DNA of 64,000 nucleotides from Auricularia sp. M13 (Eukaryota; Basidiomycota; Agaricomycetes; Auriculariales; Auriculariaceae). The notes beneath the pieces are model-generated. The model was not told where the DNA came from and made no database searches. It saw only the letters and a program-made list of their open reading frames with translations. Location: the NCBI GenBank assembly GCA_037042915.1, contig CM073196.1, forward strand, positions 3,596,001 through 3,660,000, written 5' to 3'. The first letter of the stretch is position 1; each line of letters opens with the position of its first letter. Shown in pieces: positions 1 to 64,000 of the stretch. Both the position numbers and the translations under genes were made by a program.

Positions 1-2022
1 ACCATGCGGATGGCCGCGCCGACGCGCTGCCAGAGCGCGCTGAGCGCGAGAGGCACGTACGAGCTGTGCGCGTCGCCGCACATGCCGAGTACGAGCAGCG
101 TCTGGACGTTCGTCGTGCAGCCACTGCTCAGAATATCATCGTCACGGATATGCTTGTTGACGGCCTGTCTCAACGCATCGAACACCGGCTGCGGTATGTC
201 CCTCTGAGTCGCCGCGACGATGGCCACGGCATACAGCAGCAGCGTGGGCGGATGGCCGCCGGAGGTAAAGTCGCCGCGGGAAACGACGGGGAAGATGGGC
301 GCGATTTGGTCAAAGTACATGTTGACGAGGCGCTCGAGCATGTCGCGGTGGATGCGCAGGTCGACGGGCGCGGGCAGCGGGTGCTTGTTTTCCGGCTCGG
401 CCGTCGGGTCGTACACCTGGATAAAGCCGTCGCCCGTGTGCGACACCTCCCAGGTGTGCAGGTGGCGCAGGTCGTACGTGTCGAAGTGGCCCTTGGGCAC
501 AGTGCTCGTGCTCTGCACCAGGAACGGCAGGAATGTCGGGCCTGGCGGGTGTCAGCACGAGTACATCGAGATTAGGAGGTGTCATAGTGGTCGCAGCGGA
601 ATGCACAACGGAGTCCGCAACATAAGTCACAACGCAAGTCGCAGCAGGCCGTTTCGACCTGGTGTGAGTCTTGTTGCGGATTCCGTTGCGACACGTTGCG
701 ACTACTGTGACACCCTATTGTCAAAGTGCTGCTGACCATAGATCTTTGCGTCCTTCGGCACCTCGTTGCGCGGCGACGCCGTGGAGCGTGCCGGCGTCTG
801 GCCGTCCATGGGGATGAAGCGCCGGTCCTGCGACTCGGGCTTGGACGGCTGGAAGACGGCAGCCGTTTCCTCCTCGAGTCGTTTTTTCTTGAACCGAGTC
901 TCGGTGATGGGCAGGAAGAAGGTGCACTCAAACCCGTACTGCTTGCAATGCTGGCACAGCGCCGGCTCGGTGTCTGCGATCACATCGCATCTGCTCGGGC
1001 ATGAGTACGGGATACTTGGACATTAGGGTGTCACAGTAGTCGCAACGGGTCACAACAGAATCTGCAACGAAAGTCGCAACGGGTCGAAACGGAATCCGCA
1101 ACGAAAGTCGCAACGTGTCGCAACAAGTCGCAACACACTCGTCCCTCCTGCGCCATGTTTCGCGTCGACGATGGCCGAGTACAAGATCTCGAAACACTCT
1201 GCAACGCTCATCACCCCCGCGTGCACAAGCTCGTCATTGCTATTGTCGAAACAGGCCATTGCGACCTGTTGCGACTTTCGCTGCGGATTCCGTTGCAGAT
1301 TCCGCTGCGACCACTGGGACACCCCCTCTTGAACAGACTGACCGTATTTTGCGCGTGCGACACGAGTCGCATGCGCGCTGGGTCTTGGTGCGCTTCTTGC
1401 CGGGGTCGGCGAGAGACGCCTGGCTGTGGCCCTGCGAGCCCGACTGCTGGGCGTCGTCGTCGTCGTCGTGTTGCCTGTCTGCGCGGTGGGACGCGTCCAC
1501 GGTGCTCTTGCGCTTGCGCTTGACGCCGTTGCCCTTGGCTGGCGGCGGCAGCGAGGCCGAGGCAGGCGATGAGAGCGCGTGCTGGGCGGCGGGGTACACG
1601 GCGGACGGGATGTGCAGCGGCGGCGGGTGCGGCTGCTGGGCCGGGTATCCGTGCGGCGGCGGGAGCGGCATCTTGGCGTAGTGCGGGTAGAATTGTTGTT
1701 GTTGCTGCTGCTGCTGGGCGTACGGCAGCTGCTGGGCATGGTAGAAATGCTGCTGCTGCTGCTGCTGGCCTTGCAGGCCGTTCCCGGGCGTCGTCGGTGT
1801 CGCGGGCGACGGCGGGTTCGGGTCGCTGCCCTGCGACTGCTGCTGGCTGTTGTAGGACATGGGTGAGGCGCGGGCGAGCTTCGTGTTCTGCTGCTGCAGG
1901 AAGCGGAATGGGAGCGGGTTGCTGACGCCGTGCTCGCCGTGGCTGGCAGCGTCCGGCGGATCTGTGTCGCGACTGGAGGCTCGAGTGTGGGAGACGTGCG
2001 CTGTGTGTCCGCCGGCCGACAT
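1..2022 (-). CDS. Zn(II)2Cys6 fungal transcription factor, 3' end beyond window
   Basis: Three exons on the minus strand: 2022-1343, 990-737 and 541 to beyond base 1, with phase-consistent introns 1342-991 and 736-542; about 490 residues are visible. Residues 1-200 are low-complexity, with several polyglutamine runs and a basic GVKRKRKS stretch that could be a nuclear signal. The DNA-binding cluster is split by intron 1: C218-x2-C221-x6-C228-x10-C239-x2-C242-x6-C249, within RACDSCRTRKIRCD and CQHCKQYGFEC, a canonical GAL4-type binuclear zinc cluster. A basic linker (TRFKKKRLEEE) follows, then the start of the fungal regulatory middle region (HTWEVSHTGDGFIQV, PTLLLYAVAIVAAT). The style recalls basidiomycete XlnR/Acu-type regulators, but the target pathway cannot be told. 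A downstream methionine at 1860-1858 (MSYNSQQQ) is an alternative start. Both introns are enlarged by related inverted-repeat insertions. Confidence 0.9.
573..717. mobile_element. MITE-like element in intron 2 of the transcription factor gene
   Basis: A 141-bp core (575-715) lies between two TA dinucleotides (573-574, 716-717) that could be a target duplication. Its ends are imperfect inverted repeats: GGAGGTGTCATAGTGGTCGC from the left and GGGTGTCACAGTAGTCGCAA from the right. The interior is made of CGCAAC/GTTGCG words and has no coding capacity. It lies wholly inside the intron 736-542 and is related to the element at 1026-1325. Confidence 0.6.
1024..1325. mobile_element. second, longer MITE-like element in intron 1 of the same gene
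   Basis: The left end GGGTGTCACAGTAGTCGCAA starts at 1026 after TA. The right end, near 1325, reads inward on the other strand as GGGGGTGTCCCAGTGGTCGC. Both match the ends of the 575-715 element. The flanks hold CGCAAC-type repeats, and the central ~100 bp (about 1135-1245) is unrelated sequence. The right flank has no clean TA, so target duplication is not demonstrated. It accounts for most of the unusually long 352-nt intron that splits the zinc cluster. Confidence 0.55.
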
Positions 2023-2321
2023 CCACTTGCGCTGCCCGTGTCGCGTCCCGGTTCAAAGAAGCTGACTCCCGTTGATGACTAAACTCCGAACAACTCTACT
2101 TTTTCTCAGTTATCCAGTTCTCAGCGCTCAGCATCGAGTATTATCCAGGCACCAGCCTTCTCTCCTCCCTGACTGAGCGGCCGAAGGTGCCGCCCGGCAG
2201 CACGCCCGACAGTGGTCGCGGTCCGGGTGCAGTGAAAATGACGACGTCATCGGCCGCCCTGAGCCCAGAACGCCGTCTTTTTTACACCTGCCGAACTGAG
2301 AGTAAGGTCGAGAATCCCTTC

Positions 2322-2549
2322 GAGTATCTTGCGTTGACATTCAGATAAATGGCACAAGTTTCGCAAGATTATAAAGGTCAAAAATGCTCTGGATATCCTG
2401 TTTGCAGCATGCAATGTATTGAATGAGTATCCCATGAGGAATACTCATTGAATGTATTAATTTCTGCGCAGAGTATCTCCAGAGTAGTTCAGGCTATGAT
2501 ACTCTTGGGAAACTCGTGCCATTTATCTGAATGTCAAGGCAAGATACTC
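2322..2549. repeat. 228-bp inverted-repeat (hairpin/MITE-like) element
   Basis: The left arm (from 2322, GAGTATCTTGCGTTGACATT...) recurs inverted on the right, ending at 2549 (reverse complement GAGTATCTTGCCTTGACATT...). The arms span about 55 bp with a few mismatches and share the core CAGATAAATGGCAC. A second, nested near-palindrome occupies the centre (AATGAGTATCCC...GGAATACTCATT). There is no coding capacity. It resembles a foldback MITE; no target duplication could be defined. Confidence 0.6.
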
Positions 2550-3636
2550 AAGAGCTACTCGAGCGATCCTCAGCCCTGCTTCCAGTGCCCAGTTGACACC
2601 TGTATCCTCCTCCCCCTCCTCCCGCCACACTCACCTCAGCCCCTGCACCCGCCCAGCACCCCATTTCCCCTTGTGCAATTCCACCTCGACACCCAAAGAA
2701 AGAGAGCACCCCCGCCTACGTATGCACGGTTACTGCTAGAAGCGGACAATCCGCTCACCGAGTCCGACGTCCCGGGATTCCGTCAGACCCAGAGAAATCC
2801 TCTCTTCCCTCGCTTTTTCATTTTCGCTTTCTTTCTCTCTTTTCTTCGAGGGCAGAATGTCAGCAGCGCGTTCCAAGTCCACGCGCGCGCCCAGCGCGAT
2901 CAACCTGAACACGTTTGGGAACGTATCAACAGCCGTTCTAGGCCCGCGTCATGCAAATCCTGCCCTGCTCGCGGTGATGTGGGGCAAGGGCGAAGAAAGA
3001 CTCAGCACGCTGCCCGCCCGACGTCCAGGCCTCGTCGAAGCTGCCTGTCTCGTGCGATAAGTTATTGCGCGAGCGGCGAACCAAATGACGAGGGCCTCCG
3101 GCCCTGCTTTGCCACAGTTCGCGGGTTCTTGCACGGATAAGCTGCTTTCCCGCCGCCTTGCTGCAATTCTCTCAGTTCTGCGTCCGGGTGCATGAGGAGG
3201 CCCAGGCTTGCGGCTTACACACAGCTGGCAACTGGACTGTGTCTTCCACTTCACTCAACACTGCGTGTCGTCGTCGACGTCTGGAAACCCCTCGGATTGG
3301 TCCAGGATTTCCCGGCGCCCCTTTGCGTCATCCCCGGCGTGCCGCGATGCCGTCTCACGCGTCCGTCGCGCCCAAACATTGCGCACCGCATCTCCCACGC
3401 CCGCGGGCGATCCCCGCGCCAGCGCAGAGGCGCTGCGGCACACGACCCCCTCAATCGCATACATTCAGGCAGGTTGAGTGACTGAATCTCGAGTCGAATA
3501 TCGCAGCAACTCGGACGTCTTTAACATTGTGGCCGCGGCCGCGGCAGTCGACTCCCATGCTCTAGTCCTTGGCCAAGGCACAGTTTAGCTGTTTGCATGC
3601 CCACTGATGACGCCGGCGGCTGTTGTTTCTGTCAGT

Positions 3637-4299
3637 GGATGCCTTCCCGTACGCTATTCCGCTAAATCTGTGTGCTCTAAATTTCATCAAATGGATACAT
3701 CCGAGAAATAGCGGAGGGTCCGCCAACCCGTAACACCCTTGCATCAAAGGACACCGCAGATCGGCAAGGCTGCCTCAAACTCTCACTTCCCCGTTATATC
3801 CCTGCCATATCCAACGGCCCGCATGCGCATGGAGCTTCATGTTCAACCCTGCCCAATCCAGACGCTACTGCAAGAGCACAGAACAGCAGCAGATGACCTC
3901 TCAGCATACCAGGATGGCTTTAAGAGACCGATGGTTTACTTAGGGTGAGAAATGTGCAAGAGAATGATGCAGAACTTCCACCAGCATTCTCAGGCCTTGT
4001 CCAAGTGCACAAAAAAGTGCTCTCGGACTTCGAGTTATCCTCCATGGATGGGACATTTGACTTGCCATCGAGACGTTGTCGGGTGTTACGGCCGTAATCA
4101 GCGCGGTTCACATCAATTCAGGTTTGCGGGAGCACGTTAGATCTGCGTGAGGGGGGTACCCCCCCTACGCAGACTTGCCTCTGGCCAGAGATTTACGCAC
4201 GTCGACTTGGATCAAAGAAGCGTGATGCCCTTGCCTGCGGACTTCTTCCGTCGGTTTAGGGCACGTAGATTTAGCGGAATACCGTACGGGAAGGCATCC
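3637..4299. repeat. widely spaced inverted repeat
   Basis: The left arm 3637-3681 (GGATGCCTTCCCGTACGCTA...) matches the reverse complement of 4255-4299 (GGATGCCTTCCCGTACGGTA...) over about 45 bp with few differences. The ~570 bp between the arms have no recognisable gene. This could be two opposed copies of a degraded repeat or the ends of a small element. Confidence 0.5.
4142..4173. repeat. near-perfect 32-bp palindrome centred on a KpnI-like core
   Basis: The arms TCTGCGT-GA-GGGGGG and CCCCCC-CT-ACGCAGA flank a central TA. A related palindrome with the core GAGGGGTACCCC sits inside each 9.7-kb unit (about 13823-13847 in unit 1). Confidence 0.5.
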
Positions 4300-6497
4300 A
4301 GTGTCATGCTTGTCCGTGTCGATCGCAGGCAGCTTCGCGGGCATCCGAGGACTTGGCATGCGGACGACCTCGATGAAGTCAGGAATCTGTCTGGATTCCA
4401 TGAGCTCAGAGCTGGTAATGATGGAGCACTGGTCAGAGACTACGCATACACGCATACACGCGCTGTTGCTGCAGTGATGTGTCACAGGAAATCATTTATG
4501 TCGCTGTCGTGTACCGCCTCGAGCTTGAGCGCTGTGAACGTTTCAGCGTGGCAGCATAAAGTACAGTATCTCAAAGACGGATCGGTGCACTAGACTGTCA
4601 CCAGCTGGAAACATTTGCTAGGTGCATATTTGCAACAACCACCGATAATTTATTGCTACAGTATTGGCCAGGCGGGAGTCATAGTTCTCCAAAGCTGCGG
4701 CCAGAGGATCTACAGTTCTTCGAAGCCTGTCGCACTCGTGGTAACTATCAGCCATCTTGTAGCTGACGGATTGGCAAGCCGCGGTGGGCTGACGACGCTC
4801 TCGAGCTGCCAGTGAAGTCCTAGAGATCACATGACACAAGGGCGAGGCTGTCGCGTCCCTCGCATCTGACGCGCCTGTGCTTGATCTGATAGACGAATAC
4901 ATGCATCATCAAATCCGCAGGCCCTCAGTGTGGCGAAGATTTAGCATCCATGATTTCGCTGTTGAAGGTTCTCCTGGAGCAGTGTGGGAAAGGGGACATG
5001 ACTCTGGGAGACGTCCGAGCTCCAGCTGTGTCGACGATTGAGGAAGCAGGGTTACGGACCCACCGTGTCGCCGACAGAAAACTGCGTGATGATGACATGC
5101 TGCCTCCAAGTCCGGGAAAATGAAGGAACTACTAGACGCGCTCTGGTTTCGCGGGAGGTGGTTCCGTTAGGGATTACATGGCATGCGAAGCTCCACAGGC
5201 TGCGCGCTCGTAGGTAATAAGAGCTCCGGTTTCGAGACGGTCAGAGACCTTTGGGCTCCACAATGGAAGAGCGCTCCGAGTCGGTCCCTAACCACGGCGC
5301 GCACGTGTGTAACATACATCGAGCTGTTTCATAGCACAGACTGCGTCGGTCGCGGTGGCTGGTCTCGGAGCTCCGCTAGCATTGAATGAACGCTCTCACA
5401 GTCTAAGCGAAGCTGCGAAACGGCGGTAGACTGCACACGGCGGCGTGGAGCGAGCGATGGATGTGTTGCATAGCGGCCAACAGACACTCATACAGTAACA
5501 GCGAAAGCTCCGGTTTCGAACGGGAGGTAGCCTGAGGCCTGAGTCCTTGGGCCCTCGATGTGGAGTTGCACTCGAAACACCGGCAAGTCTCCAGCGCTGT
5601 CCCTGGCGGCTGCACGCGACACCAGGTACAGTACGTACAATAGATTGAGGAGCGTCGGTAACAGAGGATGGAAGCAGGAATTTGAGGAAGACAGGGCGAT
5701 TAGTTATTAGACAGCACCCGCGACGAGGTGCTTCGGAACAGCCGGCTGGCGTGCGTGTCGCACGCCGTGATGATCCGGAGTGCCAGTGCGCAGGTCGCAC
5801 GATTCTGTTGCTTCGAAGCACTCGCGAACAATTATAAAAGAAAGACAGACTTCCAGGTCGCCAGTGGCAGCGAAAGCGATCCGGGATATTCAGCATTCAG
5901 CATTGACAGACAGTCGATAGCGCCATCCAAGAAACACACCGGGGGACACTGGGGACGGGCACAAATATTTACTTACATGCGCGACGGGGAACGGTTGGAA
6001 AGCACGGGCGGAAAACAGACTGGGATAGCGATCGAGGTGGCCAATGCGAAGTGAGCGCACTGGATATGTGAAAGGGAATAAGTCGGTGAGTCATTGGCAA
6101 AAGGCGCGCGCAGCGATAAGGGCGGCGCGCGCGTGGGCGGGCGAGATATGATCAGATGTATCGTCGGAGCGTTCTGTTCGTTGCGACTTAAGCGCTGGAG
6201 CTTGCGGGTTGCAAGAGAGAGAGGGAGATAAGCGGAGACGTCGGGTGGCCTGGCTGGGAGTCGTATCCTGTACCATACTTTCAAAACGCGCGTCTTATCG
6301 CGCTTAGGGGGTGGCCAGAGCGTTAATGGGGCACTATGGGGTGGTGGCGGTAGTTATCGGCGTGAGAGGAGGCCGCGGATGCCGCGGGATGTGGTGGGCT
6401 GGATTTTGGCGCCCTCAGGGTCGTCCTCGTCCTCGTCCTCGCGCACTGCACATCGTTTCCACAAAACAAAAAAGAAACAAGCTTCAGCACCAATCCG

Positions 6498-7769
6498 CTA
6501 AGCCGCTTGCGAGGCGTCCCCACCAATCATGAGCCTCGTGCTCACCCGGAGCGCAGGGAAGATGCCGGCGAGGCAGACGGCCATGATGCGCCAGCGGTCG
6601 ATGTCGGCGAAGAGCGAGTAGACGCGGAGCTGGACGCGCTTCAGGTGCGCGAGCCGCGCGCACTTGCGGATGTACTCCGCGGCGAGTGTGCTGCCGGACT
6701 CGGGCCCCCACCAGATGTGCACGCGGATCTCCTCAATGTTGGGCGGGTACGAGCCGATGAAGTCCGCGTGCGAGCACACGTAGTCATCCAGCGAAAGTAC
6801 CTTGAGCCCGACGAGGCCCGCCATGTCCGCGCCGAACGGGAGTCCGCGGCCGATGGAGAGCTTGCGCAGGCCGGTCAACGACGCGAGGATGGCTGTGAAG
6901 TTGGCCGCGCGCGAGAGCGCCTGGCAGTCGATGATCTCGACGACGCGCAGTGTCCGTGCGCACGCGTGCGCCAGCAGCGAGAACATCTCCGGCGCAATAT
7001 GACATTGCGTCAGGCGGAGACGGGTGAGCGGCGGGAGCTTGCCGTGCCAGAGAATGGGCGAGTCCTTGTCGCGGAACTGGTACGAGTGGATGGTGAGGTC
7101 CTCGATCCGCGACGCGCTCGCGTGGCCGAGCGCTTCCAGGAGACGGAGGAACGACGACGGGTACGGGCCCGAGTAGTCGCCGCGCACGCTGAGGATGCGC
7201 AGCGTGTTCGTGGGCGACCAGCCTGCCGCGACGGGGAACTCGACGCGCACCTGCACGTCGGTTGCCGCCGTCGTCTCGATACACAGCTCGGTAATCCGCG
7301 GACACCGAAGCAACACGTCGCTGTGGGCCTTGCCCTTCGGGTTCGTCGCCGGGTGGACGACGCCGATGTTCCAGAGGCTGAGCTTGGTGAGCTTGCCGTC
7401 GAGGATGACGGCGATGGGCGGCGGCGGGCAGAAGCATATGCCCTGGATGAGTGCGCCGTAGCCGGGCTTGCGCTTGAGCGTGCGGCGCATGAGGCGGGCG
7501 GTGTCGTGCGAGAGCAGGTAGACGCGCTTGTACAGCGCCTCGGTGCCGGGCCCGTTCCAGTGCCTGCAGACGAGCGGGACTGCGTGCAGCGTGCGGCGGT
7601 GCTTGCGCGGCGGGAGATGTCGCAGGTTGGGCTCGACGAGGTACTGCAGGATCTTGAGCAGCAGCTCGGGCGCGAGCGTCGCCGCGCGCCCGCGCCCGTC
7701 GCCGTCCTCGCCGTCGTCCGGGTCCTTCACGCGCCGCTTCGGCCTCAAAAACGGCAGCGCAAGAGGCAT
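6498..7769 (-). CDS. F-box domain protein, intronless
   Basis: A single exon of 423 codons if started at 7769 (MPLALPFLRPKRR). The frame also has an upstream ATG at 7892, but the 41 extra residues are low-complexity and Arg/Ser/Ala-rich, so I prefer the internal start. Near the N-terminus LAPELLLKILQYL followed by VPLVCRHWNGPGTEALYKRVYL is the F-box signature of basidiomycete F-box families, which bind Skp1 in SCF ubiquitin ligases. The rest has leucine-rich, LRR-like spacing (LTRLRLTQCHIAPEMFSLLA, LRKLSIGRG, LKVLSLDDY), which usually binds the substrate. The substrate is unknown. The gene is co-directional with erf2, and their coding regions are about 430 bp apart. Confidence 0.8.
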   Translation of the reverse strand: MPLALPFLRPKRRVKDPDDGEDGDGRGRAATLAPELLLKILQYLVEPNLRHLPPRKHRRTLHAVPLVCRHWNGPGTEALYKRVYLLSHDTARLMRRTLKRKPGYGALIQGICFCPPPPIAVILDGKLTKLSLWNIGVVHPATNPKGKAHSDVLLRCPRITELCIETTAATDVQVRVEFPVAAGWSPTNTLRILSVRGDYSGPYPSSFLRLLEALGHASASRIEDLTIHSYQFRDKDSPILWHGKLPPLTRLRLTQCHIAPEMFSLLAHACARTLRVVEIIDCQALSRAANFTAILASLTGLRKLSIGRGLPFGADMAGLVGLKVLSLDDYVCSHADFIGSYPPNIEEIRVHIWWGPESGSTLAAEYIRKCARLAHLKRVQLRVYSLFADIDRWRIMAVCLAGIFPALRVSTRLMIGGDASQAA

Positions 7770-8201
7770 CGGCCGCTGCGCCGCCCGCTCCGCGCTCGCT
7801 GTGCGGTGAGAGGCGCGGTGAGGGACGGGACTGAGCAGCTGACGCGCAAACAAGTCACGCACCCCGTTCCGCACACGGAGGCCGCGCTCCAATCACGTCG
7901 CGTTCCGTGCTCATCCTCGCCACAGCATGCACCGCCGGCCGCATCGTCAACCTGGTCCAGGACAACCTGCGCCCGCCCTTCCCAGGCCCAGGCAACCCGC
8001 AGCCGCCGCGCTTCTTGCTGACGGCACGACAGCCATCACCTGACCTCCGCCACTGAATACCAGAACGAGCCCCGCGCATCCAGTCAGTCACTCAGTCCGT
8101 CGCGCGTCCGGTTCCCGTCCTCCCGGGCCCGTGCCCACCCGCAGCTACGCAACGCTAATTAATTCCCATACTGTAGTATGTCCCACGCCGAACGAAAGCA
8201 G

Positions 8202-10647
8202 TCACGCGCCAACGCTGCGACTCCAGCGCTGCTCGTCGTCATACCCCTCCTCCCCGTCCTCATCGTCTTCCTCCTCCTCGTCCACCTCACACCGCACACG
8301 CTTGTCCTCCGTCACAATCTCCTCGGCCGCGATCCACGAGTACCCGGGCGGCCGGCAGAGCAGGTACGCCATGTTGTACCACCACCGCCCGTACGTGAAC
8401 GGGTTCGGCGGCAGCGGCCCCGCGCCCGCGCCAAGGCTCTTGTGCGCCTTGTTGCGCACCTGCTCGATCGTCGTCGTGTTCAGGTACAGCAGCTACAAAG
8501 CCAACGCAGGGTCAGCACGGCACGGGCGAAGCATGCAGCACATACGCGGACGTGATACCCCATAAGGATCGACACGGGCCAGATAACAATGGACGCGGCG
8601 ACAAACGTCACAGCGCTCCCGAAGCCCTCGCGCAGCGTGTGCTCAAAGTCCAAATGCTCGCGCCGCGAAAGTACCTCCAAGTGGATCGCAGACGTGACGA
8701 TAATAAGAATGAGCGACGTGACCTGGCGCAGATATCAGCCCGCACAGTTGTCTGTAAAGCCGCAGAAACTTACAGCGGATACCAGACAAATAATAAACGA
8801 CCCATAATTTCTTCGCCCGACGCAGTTGTTGACCCACGGACAATGGTGGTCGCACCCGTCGACGCAGTTATCGCACTATTCAAGATGAGCACTGAGCTGT
8901 GCCGCGACAATACACGCACATTCCGACAATGGCTCGAGCGCGGAGGCCGGTACGTCCTGCACGTGACGCAGTACTTCGTCCGAACACTAGCAGCTTGGCG
9001 TCAGCACTTGCATTTGTCAAACTAAGAATGCACATACACCTCGTCTCGCACGCGAATCTCGCGTGGCAGCGGCGTAGGCTGCGACGAGTCCGTGTCCGAC
9101 ACCATGGGCAGCGGCGCGTCCAGATCCAGATCGCGCGGCAGAATCCCAGGGTCCCGGAATGCCTAAGAGACGATAAGATCAAAAGGCTATCTCGCGTGTA
9201 AAAGAGCACGTACCGTGGCCAACAAACTGCTCAGGGTGATGAGCGCCATGTACGCGCCGACGATCGCGAGTGCGGGGCTGAGATGGTGCCACCAGTACAC
9301 GCACGTTGTGCCCATCCAGAAGCCAACGACAATGCAGTACACGCCGAGCGTGCCGACGAACGCCCACGGCATGTCGCCGCCGAGCATCAGGCGGCCGCCC
9401 AAGAAGAAGCGATTCGCACCGCGGTGCAGCTCGTAGTTGCGCACCGGCCGGCCGGAGGGCGTCAGGATGGGCTGCATCCATGAGGGATTGACGACGCCGG
9501 AGAGCTGCGCACGCGGCGGGAGGGGCGCGAAGCGCGGGTGACGCGAGGGCGCGTCGGACTTGGCCTCGTCATGCGGCTCCTCGATGAGGGCGTTGGCCGA
9601 ATGAGGCGTCTGTGCGGTCTTGGGCGTGCGTGGGACGCCGCCGCTGTGCTTCAACGACTCGCCGCTGAACGATCGGCGGAAGATGCGCTCGAGGCTGCCG
9701 CGCATGCCCTGCGATGCTACGGGCGAGGGCTGTTGCTGCTGCTGCTGGGCACTCAGTTGCTCATGCGGCGTAAGTAGCGGTTCGCGACTGGCCATGGGAC
9801 GTGCTTGCTGGTGCTGCACACTGGGATCTTCCTCCACCGCAAGGAACGTTCCGCCAAACACATCGTCGCCGTCGGACGCGGACGCCGAGCCGTGCGACAT
9901 GCGCTTGGACTGCACGGACGCGCGCCGAGCGGCAAACGAGGTGAGCGGGATCGCACCGTCTGGGATGGCGCCGCTCTTGCGTGGTGAGTTGGTGATGGAG
10001 GTCCCGCGCACAGGCAAGGCGAGCGAGTTGCGCGGCGACGTTGACCCTGTAGGAGCAGGGCCAATGGAATGCGGTATCGAGCGTGCACTGGAGATGGTGT
10101 TGTACTGGTGAGCATGGTGCTGGCCCTGTTGGCTGGGGCGGGCAGGGCGGAAGAAGGATGCGGGCGCGAGAATGTTGCCGATGTGGGTTGCCGAGCTCTG
10201 GGTCGGCGACACGGGCGAGGCACCAGACAGACTGTGGACGGATATGCGGCTGAGGTTGTTGGGAATGACCAGAGCCGCAGCGCCGCCGGGTAGCGCAGGA
10301 CGCGAGGGAGTCTGGGTGGGCGAGCCGGACGGCGCGGCATTAGGGCCATGGCGCGAAGACGAGGTTAGCGAGTCGCTGCGGGCGCGGCTAATACTAGATA
10401 TACTGCGCGAGCGGCCGATGGGCAGGCCAGCGTGCGAATGCGGGGTCGACGGCGCCATGGTCGTCAGCGGGTGCAGTGCGTCCGGCTGAGCGTCCTCCGA
10501 GTCACGACTACCGTCTGGCTCTATAACCAGCACGTCGCTGGCGTGGTTTGGCGGCGGCGTCGACGGTGATGGCGGCGCGGGCAGCTGCTCGTGCGAGCCC
10601 AGAGGGGTATCGGCGGAACGTTCGGCGGCAGTCCCGTTGTTGTCCAT
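8202..10647 (-). CDS. erf2: Erf2-type DHHC palmitoyltransferase, complete copy
   Basis: Six exons: 10647-9214, 9162-9038, 8986-8920, 8875-8774, 8722-8546 and 8492-8202. All introns are GT..AG, 44-53 nt and phase-consistent; the product is 731 residues. A long Ser/Pro-rich disordered N-terminus with polyQ precedes TM1 (~428-453) and TM2 (~456-478). Then come the DPG motif (RDPGILPR), the cysteine-rich domain ([16 protein letters not shown], then [18 protein letters not shown] with DHHC at 551-554), TM3 (~568-592) and TM4 (~611-634). After TM4 come the TTxE motif (TTIE, 642-645) and an acidic C-terminal tail. DHHC enzymes S-acylate proteins at endomembranes; in yeast Erf2 with Erf4 palmitoylates Ras. 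Zinc ligands, catalytic Cys and TTxE are all present, so it should be active. It is the only full-length copy of five. Confidence 0.92.
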
Positions 10648-11173
10648 CGCAAAGATAAAAAGCGAAACGAGCGGATGACGAGATCAGAGTCTGCACATGA
10701 ACGGACGCTGTTGAGGTCGATGCCCTGGGCAGCGCGAGATGCAGGAGAAAACAGTTAAGCGGGCTGCGAAATTGCGGCGCGACGGATTGCCCTTCTCGTC
10801 ACTCTGCGTCGCGCGCCCCGTCCCGCTCGCTCGCCGTCGCCGCTGCCCATTGGCCAGCCTGCATCCCGCATACGCCCGTCACCGCGGGCCATGTCGGATG
10901 TCACACACGGCAGCGAGGCGCGCAGCCCCATCGCCATCGCAATGTCTGCCAGCCCACCGTCCGCTCCGTCCAAGCCCTGCTCGTCCAAGTGCAAATAAAT
11001 GCGAAATATACCTGCGATTTCCCCCACTCCCGCGCGTCCTGCGCGTAGTGCCCCAAGTGGAGACGCCCAACGCAAGCCGTCATCGAGTCGCGCGCTGCTC
11101 GTCGAAATCAGGATCGAGTTGCAAGTTCGCGTGCAACGCACTCACCGCTACTCAGAGCGACGACCACGGCGAG

Positions 11174-11250
11174 AATGAGGTGCTTGTCGATATCCTCGCA
11201 GATCTTGGCGAGCGAGCTCGCGCTGGCCCTTGGACTCCTTGTTCTGCACC
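11174..11250 (-). pseudogene. possible 14-3-3 protein fragment, frameshifted
   Basis: Read on the minus strand, QNKESKG is followed, after a frame change, by LAKICEDIDKHLI and a little later SGE. Fungal 14-3-3 proteins have QKEESKG, LAKICEDI, DKHLI and SGES in that order in helices 4-5. The frame change coincides with a 4-bp TCGC duplication (GAGCTCGC-TCGC-CAAGATC). Residues between the blocks are missing compared with the family. Other 14-3-3 blocks were not found nearby. The same fragment occurs at 20873-20949, 30500-30576 and 55803-55879. A chance resemblance is not excluded. Confidence 0.4.
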
Positions 11251-12901
11251 GCGCCCTGCACCACAACTTCAAGACGCGCAGCCTGCTCACCGTCCATGTC
11301 TTTCCGGACACGGCCGCCAGCTCCTTCAAGAGACAATTAAATAACATAAGCGCGCGCGCCTCATTCATAGCTACACGTACGTACCTCACTCATCGCATTC
11401 CGACAACTTGTTTCTGACCCAAATATTTTTCAGCGCGACCCAGACGCACTAGACACGCGCGTGGTATGTCAGTACATGTTGCGTTCGTATCCAGCCGTTT
11501 TCTGACGAAAATGTTGCTTCGTTTGCATGAACGCACCGGACTCACCGACGCGCGATCTCGACCAAATCAGGCCCGTCGCCTTCATCAACGGTTCTTGGAA
11601 CTTCATCGGACCTATGGCTTGCTGCTGCTCGGGTCAAATCGCGCGCCCTGCTCGGAATTCGAATTCTGCGCTGTTGGAGGGCGACCACCAACTTTGCCGA
11701 GCCATGCACGACTCGATCAACGAACTCGAATACGTATTCGTGTTCGCTGACGAGTGCCCAATGCTATATCCCCGCGGGATTGGCGCTGCATCGACGTGGA
11801 GGTGAGTGGCTTCCGAGTTTCGGTTTGTTGCTCGACCGCGCCGACCGAACGTGCCTCCCGCAGAACCGCCACACGAACAACAAATCCGTGGCGACCTGTG
11901 AGCTCTCTGACGTCGACGCCATCCTCTCCCGTGCGCAAAATCGGTGTTCTATCGATGCGGAGGTCGGTGGTCTGCTCGACCACGCGGACCGAGTTCACAA
12001 CTGAAATGCAGCACGAACAACGAATCCGACTCGACCCTCGCGCTCGCCAATACTCAATTTACGTTCTCCCGCTCTCAAATTCAGCGCCGAATCGATCGGG
12101 ACGTCGACGACTCGGTGAGTCGCGTCGGAGCAGAACTTCGTCCTCCAGACGCTACGCTCTCCATCTCGCGATTTGGCGCTCATTTTCACGATGTAGGGCA
12201 TTCACCCAACGACCCCCGAACGCGGCTTCGCGCGCGGAACGTCCGTCATGGCGGCGCGCGGCTCGGTCGTCGCGCGACGGTCGGACCGACTCGCAAGTTC
12301 GCGCAGGGCTCCGCCGTGCGTCCCAACGCCCGTCAGACGTTGGCAGCATGCCATACGACTCTCTCCTCATGCGAAACGAGCGCGCCTCGTCGCGGTTCGA
12401 CTTCCACGGCCGTCTGCCTTCCGAGCGCGCTCGGACGGCCAGCATCGACAGACGCGAGGACGGCCGAGATTTCGGGCAGGAGGACATGCGCATAGATGTG
12501 CAGAATGACTTCTATGTGGCGCGCGCGATCGGTGGGGACGCAGGAAGCGAGTACGTACTTTTTAGCATAGTTCGGACAATATCAGCGGTTTTGCTCTCCC
12601 TACTTCGTGCGCGCCGCAATGGCCGCGTCTGTGTATGCGCACTGCATGGTCCTAATGGCCGCGACGAGAAAATCAAGAAATATTGCGAGGAAACGCACTC
12701 GAGCTCATGATCGGGTGGGTTGAGCGGAATGGTCGAACGACTGCAAACGGCGAAGAACGCTGTGTATCAGCGTGGGAATCAATCAGAAGAGCATATTGGC
12801 ACCCACTGCGTCGTTGACGATGCGTTGGTCGTCGCCGTTCGGCGAAAATTGGTCGTCGCGAGTGTCGAACCAAATGAACCCTGCGAAGCCACATGCACCG
12901 T

Positions 12902-13156
12902 CTGGTACAACAACGGGCACATACAGGTGGGTTTTTCGACGTAATCAGCCAGTTGGTCGACAATGAAATGGAAAGGAAGTGCTCACCGACGAGATGCGTG
13001 CGAACGGCGGGCAAGTGGACTGGGCGTGGACGTCGTTGGTGGTCGCCAAACGATCGGTCGAGCTGCGCTGCGTCCTGTCAAGTACAACAACGGGCACATA
13101 CAAAAGGGTTTTGCGACACGATCGGGCCTGTAGACAATATAATCAATGGTGCTCAC
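12902..13156 (-). repeat. duplicated intron-like module
   Basis: Two minus-strand GT..AG segments, 12986-12902 and 13156-13075, both start GTGAGCAC. They carry the identical 20-nt stretch GTATGTGCCCGTTGTTGTAC (plus-strand 12905-12924 and 13082-13101) just before their CAG acceptors. The preceding exon ends are also alike (CCGTTCGCAC). A tandem exon-plus-intron duplication in a decayed gene would explain it. It is repeated in the other units. Confidence 0.45.
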
Positions 13157-16100
13157 CGTTGCCAGTGCGAACGGCAGGAATGTGGGATGACGTTCTGGCG
13201 AGCGATCGGACGCTGCAATAAGTACAGCTGCTGCAGGACGCTTCCCTGAATGACTTCCAAGAGATGATGATGTATCAGCACATCATACAGCAATGGGTCT
13301 GAGAAGTTCCTTACGACGGTGACCGAGACGGCGTGGAAGACGGGGGCGACGGCGTCGAGTCTGCGGTATCGGCGGCGAAGCTCGCGTTGACAACGCCGCG
13401 ACGAGCACGTCCGACAGCGAGGAACGGCAAGCACACGTCGACTGCAGCTGCAGTAGCACACGGAGCATGCGAGCAGAGCGTCGTCGAGGTGGCGCAGAGG
13501 ACGGAGAAGAAGCGGAGGAGTCGATGGCGAGTCTGACCCGTTTCCGCGTCCCCTTTATACGCCCGCAAGGAGCTCGCGCGTTCCGTCGCTTTTCCGACAG
13601 CTGACTGCGCAGCGTAATTAGCACAGCGTCGTACGACATGGGTCGTGGGAAGCCCGAACAGTCGTAGCCGAGGCCGCCGGTGTGTCTGTGTTCGATGTTT
13701 AGCCACCCGACCGGCCTCGTCACGATCATTCCGCGCCGCCTGACCCATCCCCTCGCTGAAAATTCCGCTCACAGTCAAAGGCCGACACCCCGGGCGCAAA
13801 TAAGCGCCCGTGGTGCACGCTGGGGTGAGAGGGGTACCCCTATACCCTCCGAAAGTACGAAAATGCGCTAGAGCGCGGACGCCGCGCAAGCGCGTTGTGA
13901 GGCGTAATTCAAGCTTCTCTGATGCGTGATTAGCCGGTGATTGATGTTAGTGAGACGGGAAGCCAGGGAAACCAGGGGAAATTGAGTAACTCGCGAAATG
14001 CGCCGCTTTCGCAGATCTGGTCCCACCGCCGAATTCAATGAAATTTCAAAGGTTTCTAAGCGCATTACGCATGCCAAGGCATGTGCGCAGCAGATGACGT
14101 CGAGAGACCGCGGGCGCCGGTCGCCCAGGGCTCGTCGAGAGCATGTTCGCTGTTTCGAGCGGAGTTTGCACGGCAGGCTTTCCGCCCGCTCCGGCACGTG
14201 CGGACGGTATTTCGACGCTCACGGCCGTTCTGAGGCCTCTCCCTCTTAATAATTACGTAATACAGGGTCCAGGTACATGCTTGCATGAGTTGAAGGTGTC
14301 AAAATTAAGAAATATCCGAAATGACTAGTTGCCTGAAAATGCGGATTCAGAGTGTAACTTGCGTTCAAAAGCGTTTCTGGCGCACATTTCCAAGCCAATA
14401 GCATTGCTCTCGCATTAAATGGGCGCTGATTACGCTGCATACGGTCAGGGTATGCACTGAATCGCATGCACAGTTGTGCGATGTCGGGGAGCAACACCAT
14501 TTCCCGCCTGATCGGGGCGCGCGCTGCGGCGCTTCGGCAAGTTTGAGAAGCGCATCTGCTTGCTAAATTTACCGGAGTTGCGGTTTGCCGAGGCCAGGAA
14601 CGTCGATTCGCAACGATTGAGCATGTTGCGCTGTTGATCTCTCAGCGCATTCCCTGACCCCAATTCAGAATTTCCATCAGTTTTTCGCCGCTCTTCGCTT
14701 ACAGAACTGCGCTTCCATGCAGATACGTAACAGTGGTGACGCTCAGGCGGTGTACAGTCTGTGTTTGCGTGTCGGAGCGTGCCCACACCTTCAGCGCTGA
14801 GCGCACAACGGCAAACTCCGCAGCTTGCCCTCCGACGTTTATCATCCCGCGACGCAGCGGCCATTCCGTCGCTCGCCGCCTGCGCCACCCGCGCTATCTC
14901 TGCCCCCCATTTGCAACGCCGTGTTGGCGCTGGAGGAGGCCGGCAGACGGTGAGTTTGCTCTTCCTCCTCCGAGCTCATTGTCTGACGATTTTCGTTGCA
15001 GACGCGATGGCGCGACATCTCGCTCGGATTTGCACTCGCCACGGTCTGAAGCATTGCGCTTTATCTTCAGGCGCCGGTGAGTTCGCTTTCTATCTTTTTT
15101 GCTCAACACCCCGTTCCCCACCATTCATTCACTCGGGCTTGCCGCGGCCGTTACGCCGTGGCTATGACGGCCTGCGCCGCGCTGCGTGCACTCCTCGTTT
15201 CCGTGACGTGTGCCGAGACCGGGACTTGCGTCGCGTCCCCGACGCGTGCTTCCTTGTCGGCGGACGAACCGTTTTCCATTGGGCGCGCGGGCCCGTTGCC
15301 ATCCCTGCCCGCTGCACCCTTCCCCGCCTTTGCCTCATCACACCACAACGCCCCGTGCAGCGCGCACCAGCTCCGTGTTGGGAAGTCAACCTGCTGGTCC
15401 TTTTATCCCCGCAAATAGGACCAAAAGCTGACTTATTTTGCAGCACGCTACCCACCTCTCGCCGTTCGTTCCAACAGGCCTCGCCCTTTTTTTGACAGCA
15501 GAAGGCTGGCGTCGGAAGGCATTGTTGATGCGCACCGCCAGCCGCGCGCCACCGGCGCTGGAAGCGCGGGAAGACGCGGGCGTGCTCGGCGAGTCCGGCT
15601 GTGAAGCTAGGTGCGTATCATGCCATTCCCGCCGACACATCCTCACATGTCCTGACGTTGTCTCTGAGCAGGTATGAGCCCGTGATGCCAGAGCGCGCGC
15701 TTAGATCCTGTGCGGTCGCTTGGTTTGCGCTGCGCCGACTGTTGTTTCCCATCGCGCCGACCAGCACACCAACATCTCGACCTCGTCCGTATCTCACGAA
15801 AACTCGGCATCTGGGTCGCTCCGAGGTGTACAACGCACGCCTCGAGTATCGCTGCGCTGCGTGCGGAACCCCGCCGCTGGTGAGCATTTTTGTGACCGTT
15901 CTTGGCCCAAGACCGATTTCACGTTTCAGGTCAACCTCGTCCGTTTGGGCTGAGAGTCAGCATGCTGGCTCACACATGGGTCAGACGTTGCTGCGCAACG
16001 GCGCTCGAGTTGGTGAGCAGCCGTTCGTTCAGGAGCGGCTCTTTTGCTAACGCCGGCTCCAGTCACCTCCCGTTTCCCCGCAACGCAGCCATCCCCGGCC

Positions 16101-17859
16101 TGCGTCGCGTTACCAGCGCGTCAAGACGACATTAGCCAGCTATGCGCCAATTGAAGAGCCGTGGCAGGTGCGGGAATCGTGAGTACTTGTCCGATTGCTG
16201 CCCCTCCGCACCGCGGCTGAGCATTGCGTCCCAGCGTCGACCAGGTCTCCTCCATCAAAAAACGCGGCTCGTTGGACGTTTATGACTGCGCTCTCGACGC
16301 CGCGCGCCGCGTCTTCGCGTATTCATTGTGCTGGACGCCGTTCCGTCGCCGACCACCGCGGCCGAGTCGGCGTGTCGACCGCTCGTTTTCCGCGTTCCCG
16401 CTGCGGTGTACGGCGCGCGGCATGTCTACAAACGGCTGCATCAAGTAGCGCGCCGCTGCGCTGCGATCCCCTTCAACGGTGCGCGTTTTTGTCCGTTTCC
16501 CGCCCGAAGCTGATTTTGCCGTTGAAGTGAACATCGTCCGTTCGAGCCGCAACTTGGCATGCCGACTCATAGCGCTATTGGCGCTTGCAAGGCGCAGTGG
16601 GAAGGCCGGGTGAGTCGCCGTTCGCTCTGCGCGTCGATTGTGCTGACGTCCGATCCCGAGCCATCCCGCTCCGCGCGAGGCTGTCTGCCCAGGACATCAC
16701 GGCCGAGCCTGGCCACTCTGGCGACGTGCCTACACCCTACGACGCGCGGAGACGCCTCGCCGCTGCGCTATTTGGTGAGTTCTGCTCGATTCGCTCCCCG
16801 AGACCGACACTGACGCCTGGCCGCCAGACTTGCCCGTTCGTCTCGAGATCGCGCCCGCGACCTCACTGCTCGGCCATCTCGACATCGTTTGACCCGCGCA
16901 CTGTTTGGCCCGCCAAACGTCGTCTTCTCGCCGACGGCGACCGGCGTCTCGACTCGCACCACCCCAGCCCTCCGTCGTTTCCGCTGCGTCCCATGACGCA
17001 CTCTGGCATTCGCATTGCTGGGAACGGCGTCCGGTGCGATCGGTGAGCTCATTTTTTCGGTTACGTTTGCCATCATCGCCGGGTGTGCAACGGCCCATCG
17101 TCACTCGCACTCGTCCGCCGGCTCGGTCGCGTCGTTCGAGGTCTGCACGCCACCGGAAATGTACTCGAGTGTGCACGGCCACGATTCGGCGAAGACGCAG
17201 CCATTCGGTTACTCCTCCAAGACTTCGTACGTAGATATGGAATTTGCAGTACGGGTCAGAGAATTTCGGCGGTCCCAGTTGGTTCCCGCAGGTTCGGAAG
17301 GACTCCCGTGACGCACTATGGGCCTGTATTTAGGGCAGAATAGCATCGTGTAAACTAGTCCAAGTCGAAATATATGCTGTTTTTGAATTCCCAGTGATCG
17401 TCACACTTAAGCGAAATCATGTTTCATAAGCCATCTTCCATGGAAACGGGCGCTCAAGTCGAACTGCGATCGCATGTTGTGTGAATGTCGTCAATGTCCT
17501 CAAAGACTCTCAGCGGCCTGAGAGCGGTTTTCAATGCGATCTCACAGAGCGAACTGCTTCATTAGTTGCTCAGTATGCTGAACTAGAAGAGCTGAGTGTG
17601 TGAGTTCCGCGCATGTCATCGGCTCGCTTGTGAGGAATGCATTGCCACACGCATGATTTCTCATCCGCCGGCGAGCTCGAGAGCGTGCAGGACACGCCCA
17701 AAGCTGCATTTCGCAGTTATGTGGCTTTTCTCAGCCAGTGCCATGAATCTGCAGGCATCTGGCTGCAATTCTTGAGGGGAACACCAACCTGACCGGCGCG
17801 CATCACAGCCCGATTTCACCGCCGCTCCGCCGTCAGCCGTGCCAAGCGCCCTGTGAGGG

Positions 17860-17866
17860 TATAAAA
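17860..17866 (+). promoter_or_regulatory. TATA box of an orphan promoter at the end of unit 1
   Basis: TATAAAA is followed by a C/T-rich stretch typical of basidiomycete transcription starts and by AATAAA at 18030-18035. No gene follows: about 320 bp downstream the unit junction meets erf2 exon 6 in opposite orientation. The original downstream gene was probably lost at the duplication breakpoint. Confidence 0.5.
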
Positions 17867-18145
17867 GGCCAGCGAATTCAGAGCCAGCCAGTTCGTCCTT
17901 TCCCTCAGTGCCCACGTCGTGCTGCTCGTCTCACAGCCTCCTCGTCGTTCACCTCTCCCACCTCGCCTTTGCTAACTGGACTCGTTTTGTACATAGGCCT
18001 TCGGGCGGGGGGAAACCCTGCCCAATTTTAATAAAACCTAACGGGACTATGACTACCTAGCAATTTTCATGTCAGTCCGTTTTGCTGCACACTTGAAAGC
18101 TCATTCAAACATAGGCAAACAGCCTCGGAGTTCGGGTGAAACCAG

Positions 18146-18151
18146 TTTATT
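18146..18151 (-). terminator. chimeric polyadenylation signal for truncated erf2 copy 2
   Basis: AATAAA on the minus strand starts 9 nt after the new TAG stop. It comes from the end of unit 1, not from erf2. The same signal lies at 27843-27848, 53187-53192 and 62808-62813 for the other truncated copies. Confidence 0.5.
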
Positions 18152-18159
18152 CCGTGGAA

Positions 18160-20346
18160 CTACTCTACACAACACTCGTTCGCCACCGTGTTCAGGTACA
18201 GCAGCTAGGGTCAGCACGGCACGGGCGAAGCATGCAGCACATACGCGGACGTGATACCCCATAAGGATCGACACGGGCCAGATAACAATGGACGCGGCGA
18301 CAAACGTCACAGCGCTCCCGAAGCCCTCGCGCAGCGTGTGCTCAAAGTCCAAATGCTCGCGCCGCGAAAGTACCTCCAAGTGGATCGCAGACGTGACGAT
18401 AATAAGAATGAGCGACGTGACCTGGCGCAGATATCAGCCCGCACAGTTGTCTGTAAAGCCGCAGAAACTTACAGCGGATACCAGACAAATAATAAACGAC
18501 CCATAATTTCTTCGCCCGACGCAGTTGTTGACCCACGGACAATGGTGGTCGCACCCGTCGACGCAGTTATCGCACTATTCAAGATGAGCACTGAGCTGTG
18601 CCGCGACAATACACGCACATTCCGACAATGGCTCGAGCGCGGAGGCCGGTACGTCCTGCACGTGACGCAGTACTTCGTCCGAACACTAGCAGCTTGGCGT
18701 CAGCACTTGCATTTGTCAAACTAAGAATGCACATACACCTCGTCTCGCACGCGAATCTCGCGTGGCAGCGGCGTAGGCTGCGACGAGTCCGTGTCCGACA
18801 CCATGGGCAGCGGCGCGTCCAGATCCAGATCGCGCGGCAGAATCCCAGGGTCCCGGAATGCCTAAGAGACGATAAGATCAAAAGGCTATCTCGCGTGTAA
18901 AAGAGCACGTACCGTGGCCAACAAACTGCTCAGGGTGATGAGCGCCATGTACGCGCCGACGATCGCGAGTGCGGGGCTGAGATGGTGCCACCAGTACACG
19001 CACGTTGTGCCCATCCAGAAGCCAACGACAATGCAGTACACGCCGAGCGTGCCGACGAACGCCCACGGCATGTCGCCGCCGAGCATCAGGCGGCCGCCCA
19101 AGAAGAAGCGATTCGCACCGCGGTGCAGCTCGTAGTTGCGCACCGGCCGGCCGGAGGGCGTCAGGATGGGCTGCATCCATGAGGGATTGACGACGCCGGA
19201 GAGCTGCGCACGCGGCGGGAGGGGCGCGAAGCGCGGGTGACGCGAGGGCGCGTCGGACTTGGCCTCGTCATGCGGCTCCTCGATGAGGGCGTTGGCCGAA
19301 TGAGGCGTCTGTGCGGTCTTGGGCGTGCGTGGGACGCCGCCGCTGTGCTTCAACGACTCGCCGCTGAACGATCGGCGGAAGATGCGCTCGAGGCTGCCGC
19401 GCATGCCCTGCGATGCTACGGGCGAGGGCTGTTGCTGCTGCTGCTGGGCACTCAGTTGCTCATGCGGCGTAAGTAGCGGTTCGCGACTGGCCATGGGACG
19501 TGCTTGCTGGTGCTGCACACTGGGATCTTCCTCCACCGCAAGGAACGTTCCGCCAAACACATCGTCGCCGTCGGACGCGGACGCCGAGCCGTGCGACATG
19601 CGCTTGGACTGCACGGACGCGCGCCGAGCGGCAAACGAGGTGAGCGGGATCGCACCGTCTGGGATGGCGCCGCTCTTGCGTGGTGAGTTGGTGATGGAGG
19701 TCCCGCGCACAGGCAAGGCGAGCGAGTTGCGCGGCGACGTTGACCCTGTAGGAGCAGGGCCAATGGAATGCGGTATCGAGCGTGCACTGGAGATGGTGTT
19801 GTACTGGTGAGCATGGTGCTGGCCCTGTTGGCTGGGGCGGGCAGGGCGGAAGAAGGATGCGGGCGCGAGAATGTTGCCGATGTGGGTTGCCGAGCTCTGG
19901 GTCGGCGACACGGGCGAGGCACCAGACAGACTGTGGACGGATATGCGGCTGAGGTTGTTGGGAATGACCAGAGCCGCAGCGCCGCCGGGTAGCGCAGGAC
20001 GCGAGGGAGTCTGGGTGGGCGAGCCGGACGGCGCGGCATTAGGGCCATGGCGCGAAGACGAGGTTAGCGAGTCGCTGCGGGCGCGGCTAATACTAGATAT
20101 ACTGCGCGAGCGGCCGATGGGCAGGCCAGCGTGCGAATGCGGGGTCGACGGCGCCATGGTCGTCAGCGGGTGCAGTGCGTCCGGCTGAGCGTCCTCCGAG
20201 TCACGACTACCGTCTGGCTCTATAACCAGCACGTCGCTGGCGTGGTTTGGCGGCGGCGTCGACGGTGATGGCGGCGCGGGCAGCTGCTCGTGCGAGCCCA
20301 GAGGGGTATCGGCGGAACGTTCGGCGGCAGTCCCGTTGTTGTCCAT
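18160..20346 (-). CDS. truncated Erf2-like DHHC protein, copy 2
   Basis: Exons 20346-18913, 18861-18737, 18685-18619, 18574-18473, 18421-18245 and 18204-18160. The first 635 residues equal the complete copy, including the zinc ligands, DHHC and four membrane helices. Exon 6 diverges after LLYLNT and ends VANECCVE plus stop, giving 649 residues instead of 731. The TTxE motif and the whole cytosolic tail are lost. In DHHC enzymes these contribute to folding and active-site arrangement, so activity is doubtful (inference). Intron 5 is shortened to 40 nt by a 13-bp deletion that leaves the branch-like CTGAC only a few bases from the acceptor. The gene keeps its own 5' flank, so transcription is possible. 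Confidence 0.8.
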
Positions 20347-23300
20347 CGCAAAGATAAAAAGCGAAACGAGCGGATGACGAGATCAGAGTCTGCACATGAA
20401 CGGACGCTGTTGAGGTCGATGCCCTGGGCAGCGCGAGATGCAGGAGAAAACAGTTAAGCGGGCTGCGAAATTGCGGCGCGACGGATTGCCCTTCTCGTCA
20501 CTCTGCGTCGCGCGCCCCGTCCCGCTCGCTCGCCGTCGCCGCTGCCCATTGGCCAGCCTGCATCCCGCATACGCCCGTCACCGCGGGCCATGTCGGATGT
20601 CACACACGGCAGCGAGGCGCGCAGCCCCATCGCCATCGCAATGTCTGCCAGCCCACCGTCCGCTCCGTCCAAGCCCTGCTCGTCCAAGTGCAAATAAATG
20701 CGAAATATACCTGCGATTTCCCCCACTCCCGCGCGTCCTGCGCGTAGTGCCCCAAGTGGAGACGCCCAACGCAAGCCGTCATCGAGTCGCGCGCTGCTCG
20801 TCGAAATCAGGATCGAGTTGCAAGTTCGCGTGCAACGCACTCACCGCTACTCAGAGCGACGACCACGGCGAGAATGAGGTGCTTGTCGATATCCTCGCAG
20901 ATCTTGGCGAGCGAGCTCGCGCTGGCCCTTGGACTCCTTGTTCTGCACCGCGCCCTGCACCACAACTTCAAGACGCGCAGCCTGCTCACCGTCCATGTCT
21001 TTCCGGACACGGCCGCCAGCTCCTTCAAGAGACAATTAAATAACATAAGCGCGCGCGCCTCATTCATAGCTACACGTACGTACCTCACTCATCGCATTCC
21101 GACAACTTGTTTCTGACCCAAATATTTTTCAGCGCGACCCAGACGCACTAGACACGCGCGTGGTATGTCAGTACATGTTGCGTTCGTATCCAGCCGTTTT
21201 CTGACGAAAATGTTGCTTCGTTTGCATGAACGCACCGGACTCACCGACGCGCGATCTCGACCAAATCAGGCCCGTCGCCTTCATCAACGGTTCTTGGAAC
21301 TTCATCGGACCTATGGCTTGCTGCTGCTCGGGTCAAATCGCGCGCCCTGCTCGGAATTCGAATTCTGCGCTGTTGGAGGGCGACCACCAACTTTGCCGAG
21401 CCATGCACGACTCGATCAACGAACTCGAATACGTATTCGTGTTCGCTGACGAGTGCCCAATGCTATATCCCCCGCGGGATTGGCGCTGCATCGACGTGGA
21501 GGTGAGTGGCTTCCGAGTTTCGGTTTGTTGCTCGACCGCGCCGACCGAACGTGCCTCCCGCAGAACCGCCACACGAACAACAAATCCGTGGCGACCTGTG
21601 AGCTCTCTGACGTCGACGCCATCCTCTCCCGTGCGCAAAATCGGTGTTCTATCGATGCGGAGGTCGGTGGTCTGCTCGACCACGCGGACCGAGTTCACAA
21701 CTGAAATGCAGCACGAACAACGAATCCGACTCGACCCTCGCGCTCGCCAATACTCAATTTACGTTCTCCCGCTCTCAAATTCAGCGCCGAATCGATCGGG
21801 ACGTCGACGACTCGGTGAGTCGCGTCGGAGCAGAACTTCGTCCTCCAGACGCTACGCTCTCCATCTCGCGATTTGGCGCTCATTTTCACGATGTAGGGCA
21901 TTCACCCAACGACCCCCGAACGCGGCTTCGCGCGCGGAACGTCCGTCATGGCGGCGCGCGGCTCGGTCGTCGCGCGACGGTCGGACCGACTCGCAAGTTC
22001 GCGCAGGGCTCCGCCGTGCGTCCCAACGCCCGTCAGACGTTGGCAGCATGCCATACGACTCTCTCCTCATGCGAAACGAGCGCGCCTCGTCGCGGTTCGA
22101 CTTCCACGGCCGTCTGCCTTCCGAGCGCGCTCGGACGGCCAGCATCGACAGACGCGAGGACGGCCGAGATTTCGGGCAGGAGGACATGCGCATAGATGTG
22201 CAGAATGACTTCTATGTGGCGCGCGCGATCGGTGGGGACGCAGGAAGCGAGTACGTACTTTTTAGCATAGTTCGGACAATATCAGCGGTTTTGCTCTCCC
22301 TACTTCGTGCGCGCCGCAATGGCCGCGTCTGTGTATGCGCACTGCATGGTCCTAATGGCCGCGACGAGAAAATCAAGAAATATTGCGAGGAAACGCACTC
22401 GAGCTCATGATCGGGTGGGTTGAGCGGAATGGTCGAACGACTGCAAACGGCGAAGAACGCTGTGTATCAGCGTGGGAATCAATCAGAAGAGCATATTGGC
22501 ACCCACTGCGTCGTTGACGATGCGTTGGTCGTCGCCGTTCGGCGAAAATTGGTCGTCGCGAGTGTCGAACCAAATGAACCCTGCGAAGCCACATGCACCG
22601 TCTGGTACAACAACGGGCACATACAGGTGGGTTTTTCGACGTAATCAGCCAGTTGGTCGACAATGAAATGGAAAGGAAGTGCTCACCGACGAGATGCGTG
22701 CGAACGGCGGGCAAGTGGACTGGGCGTGGACGTCGTTGGTGGTCGCCAAACGATCGGTCGAGCTGCGCTGCGTCCTGTCAAGTACAACAACGGGCACATA
22801 CAAAAGGGTTTTGCGACACGATCGGGCCTGTAGACAATATAATCAATGGTGCTCACCGTTGCCAGTGCGAACGGCAGGAATGTGGGATGACGTTCTGGCG
22901 AGCGATCGGACGCTGCAATAAGTACAGCTGCTGCAGGACGCTTCCCTGAATGACTTCCAAGAGATGATGATGTATCAGCACATCATACAGCAATGGGTCT
23001 GAGAAGTTCCTTACGACGGTGACCGAGACGGCGTGGAAGACGGGGGCGACGGCGTCGAGTCTGCGGTATCGGCGGCGAAGCTCGCGTTGACAACGCCGCG
23101 ACGAGCACGTCCGACAGCGAGGAACGGCAAGCACACGTCGACTGCAGCTGCAGTAGCACACGGAGCATGCGAGCAGAGCGTCGTCGAGGTGGCGCAGAGG
23201 ACGGAGAAGAAGCGGAGGAGTCGATGGCGAGTCTGACCCGTTTCCGCGTCCCCTTTATACGCCCGCAAGGAGCTCGCGCGTTCCGTCGCTTTTCCGACAG

Positions 23301-26300
23301 CTGACTGCGCAGCGTAATTAGCACAGCGTCGTACGACATGGGTCGTGGGAAGCCCGAACAGTCGTAGCCGAGGCCGCCGGTGTGTCTGTGTTCGATGTTT
23401 AGCCACCCGACCGGCCTCGTCACGATCATTCCGCGCCGCCTGACCCATCCCCTCGCTGAAAATTCCGCTCACAGTCAAAGGCCGACACCCCGGGCGCAAA
23501 TAAGCGCCCGTGGTGCACGCTGGGGTGAGAGGGGTACCCCTATACCCTCCGAAAGTACGAAAATGCGCTAGAGCGCGGACGCCGCGCAAGCGCGTTGTGA
23601 GGCGTAATTCAAGCTTCTCTGATGCGTGATTAGCCGGTGATTGATGTTAGTGAGACGGGAAGCCAGGGAAACCAGGGGAAATTGAGTAACTCGCGAAATG
23701 CGCCGCTTTCGCAGATCTGGTCCCACCGCCGAATTCAATGAAATTTCAAAGGTTTCTAAGCGCATTACGCATGCCAAGGCATGTGCGCAGCAGATGACGT
23801 CGAGAGACCGCGGGCGCCGGTCGCCCAGGGCTCGTCGAGAGCATGTTCGCTGTTTCGAGCGGAGTTTGCACGGCAGGCTTTCCGCCCGCTCCGGCACGTG
23901 CGGACGGTATTTCGACGCTCACGGCCGTTCTGAGGCCTCTCCCTCTTAATAATTACGTAATACAGGGTCCAGGTACATGCTTGCATGAGTTGAAGGTGTC
24001 AAAATTAAGAAATATCCGAAATGACTAGTTGCCTGAAAATGCGGATTCAGAGTGTAACTTGCGTTCAAAAGCGTTTCTGGCGCACATTTCCAAGCCAATA
24101 GCATTGCTCTCGCATTAAATGGGCGCTGATTACGCTGCATACGGTCAGGGTATGCACTGAATCGCATGCACAGTTGTGCGATGTCGGGGAGCAACACCAT
24201 TTCCCGCCTGATCGGGGCGCGCGCTGCGGCGCTTCGGCAAGTTTGAGAAGCGCATCTGCTTGCTAAATTTACCGGAGTTGCGGTTTGCCGAGGCCAGGAA
24301 CGTCGATTCGCAACGATTGAGCATGTTGCGCTGTTGATCTCTCAGCGCATTCCCTGACCCCAATTCAGAATTTCCATCAGTTTTTCGCCGCTCTTCGCTT
24401 ACAGAACTGCGCTTCCATGCAGATACGTAACAGTGGTGACGCTCAGGCGGTGTACAGTCTGTGTTTGCGTGTCGGAGCGTGCCCACACCTTCAGCGCTGA
24501 GCGCACAACGGCAAACTCCGCAGCTTGCCCTCCGACGTTTATCATCCCGCGACGCAGCGGCCATTCCGTCGCTCGCCGCCTGCGCCACCCGCGCTATCTC
24601 TGCCCCCCATTTGCAACGCCGTGTTGGCGCTGGAGGAGGCCGGCAGACGGTGAGTTTGCTCTTCCTCCTCCGAGCTCATTGTCTGACGATTTTCGTTGCA
24701 GACGCGATGGCGCGACATCTCGCTCGGATTTGCACTCGCCACGGTCTGAAGCATTGCGCTTTATCTTCAGGCGCCGGTGAGTTCGCTTTCTATCTTTTTT
24801 GCTCAACACCCCGTTCCCCACCATTCATTCACTCGGGCTTGCCGCGGCCGTTACGCCGTGGCTATGACGGCCTGCGCCGCGCTGCGTGCACTCCTCGTTT
24901 CCGTGACGTGTGCCGAGACCGGGACTTGCGTCGCGTCCCCGACGCGTGCTTCCTTGTCGGCGGACGAACCGTTTTCCATTGGGCGCGCGGGCCCGTTGCC
25001 ATCCCTGCCCGCTGCACCCTTCCCCGCCTTTGCCTCATCACACCACAACGCCCCGTGCAGCGCGCACCAGCTCCGTGTTGGGAAGTCAACCTGCTGGTCC
25101 TTTTATCCCCGCAAATAGGACCAAAAGCTGACTTATTTTGCAGCACGCTACCCACCTCTCGCCGTTCGTTCCAACAGGCCTCGCCCTTTTTTTGACAGCA
25201 GAAGGCTGGCGTCGGAAGGCATTGTTGATGCGCACCGCCAGCCGCGCGCCACCGGCGCTGGAAGCGCGGGAAGACGCGGGCGTGCTCGGCGAGTCCGGCT
25301 GTGAAGCTAGGTGCGTATCATGCCATTCCCGCCGACACATCCTCACATGTCCTGACGTTGTCTCTGAGCAGGTATGAGCCCGTGATGCCAGAGCGCGCGC
25401 TTAGATCCTGTGCGGTCGCTTGGTTTGCGCTGCGCCGACTGTTGTTTCCCATCGCGCCGACCAGCACACCAACATCTCGACCTCGTCCGTATCTCACGAA
25501 AACTCGGCATCTGGGTCGCTCCGAGGTGTACAACGCACGCCTCGAGTATCGCTGCGCTGCGTGCGGAACCCCGCCGCTGGTGAGCATTTTTGTGACCGTT
25601 CTTGGCCCAAGACCGATTTCACGTTTCAGGTCAACCTCGTCCGTTTGGGCTGAGAGTCAGCATGCTGGCTCACACATGGGTCAGACGTTGCTGCGCAACG
25701 GCGCTCGAGTTGGTGAGCAGCCGTTCGTTCAGGAGCGGCTCTTTTGCTAACGCCGGCTCCAGTCACCTCCCGTTTCCCCGCAACGCAGCCATCCCCGGCC
25801 TGCGTCGCGTTACCAGCGCGTCAAGACGACATTAGCCAGCTATGCGCCAATTGAAGAGCCGTGGCAGGTGCGGGAATCGTGAGTACTTGTCCGATTGCTG
25901 CCCCTCCGCACCGCGGCTGAGCATTGCGTCCCAGCGTCGACCAGGTCTCCTCCATCAAAAAACGCGGCTCGTTGGACGTTTATGACTGCGCTCTCGACGC
26001 CGCGCGCCGCGTCTTCGCGTATTCATTGTGCTGGACGCCGTTCCGTCGCCGACCACCGCGGCCGAGTCGGCGTGTCGACCGCTCGTTTTCCGCGTTCCCG
26101 CTGCGGTGTACGGCGCGCGGCATGTCTACAAACGGCTGCATCAAGTAGCGCGCCGCTGCGCTGCGATCCCCTTCAACGGTGCGCGTTTTTGTCCGTTTCC
26201 CGCCCGAAGCTGATTTTGCCGTTGAAGTGAACATCGTCCGTTCGAGCCGCAACTTGGCATGCCGACTCATAGCGCTATTGGCGCTTGCAAGGCGCAGTGG

Positions 26301-27040
26301 GAAGGCCGGGTGAGTCGCCGTTCGCTCTGCGCGTCGATTGTGCTGACGTCCGATCCCGAGCCATCCCGCTCCGCGCGAGGCTGTCTGCCCAGGACATCAC
26401 GGCCGAGCCTGGCCACTCTGGCGACGTGCCTACACCCTACGACGCGCGGAGACGCCTCGCCGCTGCGCTATTTGGTGAGTTCTGCTCGATTCGCTCCCCG
26501 AGACCGACACTGACGCCTGGCCGCCAGACTTGCCCGTTCGTCTCGAGATCGCGCCCGCGACCTCACTGCTCGGCCATCTCGACATCGTTTGACCCGCGCA
26601 CTGTTTGGCCCGCCAAACGTCGTCTTCTCGCCGACGGCGACCGGCGTCTCGACTCGCACCACCCCAGCCCTCCGTCGTTTCGCTGCGTCCCATGACGCAC
26701 TCTGGCATTCGCATTGCTGGGAACGGCGTCCGGTGCGATCGGTGAGCTCATTTTTTCGGTTACGTTTGCCATCATCGCCGGGTGTGCAACGGCCCATCGT
26801 CACTCGCACTCGTCCGCCGGCTCGGTCGCGTCGTTCGAGGTCTGCACGCCACCGGAAATGTACTCGAGTGTGCACGGCCACGATTCGGCGAAGACGCAGC
26901 CATTCGGTTACTCCTCCAAGACTTCGTACGTAGATATGGAATTTGCAGTACGGGTCAGAGAATTTCGGCGGTCCCAGTTGGTTCCCGCAGGTTCGGAAGG
27001 ACTCCCGTGACGCACTATGGGCCTGTATTTAGGGCAGAAT
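20347..27040. other. unit 2 interior, no identifiable gene
   Basis: Copy of 10648-17340 with the same decayed modules. The one extra C near 21470 joins two plus-strand frames into a longer open frame (21226-22410). Since it depends on a homopolymer indel and has no recognisable domain, I do not call it a gene. Confidence 0.5.
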
Positions 27041-27558
27041 AGCATCGTGTAAACTAGTCCAAGTCGAAATATATGCTGTTTTTGAATTCCCAGTGATCGT
27101 CACACTTAAGCGAAATCATGTTTCATAAGCCATCTTCCATGGAAACGGGCGCTCAAGTCGAACTGCGATCGCATGTTGTGTGAATGTCGTCAATGTCCTC
27201 AAAGACTCTCAGCGGCCTGAGAGCGGTTTTCAATGCGATCTCACAGAGCGAACTGCTTCATTAGTTGCTCAGTATGCTGAACTAGAAGAGCTGAGTGTGT
27301 GAGTTCCGCGCATGTCATCGGCTCGCTTGTGAGGAATGCATTGCCACACGCATGATTTCTCATCCGCCGGCGAGCTCGAGAGCGTGCAGGACACGCCCAA
27401 AGCTGCATTTCGCAGTTATGTGGCTTTTCTCAGCCAGTGCCATGAATCTGCAGGCATCTGGCTGCAATTCTTGAGGGGAACACCAACCTGACCGGCGCGC
27501 ATCACAGCCCGATTTCACCGCCGCTCCGCCGTCAGCCGTGCCAAGCGCCCTGTGAGGG

Positions 27559-27565
27559 TATAAAA
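27559..27565 (+). promoter_or_regulatory. TATA box of the orphan promoter, unit 2
   Basis: Same TATAAAA module as at 17860-17866, followed by a C/T-rich leader and an AATAAA, again without a downstream gene. Confidence 0.45.
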
Positions 27566-27856
27566 GGCCAGCGAATTCAGAGCCAGCCAGTTCGTCCTTT
27601 CCCTCAGTGCCCACGTCGTGCTGCTCGTCTCACAGCCTCCTCGTCGTTCACCTCTCCCACCTCGCCTTTGCTAACTGGACTCGTTTTGTACATAGGCCTT
27701 CGGGCGGGGAAACCCTGCCCAATTTTAATAAAACCTAACGGGACTATGACTACCTAGCAATTTTCATGTCAGTCCGTTTTGCTGCACACTTGAAAGCTCA
27801 TTCAAACATAGGCAAACAGCCTCGGAGTTCGGGTGAAACCAGTTTATTCCGTGGAA

Positions 27857-30082
27857 CTACTCTACACAACACTCGTTCGCCACCGTGTTCAGGTACAGCA
27901 GCTAGGGTCAGCACGGCACGGGCGAAGCATGCAGCACATACGCGGACGTGATACCCCATAAGGATCGACACGGGCCAGATAACAATGGACGCGGCGACAA
28001 ACGTCACAGCGCTCCCGAAGCCCTCGCGCAGCGTGTGCTCAAAGTCCAAATGCTCGCGCCGCGAAAGTACCTCCAAGTGGATCGCAGACGTGACGATAAT
28101 AAGAATGAGCGACGTGACCTGGCGCAGATATCAGCCCGCACAGTTATCTGTAAAGCCGCAGAAACTTACAGCGGATACCAGACAAATAATAAACGACCCA
28201 TAATTTCTTCGCCCGACGCAGTTGTTGACCCATGGGCAATGGTGGTCGCACCCGTCGACGCAGTTATCGCACTATTCAAGATGAGCACTGAGCTGTGCCG
28301 CGACAATACACGCACATTCCGATAATGGCTCGAGCGCGGAGGCCGGTACGTCCTGCACGTGACGCAGTACTTCGTCCGAACACTAGCAGCTCGGCGTCAG
28401 CACTTGCATTCGTCAAACTAGGAATGCACATACACCTCGTCTCGCACGCGAATCTCGCGTGGCAGCGGCGTAGGCTGCGACGAGTCCGTGTCCGACACCA
28501 TAGGCAGCGGCGCGTCCAGATCCAGATCGCGCGGCAGAATCCCAGGGTCCCGGAATGCCTAAGATTCAAGGGACGCGATAAGATCAAAGGCTATCTCGCG
28601 TGTAAAAGAGCACGTACCGTGGCCAACAAACTGCTCAGGGTGATGAGCGCCATGTACGCGCCGACGATCGCGAGTGCGGGGCTGAGATGGTGCCACCAGT
28701 ACACGCACGTTGTGCCCATCCAGAAGCCAACGACAATGCAGTACACGCCGAGCGTGCCGACGAACGCCCACGGCATGTCGCCGCCGAGCATCAGGCGGCC
28801 GCCCAAGAAGAAGCGATTTGCACCGCGGTGCAGCTCGTAGTTGCGCACCGGCCGGCCGGAGGGCGTCAGGATGGGCTGCATCCATGAGGGATTGACGACG
28901 CCGGAGAGCTGCGCACGCGGCGGGAGGGGCGCGAAGCGCGGGTGTCGCGACGGCGCGTCGGACTTGGTCTCGTCGTGCGGCTCCTCGATGAGGGCGTTGG
29001 CCGAATGAGGCGTCTGTGCGGTCTTGGGCGTGCGTGGGACGCCGCCGCTGTGCTTTAACGACTCGCCGCTGAACGATCGGCGGAAGATGCGCTCGAGGCT
29101 GCCGCGCATGCCCTGCGATGCTACGGGCGAGGGCTGTTGCTGCTGCTGCTGGGCACTCAGTTGCTCATGCGGCGTAAGTAGCGGTTCGCGACTGGCCATG
29201 GGACGTGCTTGCTGGTGCTGCACACTGGGATCTTCCTCCACCACAAGGCTGCTGCTGTGGAACGTCCCTCCAAATATGTCGTCGCCGTCGGACGCGGACG
29301 CCGAGCCGTGCGACATGCGCTTGGACTGCACGGACGCACGCCGCGCGGCGAACGAGGTGAGCGGGATTGCACCATCCGGGATGGCGCCGCTCTTGCGGGG
29401 CGAGTTGGTGATGGAGGTGCCGGGCATCATCGGGCGTGCGGGCAGCGCGAGCGAGTTGCGCGGCGACGTCGACCCTGTAGGAGCAGGGCCAATTGAATGC
29501 GGTATCGAGCGCGCGCTGGAAATAGTGTTGTACTGGTGTGCATGGTGCTGGCCCTGTTGGCTGGGGCGGGCAGGGCGGAAGAAGGAGGCAGGGGCCAGAA
29601 TGTTGCCGATGTGTGTAGCCGAGCTCTGCGTCGGCGACACGGGCGAAGCGCCAGATAGACTGTGCACAGATATACGACTGAGTTGTTGTTATTACCAGTG
29701 CTGCGGCGCCGCCGGGTAGCGCAGGACGCGAGGCAGTCTGGGTGGGCGAGCCGGTCGGTGCGGCATTGCCAGTGGTAGGGCCATGGCGCGAAGACGAGGT
29801 TAGCGAGTCGCTGCGGGCGCGGCTAATACTAGATATACTGCGCGAGCGGCCGATGGGCAGGCCAGCGTGCGAATGCGGGGTCGACGGCGCCATCGTCGTC
29901 AGCGGGTGCAGTGAGTCCGGCTGAGCGTCCTCCGAGTCACGACTACCGTCTGGCTCTATAACCAGCACGTCGCTGGCGTGATTTGGCGGCGGCGTCGACG
30001 GTGGCGGCGGCGCGGGCAGCTGCTCGTGCGAACCAAGAGGGGTATCGGCGGAATGTTCGGCGGCAGTCCCGTTGTTGTCCAT
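27857..30082 (-). pseudogene. truncated and mutated Erf2-like copy 3
   Basis: Exons 30082-28618, 28558-28434, 28382-28316, 28271-28170, 28118-27942 and 27901-27857. It has the same truncated C-terminus as copy 2 plus two further lesions. Exon 1 is net 31 bp longer than copy 1: three in-frame insertions (3, 4 and 4 residues, around GPTTGNAAPTGS, PARPMMPGTS and FHSSSLVV) and a 2-bp loss near 29690 that shifts the frame after ALVI. In exon 3 the zinc-binding Cys of the SHC motif is Tyr (codon at 28322-28324; PPRSSHYRN). DHHC itself is intact. The in-frame insertions suggest the exon came from a diverged, once-functional allele or paralogue. Confidence 0.8.
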
Positions 30083-33000
30083 CGCAAAGATAAAAAGCGA
30101 AACGAGCGGATGGCGAGATCAGAGTCTGCACTTTATCGCCTGTACATGCACGGACGCTGTTGAGGTCGATGCCCTGGGCAGCGCGAGATGCAGGAGAAAA
30201 CAGTTAAGCGGGCTGCGAAATTGCGGCGCGACGCTTGTCCCTTCCCGGATTGCCCTTCTCGTCACTCTGCGTCGCGCACACCATCGAGCACCTCTCGACG
30301 TCGCGCGCCCCGTCCCGCTCGCGATTCCCCCCACTCCCGCGCGTCCTGCGCGTAGTGCCCCAAGTTGAGACGCCCAACGCAAGTCTCATGCCTGCCAGCT
30401 CGCCGTCATCGAGTCGCGCGCTGCTCGTCGAAATCAGGATCGAGTTGCAAGTTCGCGTGCAACGCACTCACCGCTACTCAGAGCGACGACCACGGCGAGA
30501 ATGAGGTGCTTGTCGATATCCTCGCAGATCTTGGCGAGCGAGCTCGCGCTGGCCATTGGGCTCCTTGTTCTGCACCGCGCCCTGCACCACACCTTCAAGA
30601 CGCGCAGCCTGCTCACCGTCCATGTCTTTCCGGACACGGCCGCCAGCTCCTTCAAGAGAAAATTAAACAACATAAGCGCGCGCGCCTCATTCATAGCTAC
30701 ACGTACGTACCTCACTCATCGCATTCCGACAACTTGTTTCTGACCCAAATATTTTGCAGCGCGACGCAGACGCACTAGACACGCGCGTGGTATGTCAGTA
30801 CATCTTGCGTTCGTATCCAGCCGTTTTCTGACGAAAATGTTGTTTAGTTTGCATCAACGCAACCTTGGCTTGTCACCAGACTCACCGACGCGCGATCTCG
30901 ACCCAATCAGGCCCGTCGCCTTCATCGACGGTTCTTGGAACTTCATCGGACCTATGGCTTGCTGCTGCTCGGGTCAAATCGCGCGCCCTGCTCGGAATCG
31001 AATTCTGCGCTGTTGGAGGACGACCACCAACTTTGCCGAGCCATGCACGACTCGATCAACGAACTCGAATGCGTATTCGTGTTCGATGACCAGTGCTCAA
31101 TGCTATCCCCCGCGGGATTGGCGCTGCATCGACGTGGAGGTGAGTGGCTTCCGAGTTTCGGTTTGTTGCTCGACCGCGCCGACCGAACGTGCCTCCCGCA
31201 GAACCGCAACACGAACAACAAATCCGTGGCGACCTGTGAGCTCTCTGACGTCGACGCCATCCTCTCCCGTGCGCAAAATCGGTGTTCTATCGATGCGGAG
31301 GTCGGTGGTCTGCTCGACCACGCGGACCGAGTTCACAACTGAAATGCAGCACGAACAACGAATCCGACTCGACCCTCGCGCTCGCCAATGCTCAATTTAC
31401 GCTCTCCCGCTCTCAAATTCAGCGCCGAATCGATTGGGACGTCGACGACTCGGTGAGTCGCGTCGGAGCAGAACTTCGTCCTCCAGACGCTACGCTCTCC
31501 ATCTCGCGATTTGGCGCTCATTTTCACGATGCAGGACATCCACCCAACGACCCCCGAACGCGGCTTCGCGCGCGGAACGTCCGTCATGGCGGCGCGCGGC
31601 TCGGTCGTCGCGCGACGGTCGGACCGACTCGCAAGTTCGCGCAGGGCTCCGCCGTGCGTCCCAACGCCCGTCAGACGTTGGCAGCATGCCATACGACTCT
31701 CTCCTCATGCGAAACGAGCGCGCCTCGTCGCGGTTCGACTTCCACGGCCGTCTGCCTTCCGAGCGCGCTCGGACGGCCAGCATCGACAGACGCGAGGACG
31801 GCCGAGATTTCGGGCAGGAGGACATGCGCATAGATGTGCAGAATGACTTCTATGTGGCGCGCGCGATCGGTGGGGACGCAGGAAGCGAGTACGTACTTTT
31901 TAGCATAGTTAGGATAATATCAGCGATTTTGCTCCCCCTGCTTCGTGCGCGCCGTAATGGCCGCGTCTGTGTATGCGCACTGCATGGCCCTATTGGCCGC
32001 GACGAGAAAATCAAGAAATATTGCGAGGAAACGCACTCGAGCTCATGATCGGGTGGGTTGAGCGGAATGGTCGAACGACTGCAAACGGCGAAGAACGCTG
32101 TGTATCAGCGTGGGAATCAATCAGAAGAGCATATTGGCACTCACTGCGTCGTTGACGATGCCCTGGTCGTCGCCGTTCGGCGAAAATTGGTCGTCGCGAG
32201 TGTCGAACCAAATGAACCCTGCGAAGCCACATGCACGTCTGGTACAACAACGGGCACATACAGGTAGGTTTTTCGACGTAATCAGCCAGTTGGTCGACAA
32301 TGAAATGGAAAGGAAGTGCTCACCGACGAGATGCGTGCAAACGGCGGGAAAGTGGGAAGGGCGTGGACGTCGTTGGTGGTCGCCAAACGATCGGTCGAGC
32401 TGCGCTGCGCTGTCAAGTACAACAACGGGCACATAAAAAAGGGTTTTGCGACACGATCGGTCAGCCTGTAGACAATAGAATCAATGGTGCTCACCGTTGT
32501 CAGTGCGAACGGCAGGAATGTGGGATGACGTTCTGGCGAGCGATCGGACGCTGCAATAAGTACAGCTACTGCAGGACGCTTCCCTGAATGACTTCAAGAG
32601 ATGATGATGTATCAGCACATCATACAGCAATGGGTCTGAGAAGTTCCTTACGACGGTGGCCGAGACTGCGTGGAAGACGGGGGCGATGGCGTCGAGTCTG
32701 CGGTGTCGGCGGCGAAGCTCGCGTTGACAACGCCGCAACGCGCACGTCCGACTGCGAGGAACGGCAAGCACACGTCGACTGCAGCTGCAGCAGCACACGG
32801 AGCATGCGAGCAGAGCGTCGTCGAGGTGGTGCAGAGGACGGAGAAGAAGCGGAGGAGTCGATGGCGACTCTGACCCGTTTCCGCGTCCCCTTTATACGCC
32901 CGCAAGGAGCTCGCGCGTTCCGTCGCTTTTCCGACAGCTGACTGCGCAGCGTAATTAGCACAGCGTCGTACGACATGGGTCGTGGGAAGCCCGAACAGTC

Positions 33001-36000
33001 GTAGCCGAGGCCGCCGGTGTGTCTGTGTTCGATGTTTAGCCACCCGACCGGCCTCGTCACGACCATTCCGCGCCGCCTGACCCATCCCCTCGCTGAAAAT
33101 TCCGCTCACAGTCAAAGGCCGACACCCCGGGCGCAAATAAGCGCCCGTGGTGCACGCTGGGGTGAGAGGGGTACCCCTATACCCTCCGAAAGTACGAAAA
33201 TGCGCTAGAGCGCGGACGCCGCGCAAGCGCGTTGTGAGGCGTAATTCAAGCTTCCCTGATGCGTGATGAGCCGGTGATTGATGTTAGTGAGACGGGAAGC
33301 CAGGGAAACCAGGGGAAATTGAGTAACTCGCGAAATGCGCCGCTTTCGCAGATCTGGTCCCACCGCCGAATTCAATGAAATTTCAAAGGTTTCTAAGCGC
33401 ATTACGCATGCCAAGGCATGTGCGCAGCAGATGACGTCGAGAGACCGCGGGCGCCGGTCGTCCAGGGCTCGTCGACAGCATGTTCGCTGTTTTGAGCGGA
33501 GTTTGCACGGCAGGCTTTCCGCCCACTCCGGCACGTGCGGACGGTATTTCGACGCTCACGGCCGTTCTGAGGCCTCGCCCTCTTAATGATTACGTAATAC
33601 AGGGTCCAGGTACATGCTTGCATGAGTTGAAGGTGTCAAAATTAAGAAATATCCGAAATGACTAGTTGCCTGAAAATGCGGATTCAGAGAGTAACTTGCG
33701 TTCAAAAGCGTTTCTGGCGCACATTTCCAAGCCAATAGCATTGCTCTCGCATTAAATGGGCGCTGATTACGCTGCATACGGTCAGGGTATGCACTGAATC
33801 GCATGCACAGTTGTGCGATGTCGGGGAGCAACACCATTTCCCGCCTGATCGGGGCGCGCGCTGCGGCGCTTCGGCAAGTTTGAGAAGCGCATCTGCTTGC
33901 TAAATTTACCGGAGTTGCGGTTTGCCGAGGCCAGGAACGTCGATTCGCAACGATTGAGCATGTTGCGCTGTTGATCTCTCAGCGCATTCCCTAACCCCAA
34001 TTCAGAATTTCCATCAGTTTTTCGTCGCTCTTCGCTTACAGAACTGCGCTTCCATGCAGATACGTAACAGCGGTGACGCTCAGGCGGTGTACAGTCTGTG
34101 TTTGCGTGTCGGAGCGTGCCCACACCTTCAGCGCTGAGCGCACAACGGCAAACTCCGCAGCTTGCCCTCCGACGTTTATCATCCCGCGACGCAGCGGCCA
34201 TTCCGTCGCTCGCCGCCTGCGCCACCCGCGCTATCTCTGCTCGCCATTTGCAACGCCGTGTTGGCGCTGGAGGAGGCCGGCAGACGGTGAGTTTGCTCTT
34301 CCTCCTCCGAGCTCATTGTCTGACAATTTCTATTGCAGACGCGATGGCACGCCATCTCGCTGGGCTTTGTGCACCCAACGGTCTGAAGCATTGCGCTTTA
34401 TCTTCAGGCGCCGGTGAGTTCGCTTTCTATCTTTTTTGCTCAACACCCCGTTCCCCACCATCCATTCCCTCGGGCTTGCCGCGGCCTTTAGGCCGTCGCT
34501 ATGATGGCTCGCGCCGCTTTTCGCGCACTGCTCGCTGCCGTGCAGTGTGCCGAGGCTGGAACTTGCGTCGCGTCCCCGACGCGTGCTTCCTGGTCGGCGC
34601 GCAATCGGTTTCCATTGGGCGCACCGACCCGTTGCCATCCTTTCCTCCCCACTTCACCCTTCCCGCCTTTTCTTCATCACTCCATCATGCCCTGCGCAGC
34701 GCGCACCAGTTCCGCGTTGGGAAAAGAGTCAACCTGCTGGTCCTTTTCCCCGCAAATAGGACCAAAAGCTGACTTATTTTGCAGCACGCTGCCCACCGCT
34801 CGCCGTTCGTTCCAACAGGCCTCGCCCTTTTGTTAGCGGAAGAAGGCTGGCGTCGGAAGGCACCGTTGATGCGCATCGCCAGCCGCGCGCCGCCGGTGCT
34901 GGAAGCGCGGGAAGACGCGGGCGTGCTCGGCGAGTCCGGCTGTGAAGCTAGGTGCGTATCATGCCATTCCCGCCGGCACATCCTCACATGTCCTGACGTT
35001 GTCTCTGAGCAGGTATGAGCCCGTGATGCCAGAGCGCGCGCTTAGATCCTGTGCGGTCGCTTGGTTTGCGCTGCGCCGACTGTTGTTTCCCATCGCGCCG
35101 ACCAGCACACCAACATCTCGACCTCGTCCGTATCTCACGAAAACTCGGCATCTGGGTCGCTCAGAGGTGTACAACGCACGCCTCGAGTATCGCTGCGCTG
35201 CGCGTAGAACCTCGCCGCTGGTGAGCATTTTTGTGACCGTTCTTGGCCCAAGACCGATTTCACGTTTCAGGTCAACCTCGTCCGTTTGGGCTAAGAATCA
35301 GCATGCTGGCTCACACATGGGTCAGACGTTGCTGCGCAACGGCGCTCGAGTTGGTGAGCAGCCGTTCGTTCAGGAGCGGCTCTTTTGCTAACGCCGGCTC
35401 CAGTCACCTCCCGTTTCTCCGCAACGCAGCCATCCCCGGCCTGCGTCGCGTTACCAGCGCGTCAAGACGACATTAGCCAGCTATGCGCCAATTGAAGAGC
35501 CGTGGCAGGTGCGGGAATCGTGAGTACTTGTCCGATTGCTGCCCCTCCGCACCGCGGCTGAGCATTGCGTCCCAGCGTCGACCAGGTCTCCTCCATCACA
35601 AATCGCGGCTCGTTGGACGTTTATGACTGCGCTCTCGACGCCGCGCGCCGCGTCTTCGCGTATTCATTGCGCTGGACGCCGTTTTGTCGCCGACCACCGC
35701 GGCCGAGTCGGCATGTCGACCGCTCGTTTTCCGTGTTCCCGCTGCGGTGTACGGCGCGCGACATGTCTACAAACGGCTGCATCAAGTAGCGCGCCGCTGC
35801 GCTGCGATCACCTTCAACGGTGCGCGTTTTTGTCCGTTTCCCGCCCGAAGCTGATTTTGCCGTTGAAGTGAACATCGTCCGTTCGAGCCGCAACTTGGCA
35901 TGCCGACTCATAGCGCTATTGGCGCTTGCAAGGCGCAGTGGGAATGCCGGGTGAGTCGCCGTTCGCTCTGCGCGTCGATTTTGCTGACGTCCGATCCCGA

Positions 36001-36913
36001 GCCATCCCGCTCCGCGCGAGGCTGTCTGCCCAGGACATCACGGCCGAGCCTGGCCACTCTGGCGACGTGCCTACACCCTACGACGCGCGGAGACGCCTCG
36101 CCGCTGCGCTATTTGGTGAGTTCTGCTCGATTCGCTCCCCGCGACCGACACTGACGCCTGGCCGCCAGACTTGCCCGTTCGTCTCGAGATCGCGCCCGCG
36201 ACCTCACTGCTCGGCCATCTCGACATCGTTTGACCCGCGCACCGCGCGGCGCACTGTTTGGCCCGCCAAACGTCGTCTTCTCGCCGACGGCGACCGGCGT
36301 CTCGACTCGCACCACCCCAGCCCTCCGTCGTTTCCGCTGCGTCCCATGAGGCACTCTGGCATTCGCATTGCTGGGAACGGCGTCCGGTGCGATCGGTGAG
36401 CTCATTTTTTCGGTTACGTTTGCCATCATCGCCGAGTGTGCAACGGCCCATCGTCACTCGCACTCGTCCGCCGGCTCGGTCGCGTCGTTCGAGGTCTGCA
36501 CGCCACCGGAGATGTACTCGAGTGTGCACGGCCACGATTTGGCGACGACGCGGCCATTCGGTTACTCCTCCAAGACTTCGTACGTAGATATGGAATCTGC
36601 AGTACGGGTCAGAGAATTTCGGCGGTCCCAGTTGGTTCCCGCAGGTTCGGAAGGACTCCCGTGACGCACTATGGGCCTGTATTTAGGGCAGAATAGCATC
36701 GTGTAAACTAGTCCAAGTCGAAATATATGCTGTTTTCGAATTCCCAGCGATCGTCACACTTAAGCGAAATCATGTTTCATAAGCCATCTTCCATGGAAAC
36801 GGGCGCTCAAGTCGAACTGCGATCGCATGTTGTGTGAATGTCGTCAATGTCCTCATAGACTCTCAGCAGCCTGAGAGCGGTTTTCAATGCGATCTCACAG
36901 AGCGAACTGCTTC
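30083..36913. other. unit 3 interior, no identifiable gene
   Basis: Corresponds to 10648-17560 of unit 1 with many substitutions. It lacks about 160 bp present in units 1-2 just upstream of erf2 (about 10820-11020 there) and has some short extra segments instead. It has the same exon/intron-like modules and decayed frames, with the 14-3-3-like fragment at 30500-30576. Nothing here can be called a working gene. Confidence 0.5.
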
Positions 36914-36916
36914 ATT
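36914..36916. other. left target-site duplication (ATT)
   Basis: ATT directly precedes CACTGGGCCC and is repeated at 52597-52599. The sister units have a single ATT at this position. Confidence 0.85.
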
Positions 36917-37827
36917 CACTGGGCCCGATGACAAGGATATCTCAAGAATTGTTTGAGGATATCGCGCTGTCATTCGGACACTACGCACCAGGATTGCTCA
37001 AGAATCACATGCTGTAATCCTGGTGTGATCCTCAAGCCAATAGTTTGGATAACAGTCCAGGATAGCACGAGGAATTCTTGCTGAAAACCTGGTGAAAACC
37101 TGGTGAGAATTTGTAGATCATATTCAAGGTAGTGTTCCAGGATTTCTCGAAATTTCAGTCTTGCTTTTCCTCGTGCGATCCTTGAGCAACAGATACAACT
37201 TTATTCGAGGAATGTTCGCTGAAAACCTTGTGTAAACCTTGTGAGATACTGTGGTAAATACTTACAGAAATAGACAAGGTTTTCTCAAGGTTTTCTCAGT
37301 GGGTTCCTCGTGGGTTCCTCAAGACTAAATGACAAGATTCGCAAGAAATACGTTCAAGTCACACATGAAGGGGTCCTTGTGTGATTCTTGAGGGGTTGTA
37401 TTGGTTAGTGGTTGAGGATGGCATGGGGAGATACTGAAGAAAACCTCGTGGTGATATTTCACTTTGGTCCCGAGAATGACATGTGGTTTGCAGGATGTGA
37501 ATCTGGAGAAATCCTGAAATGAGAATAAAGGGAGTTGTTTGTTTGCAATGGGAATCCAAGAGCAGAAAGAGTGAGACATCAGGGATGGTGATTGAGAAAT
37601 CCAGGTCATGCGCAAAATGCCGGTCCCAAAATGGAAAATGAAAGATTTCAGAAAGATTGCAAGCACCCAAAGGGGGAGAATTGTTGATGGCACAGCAAGT
37701 TGGAACCCAATGAGGGATTGAATCAGCCAGGGGTACTACTGGGGCCTGAATGGTGTTTTTAAGGGAGAGGAGAGACACAGTGGTGGTTGACACATTGCGG
37801 GTGGCAGTTTCTGTGACAAGCAGTGTC
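36917..37827. repeat. left 911-bp terminal inverted repeat
   Basis: Matches the reverse complement of 51686-52596 over its full length with scattered mismatches, most of them near 37680-37740. The outer ~420 bp are packed with short repeated words: CCTGGTG, ACCTTGTGA, CAAGGTTTTCTCA and TTCCTCGTG. Subterminal repeats of this kind are transposase-binding sites in CACTA elements. A minus-strand frame at 37325-37693 lies within the TIR and is not a plausible gene. The inner ~45 bp resemble part of the satellite monomer. Confidence 0.9.
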
Positions 37828-40800
37828 AAGCACTCTTCCGCACAATCTGTCCTCTTTCCCAATATCAAATCGCATTGCCGAACGCAACAGAATGTTCCTG
37901 GGGTGCGATTGGACCCTGAACCGCGGTTTCTCACTGTCCGAATGTCCGCGGTGGTCGGCGACACAGCGTGGGTGGTGGTTGCTGTGACTCGCAGTGTCAA
38001 GCACTCTGCCGCACAATCTGTCCTGTTTCCCAATATCAAATCGCATTGCGGAACGCGAAAGAATGTTCCAGGGGTGCGATTGGACCCTGAACCGCGGTTC
38101 CTCACTGTCCGAATGTCCGCGGTGGTTGGCGACACAGCGTGGGTGGTGGTTGCTGTGACGCGCAGTGTCAAGCACTCTTCCGCACAATTTGTCCTCTTTC
38201 CCAATATCAAATCGCATTGCCGAACGCAAAAAGTAGATTTCTGGGGTGCGATTGGACCGTGAATCGCGGTTTCTCACAGTCCGAACGTCCGCGGTGGTTG
38301 GCGACACAGCGTGGGTGGTGGTTGCTGTGACGCGCAGTGTCAAGCACTCTGCCGCACAATCTGTCCTCTTTCCCAATATCAAATCGCATTGCGGAACGCA
38401 AAACGTAGATTCCTGGGGTGCGATTGGACCCTGAACCGCGGTTCCTCACAGTCCGAACGTCCGCGGTGGTCGGCAAAACAGCGTGGGTGGTGGTTGCTGT
38501 GACTCGCAGTGTCAAGCACTCTGCCGCACAATCTGTCCTCTTTCCCAATATCAAATCGCATTGCCGAACGCAAAAAGTAGATTTCTGGGGTGCGATTGGA
38601 CCGTGAATCGCGGTTTCTCACAGTCCGAACGTCCGCGGTGGTTGGCGACACAGCGTGGGTGGTGGTTGCTGTGACTCGCAGTGTCAAGCACTCTTCCGCA
38701 CAATCTGTCCTCTTTCCCAATATCAAATCGCATTGCCGAACGCAACAGAATGTTCCTGGGGTGCGATTGGACCCTGAACCGCGGTTTCTCACTGTCCGAA
38801 TGTCCGCGGTGGTCGGCGACACAGCGTGGGTGGTGGTTGCTGTGACTCGCAGTGTCAAGCACTCTGCCGCACAATCTGTCCTGTTTCCCAATATCAAATC
38901 GCATTGCGGAACGCGAAAGAATGTTCCAGGGGTGCGATTGGACCCTGAACCGCGGTTCCTCACTGTCCGAATGTCCGCGGTGGTTGGCGACACAGCGTGG
39001 GTGGTGGTTGCTGTGACGCGCAGTGTCAAGCACTGTTCCGCACAATCTGTCCTCTTTCCCAATATCAAATCGCATTGCGGAACGCGAAAGAATGTTCATG
39101 GGGTGCGATTGGACCGTGAATCGTGGTTTCTCACAGTCCGAACGTCCGCGGTGGTCGGCGACACAGCGTGGGTGGTGGTTGCTGTGACTCGCAGTGTCAA
39201 GCACTCTGCCGCACAATTTGTCCTCTTTCCCAATATCAAATCGCATTGCCGAACGCAAAAAGTAGATTTCTGGGGTCCGATTGGACCCTGAATCGCGGTT
39301 TCTCACTGTCCGAATGTCCGCGGTGGTCGGCGACACAGCGTGGGTGGTGGTTGCTGTGACTCGCAGTGTCAAGCACTCTGCCGCACAATCTGTCCTCTTT
39401 CCCAATATCAAATCGCATTGCGGAACGCGAAAGAATGTTCCTGGGGTGCGATTGGACCCTGAATCGCGGTTTCTCACTGTCCGAATGTCCGCGGTGGTTG
39501 GCGACACAGCGTGGGTGGTGGTTGCTGTGACTCGCAGTGTCAAGCACTCTGCCGCACAATCTGTCCTCTTTCCCAATATCAAATCGCATTGCGGAACGCG
39601 AAAGAATGTTCCTGGGGTGCGATTGGACCCTGAATCGCGGTTTCTCACTGTCCGAATGTCCGCGGTGGTCGGCGACACAGCGTGGGTGGTGGTTGCTGTG
39701 ACTCGCAGTGTCAAGCACTCTGCCGCACAATCTGTCCTCTTTCCCAATATCAAATCGCATTGCGGAACGCGAAAGAATGTTCCTGGGGTGCGATTGGACC
39801 CTGAATCGCGGTTTCTCACAGTCCGAACGTCCGCGGTGGTCGGCGACACAGCGTGGGTGGTGGTTGCTGTGACTCGCAGTGTCAAGCACTCTGCCGCACA
39901 ATCTGTCCTCTTTCCCAATATCAAATCGCATTGCGGAACGCGAAAGAATGTTCCTGGGGTGCGATTGGACCGCGAATTGCGGTTTCTCACTGTCCGAACG
40001 TCCGCGGTGGTCGGCGACACAGCGTGGGTGGTGGTTGCTGTGACTCGCAGTGTCAAGCACTCTGCCGCACAATCTGTCCTCTTTCCCAATATCAAATCGC
40101 ATTGCGGAACGCGAAAGAATGTTCCTGGGGTGCGATTGGACCCTGAATCGCGGTTTCTCACTGTCCGAATGTCCGCGGTGGTTGGCGACACAGCGTGGGT
40201 GGTGGTTGCTGTGACTCGCAGTGTCAAGCACTCTGCCGCACAATCTGTCCTCTTTCCCAATATCAAATCGCATTGCGGAACGCGAAAGAATGTTCCTGGG
40301 GTGCGATTGGACCCTGAATCGCGGTTTCTCACTGTCCGAATGTCCGCGGTGGTTGGCGACACAGCGTGGGTGGTGGTTGCTGTGACTCGCAGTGTCAAGC
40401 ACTCTGCCGCACAATCTGTCCTCTTTCCCAATATCAAATCGCATTGCGGAACGCGAAAGAATGTTCCTGGGGTGCGATTGGACCCTGAATCGCGGTTTCT
40501 CACTGTCCGAACGTCCGCGGTGGTCGGCGACACAGCGTGGGTGGTGGTTGCTGTGACTCGCAGTGTCAAGCACTCTTCCGCACAATTTGTCCTCTTTCCC
40601 AATATCAAATCGCATTGCCGAACGCAAAAAGTAGATTTCTGGGGTGCGATTGGACCGTGAATCGCGGTTTCTCACAGTCCGAACGTCCGCGGTGGTCGGC
40701 GACACAGCGTGGGTGGTGGTTGCTGTGACTCGCAGTGTCAAGCACTCTGCCGCACAATCTGTCCTCTTTCCCAATATCAAATCGCATTGCGGAACGCGAA

Positions 40801-43800
40801 AGAATGTTCCTGGGGTGCGATTGGACCGTGAATTGCGGTTTCTCACTGTCCGAACGTCCGCGGTGGTCGGCGACACAGCGTGGGTGGTGGTTGCTGTGAC
40901 GCGCAGTGTCAAGCACTCTTCCGCACAATTTGTCCTCTTTCCCAATATCAAATCGCATTGCGGAACGCAAAAAGTAGGTTTCTGGGGTGCGATTGGACCG
41001 TGAATCGCGGTTTCTCACCGTCCGAACGTCCGCGGTGGTCGGCGACACAGCGTGGGTGGTGGTTGCTGTGACTCGCAGTGTCAAGCACTCTGCCGCACAA
41101 TCTGTCCTCTTTCCCAATATCAAATCGCATTGCGGAACGCGAAAGAATGTTCCTGGGGTGCGATTGGACCGTGAATTGCGGTTTCTCACTGTCCGAACGT
41201 CCGCGGTGGTCGGCGACACAGCGTGGGTGGTGGTTGCTGTGACTCGCAGTGTCAAGCACTCTTCCGCACAATCTGTCCTCTTTCCCAATATCAAATCGCA
41301 TTGCGGAACGCGAAAGAATGTTCATGGGGTCCGATTGGACCCTGAATCGCGGTTTCTCACTGTCCGAATGTCCGCTCTGGTTGGCGACACAGCGTGGGTG
41401 GTGGTTGCTGTGACTCGCAGTGTCAAGCACTCTGCCGCACAATCTGTCCTCTTTCCCAATATCAAATCGCATTGCGGAACGCGAAAGAATGTTCCTGGGG
41501 TGCGATTGGACCGTGAATCGCGCTTTCTCACTGTCCGAACGTCCGCGGTGGTCGGCGACACAGCGTGGGTGGTGGTTGCTGTGACTCGCAGTGTCAAGCA
41601 CTCTTCCGCACAATTTGTCCTCTTTCCCAATATCAAATCGCATTGCCGAACGCAAAAAGTAGATTTCTGGGGTGAGATTGGACCGTGAATCGCGGTTTCT
41701 CACAGTCCGAACGTCCGCGGTGGTCGGCGACACAGAGTGGGTGGTGGTTGCTGTGACTCGCAGTGTCAAGCACTCTGCCGCACAATCTGTCCTCTTTCCC
41801 AATATCAAATCGCATTGCGGAACGCGAAAGAATGTTCCTGGGGTGCGATTGGACCCTGAACCGCGCTTTCTCACTGTCCGAACGTCCGCGGTGGTCGGCG
41901 ACACAGAGTGGGTGGTGGTTGCTGTGACTCGCAGTGTCAAGCACTCTGCCGCACAATCTGTCCTCTTTCCCAATATCAAATCGCATTGCGGAACGCGAAA
42001 GAATGTTCCTGGGGTGCGATTGGACCCTGAACCGCGCTTTCTCACTGTCCGAACGTCCGCGGTGGTCGGCGACACAGCGTGGGTGGTGTTTGCTGTGACT
42101 CGCAGTGTCAAGCACTCTTCCGCACAATTTGTCCTCTTTCCCAATATCAAATCGCATTGCCGAACGCAAAAAGTAGATTTCTGGGGTGCGATTGGACCGT
42201 GAATCGCGGTTTCTCACAGTCCGAACGTCCGCGGTGGTTGGCGACACAGCGTGGGTGGTGGTTGCTGTGACGCGCAGTGTCAAGCACTCTGCCGCACAAT
42301 CTGTCCTCTTTCCCAATATCAAATCGCATTGCGGAACGCGAAAGAATGTTCCTGGGGTGCGATTGGACCCTGAACCGCGGTTCCTCACTGTCCGAACGTC
42401 CGCGGTGGTCGGCGACACAGCGTGGGTGGTGGTTGCTGTGACTCGCAGTGTCAAGCACTCTGCCGCACAATCTGTCCTCTTTCCCAATATCAAATCGCAT
42501 TGCCGAACGCAAAAAGTAGATTTCTGGGGTGCGATTGGACCGTGAATCGCGGTTTCTCACAGTCCGAACGTCCGCGGTGGTTGGCGACACAGCGTGGGTG
42601 GTGGTTGCTGTGACTCGCAGTGTCAAGCACTCTTCCGCACAATCTGTCCTCTTTCCCAATATCAAATCGCATTGCCGAACGCAACAGAATGTTCCTGGGG
42701 TGCGATTGGACCCTGAACCGCGGTTTCTCACTGTCCGAATGTCCGCGGTGGTCGGCGACACAGCGTGGGTGGTGGTTGCTGTGACTCGCAGTGTCAAGCA
42801 CTCTGCCGCACAATCTGTCCTGTTTCCCAATATCAAATCGCATTGCGGAACGCGAAAGAATGTTCCAGGGTGCGATTGGACCCTGAACCGCGGTTCCTCA
42901 CTGTCCGAATGTCGCGGTGGTTGGCGACACAGCGTGGGTGGTGGTTGCTGTGCGCGCAGTGTCAAGCACTGTTCCGCACAATCTGTCCTCTTTCCCAATA
43001 TCAAATCGCATTGCGGAACGCGAAAGAATGTTCATGGGGTGCGATTGGACCGTGAATCGTGGTTTCTCACAGTCCGAACGCGTCCGCGGTGGTCGGCGAC
43101 ACAGCGTGGGTGGTGGTTGCTGTGACTCGCAGTGTCAAGCACTCTGCCGCACAATTTGTCCTCTTTCCCAATATCAAATCGCATTGCCGAACGCAAAAAG
43201 TAGATTTCTGGGGTCCGATTGGACCCTGAATCGCGGTTTCTCACTGTCCGAATGTCCGCGGTGGTCGGCGACACAGCGTGGGTGGTGGTTGCTGTGACTC
43301 GCAGTGTCAAGCACTCTGCCGCACAATCTGTCCTCTTTCCCAATATCAAATCGCATTGCGGAACGCGAAAGAATGTTCCTGGGGTGCGATTGGACCCTGA
43401 ACCGCGGTTTCTCACTGTCCGAACGTCCGCGGTGGTCGGCGACACAGCGTGGGTGGTGGTTGCTGTGACTCGCAGTGTCAAGCACTCTTCCGCACAATTT
43501 GTCCTCTTTCCCAATATCAAATCGCATTGCCGAACGCAAAAAGTAGATTTCTGGGGTGCGATTGGACCGTGAATCGCGGTTTCTCACAGTCCGAACGTCC
43601 GCGGTGGTCGGCGACACAGCGTGGGTGGTGGTTGCTGTGACTCGCAGTGTCAAGCACTCTGCCGCACAATCTGTCCTCTTTCCCAATATCAAATCGCATT
43701 GCGGAACGCGAAAGAATGTTCCTGGGGTGCGATTGGACCGTGAATTGCGGTTTCTCACTGTCCGAACGTCCGCGGTGGTCGGCGACACAGCGTGGGTGGT

Positions 43801-46800
43801 GGTTGCTGTGACGCGCAGTGTCAAGCACTCTTCCGCACAATTTGTCCTCTTTCCCAATATCAAATCGCATTGCGGAACGCAAAAAGTAGGTTTCTGGGGT
43901 GCGATTGGACCGTGAATTGCGGTTTCTCACTGTCCGAACGTCCGCGGTGGTCGGCGACACAGCGTGGGTGGTGGTTGCTGTGACTCGCAGTGTCAAGCAC
44001 TCTGCCGCACAATCTGTCCTCTTTCCCAATATCAAATCGCATTGCGGAACGCGAAAGAATGTTCCTGGGGTGCGATTGGACCGTGAATCGCGCTTTCTCA
44101 CTGTCCGAACGTCCGCGGTGGTCGGCGACACAGCGTGGGTGGTGGTTGCTGTGACTCGCAGTGTCAAGCACTCTGCCGCACAATCTGTCCTCTTTCCCAA
44201 TATCAAATCGCATTGCGGAACGCGAAAGAATGTTCCTGGGGTGCGATTGGACCGTGAATTGCGGTTTCTCACTGTCCGAACGTCCGCGGTGGTCGGCGAC
44301 ACAGCGTGGGTGGTGGTTGCTGTGACTCGCAGTGTCAAGCACTCTTCCGCACAATCTGTCCTCTTTCCCAATATCAAATCGCATTGCGGAACGCGAAAGA
44401 ATGTTCATGGGGTCCGATTGGACCCTGAATCGCGGTTTCTCACTGTCCGAATGTCCGCTCTGGTTGGCGACACAGCGTGGGTGGTGGTTGCTGTGACTCG
44501 CAGTGTCAAGCACTCTGCCGCACAATCTGTCCTCTTTCCCAATATCAAATCGCATTGCGGAACGCGAAAGAATGTTCCTGGGGTGCGATTGGACCGTGAA
44601 TCGCGCTTTCTCACTGTCCGAACGTCCGCGGTGGTCGGCGACACAGCGTGGGTGGTGGTTGCTGTGACTCGCAGTGTCAAGCACTCTTCCGCACAATTTG
44701 TCCTCTTTCCCAATATCAAATTGCATTGCCGAACGCAAAAAGTAGATTTCTGGGGTGAGATTGGACCGTGAATCGCGGTTTCTCACAGTCCGAACGTCCG
44801 CGGTGGTCGGCGACACAGAGTGGGTGGTGGTTGCTGTGACTCGCAGTGTCAAGCACTCTGCCGCACAATCTGTCCTCTTTCCCAATATCAAATCGCATTG
44901 CGGAACGCGAAAGAATGTTCCTGGGGTGCGATTGGACCCTGAACCGCGCTTTCTCACTGTCCGAACGTCCGCGGTGGTCGGCGACACAGCGTGGGTGGTG
45001 GTTGCTGTGACTCGCAGTGTCAAGCACTCTTCCGCACAATTTGTCCTCTTTCCCAATATCAAATCGCATTGCCGAACGCAAAAAGTAGATTTCTGGGGTG
45101 CGATTGGACCTTGAATCGCGGTTTCTCACAGTCCGAACGTCCGCGGTGGTCGGCAACACAGCGTGGGTGGTGGTTGCTGTGACGCGCAGTGTCAAGCACT
45201 CTTCCGCACAATTTGTCCTCTTTCCCAATATCAAATCGCATTGCCGAACGCAAAAAGTAGGTTTCTGGGGTGCGATTGGACCGTGAATCGCGGTTTCTCA
45301 CCGTCCGAACGTCCGCGGTGGTCGGCGACACAGCGTGGGTGGTGGTTGCTGTGACTCGCAGTGTCAAGCACTCTGCCGCACAATCTGTCCTCTTTCCCAA
45401 TATCAAATCGCATTGCGGAACGCGAAAGAATGTTCCTGGGGTGCGATTGGACCGTGAATCGCGCTTTCTCACTGTCCGAACGTCCGCGGTGGTCGGCGAC
45501 ACAGCGTGGGTGGTGGTTGCTGTGACTCGCAGTGTCAAGCACTCTGCCGCACAATCTGTCCTCTTTCCCAATATCAAATCGCATTGCGGAACGCGAAAGA
45601 ATGTTCCTGGGGTGCGATTGGACCGTGAATTGCGGTTTCTCACTGTCCGAACGTCCGCGGTGGTCGGCGACACAGCGTGGGTGGTGGTTGCTGTGACTCG
45701 CAGTGTCAAGCACTCTTCCGCACAATCTGTCCTCTTTCCCAATATCAAATCGCATTGCGGAACGCGAAAGAATGTTCATGGGGTCCGATTGGACCCTGAA
45801 TCGCGGTTTCTCACTGTCCGAATGTCCGCTCTGGTTGGCGACACAGCGTGGGTGGTGGTTGCTGTGACTCGCAGTGTCAAGCACTCTGCCGCACAATCTG
45901 TCCTCTTTCCCAATATCAAATCGCATTGCGGAACGCGAAAGAATGTTCCTGGGGTGCGATTGGACCGTGAATTGCGGTTTCTCACTGTCCGAACGTCCGC
46001 GGTGGTCGGCGACACAGCGTGGGTGGTGGTTGCTGTGACTCGCAGTGTCAAGCACTCTTCCGCACAATCTGTCCTCTTTCCCAATATCAAATCGCATTGC
46101 GGAACGCGAAAGAATGTTCATGGGGTCCGATTGGACCCTGAATCGCGGTTTCTCACTGTCCGAATGTCCGCTCTGGTTGGCGACACAGCGTGGGTGGTGG
46201 TTGCTGTGACGCGCAGTGTCAAGCACTCTTCCGCACAATCTGTCCTCTTTCCCAATATCAAATCGCATTGCCGAACGCAAAAAGTAGGTTCCTGGGGTGC
46301 GATTGGACCGTGAATCGCGCTTTCTCACAGTCCGAACGTCCGCGGTGGTCGGCGACACAGCGTGGGTGGTGGTTGCTGTGACTCGCAGTGTCAAGCACTG
46401 TTCCGCACAATCTGTCCTCTTTCCCAATATCAAATCGCATTGCCGAACGCAAAAAGTAGGTTCCTGGGGTGCGATTGGACCGTGAATCGCGCTTTCTCAC
46501 TGTCCGAACGTCCGCGGTGGTCGGCGACACAGCGTGGGTGGTGGTTGCTGTGACTCGCAGTGTCAAGCACTCTGCCGCACAATCTGTCCTCTTTCCCAAT
46601 ATCAAATCGCATTGCCGAACGCAAAAAGTAGGTTCCTGGGGTGCGATTGGACCGTGAATCGCGCTTTCTCACTGTCCGTACGTCCGCGGTGGTCGGCGAC
46701 ACAGCGTGGGTGGTGGTTGCTGTGACTCGCAGTGTCAAGCACTCTGCCGCACAATCTGTCCTCTTTCCCAATATCAAATCGCATTGCGGAACGCGAAAGA

Positions 46801-49800
46801 ATGTTCATGGGGTGCGATTGGACCCTGAATCGCGGTTTTTCACTGTCCGAATGTCCGCTCTGGTTGGCGACACAGCGTGGGTGGTGGTTGCTGTGACGCG
46901 CAGTGTCAAGCACTGTTCCGCACAATCTGTCCTCTTTCCCAATATCAAATCGCATTGCGGAACGCGAAAGAATGTTCCTGGGGTGCGATTGGACCGTGAA
47001 TCGCGCTTTCTCACTGTCCGAACGTCCGCGGTGGTCGGCGACACAGAGTGGGTGGTGGTTGCTGTGACTCGCAGTGTCAAGCACTCTGCCGCACAATCTG
47101 TCCTCTTTCCCAATATCAAATCGCATTGCGGAACACGAAAGAATGTTCCTGGGGTGCGATTGGACCGTGAATTGCGGTTTCTCACTGTCCGAACGTCCGC
47201 GGTGGTCGGCGACACAGCGTGGGTGGTGGTTGCTATGACTCGCAGTGTCAAGCACTCTGCCGCACAATCTGTCCTCTTTCCCAATATCAAATCGCATTGC
47301 GGAACGCGAAAGAATGTTCATGGGGTGCGATTGGACCCTGAATCGCGGTTTTTCACTGTCCGAATGTCCGCTCTGGTTGGCGACACAGCGTGGGTGGTGG
47401 TTGCTGTGACGCGCAGTGTCAAGCACTGTTCCGCACAATCTGTCCTCTTTCCCAATATCAAATCGCATTGCGGAACGCGAAAGAATGTTCCTGGGGTGCG
47501 ATTGGACCGTGAATCGCGCTTTCTCACTGTCCGAGCGTCCGCGGTGGTCGGCGACACAGAGTGGGTGGTGGTTGCTGTGACTCGCAGTGTCAAGCACTCT
47601 GCCGCACAATCTGTCCTCTTTCCCAATATCAAATCGCATTGCGGAACACGAAAGAATGTTCCTGGGGTGCGATTGGACCGTGAATTGCGGTTTCTCACTG
47701 TCCGAACGTCCGCGGTGGTCGGCGACACAGCGTGGGTGGTGGTTGCTGTGACTCGCAGTGTCAAGCACTCTGCCGCACAATCTGTCCTCTTTCCCAATAT
47801 CAAATCGCATTGCCGAACGCAAAAAGTAGGTTTCTGGGGTGCGATTGGACCGTGAATCGCGCTTTCTCACAGTCCGAACGTCCGCGGTGGTCGGCGACAC
47901 AGCGTGGGTGGTGGTTGCTGTGACTCGCAGTGTCAAGCACTCTTCCGCACAATCTGTCCTCTTTCCCAATATCAAATCGCATTGCGGAACGCGAAAGAAT
48001 GTTCATGGGGTCCGATTGGACCCTGAATCGCGGTTTCTCACTGTCCGAATGTCCGCTCTGGTCGGCGACACAGCGTGGGTGGTGGTTGCTGTGACTCGCA
48101 GTGTCAAGCACTCTGCCGCACAATCTGTCCTCTTTCCCAATATCAAAACGCATTGCCGAACGCAAAAAGTAGGTTCCTGGGGTGCGATTGGACCGTGAAT
48201 CGCGCTTTCTCACAGTCCGAACGTCCGCGGTGGTCGGCGACACAGCGTGGGTGGTGGTTGCTGTGACTCGCAGTGTCAAGCACTGTTCCGCACAATCTGT
48301 CCTCTTTCCCAATATCAAATCGCATTGCCGAACGCAAAAAGTAGGTTCCTGGGGTGCGATTGGACCGTGAATCGCGCTTTCTCACTGTCCGAACGTCCGC
48401 GGTGGTCGGCGACACAGCGTGGGTGGTGGTTGCTGTGACTCGCAGTGTCAAGCACTCTGCCGCACAATCTGTCCTCTTTCCCAATACCAAATCGCATTGC
48501 CGAACGCAAAAAGTAGGTTTCTGGGGTGCGATTGGACCGTGAATCGCGCTTTCTCACTGTCCGTACGTCCGCGGTGGTCGGCGACACAGCGTGGGTGGTG
48601 GTTGCTGTGACTCGCAGTGTCAAGCACTCTGCCGCACAATCTGTCCTCTTTCCCAATATCAAATCGCATTGCGGAACGCGAAAGAATGTTCATGGGGTGC
48701 GATTGGACCCTGAATCGCGGTTTTTCACTGTCCGAATGTCCGCTCTGGTTGGCGACACAGCGTGGGTGGTGGTTGCTGTGACGCGCAGTGTCAAGCACTG
48801 TTCCGCACAATCTGTCCTCTTTCCCAATATCAAATCGCATTGCGGAACGCGAAAGAATGTTCCTGGGGTGCGATTGGACCGTGAATCGCGCTTTCTCACT
48901 GTCCGAACGTCCGCGGTGGTCGGCGACACAGAGTGGGTGGTGGTTGCTGTGACTCGCAGTGTCAAGCACTCTGCCGCACAATCTGTCCTCTTTCCCAATA
49001 TCAAATCGCATTGCGGAACGCGAAAGAATGTTCCTGGGGTGCGATTGGACCCTGAATCGTGGTTTCTCACAGTCCGAACGTCCGCGGTGGTCGGCGACAC
49101 AGCGTGGGTGGTGGTTGCTGTGACTCGCAGTGTCAAGCACTCTGCCGCACAATCTGTCCTCTTTCCCAATATCAAATCGCATTGCGGAACACGAAAGAAT
49201 GTTCCTGGGGTGCGATTGGACCGTGAATTGCGGTTTCTCACAGTCCGAACGTCCGCGGTGGTCGGCGACACAGCGTGGGTGGTGGTTGCTGTGACTCGCA
49301 GTGTCAAGCACTCTGCCGCACAATCTGTCCTCTTTCCCAATATCAAATCGCATTGCGGAACACGAAAGAATGTTCCTGGGGTGCGATTGGACCGTGAATT
49401 GCGGTTTCTCACTGTCCGAACGTCCGCGGTGGTCGGCGACACAGCGTGGGTGGTGGTTGCTGTGACTCGCAGTGTCAAGCACTCTGCCGCACAATCTGTC
49501 CTCTTTCCCAATATCAAATCGCATTGCCGAACGCAAAAAGTAGGTTTCTGGGGTGCGATTGGACCGTGAATCGCGCTTTCTCACTGTCCGTACGTCCGCG
49601 GTGGTCGGCGACACAGCGTGGGTGGTGGTTGCTGTGACTCGCAGTGTCAAGCACTCTGCCGCACAATCTGTCCTCTTTCCCAATATCAAATCGCATTGCG
49701 GAACGCGAAAGAATGTTCATGGGGTGCGATTGGACCGTGAATCGCGCTTTCTCACTGTCCGAACGTCCGCGGTGGTCGGCGACACAGAGTGGGTGGTGGT

Positions 49801-51685
49801 TGCTGTGACTCGCAGTGTCAAGCACTCTGCCGCACAATCTGTCCTCTTTCCCAATATCAAATCGCATTGCGGAACACGAAAGAATGTTCCTGGGGTGCGA
49901 TTGGACCGTGAATTGCGGTTTCTCACAGTCCGAACGTCCGCGGTGGTCGGCGACACAGCGTGGGTGGTGGTTGCTGTGACTCGCAGTGTCAAGCACTCTG
50001 CCGCACAATCTGTCCTCTTTCCCAATATCAAATCGCATTGCGGAACACGAAAGAATGTTCCTGGGGTGCGATTGGACCGTGAATTGCGGTTTCTCACTGT
50101 CCGAACGTCCGCGGTGGTCGGCGACACAGCGTGGGTGGTGGTTGCTGTGACTCGCAGTGTCAAGCACTCTGCCGCACAATCTGTCCTCTTTCCCAATATC
50201 AAATCGCATTGCGGAACGCAAAAAGTAGGTTTGTGGGGTGCGATTGGACCGTGAATCGCGGTTTCTCACCGTCCGAACGTCCGCGGTGGTCGGCGACACA
50301 GCGTGGGTGGTGGTTGCTGTGACTCGCAGTGTCAAGCACTCTGCCGCACAATCTGTCCTCTTTCCCAATATCAAAACGCATTGCCGAACGCAAAAAGTAG
50401 GTTCCTGGGGTGCGATTGGACCGTGAATCGCGCTTTCTCACAGTCCGAACGTCCGCGGTGGTCGGCGACACAGCGTGGGTGGTGGTTGCTGTGACTCGCA
50501 GTGTCAAGCACTGTTCCGCACAATCTGTCCTCTTTCCCAATATCAAATCGCATTGCCGAACGCAAAAAGTAGATTTCTGGGGTGCGATTGGACCGTGAAT
50601 CGCGGTTTCTCACAGTCCGAACGTCCGCGGTGGTCGGCGACACAGCGTGGGTGGTGGTTGCTGTGACTCGCAGTGTCAAGCACTCTGCCGCACAATCTGT
50701 CCTCTTTCCCAATATCAAATCGCATTGCGGAACGCGAAAGAATGTTCCTGGGGTGCGATTGGACCGTGAATTGCGGTTTCTCACTGTCCGAACGTCCGCG
50801 GTGGTCGGCGACACAGCGTGGGTGGTGGTTGCTGTGACGCGCAGTGTCAAGCACTCTTCCGCACAATTTGTCCTCTTTCCCAATATCAAATCGCATTGCG
50901 GAACGCAAAAAGTAGGTTTCTGGGGTGCGATTGGACCGTGAATCGCGCTTTCTCACTGTCCGTACGTCCGCGGTGGTCGGCGACACAGAGTGGGTGGTGG
51001 TTGCTGTGACTCGCAGTGTCAAGCACTCTGCCGCACAATCTGTCCTCTTTCCCAATATCAAATCGCATTGCGGAACGCGAAAGAATGTTCATGGGGTGCG
51101 ATTGGACCGTGAATCGTGGTTTCTCACAGTCCGAACGTCCGCGGTGGTCGGCGACACAGAGTGGGTGGTGGTTGCTGTGACTCGCAGTGTCAAGCACTCT
51201 GCCGCACAATCTGTCCTCTTTCCCAATATCAAATCGCATTGCGGAACGCGAAAGAATGTTCCTGGGGTGCGATTGGACCGTGACTCGCGCTTTCTCACTG
51301 TCCGAACGTCCGCGGTGGTCGGCGACACAGCGTGGGTGGTGGTTGCTGTGACGCGCAGTGTCAAGCACTGTTCCGCACAATCTGTCCTCTTTCCCAATAT
51401 CAAAACGCATTGCCGAACGCAAAAAGTAGATTTCTGGGGTGCGATTGGACCGTGAATCGCGGTTTCTCACAGTCCGAACGTCCGCGGTGGTTGGCGACAC
51501 AGCGTGGGTGGTGGTTGCTGTGACTCGCAGTGTCAAGCACTCTGCCGCACAATCTGTCCTCTTTCCCAATATCAAATCGCATTGCGGAACGCGAAAGAAT
51601 GTTCATGGGGTGCGATTGGACCCTGAACCGCGGTTTCTCACTGTCCGAACGTCCATGGTGGTCGGCCACACTGTTCGACATGTTC
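37828..51685. repeat. 171/172-bp satellite array, about 81 monomers
   Basis: Head-to-tail copies, all in one orientation. The word AATATC within CCCAATATCAAA occurs from 37861 to 51568, 80 intervals averaging 171.3 bp. Two types differ in one segment: GAACGCGAAAGAATGTTCCT (171 bp) and GAACGCAAAAAGTAGATTTCT-like (172 bp). Other variants segregate at many positions (CCCTGAA/CCGTGAA, ACAGCG/ACAGAG, GACTCG/GACGCG, ACTCTGC/ACTCTTC/ACTGTTC). Long frames stay open on both strands because 171 is divisible by three and some frames of the monomer lack stops. They have no protein signature and I do not call them genes. Confidence 0.95.
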
Positions 51686-52596
51686 GACACTGCTTGTCAC
51701 AGAAACTGCCACCCGCAATGTGTCAACCACCACTCTGTCTCTCCTCTCCCTTAAAAACACCATTCAGGCCCCAGTCGTACCCCTGGCTGAGACAATCCCT
51801 AATTGGGTTCCAACTTGCTGTGCCATCAACTGTCTTCCCCCTTTGGGTGCTTGCAATCTTTCTGAAATCTTTCATTTTCCATTTTGGGACAGGCATTTTG
51901 CGCATGACCTGGATTTCTCAATCACCATCCCTGATGTCTCACTCTTTCTGCTCTTGGATTCCCATTGCAAACAAACAACTCCCTTTATTCTCATTTCAGG
52001 ATTTCTCCAGATTCACATCCTGCAAACCACATGTCATTCTCGGGACCAAAGTGAAATATCACCACGAGGTTTTCTTCAGTATCTCCCCATGCCATCCTCA
52101 ACCACTAACCAATACAACCCCTCAAGAATCACACAAGGACCCCTTCATGTGTGACTTGAGCGTATTTCTTGCGAATCTTGTCATTTAGTCTTGAGGAACC
52201 CACGAGGAACCCACTGAGAAAACCTTGAGAAAACCTTGTCTATTTCTGTAAGTATTTACCACAGTATCTCACAAGGTTTACACAAGGTTTTCAGCGAACA
52301 TTCCTCGAATAAAGTTGTATCTGTTGCTCAAGGATCGCACGAGGAAAAGCAAGACTGAAATTTCGAGAAATCCTGGAACACTATCTTGAATATGATCTAC
52401 AAATTCTCACCAGGTTTTCACCAGGTTTTCAGCAAGAATTCCTCGTGCTATCCTGGACTGTTATCCAAACTATTGGCTTGAGGATCACACCAGGATTACA
52501 GCATGTGATTCTTGAGCAATCCTGGTGCGTAGTGTCCGAATGACAGCGCGATATCCTCAAACAATTCTTGAGATATCCTTGTCATCGGGCCCAGTG
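51686..52596. repeat. right 911-bp terminal inverted repeat
   Basis: Inverted partner of 36917-37827, ending ...CCTTGTCATCGGGCCCAGTG. It joins the array after a broken last monomer (51640-51675) and a short non-repeat stretch with two TGTTCGACA words. The subterminal words of the left arm occur here in reverse complement (CACCAGG, TCACAAGGT, CACGAGGAA). Confidence 0.9.
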
Positions 52597-52599
52597 ATT
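52597..52599. other. right target-site duplication (ATT)
   Basis: Second copy of ATT; the unit sequence resumes with AGTTGCTCAG as in the uninterrupted units. Confidence 0.85.
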
Positions 52600-52895
52600 A
52601 GTTGCTCAGTATGCTGAACTAGAAGAGCTGAGTGTGTGAGTTCCGCGCATGTCATCGGCTCGCTTGTGAGGAATGCATTGCCACACGCATGATTTCTCAT
52701 CCGCCGGCGAGCTCGAGAGCGTGCAGGACACGCCCAAAGCTGCATTTCGCAGTTATGTGGCTTTTCTCAGCCAGTGCCATGAATCTGCAGGCATCTGGCT
52801 GCAATTCTTGAGGGGAACACCAACCTGACCGGCGCGCATCACAGCCCGATCTCACCGCCGCTCCGCCGTCAGCCGTGCCAAGCGCCCTGTGAGGG

Positions 52896-52902
52896 TATAA
52901 AA
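52896..52902 (+). promoter_or_regulatory. TATA box of the orphan promoter, unit 3
   Basis: TATAAAA in the part of unit 3 to the right of the transposon. Unlike units 1-2, an ATG at 52949 follows at a promoter-like distance. Confidence 0.45.
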
Positions 52903-52948
52903 GGCCAGCGAATTCAGAGCCAGCCAGTTCGTCCTTTCCCTCAGTTCC

Positions 52949-53101
52949 ATGCCCACGTCGTGCTGCTCGTCTCACAGCCTCCTCGTCGTTCACCTCTCCC
53001 ACCTCGCCTTTGCTAACCGGACTCGTTTTGTACATAGGCCTTCGGGCGGGGGGAAACCCTGCCCAATTTCAATAAAACTTAACGGGACTATGACTACCTA
53101 G
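52949..53101 (+). CDS. possible 50-residue small ORF after the orphan promoter
   Basis: It opens 54 bp after the TATA box in a C/T-rich leader (MPTSCCSSHSLLVVHL) and ends TMTT plus TAG. It has no recognised domain. In units 1 and 2 a 5-bp deletion (TTCCA) removes the ATG. An AATAAA lies inside the frame, which argues against a normal gene. It may be the 5' remnant of the gene this promoter once served. Confidence 0.2.
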   Translation: MPTSCCSSHSLLVVHLSHLAFANRTRFVHRPSGGGKPCPISIKLNGTMTT

Positions 53102-53200
53102 CAATTTTCATGTCAGTCCGTTTTGCTGCACACTTGAAAGCTCATTCAAACATAGGCAAACAGCCTCGGAGTTCGGGTGAAACCAGTTTATTCCGTGGAA

Positions 53201-55385
53201 CTACTCTACACAACACTCGTTCGACACCGTGTTCAGGTACAGCAGCTAGGGTCAGCACGGCACGGGCGAAGCATGCAGCACATACGCGGACGTGATACCC
53301 CATAAGGATCGACACGGGCCAGATAACAATGGACGCGGCGACAAACGTCACAGCGCTCCCGAAGCCCTCACGCAGCGTGCGCTCAAAGTCCAAATGCTCG
53401 CGCCGCGAAAGTACCTCCAAGTGGATCGCAGACGTGACGATAATAAGAATGAGCGACGTGACCTGGCGCAGATATCAGCCCGCACAGATGTCTGTAAAGC
53501 CGCAGAAACTTACAGCGGATACCAGACAAATAATAAACGACCCATAATTTCTTCGCCCGACGCAGTTGTTGACCCACGGACAATGGTGGTCGCACCCGTC
53601 GACGCAGTTATCGCACTATTCAAGGTGAGCACTGAGCTCCACGATACGCAATCCACGCACATTCCGACAATGGCTCGAGCGCGGAGGCCGGTACGTCCTG
53701 CACGTGACGCAATACTTCGTCCGAACACTAGCAGCTCGGCGTCAACACTTGCATTCGTCAAACTAGGAATGCACATACACCTCGTCTCGCACGCGAATCT
53801 CGCGTGGCAGCGGCGTAGGCTGCGACGAGTCCGTGTCCGACACCATGGGCAGCGGCGCGTCAAGATCCAGATCGCGCGGCAGAATCCCAGGGTCCCGGAA
53901 TGCCTAAGAGACGATAAGATCAAAAGGCTATCTTGCGTGTAAAAGAGCACGTACCGTGGCCAACAAACTGCTCAGGGTGATGAGCGCCATGTACGCGCCG
54001 ACGATCGCGAGTGCGGGGCTGAGATGGTGCCACCAGTACACGCACGTCGTGCCCATCCAGAAGCCAACGACAATGCAGTACACGCCGAGCGTGCCGACGA
54101 ACGCCCACGGCATGTCGCCGCCGAGCATCAGGCGGCCGCCCAAGAAGAAGCGATTCGCACCGCGATGCAGCTCGTAGTTGCGCACCGGCCGGCCGGAGGG
54201 CGTCAAGATAGGCTGCATCCATGAGGGATTAACGACGCCGGAGAGCTGCGCACGCGGCGGGAGGGGCGCGAAGCGCGGGTGTCGCGACGGCGCGTCGGAC
54301 TTGGCCTCGTCGTGCGGCTCCTCGATGAGGGCGTTGGCCGAATGAGGCGTCTGTGCGGTCTTGGGCGTGCGTGGGACGCCGCCGCTGTGCTTCAACGACT
54401 CGCCGCTGAACGAGCGGCGGAAGATGCGCTCGATGCTGCCGCGCATGCCCTGCGATGCTACAGGTGAAGGCTGCTGCTGCTGCTGGGCGCTCAGTTGCTC
54501 GTGCGGCGTAAGTAGCGGTTCGCGACTGGCCATGGGACGTGCTTGCTGGTGCTGCGCGCTGGGATCTTCCTCCACCGCAAGGAACGTCCCGCCAAACACA
54601 TCGTCGCCGTCGGACGCGGACGCCGAGCCGTGCGACATGCGCTTGGACTGCACGGACGCGCGCCGAGCGGCGAACGAGGTGAGCGGGATGGCACCGTCTG
54701 GGATGGCGCCGCTCTTGCGTGGTGAGTTGGTGATGGAGGTCCCGCGCACAGGCAAGGCGAGCGAGTTGCGCGGCGACGTTGACCCTGTAGGAGCAGGGCC
54801 AATGGAATGCGGTATCGAGCGTGCGCTGGAGATGGTGTTGTACTGGTGAGCATGGTACTGGCCCTGTTGGCTGGGGCGGGCAGGGCGGAAGAAGGATGCG
54901 GGCGCGAGAATGTTGCCGATGTGGGTTGCCGAGCTCTGGGTCGGCGACACGGGCGAGGCACCAGACAGACTGTGGACGGATATGCGGCTGAGGTTGTTGG
55001 GAATGACCAGAGCCGCAGCGCCGCCGGGCAGCGCTGGACGCGAGGGAGTCTGGGTGGGCGAGCCGGACGGCGCGGCATTAGGGCCATGGCGCGAAGACGA
55101 GGTTAGCGAGTCGCTGCGGGCGCGGCTAATACTAGATATACTGCGCGAGCGGCCGATGGGCAGGCCAGCGTGCGAATGCGGGGTCGACGGCGCCATGGTC
55201 GTCAGCGGGTGCAGTGCGTCCGGCTGAGCGTCCTCCGAGTCACGACTACCGTCTGGCTCTATAACCAGCACGTCGCTGGCGTGGTTTGGCGGCGGCGTCG
55301 ACGGTGATGGCGGCGCGGGCAGCTGCTCGTGCGAGCCCAGAGGGGTATCGGCGGAACGTTCGGCGGCAGTCCCGTTGTTGTCCAT
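53201..55385 (-). CDS. truncated Erf2-like DHHC protein, copy 4
   Basis: Exons 55385-53955, 53903-53779, 53727-53661, 53615-53514, 53462-53286 and 53245-53201; 648 residues. The frame is open and all zinc ligands and DHHC are present. There is one fewer Gln in the polyQ tract than in copy 1. The chimeric C-terminus reads [14 protein letters not shown], so TTxE and the tail are missing. Exon 1 resembles copies 1-2 rather than copy 3. Intron 3 is 45 nt and shares its sequence with copy 5 instead. Confidence 0.8.
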
Positions 55386-58300
55386 CGCAAAGATAAAAAG
55401 CGAAACGAGCGGATGGCGAGATCAGAGTCTGCACTTTATCGCCTGTACATGCACGGACGCTGTTGAGGTCGATGCCCTGGGCAGCGCGAGATGCAGGAGA
55501 AAACAGTTAAGCGGGCTGCGAAATTGCGGCGCGACGCTTGTCCCTTCCCGGATTGCCCTTCTCGTCACTCTGCGTCGCGCACACCATCGAGCACCTCTCG
55601 ACGTCGCGCGCCCCGTCCCGCTCGCGATTCCCCCCACTCCCGCGCGTCCTGCGCGTAGTGCCCCAAGTTGAGACGCCCAACGCAAGTCTCATGCCTGCCA
55701 GCTCGCCGTCATCGAGTCGCGCGCTGCTCGTCGAAATCAGGATCGAGTTGCAAGTTCGCGTGCAACGCACTCACCGCTACTCAGAGCGACGACCACGGCG
55801 AGAATGAGGTGCTTGTCGATATCCTCGCAGATCTTGGCGAGCGAGCTCGCGCTGGCCATTGGGCTCCTTGTTCTGCACCGCGCCCTGCACCACACCTTCA
55901 AGACGCGCAGCCTGCTCACCGTCCATGTCTTTCCGGACACGGCCGCCAGCTCCTTCAAGAGAAAATTAAACAACATAAGCGCGCGCGCCTCATTCATAGC
56001 TACACGTACGTACCTCACTCATCGCATTCCGACAACTTGTTTCTGACCCAAATATTTTGCAGCGCGACGCAGACGCACTAGACACGCGCGTGGTATGTCA
56101 GTACATCTTGCGTTCGTATCCAGCCGTTTTCTGACGAAAATGTTGTTTAGTTTGCATCAACGCAACCTTGGCTTGTCACCAGACTCACCGACGCGCGATC
56201 TCGACCCAATCAGGCCCGTCGCCTTCATCGACGGTTCTTGGAACTTCATCGGACCTATGGCTTGCTGCTGCTCGGGTCAAATCGCGCGCCCTGCTCGGAA
56301 TCGAATTCTGCGCTGTTGGAGGACGACCACCAACTTTGCCGAGCCATGCACGACTCGATCAACGAACTCGAATGCGTATTCGTGTTCGATGACCAGTGCT
56401 CAATGCTATCCCCCGCGGGATTGGCGCTGCATCGACGTGGAGGTGAGTGGCTTCCGAGTTTCGGTTTGTTGCTCGACCGCGCCGACCGAACGTGCCTCCC
56501 GCAGAACCGCAACACGAACAACAAATCCGTGGCGACCTGTGAGCTCTCTGACGTCGACGCCATCCTCTCCCGTGCGCAAAATCGGTGTTCTATCGATGCG
56601 GAGGTCGGTGGTCTGCTCGACCACGCGGACCGAGTTCACAACTGAAATGCAGCACGAACAACGAATCCGACTCGACCCTCGCGCTCGCCAATGCTCAATT
56701 TACGCTCTCCCGCTCTCAAATTCAGCGCCGAATCGATTGGGACGTCGACGACTCGGTGAGTCGCGTCGGAGCAGAACTTCGTCCTCCAGACGCTACGCTC
56801 TCCATCTCGCGATTTGGCGCTCATTTTCACGATGCAGGACATCCACCCAACGACCCCCGAACGCGGCTTCGCGCGCGGAACGTCCGTCATGGCGGCGCGC
56901 GGCTCGGTCGTCGCGCGACGGTCGGACCGACTCGCAAGTTCGCGCAGGGCTCCGCCGTGCGTCCCAACGCCCGTCAGACGTTGGCAGCATGCCATACGAC
57001 TCTCTCCTCATGCGAAACGAGCGCGCCTCGTCGCGGTTCGACTTCCACGGCCGTCTGCCTTCCGAGCGGGCTCGGACGGCCAGCATCGACAGACGCGAGG
57101 ACGGCCGATATTTCGGGCAGGAGGACATGCGCATAGATGTGCAGAATGACTTCTATGTGGCGCGCGCGATCGGTGGGGACGCAGGAAGCGAGTACGTACT
57201 TTTTAGCATAGTTAGGATAATATCAGCGATTTTGCTCCCCCTGCTTCGTGCGCGCCGTAATGGCCGCGTCTGTGTATGCGCACTGCATGGCCCTATTGGC
57301 CGCGACGAGAAAATCAAGAAATATTGCGAGGAAACGCACTCGAGCTCATGATCGGGTGGGTTGAGCGGAATGGTCGAACGACTGCAAACGGCGAAGAACG
57401 CTGTGTATCAGCGTGGGAATCAATCAGAAGAGCATATTGGCACTCACTGCGTCGTTGACGATGCCCTGGTCGTCGCCGTTCGGCGAAAATTGGTCGTCGC
57501 GAGTGTCGAACCAAATGAACCCTGCGAAGCCACATGCACGTCTGGTACAACAACGGGCACATACAGGTAGGTTTTTCGACGTAATCAGCCAGTTGGTCGA
57601 CAATGAAATGGAAAGGAAGTGCTCACCGACGAGATGCGTGCAAACGGCGGGAAAGTGGGAAGGGCGTGGACGTCGTTGGTGGTCGCCAAACGATCGGTCG
57701 AGCTGCGCTGCGCTGTCAAGTACAACAACGGGCACATAAAAAAGGGTTTTGCGACACGATCGGTCAGCCTGTAGACAATAGAATCAATGGTGCTCACCGT
57801 TGTCAGTGCGAACGGCAGGAATGTGGGATGACGTTCTGGCGAGCGATCGGACGCTGCAATAAGTACAGCTACTGCAGGACGCTTCCCTGAATGACTTCCA
57901 AGAGATGATGATGTATCAGCACATCATACAGCAATGGGTCTGAGAAGTTCCTTACGACGGTGGCCGAGACTGCGTGGAAGACGGGGGCGATGGCGTCGAG
58001 TCTGCGGTGTCGGCGGCGAAGCTCGCGTTGACAACGCCGCAACGCGCACGTCCGACTGCGAGGAACGGCAAGCACACGTCGACTGCAGCTGCAGCAGCAC
58101 ACGGAGCATGCGAGCAGAGCGTCGTCGAGGTGGTGCAGAGGACGGAGAAGAAGCGGAGGAGTCGATGGCGACTCTGACCCGTTTCCGCGTCCCCTTTATA
58201 CGCCCGCAAGGAGCTCGCGCGTTCCGTCGCTTTTCCGACAGCTGACTGCGCAGCGTAATTAGCACAGCGTCGTACGACATGGGTCGTGGGAAGCCCGAAC

Positions 58301-61300
58301 AGTCGTAGCCGAGGCCGCCGGTGTGTCTGTGTTCGATGTTTAGCCACCCGACCGGCCTCGTCACGACCATTCCGCGCCGCCTGACCCATCCCCTCGCTGA
58401 AAATTCCGCTCACAGTCAAAGGCCGACACCCCGGGCGCAAATAAGCGCCCGTGGTGCACGCTGGGGTGAGAGGGGTACCCCTATACCCTCCGAAAGTACG
58501 AAAATGCGCTAGAGCGCGGACGCCGCGCAAGCGCGTTGTGAGGCGTAATTCAAGCTTCCCTGATGCGTGATGAGCCGGTGATTGATGTTAGTGAGACGGG
58601 AAGCCAGGGAAACCAGGGGAAATTGAGTAACTCGCGAAATGCGCCGCTTTCGCAGATCTGGTCCCACCGCCGAATTCAATGAAATTTCAAAGGTTTCTAA
58701 GCGCATTACGCATGCCAAGGCATGTGCGCAGCAGATGACGTCGAGAGACCGCGGGCGCCGGTCGTCCAGGGCTCGTCGACAGCATGTTCGCTGTTTTGAG
58801 CGGAGTTTGCACGGCAGGCTTTCCGCCCGCTCCGGCACGTGCGGACGGTATTTCGACGCTCACGGCCGTTCTGAGGCCTCTCCCTCTTAATAATTACGTA
58901 ATACAGGGTCCAGGTACATGCTTGCATGAGTTGAAGGTGTCAAAATTAAGAAATATCCGAAATGACTAGTTGCCTGAAAATGCGGATTCAGAGTGTAACT
59001 TGCGTTCAAAAGCGTTTCTGGCGCACATTTCCAAGCCAATAGCATTGCTCTCGCATTAAATGGGCGCTGATTACGCTGCATACGGTCAGGGTATGCACTG
59101 AATCGCATGCACAGTTGTGCGATGTCGGGGAGCAACACCATTTCCCGCCTGATCGGGGCGCGCGCTGCGGCGCTTCGGCAAGTTTGAAAAGCGCATCTGC
59201 TTGCTAAATTTACCGGAGTTGCGGTTTGCCGAGGCCAGGAACGTCGATTCGCAACGATTGAGCATGTTGCGCTGTTGATCTCTCAGCGCATTCCCTAACC
59301 CCAATTCAGAATTTCCATCAGTTTTTCGTCGCTCTTCGCTTACAGAACTGCGCTTCCATGCAGATACGTAACAGCGGTGACGCTCAGGCGGTGTACAGTC
59401 TGTGTTTGCGTGTCGGAGCGTGCCCACACCTTCAGCGCTGAGCGCACAACGGCAAACTCCGCAGCTTGCCCTCCGACGTTTATCATCCCGCGACGCAGCG
59501 GCCATTCCGTCGCTCGCCGCCTGCGCCACCCGCGCTATCTCTGCTCGCCATTTGCAACGCCGTGTTGGCGCTGGAGGAGGCCGGCAGACGGTGAGTTTGC
59601 TCTTCCTCCTCCGAGCTCATTGTCTGACAATTTCTATTGCAGACGCGATGGCACGCCATCTCGCTGGGCTTTGTGCACCCAACGGTCTGAAGCATTGCGC
59701 TTTATCTTCAGGCGCCGGTGAGTTCGCTTTCTATCTTTTTTGCTCAACACCCCGTTCCCCACCATCCATTCCCTCGGGCTTGCCGCGGCCTTTAGGCCGT
59801 CGCTATGATGGCTCGCGCCGCTTTTCGCGCACTGCTCGCTGCCGTGCAGTGTGCCGAGGCTGGAACTTGCGTCGCGTCCCCGACGCGTGCTTCCTGGTCG
59901 GCGCGCAATCGGTTTCCATTGGGCGCACCGACCCGTTGCCATCCTTTCCTCCCCACTTCACCCTTCCCGCCTTTTCTTCATCACTCCATCATGCCCTGCG
60001 CAGCGCGCACCAGTTCCGCGTTGGGAAAAGAGTCAACCTGCTGGTCCTTTTCCCCGCAAATAGGACCAAAAGCTGACTTATTTTGCAGCACGCTGCCCAC
60101 CGCTCGCCGTTCGTTCCAACAGGCCTCGCCCTTTTGTTAGCGGAAGAAGGCTGGCGTCGGAAGGCACCGTTGATGCGCATCGCCAGCCGCGCGCCGCCGG
60201 TGCTGGAAGCGCGGGAAGACGCGGGCGTGCTCGGCGAGTCCGGCTGTGAAGCTAGGTGCGTATCATGCCATTCCCGCCGGCACATCCTCACATGTCCTGA
60301 CGTTGTCTCTGAGCAGGTATGAGCCCGTGATGCCAGAGCGCGCGCTTAGATCCTGTGCGGTCGCTTGGTTTGCGCTGCGCCGACTGTTGTTTCCCATCGC
60401 GCCGACCAGCACACCAACATCTCGACCTCGTCCGTATCTCACGAAAACTCGGCATCTGGGTCGCTCAGAGGTGTACAACGCACGCCTCGAGTATCGCTGC
60501 GCTGCGCGTAGAACCTCGCCGCTGGTGAGCATTTTTGTGACCGTTCTTGGCCCAAGACCGATTTCACGTTTCAGGTCAACCTCGTCCGTTTGGGCTAAGA
60601 ATCAGCATGCTGGCTCACACATGGGTCAGACGTTGCTGCGCAACGGCGCTCGAGTTGGTGAGCAGCCGTTCGTTCAGGAGCGGCTCTTTTGCTAACGCCG
60701 GCTCCAGTCACCTCCCGTTTCTCCGCAACGCAGCCATCCCCGGCCTGCGTCGCGTTACCAGCGCGTCAAGACGACATTAGCCAGCTATGCGCCAATTGAA
60801 GAGCCGTGGCAGGTGCGGGAATCGTGAGTACTTGTCCGATTGCTGCCCCTCCGCACCGCGGCTGAGCATTGCGTCCCAGCGTCGACCAGGTCTCCTCCAT
60901 CACAAATCGCGGCTCGTTGGACGTTTATGACTGCGCTCTCGACGCCGCGCGCCGCGTCTTCGCGTATTCATTGCGCTGGACGCCGTTTTGTCGCCGACCA
61001 CCGCGGCCGAGTCGGCATGTCGACCGCTCGTTTTCCGTGTTCCCGCTGCGGTGTACGGCGCGCGACATGTCTACAAACGGCTGCATCAAGTAGCGCGCCG
61101 CTGCGCTGCGATCACCTTCAACGGTGCGCGTTTTTGTCCGTTTCCCGCCCGAAGCTGATTTTGCCGTTGAAGTGAACATCGTCCGTTCGAGCCGCAAATT
61201 GGCATGCCGACTCATAGCGCTATTGGCGCTTGCAAGGCGCAGTGGGAATGCCGGGTGAGTCGCCGTTCGCTCTGCGCGTCGGTTGTGCTGACGTCCGATC

Positions 61301-62216
61301 CCGAGCCATCCCGCTCCGCGCGAGGCTGTCTGCCCAGGACATCACGGCCGAGCCTGGCCACTCTGGCGACGTGCCTACACCCTATGACGCGCGGAGACGC
61401 CTCGCCGCTGCGCTATTTGGTGAGTTCTGCTCGATTCGCTCCCCGCGACCGACACTGACGCCTGGCCGCCAGACTTGCCCGTTCGTCTCGAGATCGCGCC
61501 CGCGACCTCACTGCTCGGCCATCTCGACATCGTTTGACCCGCGCACCGCGCGGCGCACTGTTTGGCCCGCCAAACGTCGTCTTCTCGCCGACGGCGACCG
61601 GCGTCTCGACTCGCACCACCCCAGCCCTCCGTCGTTTCCGCTGCGTCCCATGAGGCACTCTGGCATTCGCATTGCTGGGAACGGCGTCCGGTGCGATCGG
61701 TGAGCTCATTTTTTCGGTTACGTTTGCCATCATCGCCGAGTGTGCAACGGCCCATCGTCACTCGCACTCGTCCGCCGGCTCGGTCGCGTCGTTCGAGGTC
61801 TGCACGCCACCGGAGATGTACTCGAGTGTGCACGGCCACGATTTGGCGACGACGCGGCCATTCGGTTACTCCTCCAAGACTTCGTACGTAGATATGGAAT
61901 CTGCAGTACGGGTCAGAGAATTTCGGCGGTCCCAGTTGGTTCCCGCAGGTTCGGAAGGACTCCCGTGACGCACTATGGGCCTGTATTTAGGGCAGAATAG
62001 CATCGTGTAAACTAGTCCAAGTCGAAATATATGCTGTTTTCGAATTCCCAGCGATCGTCACACTTAAGCGAAATCATGTTTCATAAGCCATCTTCCATGG
62101 AAACGGGCGCTCAAGTCGAACTGCGATCGCATGTTGTGTGAATGTCGTCAATGTCCTCATAGACTCTCAGCAGCCTGAGAGCGGTTTTCAATGCGATCTC
62201 ACAGAGCGAACTGCTT
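55386..62216. other. unit 4 interior, no identifiable gene
   Basis: Nearly identical to 30083-36913 of unit 3, with only scattered single-base differences, and carries the same decayed modules. The 14-3-3-like fragment is at 55803-55879. Confidence 0.5.
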
Positions 62217-62516
62217 CATTAGTTGCTCAGTATGCTGAACTAGAAGAGCTGAGTGTGTGAGTTCCGCGCATGTCATCGGCTCGCTTGTGAGGAATGCATT
62301 GCCACACGCATGATTTCTCATCCGCCGGCGAGCTCGAGAGCGTGCAGGACACGCCCAAAGCTGCATTTCGCAGTTATGTGGCTTTTCTCAGCCAGTGCCA
62401 TGAATCTGCAGGCATCTGGCTGCAATTCTTGAGGGGAACACCAACCTGACCGGCGCGCATCACAGCCCGATCTCACCGCCGCTCCGCCGTCAGCCGTGCC
62501 AAGCGCCCTGTGAGGG

Positions 62517-62523
62517 TATAAAA
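62517..62523 (+). promoter_or_regulatory. TATA box of the orphan promoter, unit 4
   Basis: Same module as at 52896, with the ATG-containing leader version. Confidence 0.45.
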
Positions 62524-62569
62524 GGCCAGCGAATTCAGAGCCAGCCAGTTCGTCCTTTCCCTCAGTTCC

Positions 62570-62722
62570 ATGCCCACGTCGTGCTGCTCGTCTCACAGCC
62601 TCCTCGTCGTTCACCTCTCCCACCTCGCCTTTGCTAACCGGACTCGTTTTGTACATAGGCCTTCGGGCGGGGGGAAACCCTGCCCAATTTCAATAAAACT
62701 TAACGGGACTATGACTACCTAG
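62570..62722 (+). CDS. possible 50-residue small ORF, second copy
   Basis: Same frame as 52949-53101, 54 bp after the TATA box, with an internal AATAAA. It is conserved between units 3 and 4, but this probably reflects recent copying rather than selection. Confidence 0.2.
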   Translation: MPTSCCSSHSLLVVHLSHLAFANRTRFVHRPSGGGKPCPISIKLNGTMTT

Positions 62723-62821
62723 CAATTTTCATGTCAGTCCGTTTTGCTGCACACTTGAAAGCTCATTCAAACATAGGCAAACAGCCTCGGAGTTCGGGTG
62801 AAACCAGTTTATTCCGTGGAA

Positions 62822-64000
62822 CTACTCTACACAACACTCGTTCGACACCGTGTTCAGGTACAGCAGCTAGGGTCAGCACGGCACGGGCGAAGCATGCAGC
62901 ACATACGCGGACGTGATACCCCATAAGGATCGACACGGGCCAGATAACAATGGACGCGGCGACAAACGTCACAGCGCTCCCGAAGCCCTCGCGCAGCGTG
63001 CGCTCAAAGTCCAAATGCTCGCGCCGCGAAAGAACCTCCAAGTGGATCGCAGACGTGACGATAATCAGAATGAGCGACGTGACCTGGCGCAGATATCAGC
63101 CCGCACAGATGTCTGTAAAGCCGCAGAAACTTACAGCGGATACCAGACAAATAATAAACGACCCATAATTTCTTCGCCCGACGCAGTTGTTGACCCACGG
63201 ACAATGGTGGTCGCACCCGTCGACGCAGTTATCACACTATTCAAGGTGAGCACTGAGCTCCGCGATACGCAATCCACGCACATTCCGACAATGGCTCGAG
63301 CGCGGAGGCCGGTACGTCCTGCACGTGACGCAGTACTTCGTCCGAACACTAGCAGCTTGGCGTCAGCACTTGGATTTGTCAAACGAGGAATGCACATACA
63401 CCTCGTCCCGAACGCGAATCTCGCGTGGCAGCGGCGTAGGCTGCGACGAGTCCGTGTCCGACACCATAGGCAGCGGCGCATCCAGATCCAGATCGCGCGG
63501 CAGAATCCCAGGGTCCCGGAATGCCTAAGGTTCAAGGGACGCGATAAGATCAAAAGGCTATCTTGCGTGTAAAAGAGCACGTACCGTGGCCAACAAACTG
63601 CTCAGGGTGACGAGCGCCATGTATGCGCCGACGATCGCGAGTGCGGGGCTGAGATGGTGCCACCAGTACACGCACGTCGTGCCCATCCAGAAGCCAACGA
63701 CAATGCAGTACACGCCGAGCGTGCCGACGAACGCCCACGGCATGTCGCCGCCGAGCATCAGGCGGCCGCCCAAGAAGAAGCGATTCGCACCGCGGTGCAG
63801 CTCGTAGTTGCGCACCGGCCGGCCGGAGGGCGTCAGGATGGGGTGCATCCATGAGGGATTGACGACGCCGGAGAGCTGCGCACGAGGCGGGAGGGGCGCG
63901 AAGCGCGGGTGTCGCGACGGCGCGTCGGACTTGGCCTCGTCATGCGGCTCCTCGATGAGGGCGTTGGCCGAATGAGGCGTCTGCGCGGTCTTGGGCGTGC
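62822..64000 (-). CDS. truncated Erf2-like DHHC protein, copy 5, 5' part beyond window
   Basis: Exons 63585 to beyond 64000, then 63524-63400, 63348-63282, 63236-63135, 63083-62907 and 62866-62822. The DHHC and zinc ligands are intact in the visible part, and the C-terminus is the same chimeric NECCVE ending without TTxE. Intron 1 carries the longer TTCAAGGGACGCG version also seen in copy 3, whereas intron 3 matches copy 4. Confidence 0.75.
62849..64000. repeat. tandem segmental repeat, unit 5 (first 1.15 kb)
   Basis: Starts at the same junction as units 2-4 and runs off the right edge, so the array has at least five units. Confidence 0.9.

Follow-up and report, generated by a model that had tools for sequence, protein, structure and literature searches.

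The 15,680-bp insertion E1 is probably a non-autonomous CACTA-like transposon, EnSpm-type by its ends, with long foldback-like ends, an interior made of a satellite array that had diverged before the element landed, and a transposase made elsewhere as its mover. It occupies positions 36917-52596 of the window, the whole 64,000-bp stretch that we analysed (C4:3596001-3660000 of an Auricularia sp. M13 assembly of 52.1 Mb in 14 contigs). How a satellite spreads to new loci is a long-standing question, and here the whole detected satellite lies inside one transposon family.

Structure and insertion site of E1

The features of E1 and its host sequence, in window coordinates, are as follows.

17561..17563, no strand: empty target site of host unit U1 with one ATT (paralogous unit comparison)
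27260..27262, no strand: empty target site of host unit U2 with one ATT (paralogous unit comparison)
36914..36916, no strand: target-site duplication ATT, left copy (single ATT at the empty site of three paralogous host units)
36917..37827, plus strand: left terminal inverted repeat (TIR), 911 bp, starting CACTGGGCCCGATGACAAGG (98.7% to the inverted right end; present at three other loci)
36917..37406, plus strand: subterminal repeat region with short CCTTGTG, CTCAAGAAT and AGGATTTC-like motifs in both orientations (8-mer enrichment, repeat families)
37799..51673, plus strand: satellite array of 81 monomers of 171/172 bp, single orientation, uninterrupted (TRF, profile, mean pairwise identity 0.946)
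51674..51685, no strand: short spacer between array and right TIR (coordinates of array and TIR)
51686..52596, minus strand: right TIR, 911 bp (inverted copy of the left TIR)
52597..52599, no strand: target-site duplication ATT, right copy (empty-site comparison)
62218..62220, no strand: empty target site of host unit U4 with one ATT (paralogous unit comparison)

E1 lies in a host tandem array with units of about 9.7 kb, and all three other units that span the site (U1, U2 and U4) carry one ATT in an otherwise matching 80-base empty site. Because these three units keep the single-ATT empty site, the comparison proves that E1 is a real insertion at an ATT in one host unit with a 3-bp duplication. 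The host repeat was considered as rRNA and this was rejected, with no Rfam match at gathering scores; an F-box-like match in the window reached 21.7 bits, below the cut-off of 24.3.

The ends of E1 are 911-bp inverted copies (36917-37827 versus 51686-52596) that both start CACTGGGCCC and differ by 12 mismatches (98.7% identity): the outer 642 bp hold 2 and the inner 269 bp hold 10 (3.7%). This likeness, together with end patterns that have no match in a reversed control, excludes a chance origin of the ends. TRF placed the array at 37799-51671 (period 171, 81.0 copies) and an iterated profile at 37799-51673 (81 full monomers of 171/172 bp, gaps of at most 1 bp), which amounts to 13,875 of 15,680 bp (88.5%) of the element. 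The first-pass annotation had described 36917..52596 as having CACTA-like ends, an ATT duplication and 171/172-bp tandem repeats between the ends, and TIR alignment, TRF and the three empty sites bear this out with one small correction: the array extends 29 bp into the left TIR, since both TIRs resemble the monomer at their inner end. The first monomer starts within the left TIR, and the right TIR ends in an inverted monomer start. Over TIR positions 1-490, the best 8-mer (1 mismatch allowed) occurs at 11 sites, whereas 60 shuffles averaged 4.4 and never exceeded 6; over the inner TIR, the best 8-mer occurs at 4 sites compared to a shuffle mean of 4.5.

None of the five E1 open reading frames of at least 150 aa that span TIR and array matched Pfam, and the E1 frames scanned with Pfam held no Transposase_21. 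Another 36 frames of at least 150 aa lie wholly in the array, and seven of the eight scanned gave Pfam matches (MAX_effector, Daxx and Toxin_13, for example), several of them above the curated whole-protein cut-off. Because none of these has a single stretch that passes, we take them for the summed score of a periodic translation and not for genes. There is no credible gene in E1 among the frames scanned (5/5 TIR-spanning and 8/36 array-only), as had been claimed from the sequence at first sight. The monomer showed no excess stability of secondary structure (z of -0.04).

Family members and distribution of the satellite

The first reading of this locus would have fallen had its TIRs been unique to it, and they are not; other loci with variable monomer numbers and 3-bp duplications of their own were what it proposed to look for. 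Ends of E1 type occur at three further loci, E2, E3 and E4, with 96-97% identity, and the four elements hold 81, 74, 4 and 1 monomers, respectively. E2 (C3:4072235-4090300, 18,066 bp) is flanked by the duplication AAG, has 74 detected monomer pieces and has a right TIR that breaks off at position 642. E3 (C3:4220328-4222901, 2,574 bp, duplication GAT) has 4 monomers and hairpin arms of 1,136 bp that are 99.56% alike by gapped BLAST, the figure used here (the ungapped value of 0.565 is attributed to a 1-bp indel). E4, with its end at 167671 of C3, has one end and one monomer; it was rejected as an autonomous copy, having a single end and stopping within a Gypsy-like pol reading frame (pol recognised by eye). 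All seven E1-E4 ends start CACTGGGCCCGATGACAAGG, and the seven perfect 20-bp ends found in the genome all belong to these elements (reversed control 0). All three elements having both ends show a 3-bp duplication (ATT, AAG and GAT).

A conserved subterminal 25-mer occurs at 12 places in the genome (reversed control 0), which correspond to E1-E4 and to relics on C6, C7 and C9. These decayed relatives are about 0.4-0.5 kb long and have subterminal sequence in common. A CACTG-type end is present in the C6 and C9 relics and, by eye, in the C7 relic, and the C7 and C9 relics are 69-77% identical to the E1 TIR. The subterminal sequence and CACTG-type end common to all three suggest that the array-filled form derives from an earlier state of the family as a small palindromic element.

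We counted the monomer across the genome with a 26-bp pattern allowing at most 3 mismatches, a pattern that more diverged monomers escape; a BLAST-type monomer search did not have E1 in its listing, and the counting was done by pattern. The pattern occurs at 158 places (control 0), and the local counts (E1 81, E2 72, E3 4 and E4 1) likewise come to 158. No monomer arrays outside E1-E4 were found with this pattern in the whole assembly. Because the two totals are equal, the satellite, within the limits of this search, occurs only inside the E1-E4 family, the evidence being the equality itself, with coordinates listed for part of the 158 places.

The monomers may descend from the element's own ends. 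In the five ends tested, 37-40 of the 50 bases at TIR positions 862-911 (74-80%) agree with the E1 or E2 monomer consensus, compared to 28/50 for the best of 500 letter shuffles. The simplest origin would be a duplication of this stretch at the inner TIR edge, followed by unequal exchange. A further TIR-monomer match (79.6% over 54 bp) was set aside, as it is located at E2 insert boundaries and not in the monomer consensus.

Array turnover and the state of E1 at landing

Mean pairwise monomer identity is 0.946 within E1 and 0.946 within E2, compared to 0.908 between the two, and because monomers differ more between the elements than within each, the arrays have been homogenised mostly within each lineage. 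Forty columns vary in at least four copies of one array or of both (E1 and E2), and only 4 of these have alleles common to the two. A monomer tree of 156 of the 160 detected monomers (4 short E2 pieces dropped), midpoint-rooted and without a support test, is descriptive only. Identity is 0.93-0.96 among the TIR-nearest monomers of E2 and E3 and the one monomer that E4 has; the edge monomer of E1 is not specially close to those of E2, E3 and E4 (0.875-0.900), and the likeness of edge monomers holds for three of the four elements.

An insert of about 852 bp occurs four times in E2; the copies are 99.66-100% alike, have identical flanks, show a CACTG duplication each and are spaced 4,119, 2,603 and 2,602 bp apart. 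The insert has at least 41 matches in the genome including the four in E2 (40 of 228 candidates scored), some of which pair about 3.46 kb apart. This abundance, the pairs and the CACTG duplicated at its edges lead us to read it as a solo-LTR-like sequence. As one insert with its CACTG duplication is now present four times, it is shown that a single insertion was multiplied by block duplication and that the E2 array grew in place. The claim made at the outset that the satellite was amplified inside the element is thus supported by the fourfold insert as well as by the matching counts (158 and 158). Other changes in E2 are a 44-bp replacement, present in 18 monomers, and a nested insert of 483 bp.

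Within E1, monomers differ by a mean of 5.4%, with 50 of 177 columns segregating, and 53 of the 81 are distinct (53 identical pairs, 35 clusters at no more than 1 difference). A run of 5 monomers is repeated, compared to a longest run of 3 in any of 200 shuffles, and identity is flat over lags 1-24 (0.942-0.954), with periodic order absent. The flanks of E1 differ far less: compared to the empty unit U4 there are 11 differences in 5997 bp on the left and 3 in 1000 bp on the right (about 0.2-0.3%), while the left 2 kb differs from U2 at 32 of 1984 sites (1.6%) and 1.77 kb on the right differs from the next unit at 28 of 1774 (1.6%). Growth from one monomer after insertion would be expected to leave array diversity near flank divergence. 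Because the monomer difference of 5.4% is far above the 0.2-0.3% of the flanks, the E1 array was probably already long and diverse at landing, with tens of diverged monomers, and transposition of E1 would have seeded a ready-made satellite block at this locus. Delivery of such a block, as the first-pass annotation had proposed, is in this way supported indirectly. Counting against it are the 1.6% by which the right flank differs over 1.77 kb, the 3.7% between the inner TIRs, the homogenisation within each lineage with alleles seldom common to E1 and E2, and two processes that may have acted, namely conversion (homogenisation) of the U3/U4 flanks after insertion, and conversion among a few variants that mimics many distinct monomers. 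The outer ends of E1 may likewise have been homogenised by gene conversion and are a poor clock, since the inner TIR has 10/269 differences versus 2/642 in the outer part.

The main competing account of the E1 array, that E1 landed as a short element, with one monomer or a few, and expanded to 81 afterwards at this locus, is rather unlikely. Arrays can grow in place, as the four insert copies in E2 indicate, E1 has its identical monomer pairs, and elements with 1 and 4 monomers exist (E4 and E3); however, neither the flank divergence from U4 nor the 1.6% from U2 over the left 2 kb approaches the 5.4% among monomers, and expansion from one monomer would demand that the array mutate much faster. 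Capture by the element of a satellite already present in the genome, the published reading for a Chenopodium CACTA element (quinoa) in the accessible text of PMC8978399, has a small probability here, given that genome and family monomer counts are equal at 158 and that the inner TIR is itself monomer-like; arrays absent from the assembly, or more diverged than the pattern allows, would have escaped this count. Smallest of all is the chance that the array or its junctions were wrongly built in the assembly: tandem arrays are hard to assemble, but the duplications are clean, independent copies have different arrays, and E1 combines 53 distinct monomers out of 81 with no periodic order. A further scheme is tentative, and we would sooner doubt it than adopt it: an obligate transposon-satellite hybrid whose satellite reaches new loci solely by transposition, whose array turns over within the element, perhaps boosted by post-excision repair, and which cycles between short hairpin forms (E3 and E4) and giant array-filled forms (E1 and E2).

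Likely CACTA/EnSpm membership and known satellite-carrying transposons

Short subterminal repeats in both orientations are a mark of CACTA elements, and the E1 TIR shows such repeats. Fungal EnSpm elements have CAC..GTG ends and 3-bp duplications, and Plavaka elements, families of which are reported from Agaricomycotina, have TGT..ACA or CATCA..TGATG ends and 2-3-bp duplications, according to the portion of PMC12730594 available. The CACTG..CAGTG termini and 3-bp duplications of the family fit the EnSpm description and not that of Plavaka. We would therefore place the family in CACTA by its ends, duplications and subterminal repeats only, and the case that E1 works like a non-autonomous CACTA element is strong. 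Its very long inverted, hairpin-capable ends (911 bp in E1, arms of 1136 bp in E3) are those of a foldback-like element, and its long near-identical arrays (81 and 74 monomers, with a mean identity of 94.6% in each) are those of a satellite, although the monomer counts (158 versus 158) give no array independent of transposon ends. A transposase made elsewhere would recognise the CACTG termini and subterminal repeats and mobilise the complete 15.7-kb element together with its array through cut-and-paste transposition.

Profile matches in the genome number 18 for Transposase_21, 17 of them over the cut-off, and 87 for Plavaka. An inverted-repeat scan of 1.5-kb flanks found no paired ends at 20 of the 87 Plavaka and 10 of the 18 Transposase_21 matches; an inverted pair of 333 bp at C9:235490 (Transposase_21) was rejected as TIRs, as it extends to 763 bp at 84%, is read by eye as duplicated host sequence and has no CACTG/CACTA pair in its wider flanks. 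Ends with at most 3 mismatches occur at 18 places, 7 of them the E1-E4 ends, and six of the 11 others were read. At C6:3882534 lies one end of a small palindrome that has decayed, and C10:615839 is a 65-bp solo relic with no transposase recognised by eye among the reading frames of the adjoining 9 kb; of the remaining four, one has no match to the TIR, one matches it along 27 bp (81%, E of 0.002), and in two the likeness is limited to 20 bp. The autonomous partner that had been anticipated, with the same ends and a CMC/EnSpm transposase, was thus not found among the loci examined (six of the 11 further places with such ends, 20/87 Plavaka and 10/18 Transposase_21 loci), which counts against the main reading.

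Movement of E1-type ends by a Plavaka or other non-EnSpm transposase is improbable. Plavaka matches outnumber those to Transposase_21 (87 versus 18), but the Plavaka ends given in the available portion of PMC12730594 differ from CACTG..CAGTG, which goes with 3-bp duplications in all three two-ended elements.

Satellite-carrying transposons are already known, and the E1 family looks like an extreme variant of them, in a fungus. Tetris of Drosophila virilis is a foldback transposon, apparently non-autonomous, whose internal tandem repeats expand inside it, and in the sections available (PMC4079207) it resembles E1 in several respects: TIR and repeat have a stretch in common (37 bp at about 80% in Tetris, the last 50 TIR bp in E1), no autonomous partner was found in either, arrays reach 66 copies, and fiber-FISH in the host found no repeat-only array. 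In contrast to E1, whose array is the interior, the 220-bp repeats of Tetris lie within its TIRs; 408 of 610 assembled repeats were in contigs without Tetris ends, whereas the 158 detected monomers here are in the family; and host and termini are unlike those of E1 (PMC4079207, same sections). The Chenopodium quinoa CACTA element described in the accessible text of PMC8978399 is similar in size (16.5 kb), of CACTA type and present in several copies, with a 5.55-kb array of 32.5 copies of 171 bp inside it; however, it has a transposase gene and its array lies near the 3' end, whereas E1 has no recognisable gene and is 88.5% array. The authors favour capture and observe that arrays are often inside or near CACTA elements. 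We take the common 171-bp length of the quinoa and E1 monomers, which were compared by length, as coincidence.

The MITEs miDNA4 and Xstir are likewise small elements whose internal monomers vary in number, although they are from Xenopus and miDNA4 is a Tc1/mariner MITE (as summarised in the part available of the review PMC12628747). In CACTA Jozin, a Chenopodium satellite monomer arose from part of a CACTA element, but it came from a transposase fragment some 40 bp long, whereas the candidate source in E1 is the inner TIR edge (PMC7320549, in the text available). Among open-access titles and abstract openings we found no report of a satellite-filled transposon in a mushroom-forming fungus or of an almost-wholly-array element, which makes for a weak claim of novelty.

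E1 is a datable insertion with adjoining empty sites, and the E2 insert counts array duplications, so growth in place and delivery by transposition are separable and can be tested by strain comparison. In the genome, profile matches included 149 to KDZ and 49 to DUF6533, which together with the 87 to Plavaka point to a mushroom-forming basidiomycete as host. KDZ expansion and DUF6533 are linked to mushroom-forming basidiomycetes.

The tandem array that hosts E1

Two features of the window are listed here:
8463-64000, host tandem array of ~9.7-kb units
2308-2562, imperfect palindrome of 255 bp (76%)

The window contains four full host units of the array, one of which is interrupted by the satellite-filled element E1, as well as the start of a fifth. 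Divergence between U1 and U2, both of which carry an empty ATT site, is 0.04%, and the remaining pairs are 1.1-2.8% apart. Using a 1.2-kb probe, we found four copies on contig C4 and a relative at 74% on contig C12. The ~9.7-kb units returned no Rfam match, and none of the six host-unit ORFs tested had a Pfam match.

Variant monomers and a nested insert in E2

E2, a relative of E1 on contig C3, carries a second monomer form of 186 bp (n=18), in which a nearly constant 44-bp segment takes the place of the first 29 bp and which alternates frequently with the standard monomer. Positions 5667-6149 of E2 hold a nested insert of 483 bp whose inverted ends bear runs of the telomere-like repeat CCTAA.

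Inverted sequences at two other loci

At C9:231000-240900, a Transposase_21 ORF of 798 aa adjoins a copy of the LTR-like repeat found in E2, and by-eye reading places inverted duplicated gene-like sequence on the flanks of this ORF. The one-ended relative E4 (within C3:150501-179000) is flanked on both sides by inverted copies of one ORF, labeled reverse-transcriptase/RNase H-like by eye, with a spacing of ~20 kb and 97% identity.
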